Position numbers and translations under genes: made by a program. The notes beneath the pieces were generated by a model that was not told the origin of the DNA, did not search any database, and saw only the letters and a list, made by a program, of their open reading frames with translations. Of a stretch of 8,897 nucleotides of DNA, positions 1 through 8,897 are shown piece after piece (positions within the stretch are counted from its first letter, which is position 1; each line of letters starts with the position of its first letter). Source of the stretch: Rickettsiales bacterium. Lineage in GTDB: Bacteria; Pseudomonadota; Alphaproteobacteria; Rs-D84. The stretch lies in assembly GCA_031259745.1 (NCBI GenBank), contig JAIRLB010000041.1:1-8897 (forward strand), given 5' to 3'.

Positions 1-536
1 TTTGTAGAATTGAAACTCGGCAGCAGCAGGCCACTTTTGCGTTTAATGGATGGATCCGGTATTTCCAGAAATGGAAACCAAAAGATTGGAACGCCATAAG
101 CCCATAATACCGGGCTATAAAATTTCATCATGTGGTCATCCATATTGTGCTTTATACTGGATGTTGAAATCTCCCATGCGTTCCCGTATGTGTCGCAATC
201 ATAACAAACGGTAAATACAGCGTTTTTTGAAATAGTTTCCGGGGCCGCGCGCGTGATACTTTCCGCAGTGATATATACATTTTTCCCCAGCCATAATTCG
301 ATATCTTCACCAGATGCGGTCGCACCCTTGTTCCCAATATAAGAATCGATCAATGTGATTTTCTGGCCGGATATGTTTGAAATCTCGGTCTTGCCGGTTG
401 TCTTTATGTCAGATGACTTGACATTGTATTCGATTTTTTGTGCGGTAATGTTTTTTGGGGCGTCCATATCAATTCCCGCCGCATGTAATGCGGGTGGTAT
501 TAAAAACGCGGCAAAGATGAATGTGAAAAACTTCAT
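1..536 (-). CDS. lptD: LptD, outer-membrane LPS-assembly protein (5' part only)
   Basis: LptD forms, with the lipoprotein LptE, the outer-membrane translocon that inserts lipopolysaccharide into the outer leaflet. Only the first ~178 residues are present; the gene runs off the left edge. I translated it by hand from the ATG at 536-534. It opens with a signal peptide (MKFFTFIFAAFLIPPALHA, cleavage probably before AG), followed by a periplasmic OstA-like beta-jellyroll (about residues 28-105). CYDC at residues 111-114 sits where the family has its N-terminal cysteines, which form disulfides with the barrel. The segment with PIFWFPFLEIPDPSIKRKSG matches the family signature just before the barrel. 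The start lies 2 nt after the lptF stop, with only a weak purine stretch upstream (AGAAAG), which suggests translational coupling. Identification is from recalled family motifs. The C-terminal barrel is not visible. Confidence 0.9.
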   Translation of the reverse strand, partial: MKFFTFIFAAFLIPPALHAAGIDMDAPKNITAQKIEYNVKSSDIKTTGKTEISNISGQKITLIDSYIGNKGATASGEDIELWLGKNVYITAESITRAAPETISKNAVFTVCYDCDTYGNAWEISTSSIKHNMDDHMMKFYSPVLWAYGVPIFWFPFLEIPDPSIKRKSGLLLPSFNST

Positions 537-538
537 TG

Positions 539-1597
539 CTACTTTCTGAACAGCGCGTACAGTATTCCCAAAAATATCAAACCTTGGGCCAACATCAGCA
601 ATCCTGATTCGGTGATTGTCGATATCATGTTAGTTGCCGTCATAAACAATGCCATCAAGCCCGCCATGCATGTGACGGCCGCCACCGGGGCAAAGCTGGT
701 TCGGCGGCGCAGCAAAGAGGAGCGCAGCAGAATCATCGCGCATAAGGCCGCCAGAATCATATTCATAACCGGATTCAAAAAACGAGCACAGATTTCCGCC
801 AAAACCAGTTTATGCTGCTGTTTAGATTCATGATGGGCAAGCGATTTCAACAGGGTCGGCGTCGGGATGCGGCGAACCTTGAAAACGGATTCCCCGGATT
901 TGTCCGCGACGTTCAAATCCATGTCAAAGCTGTCGAATGTGCCGACTGTCAGGTTTTCATCGCGCATCTGCAAAGACCCGTTGGTCATTATGATGGACAG
1001 CCCCCGGACTGTGGCGACCAATTTTCCCTTTTCTGCGAAAATGATTAGTTTGGAATCAGGGTTGCGGCTGTCGCTCAGCATCACTTGAGATAAATCGTGG
1101 CCGGACACCCGGTCCACATATACAACCAAACCGCGCGAAATCTCGGTAAATGCGGATTCTTGTAATTTCATATGCGCCAAGCCATAGCGCAACTCCCACT
1201 GGGTGTCATAGAAACGAGCCTGGGTTGCGGGAACAATCCAGACGTTCAGAATCAGATTAACAATGGTCATAAATACAGCCAGGCTCAGCGCCGGCCGCGC
1301 AATCTGCCGCGGCGACAGGGTAGATGCAGCTAAAACAGTTATTTCATTATCCGCAATCATCTTGTTGTATACGAATATGATGGCGATGAATGTTACGAAC
1401 GGGATAATTATGGATATAATAAATGGAACCATCAAAGATGTCAGCCCCATGAAATTTCCTATGTTTACGCCATAGTTCAGCAGGAATTTCATCATGGACA
1501 TGATTTGCAACATCCATGCAAGGCCTGTCAAAACCAGCAGCAGCATTATAAATACCGCAAAAAGCTGCTTCTTAAAATAACGGTTGATAATTTTCAT
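539..1597 (-). CDS. lptF: LptF-type LPS export permease (YjgP/YjgQ family)
   Basis: Inner-membrane permease of the LptB2FG ABC transporter, which extracts LPS and feeds it into the LptC-LptA-LptD bridge. The 352-residue protein has the family layout: three N-terminal transmembrane helices (about 12-32, 53-78, 102-123), a periplasmic beta-jellyroll (about 125-265) and three C-terminal helices (about 270-350). The cytoplasmic segment ADNEITVLAASTLSPRQIA is the conserved coupling-helix region that contacts LptB. The jellyroll has the family's pattern (SRGLVVYVDRV, then LSDSRNPDS, FAEKGKLVA, TNGSLQMRDE), which resembles LptF more than LptG. The start is fixed: in-frame TAA and TGA codons lie directly upstream of the ATG. 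There is no Shine-Dalgarno sequence. lptD follows after 2 nt, but the usual partner permease gene lptG is not between them. LptF rather than LptG is a judgement; membership of the family is secure. Confidence 0.88.
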   Translation of the reverse strand: MKIINRYFKKQLFAVFIMLLLVLTGLAWMLQIMSMMKFLLNYGVNIGNFMGLTSLMVPFIISIIIPFVTFIAIIFVYNKMIADNEITVLAASTLSPRQIARPALSLAVFMTIVNLILNVWIVPATQARFYDTQWELRYGLAHMKLQESAFTEISRGLVVYVDRVSGHDLSQVMLSDSRNPDSKLIIFAEKGKLVATVRGLSIIMTNGSLQMRDENLTVGTFDSFDMDLNVADKSGESVFKVRRIPTPTLLKSLAHHESKQQHKLVLAEICARFLNPVMNMILAALCAMILLRSSLLRRRTSFAPVAAVTCMAGLMALFMTATNMISTITESGLLMLAQGLIFLGILYALFRK

Positions 1598-1604
1598 TTA
1601 TCAG

Positions 1605-1633
1605 AGTATAGCCCGCGCCGCCGCCACCGTCAA
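1605..1633 (-). promoter_or_regulatory. Sigma-70-type promoter of lptF
   Basis: On the minus strand, TTGACG (1633-1628) and TATACT (1610-1605) are separated by exactly 17 nt. Each box matches the housekeeping consensus at 5 of 6 positions. Transcription would start about 6-7 nt after the -10 box, near 1598-1599, directly beside the lptF ATG at 1597. No Shine-Dalgarno sequence lies between the -10 box and the ATG, so the predicted transcript is leaderless or nearly so. Confidence 0.72.
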
Positions 1634-1706
1634 GCTTTGGCGGAACTATTTATTCCGCGTGGTTGGCGCGTGGCAGACTTTTTTCTTGCATTTTGTCGAT
1701 TCGGTG

Positions 1707-1735
1707 TGCACAATCACAACAAGTTCTTAAATAAT
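1707..1735 (+). promoter_or_regulatory. Possible promoter of nusA
   Basis: TGCACA (1707-1712) and AATAAT (1730-1735) are 17 nt apart, matching consensus at 4/6 and 5/6 positions. The predicted start is about 1742, the first base of the stem-loop at 1742-1765. An alternative pair, TTGCAT (1686-1691) and CACAAT (1709-1714), also with a 17-nt spacer, is weaker. The AT-rich stretch 1726-1740 makes chance matches possible. Confidence 0.4.
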
Positions 1736-1741
1736 TTTTAG

Positions 1742-1765
1742 GAGCGGGCTTGAAGAAGCCCGCTC
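1742..1765 (+). promoter_or_regulatory. Stem-loop in the nusA 5' leader
   Basis: GAGCGGGCTT (1742-1751) is perfectly complementary to AAGCCCGCTC (1756-1765), with a GAAG tetraloop: a 10-bp stem. It is followed by TTTCA, too short a U-run for a convincing intrinsic terminator, and no plus-strand gene lies upstream that would need one. It ends 11 nt before the nusA Shine-Dalgarno sequence. If transcription starts near 1742, the stem would form the very 5' end of the nusA mRNA, either protecting it or serving as a control site. Confidence 0.6.
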
Positions 1766-1788
1766 TTTCAATAAGCAAGGAGAAAAAA

Positions 1789-3336
1789 ATGTCTTTCGTT
1801 TCTATGCCCAGACAGGATTTATTGCTGGCAATTGATTCTTTGGCTGCCGAAAAGCAGATAGAACGCGATGTCGTTGTCGAGAGTTTAGAAGCCGCGATTG
1901 CCAAAATAGCAAAGCACAAATATGGAGAGGAATTCAATATCACTGCCAGCATTGACCGCAAGAACGGTTCCATTCATGTCAAGCGCTTGTTCGAAGTCAT
2001 TGATTCTCCGGATAGTTTGCCCGAAGGCATCGAATATGATGCAAACACTATGCTGACCGTAGACCAGGCGAAAAAATACAGCAAAAACTCACAGGTTGGC
2101 GATGTCGTGGAAGATCCGTTGCCTGAACCTGAATTTGGTCGCATGGCTTTTCAGACAGCCAAGCAGATTATGACCGCTCGTGTTCGTGATGCGGAAAAAG
2201 GCCGCCAATTCGAAGAATTCAAAGATAATATTGGCGATATCGTCAGCGGCATTGTGAAACGCATAGAATTTGGCAACGTGTTTGTCGACATCAACGGCAA
2301 GGCCGAAGGATATATCAAAGGAACGGAATTGATCCCCGGCGAACGCTTGGCTGCGGGCGATCGCGTGCGCGCGTTGATTATGGATGTTGCGCGTTCTAAT
2401 TCGGGCCCCCAGATTTTCCTGACCAGAACGCATCCGATGTTCATGGAGAAACTATTTGTCCAAGAAGTTCCTGAAATCTACGAAGGCGTAATAAAAATCA
2501 AATCTGTCGCGCGCGCGCCGGGATCGCACGCGAAAATTGCCGTTATGACCGAAGATCCGTCTATTGATGCGGTCGGCATGACGGTCGGAATCAAAGGAAC
2601 GCGCATACAGCCGGTTATCAACGAATGTCATGGCGAAAAGATTGACGTTATCCTGTATTCCGAAGACCCCGCCGTATTTGTTGTTAACAGCATGCAGCCG
2701 GCCAAGGTTGCGAAAATAATCGTCGATGAAGACACTCGCACGGCGGCTGTCGTAGTGAACGAAGACCAGCAGTCTTTGGCAATCGGCCGCCGCGGTCAGA
2801 ACGTGCGCCTGGCGTCGCAATTGACGGGCTGGAATATCGACGTTATGAACGAAGCAGAAGAGCAAGATCGCCGCGCCAAAGAATTCAAGGAAAAGACAGA
2901 ATTGTTTATCAAGGGTCTGGACGTTGATGAAATGATTGCTCATCTGCTGATTACAGAAGGATTCCGCACAATAGAGGAAATCGCGTTTGTCAGTCCGGGC
3001 GAATTGATTGCCGTCGAAGGGTTCAACGAAGAATTGGCCGCGGAATTGCAGGCGCGTGCCAAGAATTATCTGGCCAAGATCGAAGAAGATTACAAAAACG
3101 AAGGCCGTAAACTGGGCATGGAAGACAGCTTGTTAAACTTTGACTTTATCAAGCGCCCCGTTATAATGAAGCTGGGCGCCGCAGGGATTAAATCTTTGGA
3201 AAATTTGGCGGACCTGGCGTCGGATGAATTGATTGAAATCTTAGGCGAAGACACAATAAGCGAGCGTTTAGCGCCGCGCATTGTTATGAAGGCCCGTGAA
3301 TTGGCGTACAATATCACGCAGGACGGGGAAGAATAA
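1789..3336 (+). CDS. nusA: NusA, transcription elongation/termination/antitermination factor
   Basis: NusA binds RNA polymerase and nascent RNA, modulating pausing, intrinsic termination and antitermination. The 515-residue product shows all family domains in order: the RNAP-binding N-terminal domain (1 to ~130), an S1 domain (from GDIVSG at 149 to ~215), KH1 with GIKG (267-270), KH2 with GRRGQN (333-338), and two C-terminal helix-hairpin-helix acidic repeats (from DVDEM at 378, and about 440-510). The start is the ATG at 1789, preceded by AAGGAG at 1777-1782 with 6-nt spacing. An in-frame TTG at 1750 would put 13 extra residues inside the upstream stem-loop and has no RBS, so it is rejected. 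infB follows after 13 nt. The commonly preceding rimP and the commonly following ylxR are both absent here. Confidence 0.97.
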   Translation: MSFVSMPRQDLLLAIDSLAAEKQIERDVVVESLEAAIAKIAKHKYGEEFNITASIDRKNGSIHVKRLFEVIDSPDSLPEGIEYDANTMLTVDQAKKYSKNSQVGDVVEDPLPEPEFGRMAFQTAKQIMTARVRDAEKGRQFEEFKDNIGDIVSGIVKRIEFGNVFVDINGKAEGYIKGTELIPGERLAAGDRVRALIMDVARSNSGPQIFLTRTHPMFMEKLFVQEVPEIYEGVIKIKSVARAPGSHAKIAVMTEDPSIDAVGMTVGIKGTRIQPVINECHGEKIDVILYSEDPAVFVVNSMQPAKVAKIIVDEDTRTAAVVVNEDQQSLAIGRRGQNVRLASQLTGWNIDVMNEAEEQDRRAKEFKEKTELFIKGLDVDEMIAHLLITEGFRTIEEIAFVSPGELIAVEGFNEELAAELQARAKNYLAKIEEDYKNEGRKLGMEDSLLNFDFIKRPVIMKLGAAGIKSLENLADLASDELIEILGEDTISERLAPRIVMKARELAYNITQDGEE

Positions 3337-3349
3337 AATAGGAGCAAAA

Positions 3350-5725
3350 ATGGCAACTTTGACACTTGGCAAATCAGTAACTATTGGCGCGGTCCAAAGC
3401 AAAAAAGGCGATGCCGTTTTTGTCGAGCGCCGCAGGCGCGTAGTGGCGCCGAACAGCAATGAGCTGCGTGATGAACCAAAGTCACCGGTAGCGGCGCGCA
3501 GCGCGGCGGACGAAAAATTGCGCGCGGTATTAGAGGCTGCCAAGGCGCGCGACGAGGAACGCCGCGCTCGCGAAGCAGAAGAAGAAGCCGCGCGCACCGC
3601 GCGCGAGGCCGAAATTGCCCGCGAAAACCAAGAATATGAACAGGTCAAGGAACAATTGGCAGCCCGCGAGAATGTCGCCTCTGTCACAGCCACCGTCGGT
3701 GAAGAAAAGGCAGAATACGCTTCTAAGAAGGCGTTTGTCTCGGACGCGCCGGCATCTTCCCGCAAAAGTCATGCGGATGAAGAATCGCGTCCAAAGCCGA
3801 TCAAGAATTCCAAGAAATTCAAAGAAGGCGGCAAGATTTCCTTGAACGATATAGTGATTGGCGGCGATGATGAAGAAGAAATAGCAATCCGCGGGTCGGG
3901 CCGCCGCCGCAGCGAGGCTTCCCTGCGTCGTTTTCGTGAAAAAGCGCGCGCGATGTTTACCGCTCCGCAAAAGGTTGAGCGCATTGTCATGCTGGGCGAT
4001 ACTATTACTGTCAAGGAACTGGCGTCCATGATGGCGGAAAAGGTTGGCAATGTCGTAAAAAAGCTGATGGAAATGGGCATGATGGTCACAATGAACCAGT
4101 CAATTGATGCCGATACTGCTGAGTTAATCGCAGGCGAATTCGGCGCGTCGGTAAAGCGTGTCGATGTCAAGCCTTATGCCCAACTGTTGGAACGAGATCC
4201 GAATCCAGGGAATTTGAAACACCGCGCGCCGGTTGTAACCGTCGTAGGTCACGTCGATCATGGCAAGACTTCGTTGCTGGATGCTTTCCGAGACGCAAAT
4301 GTTGTCGCTGCGGAAGCCGGCGGCATCACTCAGCATATATCCAGCTATGAGGTAAAGGCAAAATCCGGACATATGATTACATTTCTCGATACGCCGGGGC
4401 ACGAGACATTTACGGCAATGCGCGCGAGGGGCGCTCAGATTGCCGACATTGTCGTATTGGTGGTGGCGGCGAATGATTCCATCATGCCGCAGACGATAGA
4501 GGCAATCAGCCATATCCGCGCCGCAAACGTTCCTTTTATCGTTGCGATCAACAAAATCGATCTGCCGGATGCAAACGCGGACAAGGTCAAGACGGACTTG
4601 TTGCAGCACGAGGTTCAGGTTGAAGAATTCGGCGGCAATGTCCAGACTGTTGAAATTTCCGCGACCAAGAAAATCAACCTCGATAAATTGGAAGAAGCAA
4701 TTTTATTGCAGGCGGAAATTATGGATTTGAAGGCCGACCCGGATATGCCGGCCGTGGCGACCGTGGTAGAGGCGAAAATGGAAAAAGGCCTGGGGGCGGT
4801 CGCGACGATTTTGATGCGGCAAGGAACATTGAAGATCGGCGATGTGTTCGTGGTGGGTAAAACATACGGCCGTGTCCGCGGCCTGATCGACTCATTCGGC
4901 GATCGTGTAAAATCTGTCGGTCCGGCGCAACCTGCGATGGTTTTGGGATTGGAATCAGTTCCCGGTGCGGGTGATGATTTCAGGGTATTGGAAACCGAGG
5001 CGCAGACGCGGGAAGTCGCGTCGTATCGCGCCCAAAAGGCTAAGGACAAGGCGAATGCCGCAAAACGTTCATCGTTGGAAGAATTGTTCGCAAAGCGCGA
5101 TGATAATAAAAAATTGATGCTGCCCGTCATTCTGCGCGCCGATGTGCAGGGTTCGGTCGGGGCGATTTCCGATATGTTGAAGGATCTTGATTCGGGCAAA
5201 GCCGGCATTGAAATCCTGTCGACCGGCGTTGGCCAGATTACCGAAGGCGATATTAGACTGGCCGTCGCGTCGGGCGCCGTCATCGTTGCGTTCAACGTTC
5301 GCGGCGATGCCGTTGTTCGCGATATGGCCCGGGCAAATGGCATTGATATCAGATATCATTCCGTTGTTTACCGCATCACGGATGAATTGAAAGAAATCTT
5401 GTCCGGAAAACTGGCGCCGGAACGCCGCGAAAACTTTATCGGATACGCGGATATCATCGCATTGTTCACTGTTGGCAAAGGCATGCGGGTTGCCGGCTGC
5501 CGCGTTGCCGAGGGCGTTATCAAAAAGGATGCGTTCGTGCGCCTGCTGCGTGACAATATTGTTATTTATGATGGAAAAATCGGTCAGCTGCGGCGCGAAA
5601 AGAACGAAGTTAAGGAAGTGTCGGTAGGCACGGAATTCGGCATGAGCTTTGACAAGTATAACGACTTGAAAGAAGGCGACCGTGTGGAATGCTATGAAGT
5701 GGAAGAAATTAAGACAAAACTGTAA
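3350..5725 (+). CDS. infB: Translation initiation factor IF-2
   Basis: IF2 is the GTPase that positions fMet-tRNA on the 30S subunit and promotes 50S joining. It has 791 residues. The N-terminal third is low-complexity and charged, with a Glu/Arg/Ala-rich probable coiled coil at about residues 50-105. An IF2_N module covers about 208-265 ([20 protein letters not shown]). The G domain is intact: GHVDHGKT (300-307), GGIT (324-327), DTPGHE (347-352), NKID (401-404) and SAT (437-439). The C-terminal IF2 domains reach the end. The start is the ATG at 3350, preceded by AGGAG at 3340-3344. A longer in-frame reading from 3296 overlaps nusA and lacks family sequence, so it is rejected. It is probably cotranscribed with nusA. 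rbfA and truB, which commonly follow, are replaced by a terminator at 5729-5749. Confidence 0.98.
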
Positions 5726-5728
5726 ATA

Positions 5729-5749
5729 AAACGCGCCAAAGGCGCGTTT
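5729..5749. terminator. Bidirectional intrinsic terminator between infB and the Cys-rich gene
   Basis: AAACGCGCC (5729-5737), AAA loop, GGCGCGTTT (5741-5749): a 9-bp perfect stem starting 3 nt after the infB stop and 41 nt after the stop of the converging minus-strand gene. Read on the minus strand the stem ends in TTTTATTTA, a good U-rich tail. On the plus strand the tail is the shorter TTTAGTTAT. It probably serves both converging genes. Confidence 0.8.
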
Positions 5750-5790
5750 AGTTATAAGTCGATGTTGTTTGTATGGACTTCCCGCGAATT

Positions 5791-6432
5791 CTATGCGCCG
5801 CATGTGTTCGCTTCAAGCATAAATGTTCCGCTGATGTCGTAATAAATTCCGGCAGGCAGTTTGCAAGTATCGACGGTTGCATTTTCGCCGGCAACATTCG
5901 TCCCGCGTGCTTTCAAGGTAAGATTGCTATTCGTGTATATATTATCTGCCTCTGGGCATTGTGTGCAGATTGGGGCTGATGATGCGTCTACAGTTCCGTA
6001 ATATCCGCTTTTGCAGCGATATCTGGTGCTGCGGCCAGAGCAGGTTCCATTGCTGTTGCAATTCTGGCCTGTGCAAGTTCCGCCATATTGTTCTGATTGA
6101 TAATTTTGATTCGCCACGTCGGAATAACCGCTGGGGCTATTGCACGCCGTGCAGAATAATCGAGTAGGATATATTATTTGTTGGCAACACCAATAAACAT
6201 TGTTATTACAAGTAAAGTTGGTGTTGAGGCTAATGACATTAAATGCTTTATCAGAGCAAAAAGCATAAAATGCTTCTCTTCCATTATTATGATTAGTAGC
6301 GTGTTCGCAAGTATAACAAGAAACATTTTCTTCTATTACATACGGTCCAGTTAGACTGCATTCTGCCGCGATGAGATTTCCAGTTGTAAAAGCAATAGAA
6401 GTAATAAGAAAAATAAAATGAATGATTTTCAT
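5791..6432 (-). CDS. Cysteine-rich exported protein of unknown function
   Basis: I do not recognise a named family. The 213-residue product starts with a clear Sec signal peptide (MKIIHFIFLITSIAFTTG, then NLIAA, cleavage probably before ECS). The mature part has 17 cysteines in about 190 residues (roughly 9%), including CYTC, WCC, CTAC and CTQC spacings. A central stretch, YRCKSGYYG...CTQCP, recalls EGF/furin-like disulfide repeats. The C-terminus reads TCKLPAGIYYDISGTF followed by a final NTCGA. There is no membrane anchor or lipobox, so it is probably a secreted or periplasmic disulfide-bonded protein. The start at 6432 is preferred over the in-frame TTG at 6450 because AAGGGGG lies at 6443-6437 and the signal peptide then begins properly. 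Its first half is markedly AT-richer than the neighbouring housekeeping genes, compatible with transfer or fast evolution. It is preceded by a long structured leader with a terminator and followed by the shared terminator at 5729-5749. Confidence 0.75.
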   Translation of the reverse strand: MKIIHFIFLITSIAFTTGNLIAAECSLTGPYVIEENVSCYTCEHATNHNNGREAFYAFCSDKAFNVISLNTNFTCNNNVYWCCQQIIYPTRLFCTACNSPSGYSDVANQNYQSEQYGGTCTGQNCNSNGTCSGRSTRYRCKSGYYGTVDASSAPICTQCPEADNIYTNSNLTLKARGTNVAGENATVDTCKLPAGIYYDISGTFMLEANTCGA

Positions 6433-6448
6433 AACGCCCCCTTGTAGC

Positions 6449-6473
6449 AAAAAACCGCCAGGAATATGGCGGT
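6449..6473 (-). terminator. Intrinsic terminator in the leader of the Cys-rich gene
   Basis: On the minus strand, ACCGCCA (6473-6467), loop TATTCC, TGGCGGT (6460-6454), continuing in a run of six T (6454-6449): a textbook 7-bp GC-rich stem plus U-tract. It ends only 5 nt before the AAGGGGG ribosome binding site of the gene it precedes. It therefore either terminates a small RNA or works as an attenuator of the Cys-rich gene. Confidence 0.85.
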
Positions 6474-6583
6474 CGGGGAGTTGAAATAATCATGTTAAAG
6501 AATGACCCCGTCGGTCTTCGCCTGTCGCTTGCGCACCCAGACTGTTTTATAACCGACAGCTCCCCGGCCTTGTGCGGGGACAT

Positions 6584-6614
6584 ACAATAAATGGCGCAAA
6601 AGCGCCGCTATTGT
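6584..6614. repeat. Imperfect inverted repeat (31 nt)
   Basis: On the plus strand: ACAATA (6584-6589), AAT, GGCGC, AAAA loop, GCGCC, GC, TATTGT (6609-6614). This gives 6 outer and 5 inner base pairs separated by a small internal loop. There is no T-run on either side, so it is not a classical terminator, but it could cap the 3' end of bamB mRNA or form the first large domain of the leader RNA. Confidence 0.55.
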
Positions 6615-6620
6615 GCGGAT

Positions 6621-6806
6621 TCAGCACGCTTTTTCGCGTGTTGCTTTAACATGGGCTATTTCACGGCCCCGAAACCAAATCCCTTTGGATTCAATTGAAT
6701 TATACTTTGTATTGATATTAAATGCAAATGTTTTATAATGCGTGCCATACAGGTCTTGGCTTTTTATGATTTTCATTTGCCAACTGTTAATTGTTGATTT
6801 TTCCCC
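6621..6806 (-). other. Out-of-frame extension of bamB beyond a G6A5 run (possible frameshift remnant)
   Basis: bamB stops at 6787 shortly after a GGGGGGAAAAA run (minus strand, 6808-6798). If one base of that run is removed, the reading continues for about 60 codons to a TGA at 6621-6623. The junction then reads FDAATGEK, closer to the PQQ-repeat consensus (DaxTGexxW) than the actual FDAATGGK. However, the rest (e.g. QDLYGTHYKTFAFN, IESKGIWFRGREIAHVK) does not look like propeller blades and is AT-rich. I cannot tell whether this is decayed bamB, a separate small gene (an ATG with MKIIKSQDLYG occurs in this frame), or non-coding. Confidence 0.25.
6699..6727 (-). promoter_or_regulatory. Possible promoter of the leader RNA / Cys-rich gene
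   Basis: On the minus strand, TTGCAT (6727-6722), a 17-nt spacer, and a perfect TATAAT (6704-6699). The predicted start is near 6692. It lies downstream of the bamB stop, so it would make the Cys-rich gene a separate transcription unit with a leader of about 260 nt. The -35 box is weak (3/6). Confidence 0.5.
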
Positions 6807-7554
6807 CCGTCGCCGCGTCGAATTTTTCTTTGCCAACGATTATGGCCTTATCCGCATAAGCCGGGGCAGTCGGATATTTAATCTCAGCCCCCCAATAAAT
6901 ATCGCCATTATCGGTATTAATCGCATACAATGTATTGTTTGTGCCAACCAAAAAAGCAACACGGTCGATAACCAAGAAAGGCGTAGCTACGCCGATATCC
7001 AGGCACCAGATTTTTTTGCCATCCTTGGCGCGCAGTTTGCAAAATGCATCGCCGATACCGCCCGCATACAAATGATTGCCATCCATGATGATTGGGGCGA
7101 CGATATCCAGTACGGTTGCGCCGCCTATAAGATTATTCTGTCGATAAATATCCGCAATCCATTCGATATTTCGCGTCTTGAAGTTGATTTTGACCAGTTC
7201 GCCCGTCGTTAAGCCCGCGTAAACATAATTTCCGCCGCAAACAGGTTTTTGATTGCTTTTGACAGAATTGTTGGTCGGATATCCGCTGAATATTTTTTTA
7301 TCCCCCAACCGGACTGTGTTTGAAGAATCCTGAGTATAAGGACAGTCGGAGATTTCTCGTTCCGGGGCGGCATCCGGCAGATTTGGAACAGGTTTGCCCA
7401 TAATCGTCGGGGCAGAATTTGGAAAAACAGATTCGCGCGCACCTGGTAAAACAGGATCGTGATTGCTGCATGCCGTAACAAAGACCAAAGACCAAAGACC
7501 AAAGATCAAATAGCGTACGAAACGAATCTTTGTAAATAAACTTTTATGTTTCAT
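6787..7554 (-). CDS. bamB: BamB-like outer-membrane assembly lipoprotein, short (PQQ-type beta-propeller)
   Basis: BamB is a periplasmic beta-propeller lipoprotein of the BAM complex, which folds beta-barrel proteins into the outer membrane. The 255-residue product starts with a lipoprotein signal (basic MKHKSLFTKIRF, hydrophobic LIFGLWSLVF, lipobox VTAC with Cys29). After a linker (about 30-95) come propeller blades of PQQ type, seen as repeated GxxYAG, xLRAKDGKKIW, YAINTDNGDIYW and FDAATG. Only about four blades are present; family members usually have eight and about 380-450 residues, so the C-terminal half is missing. The start at 7554 is chosen because the signal peptide begins there; the longer in-frame reading overlaps yfgM. 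The RBS is weak (GAAGAG, 10 nt away). yfgM lies 17 nt upstream, the usual alphaproteobacterial pairing, but der (engA), which normally follows, is absent. The hydrophobic core of the signal is encoded by a 7-nt tandem repeat. Confidence 0.72.
   Translation of the reverse strand: MKHKSLFTKIRFVRYLIFGLWSLVFVTACSNHDPVLPGARESVFPNSAPTIMGKPVPNLPDAAPEREISDCPYTQDSSNTVRLGDKKIFSGYPTNNSVKSNQKPVCGGNYVYAGLTTGELVKINFKTRNIEWIADIYRQNNLIGGATVLDIVAPIIMDGNHLYAGGIGDAFCKLRAKDGKKIWCLDIGVATPFLVIDRVAFLVGTNNTLYAINTDNGDIYWGAEIKYPTAPAYADKAIIVGKEKFDAATGGKINN
7478..7510. repeat. 7-nt tandem repeat inside the bamB signal peptide
   Basis: Plus strand: three perfect CCAAAGA units (7485-7505), flanked by ACAAAGA (7478-7484, one mismatch) and the partial TCAAA (7506-7510). 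On the coding strand it encodes residues 16-25 of the lipoprotein signal (LIFGLWSLVF). Because 7 is not a multiple of 3, gain or loss of one unit would shift the bamB frame upstream of the lipobox. Confidence 0.9.
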
Positions 7555-7571
7555 TTGCTGTTTGCTCTTCG

Positions 7572-8219
7572 TTATCTCAAACTTTCGGCATTTGCGGCAA
7601 TAATCGATGGGGCGGTCTTGTCGTTGATAATCTTGTCCAGCCATATATTTGCCGCCGCACGATCACCGGCCGCCAAGTATTTTTGCGCGATCAGCAGCAT
7701 GGCACTGTAATGATAAGGGGAACTTTTCGTATTTAAATCCGACAGGTATTTTTCAAACGCCTGCGCATCCATAGCGTCGCCCTTAATCGCAGCCAAATGC
7801 AATTTTGCCAGATCGCGGAAGTCGCGCGTGCTGCCGTCCGTGGCCAGCTTTTCCAGTTTTGTTGTATCATGGTCCAGCATCCATGACCGGAACAAGGCCA
7901 AATCCGCCATTGCTCCGCCGGCATTCTGGCCCAGTGCCGCCAGCGCCTGGGCGTCAAAATTCTGAACGGCCGTTTCATAGGCGGCCGCGGTGGCAGCCCG
8001 AGATGCGTGGTTATTGTGCCGAATCGTCTGAAAAGCGGTCGCGGCAATTAAAATGACCAGAGCGCCCGCAATCAGATGGCGCGAATACCGTTGCAGAAAT
8101 CGTTGGGTCTTTTCATTGTTCACGTCTTCCCATACCTCGCGGTACAGGGCGTCTTCCGCGTATTCTTCCAGGGTTTTGCGTGGTTTTAAGTTTTTGTTTC
8201 TTTCAAGAATTGTCGCCAT
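7572..8219 (-). CDS. YfgM-like membrane-anchored tetratricopeptide protein
   Basis: Proteins of this group (TPR_21, YfgM type) are anchored in the inner membrane, face the periplasm, and in E. coli associate with the SecYEG translocon as part of the periplasmic chaperone network. The 215-residue product has a cytoplasmic N-terminus (1-46), a single transmembrane helix (about 48-66, LIAGALVILIAATAF) and an Ala-rich helical periplasmic domain. That domain has TPR-like pairs (e.g. MADLALFRSWML, LLIAQKYLAAGDRAAANIWLDKI). The start is supported by AGGAG at 8232-8228, 8 nt from the ATG. It forms an operon with bamB, 17 nt downstream, matching the usual order. The N-terminus is about 20 residues longer than I expect for alphaproteobacterial homologues, so the exact family name is less certain than the topology. 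Confidence 0.75.
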   Translation of the reverse strand: MATILERNKNLKPRKTLEEYAEDALYREVWEDVNNEKTQRFLQRYSRHLIAGALVILIAATAFQTIRHNNHASRAATAAAYETAVQNFDAQALAALGQNAGGAMADLALFRSWMLDHDTTKLEKLATDGSTRDFRDLAKLHLAAIKGDAMDAQAFEKYLSDLNTKSSPYHYSAMLLIAQKYLAAGDRAAANIWLDKIINDKTAPSIIAANAESLR

Positions 8220-8257
8220 GGGAAATTCTCCTGCCTTGATATCTTGTATTTTATTGC

Positions 8258-8266
8258 TATACTATA
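8258..8266. promoter_or_regulatory. Overlapping -10 boxes of the divergent rpoH and yfgM promoters
   Basis: Plus strand (rpoH): TTGATA (8236-8241), 16-nt spacer, TATACT (8258-8263), with predicted start near 8270. Minus strand (yfgM): TTGATT (8289-8284), 17-nt spacer, TATAGT (8266-8261), with predicted start near 8254. The two -10 boxes share three base pairs, so RNA polymerase could occupy only one promoter at a time. Matches to consensus are 5/6 and 5/6 for rpoH, and 4/6 and 5/6 for yfgM. Confidence 0.62.
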
Positions 8267-8272
8267 AAAGTT

Positions 8273-8897
8273 ATGAAAAAGCAAATCAAGAACGCTTTAC
8301 CGGTCGCACGAAATAAGAGTCTGATGACAATGCGCGGAATTTCTGACGAATCGGGTTTGGAACAATACATCCAAACGATTCAAAAGTTCCCGATACTAAC
8401 GGCCGAGCAAGAATATGAATATGCCAGCCAATGGCGGCATCTGCATGATAAAGACGCTGGCGAAAAGCTGGTGGTCAGTCATTTGCGGCTGGTTGTCTCC
8501 GTCGCCTATGATTTTAGCCGCAGCTATGGCATCCCGGTCGCCGATTTGATTGCCAGCGGAAACTGGGGTCTAATGCAGGCGCTGCAAAAATTCGACCCGG
8601 AAAAAGGATTCAGATTTTCAACGTACGCCATGTTTTGGATCAAAGCCGAGATTTATGAAAATATTCTAAGCAACTGGTCCATTGTAAAAATCGGGACATC
8701 CGCCAATCAAAAAAGGGTTTTCTTTAACTTGTCCCACGCGAAGAAAGCATTGGGAATCATGGACAGCCATATGTCCGAAGACCAGACCAGGCAGGTCGCG
8801 GAATTTTTGCAGGTGCCCGCGCATGACGTATTGCGCATGGCTGTCCGCGTCGGCGCGCGCGATTTGTCCTTGAACGCGCCGGTTGCGGGCGCTGATG
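8273..8897 (+). CDS. rpoH: RpoH, heat-shock sigma factor sigma-32 (5' part only)
   Basis: RpoH directs RNA polymerase to heat-shock promoters. I translated the first 208 residues by hand; the gene runs off the right edge. Region 1.2 is GLEQYIQTIQKFPIL (28-42). Region 2 is SHLRLVVSVAYDFS...DLIASGNWGLMQALQKFDPEKGFRFSTYAMFWIKAEI (about 69-127). The RpoH box is QKRVFFNLSHAKKALG (146-161), the feature that separates RpoH from other group 2/3 sigmas. ...RDLSLNAP (196-203) is typical of alphaproteobacterial RpoH. The highly conserved EGN(V/I)GLM is here SGNWGLM. The start at 8273 has no Shine-Dalgarno sequence and lies about 3 nt after the predicted transcription start; Met18 (8324), preceded by AAGAG, is an alternative. 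The divergent neighbour is yfgM-bamB. Identity as RpoH is firm; the exact start is not. Confidence 0.9.
   Translation, partial: MKKQIKNALPVARNKSLMTMRGISDESGLEQYIQTIQKFPILTAEQEYEYASQWRHLHDKDAGEKLVVSHLRLVVSVAYDFSRSYGIPVADLIASGNWGLMQALQKFDPEKGFRFSTYAMFWIKAEIYENILSNWSIVKIGTSANQKRVFFNLSHAKKALGIMDSHMSEDQTRQVAEFLQVPAHDVLRMAVRVGARDLSLNAPVAGAD

Follow-up and report, generated by a model that had tools for sequence, protein, structure and literature searches.

In antisense-controlled plasmid attenuators of the pT181 type, alternative pairing within a leader decides on an intrinsic terminator. The C4 antisense RNA (RF01695) binds its target mRNA through the loops a′ and b′, of which b′ partly covers the ribosome binding site (RBS), and is cut by RNase P from a larger transcript at a GG, as described in the available passages of PMC5320573, and the motifs c4 and c4-a1b1 stand side by side in a list in the available part of PMC2864571. 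Another small RNA, sRNA-Xcc1 (RF02221), was detected as an RNA of about 88–100 nt in Xanthomonas according to the available text of PMC2996969. Passages from two further papers place it upstream of symE in Xanthomonas integron cassettes (PMC12444791) and put five of seven Xylella homologues in one genomic island, with C4 RNAs listed near a genomic island in another Xylella genome (PMC12189769). In the open-licence literature no paper was found that pairs sRNA-Xcc1 with an antirepressor, and in that literature it appears together with RNase P only in PMC12189769. The leader described here is a likely descendant of such a phage control RNA.

The leader and its gene in the window

The window is the whole stretch of 8,897 nucleotides that was analysed, from a contig of a Rickettsiales bacterium. 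The whole leader occupies positions 6450–6692 of its minus strand, about 240 letters, and the features predicted in and around it are given below in the order of transcription.

6699–6727, minus strand: promoter, TTGCAT (6727–6722), a 17-nt spacer and TATAAT (6704–6699), read directly in the sequence and located by script
6671–6692, minus strand: P0, 5′ hairpin of the RNA, with 95% of cells paired and 6 of 9 pairs changed on both sides
6667–6670, minus strand: strand a (GGGG), 5′ side of P1, pairing with 6478–6475 of strand d
6644–6663, minus strand: upstream antisense target a1/b1, 5′ sides of P2 (6663–6656) and P3 (6653–6644), from covariation and cognate pairing
6622–6643, minus strand: P4 hairpin, with two-sided changes in 7 of 7 pairs
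6581–6617, minus strand: P5 hairpin
6574–6580, minus strand: strand b (TCCCCGC), 5′ side of P6 and rival of d for c
6560–6569, minus strand: strand c (GGCCGGGGAG), partner of b (P6) or of d (outer stem of sRNA-Xcc1)
6463–6569, minus strand: half resembling sRNA-Xcc1 (RF02221), 33.9 bits and so below the Rfam cut-off of 53
6508–6559, minus strand: P7, with the conserved internal loop UUAUAMAACAG / CGAAGACC
6482–6500, minus strand: antisense strand a′/b′, 3′ sides of P3 (6500–6491) and P2 (6489–6482)
6471–6480, minus strand: strand d (CTCCCCGACC), partner of a (P1) or c, its ACC being also the base of the terminator stem
6449–6473, minus strand: intrinsic terminator, from the sequence, ACCGCCA (6473–6467) / TGGCGGT (6460–6454), loop TATTCC, T-run to 6449
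6437–6443, minus strand: Shine-Dalgarno-like AAGGGGG, from the sequence
5791–6432, minus strand: gene after the leader, ATG at 6432–6430, for a cysteine-rich protein of 213 aa with a signal-peptide-like N-terminus

The landmarks named in the original prediction are all present on the minus strand: the promoter at 17-nt spacing, dense inverted repeats, the terminator at 6473–6449 and AAGGGGG at 6443–6437. Transcription is predicted from the sequence to start at 6692, the first base of P0, and the terminator-like hairpin ends about 17 nt ahead of the gene. None of 200 dinucleotide shuffles folds as well as the RNA 6433–6692 does (z = −4.29). CGGGGAG (6566–6560) can pair either locally with 6580–6574 or with CTCCCCG (6480–6474), and both pairings recur in relatives, the second with changes on both sides in 4 of its 10 pairs. 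The competition proposed for 6559–6552 does exist in the window, and its partner 6515–6510 belongs to the conserved helix P7, but the other partner, 6527–6522, lies in an insert that is absent from many copies. The two helices richest in covariation, 6663–6656 with 6489–6482 and 6653–6644 with 6500–6491, were not named in the original prediction. A Pfam search gave no match for the 213-aa protein. Elsewhere in the window a short tandem repeat of GACCAAA, possibly slippage-prone, was seen at 7480–7515, near the start of a BamB-like ORF (6787–7644, minus strand).

Copies and distribution

The leader is a real element, conserved and present in many copies. A DNA search of the partial genome from which it comes (676 kb in size, with a completeness of about 69%) returned nine matches with E no higher than 1. 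The window's leader is one of them, and eight have an E of at most 0.0011; the three best long paralogues were 79, 77 and 71% identical to the window leader. A covariance model, R1, built from 33 copies over 231 positions (alignment A2), gave 13 matches in the same genome (one at a contig end; weakest E 8e-5). At a limit of E 1e-4, with at most ten candidates scored per genome, R1 matched 178 of 201 genomes from the order; at a limit of E 1e-3, with five candidates scored, it matched 27 of the 385 genomes searched in the class. Twelve genomes picked among those with matches, in which up to 150 candidates were scored, held 5–61 R1 matches each and 262 in all. One exact 20-mer was found in 15 stretches of named genomes, which are MAGs of a Rickettsiales, Alphaproteobacteria or Proteobacteria bacterium; two of the titles name roe deer gut sites, and several of the other MAGs are presumably from termite guts.

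Among 16 loci with RF02221 hits that R1 had left unlisted, 13 do give an R1 match when examined, and the remaining L109, L115 and L117 give none, though they are alike by eye. Resemblance of these unlisted hits to tRNA was discarded as an explanation, ARAGORN having found no tRNA at them in the 16 loci (a single tRNA lies elsewhere, in L106). Two leaders stand head to head at G187:C4:79621–80749, and likewise in G197 (L093) and in G128. The idea of an invertible segment between these leaders was dropped on the evidence of L093, the one inspected, in which the 644 nt between them contain an ordinary lipoprotein-like gene.

Boundaries of the leader and the genes behind it

In 61 of 97 copies a box that agrees with TATAAT in 5 or 6 of its 6 letters ends 6–7 nt ahead of P0, which makes P0 the probable start of the RNA. 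At the 3′ end TTTT is present in 95 of the 97 R1-defined copies, and also in 36 of the 38 R1-defined copies that are without the exact hairpin letters of the finder pattern. The genes behind the leader were counted on 105 distinct copies, that is, 106 matches minus six reverse-strand echoes, one truncated copy and three duplicates, plus nine divergent copies; one of these had too little downstream sequence, leaving 104 testable. A same-strand ORF stands behind 102 of the 104 (all except L020 and L161), at a median of 26 nt after the terminator and in 93 cases with an RBS-like motif; the starts lie 5–110 nt past the terminator, and RBS-bearing starts were favoured when they were picked.

The original prediction called for a check whether copies of the leader precede other cysteine-rich exported genes. 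By a simple heuristic 76 of the 102 ORFs behind leaders are predicted to be exported, compared with 17 of 57 control ORFs, and at least 4% cysteine is found in 51 of the 102 proteins versus 9 of the 57 controls. Pfam was run on 92 of these proteins, after ten that were very short or nearly duplicated others had been set aside, and most of the 92 match no Pfam family; the families found, with one to three members each, are glycosyltransferases, Chlamydia PMP repeats, Stealth, DNA methylase, OMP, YadA anchor, LicD and others.

Genes for C-5 cytosine DNA methyltransferases lie behind the leader in two distant members (L030:1571–2557 and L288:460–1482). A family of long proteins lies behind nine leaders (L017, L024, L029, L032, L081, L085, L088, L089 and L097) with a longer gap to the start codon, about 100 nt, and most of its members have LKACSVLP or LKICSVLP at the N-terminus.

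Conservation and covariation of the fold

Over P0, P2–P3, P4, P5, P7, c–d and the top of the terminator, 91.2% of 2181 cells are paired, versus 81.9% in shuffled alignments and 40–47% when the structure is slid, a control that is somewhat favourable because the structure was taken from the minimum-energy fold of one member plus the c–d stem named by the analyst, on a sequence-based alignment (MAFFT). Both sides have changed in 40 of 68 pairs, a number reached by 0 of 500 shuffles. These two-sided changes are found in 12 of 18 pairs in P2–P3, in all seven in P4 and in four of ten in c–d, which is paired in 96% across the alignment, and P6 was excluded from the pair counts because it lined up poorly. 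The 33 copies used for pair counts and the 37 used for energies were picked by a terminator-letter pattern that also fixes part of strand d (39 hits, 57 loci), and the letters of the terminator and of that part of d are therefore favoured by selection in alignment A2. Divergent copies keep the same layout with other letters, as in GGTTGGAGG/CCTCCAACC, GGCAGGAGG/CCTCCTGCC and GGACTGGGAG/CTCCCAGTCC. The original prediction was to be given up if there were no homologues with compensatory base changes; since such homologues were found it passed this test, and a real, conserved, terminator-bearing leader is borne out by the copies, the covariation and the exported genes behind.

Relation to sRNA-Xcc1 and to elements of phages

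The original prediction had recognised no known class of RNA, and this point is not supported. The 3′ half scores on RF02221, with 33.9 bits for the window, which lies under the gathering score of 53, 52.3 bits for a paralogue (C78) and 58.0 bits, over the cut-off, for a relative (G007:C57), and in its layout the leader follows the C4-type antisense leaders of phages. No other Rfam model, T-box and other leader classes included, matches the window at E up to 1. With E limited to 1e-3, RF02221 is found in 27 of 40 relatives, in one genome over the cut-off, and many of these hits lie on the 3′ half of leaders. The closed outer stem of sRNA-Xcc1 and its two inner arms are present in the window, where the alignment runs over the full length 1–87. 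Common to both are the outer stem c–d, a P7-like arm with an AUACAA/AUAAAA loop, a third hairpin and a CC-rich stem start after d, and canonical members of sRNA-Xcc1 also have the upstream half of the leader. Whereas sRNA-Xcc1 is annotated as an sRNA of about 87 nt, the sequence here forms the 3′ half of a leader of about 240 nt, stays under the cut-off in the window copy and is followed by an intrinsic terminator.

Among 398 genomes of the phylum, with 10 candidates scored in each, 39 had an RF02221 match over the cut-off, against 0 of 14 controls, and the core letters of RF02221 were found in at least 120 viral-contig stretches. The 17 canonical loci displayed, out of 22, have a similar upstream half and mostly a gene close behind. 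The viral set comprised 82 elements with flanks, 79 of which had the c–d stem located and 50 of which were non-redundant, and 47 of these had an ORF (L164, L187 and L191 had none). Behind 42 of the 47 an antirepressor-type Pfam domain was found at E up to 1e-3, namely AntA (10), ORF6N (9), KilA-N (8), pRha (7), P22_AR_N (4) and Bro-N (4). Thirty-eight of the 42 are over the curated Pfam cut-off and the other four (three pRha, one Bro-N) under it, and the other 5 of the 47 proteins have no Pfam match at E up to 1e-3. In Escherichia phage Rac-SA53 ant starts 37 nt behind the match, in Vibrio phage VPBES an annotated sRNA-Xcc1 lies ahead of two genes, the second of which encodes a DNA-binding protein, and in a Pantoea plasmid a Rha-family gene follows the element.

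Two canonical loci showed further neighbours. At L133:24–1193 about 300 nt separate the end of a CRISPR repeat array (CRISPR-DR4) from a canonical sRNA-Xcc1 element downstream of it. On plasmid NZ_CP126776.1 (L296, about 11937–12156) a canonical-type leader ahead of a KilA-N gene is flanked by a listed OXA-48 gene on one side and an ISL3 transposase on the other, and several related plasmid records have two such places.

Antisense pairing and comparison with C4

In canonical elements a two-block strand before d complements both an upstream copy and a copy at the RBS or start codon. The mean energy of the cognate duplexes was below that of all 500 permuted pairings, upstream as well as downstream, for 50 viral and 30 genomic elements, and the cognate was the single best in its row upstream and downstream, respectively, in 12 and 11 of the 50 viral and in 15 and 3 of the 30 genomic elements. 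In the clade of the window, represented by 37 copies (the terminator-pattern copies less L027 and L045), none of 500 permutations was as low as the pairing of a′/b′ with a1/b1, and the cognate was best in 35 of 37 rows. A copy's own a1/b1 beat all 20 non-cognate partners of its a′/b′ in 36 of 37 cases and every one of 20 shuffles in 30 of 37. When copies of a single genome were compared with each other, the cognate strand was the best partner in 6 of 7 copies of the window's own genome and in 12 of 13 copies of G001, the loci used being 7 of 12 and 13 of 15 as the others failed the strand finder, and one non-cognate pair in G001 reached −23.7 kcal/mol.

Downstream, at the RBS, the pairing in the clade was −15.65 versus −14.87 when permuted, 21 of 500 permutations were as low and the cognate was best in 1 of 37 rows. 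An RBS target is not clearly detectable in the clade, yet the downstream pairing is not wholly at chance. Pairing of a′/b′ with the copy's own RBS or start codon, at which AUGAAAAUCAU in the window hints, was considered for the clade and did not stand clearly above the permutations. In C4 the targets of a′/b′ follow an a1/b1–a2/b2 scheme. Complementarity of a′/b′ to an upstream a1/b1, a trait of C4, is present in the clade. Complementarity to the RBS region of the next gene, also a C4 trait, is not clearly detectable in the clade and is present in the canonical sRNA-Xcc1 elements, for which none of 500 permutations reached as low an energy. The C4 model itself gave no match in the window (E up to 1) or in 17 further loci (E up to 0.5), and none at its cut-off in 20 loci with canonical elements.

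The antisense a′/b′ is shared with the C4 of phages P1 and P7, as are the RBS target and the antirepressor-type genes in the canonical sRNA-Xcc1 elements, but the clade differs from C4 in the absence of an RF01695 match, in an RBS target that is not clearly detectable and in genes that are mostly predicted to be exported. Strand c of the clade mostly starts with GG, and C4 is reportedly processed from its larger leader at such a GG, as far as the available account goes. ACCA or GCCA directly follows d in 25 of 50 viral elements, while in the clade GCCA is also part of the terminator stem; this fits a tRNA-like substrate of RNase P as a hint only, and is no proof. In the clade a hairpin takes the place of the RBS target, and a T-run is present at it in 95 of 97 copies, compared with TTTT within 45 nt after d in 6 of 50 viral elements. 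The C4-like Group 1 sRNAs of Acinetobacter baumannii resemble the leader as phage-type antisense RNAs with many copies per chromosome, but in the available passages of PMC5320573 they match the C4 motif and are not placed each before a gene for an exported protein. Compared by layout alone, pT181-type attenuators share the alternative pairing and the terminator with the leader, which differs in carrying the antisense strand within itself.

Predicted default termination and the proposed switch

In the minimum-energy folds of the free leader d pairs with a in 34 of 37 copies when one base is inspected, and in 37 of 37 when four bases and a wider stretch are used. The default fold is lower in energy than one with c–d forced in all 37, although in 12 of them the forced stem has at most 7 pairs. 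The terminator has a mean of −13.1 kcal/mol, which becomes −6.0 if c takes d up to its GACC. When a1/b1 was blocked in silico d moved to c in only 10 of 37 copies and the terminator stayed at about 6 bp on average, and when strand a was blocked as well d moved in 14 of 37. Antitermination through c–d upon blocking of a1/b1 is for this reason weak in the energy models and not carried by the energies alone. The free d–a fold with its whole terminator supports default termination as a prediction, and the ON switch is what we infer beyond it.

The best reading is that a leader of the C4-like antisense kind has come to end transcription by default ahead of surface-type genes. On balance it is somewhat more likely than not that the leader is a C4-like relative of sRNA-Xcc1 which by default terminates transcription before the gene and allows read-through only once a partner has captured its upstream strand. 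The main product would be the RNA from +1 to the terminator; the default fold of P1–P2–P3 and P6 would leave the terminator whole, and most transcription would stop there. Occupation of a1/b1, for example by a′/b′ of RNA released from the same locus, would free d to move to c, and the d–c pairing would pull apart the base of the terminator and let RNA polymerase pass into the gene. In its tRNA-like form closed by c–d the RNA might also be cut by RNase P, as the available passages report for C4 (PMC5320573).

Alternative explanations

Promoter spacing and terminator delimit a unit of about 240 nt, the terminator remains formed in most simulated states, and sRNA-Xcc1 has been detected as a short RNA in Xanthomonas (in the available text of PMC2996969), all of which would suit a self-contained gene for a trans-acting small RNA, with the downstream gene served by constant leak-through or by another promoter. 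Such a gene is possible but rather unlikely, as a same-strand start codon close behind 102 of 104 copies would be needless for a free small RNA and, among the upstream and RBS-side strands compared in the clade, the only clear complement of a′/b′ is the copy's own a1/b1. Many dispersed copies, again 5–61 matches per genome in the 12 genomes picked among those with matches, could also suggest a MITE-like mobile repeat bearing a promoter, whose closeness to genes would be due to chance or selection. This is highly improbable: leaving aside the window and a few short stretches, the copies listed by the DNA searches have diverged to about 65–90% identity and are not near-identical recent insertions, the changes between them preserve the structure, and their orientation and distance to the start codon are nearly fixed.

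A riboswitch, in which P7 and its conserved internal loop would form a ligand pocket steering the same strands between terminator and read-through, would account for the conserved core in P7, the mutually exclusive helices, the terminator ahead of the start codon and one class of leader over many genes. No common pathway links the Pfam families found behind the leader, however; the letters of P2 and P3 vary between copies in one genome with pairing kept, as antisense specificity predicts, and in canonical relatives the strand recurs at the RBS, which would be superfluous for a ligand switch. This explanation is considered unlikely, and a new kind of riboswitch is not supported because nothing points to a ligand; the leader is instead a variant of the sRNA-Xcc1 or C4-like kind.

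Significance

What appears to be new is the anatomy of the whole leader, the antisense reading of RF02221 and the spread of the element as a terminator-bearing module before surface-type genes. A concrete role is offered for RF02221, whose function is left open in the available literature passages, which would form the 3′ half of antisense leaders that stand ahead of phage antirepressors, and the shift from blocking of the RBS to a terminator can be traced by comparison. The leader has multiplied in an alphaproteobacterial group, in which hundreds of copies can be annotated (262 matches in 12 genomes), and it looks like a control layer of a set of surface genes that includes exported cysteine-rich proteins, autotransporter-type repeats, glycosyltransferases, Stealth proteins and DNA methyltransferases. 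A further reading, speculative and quite improbable, is that a phage RNA for antirepressor control has been domesticated and multiplied, to 5–61 matches in a genome, into self-recognising switches, each with its own a1/b1:a′/b′ code; RNA released by a locus that is active would bind a1/b1 in newly made transcripts from that locus alone and hold its terminator open. If this were true, the cell surface would be diversified, with no DNA rearrangement, by an ON/OFF memory that is heritable and specific to each locus.
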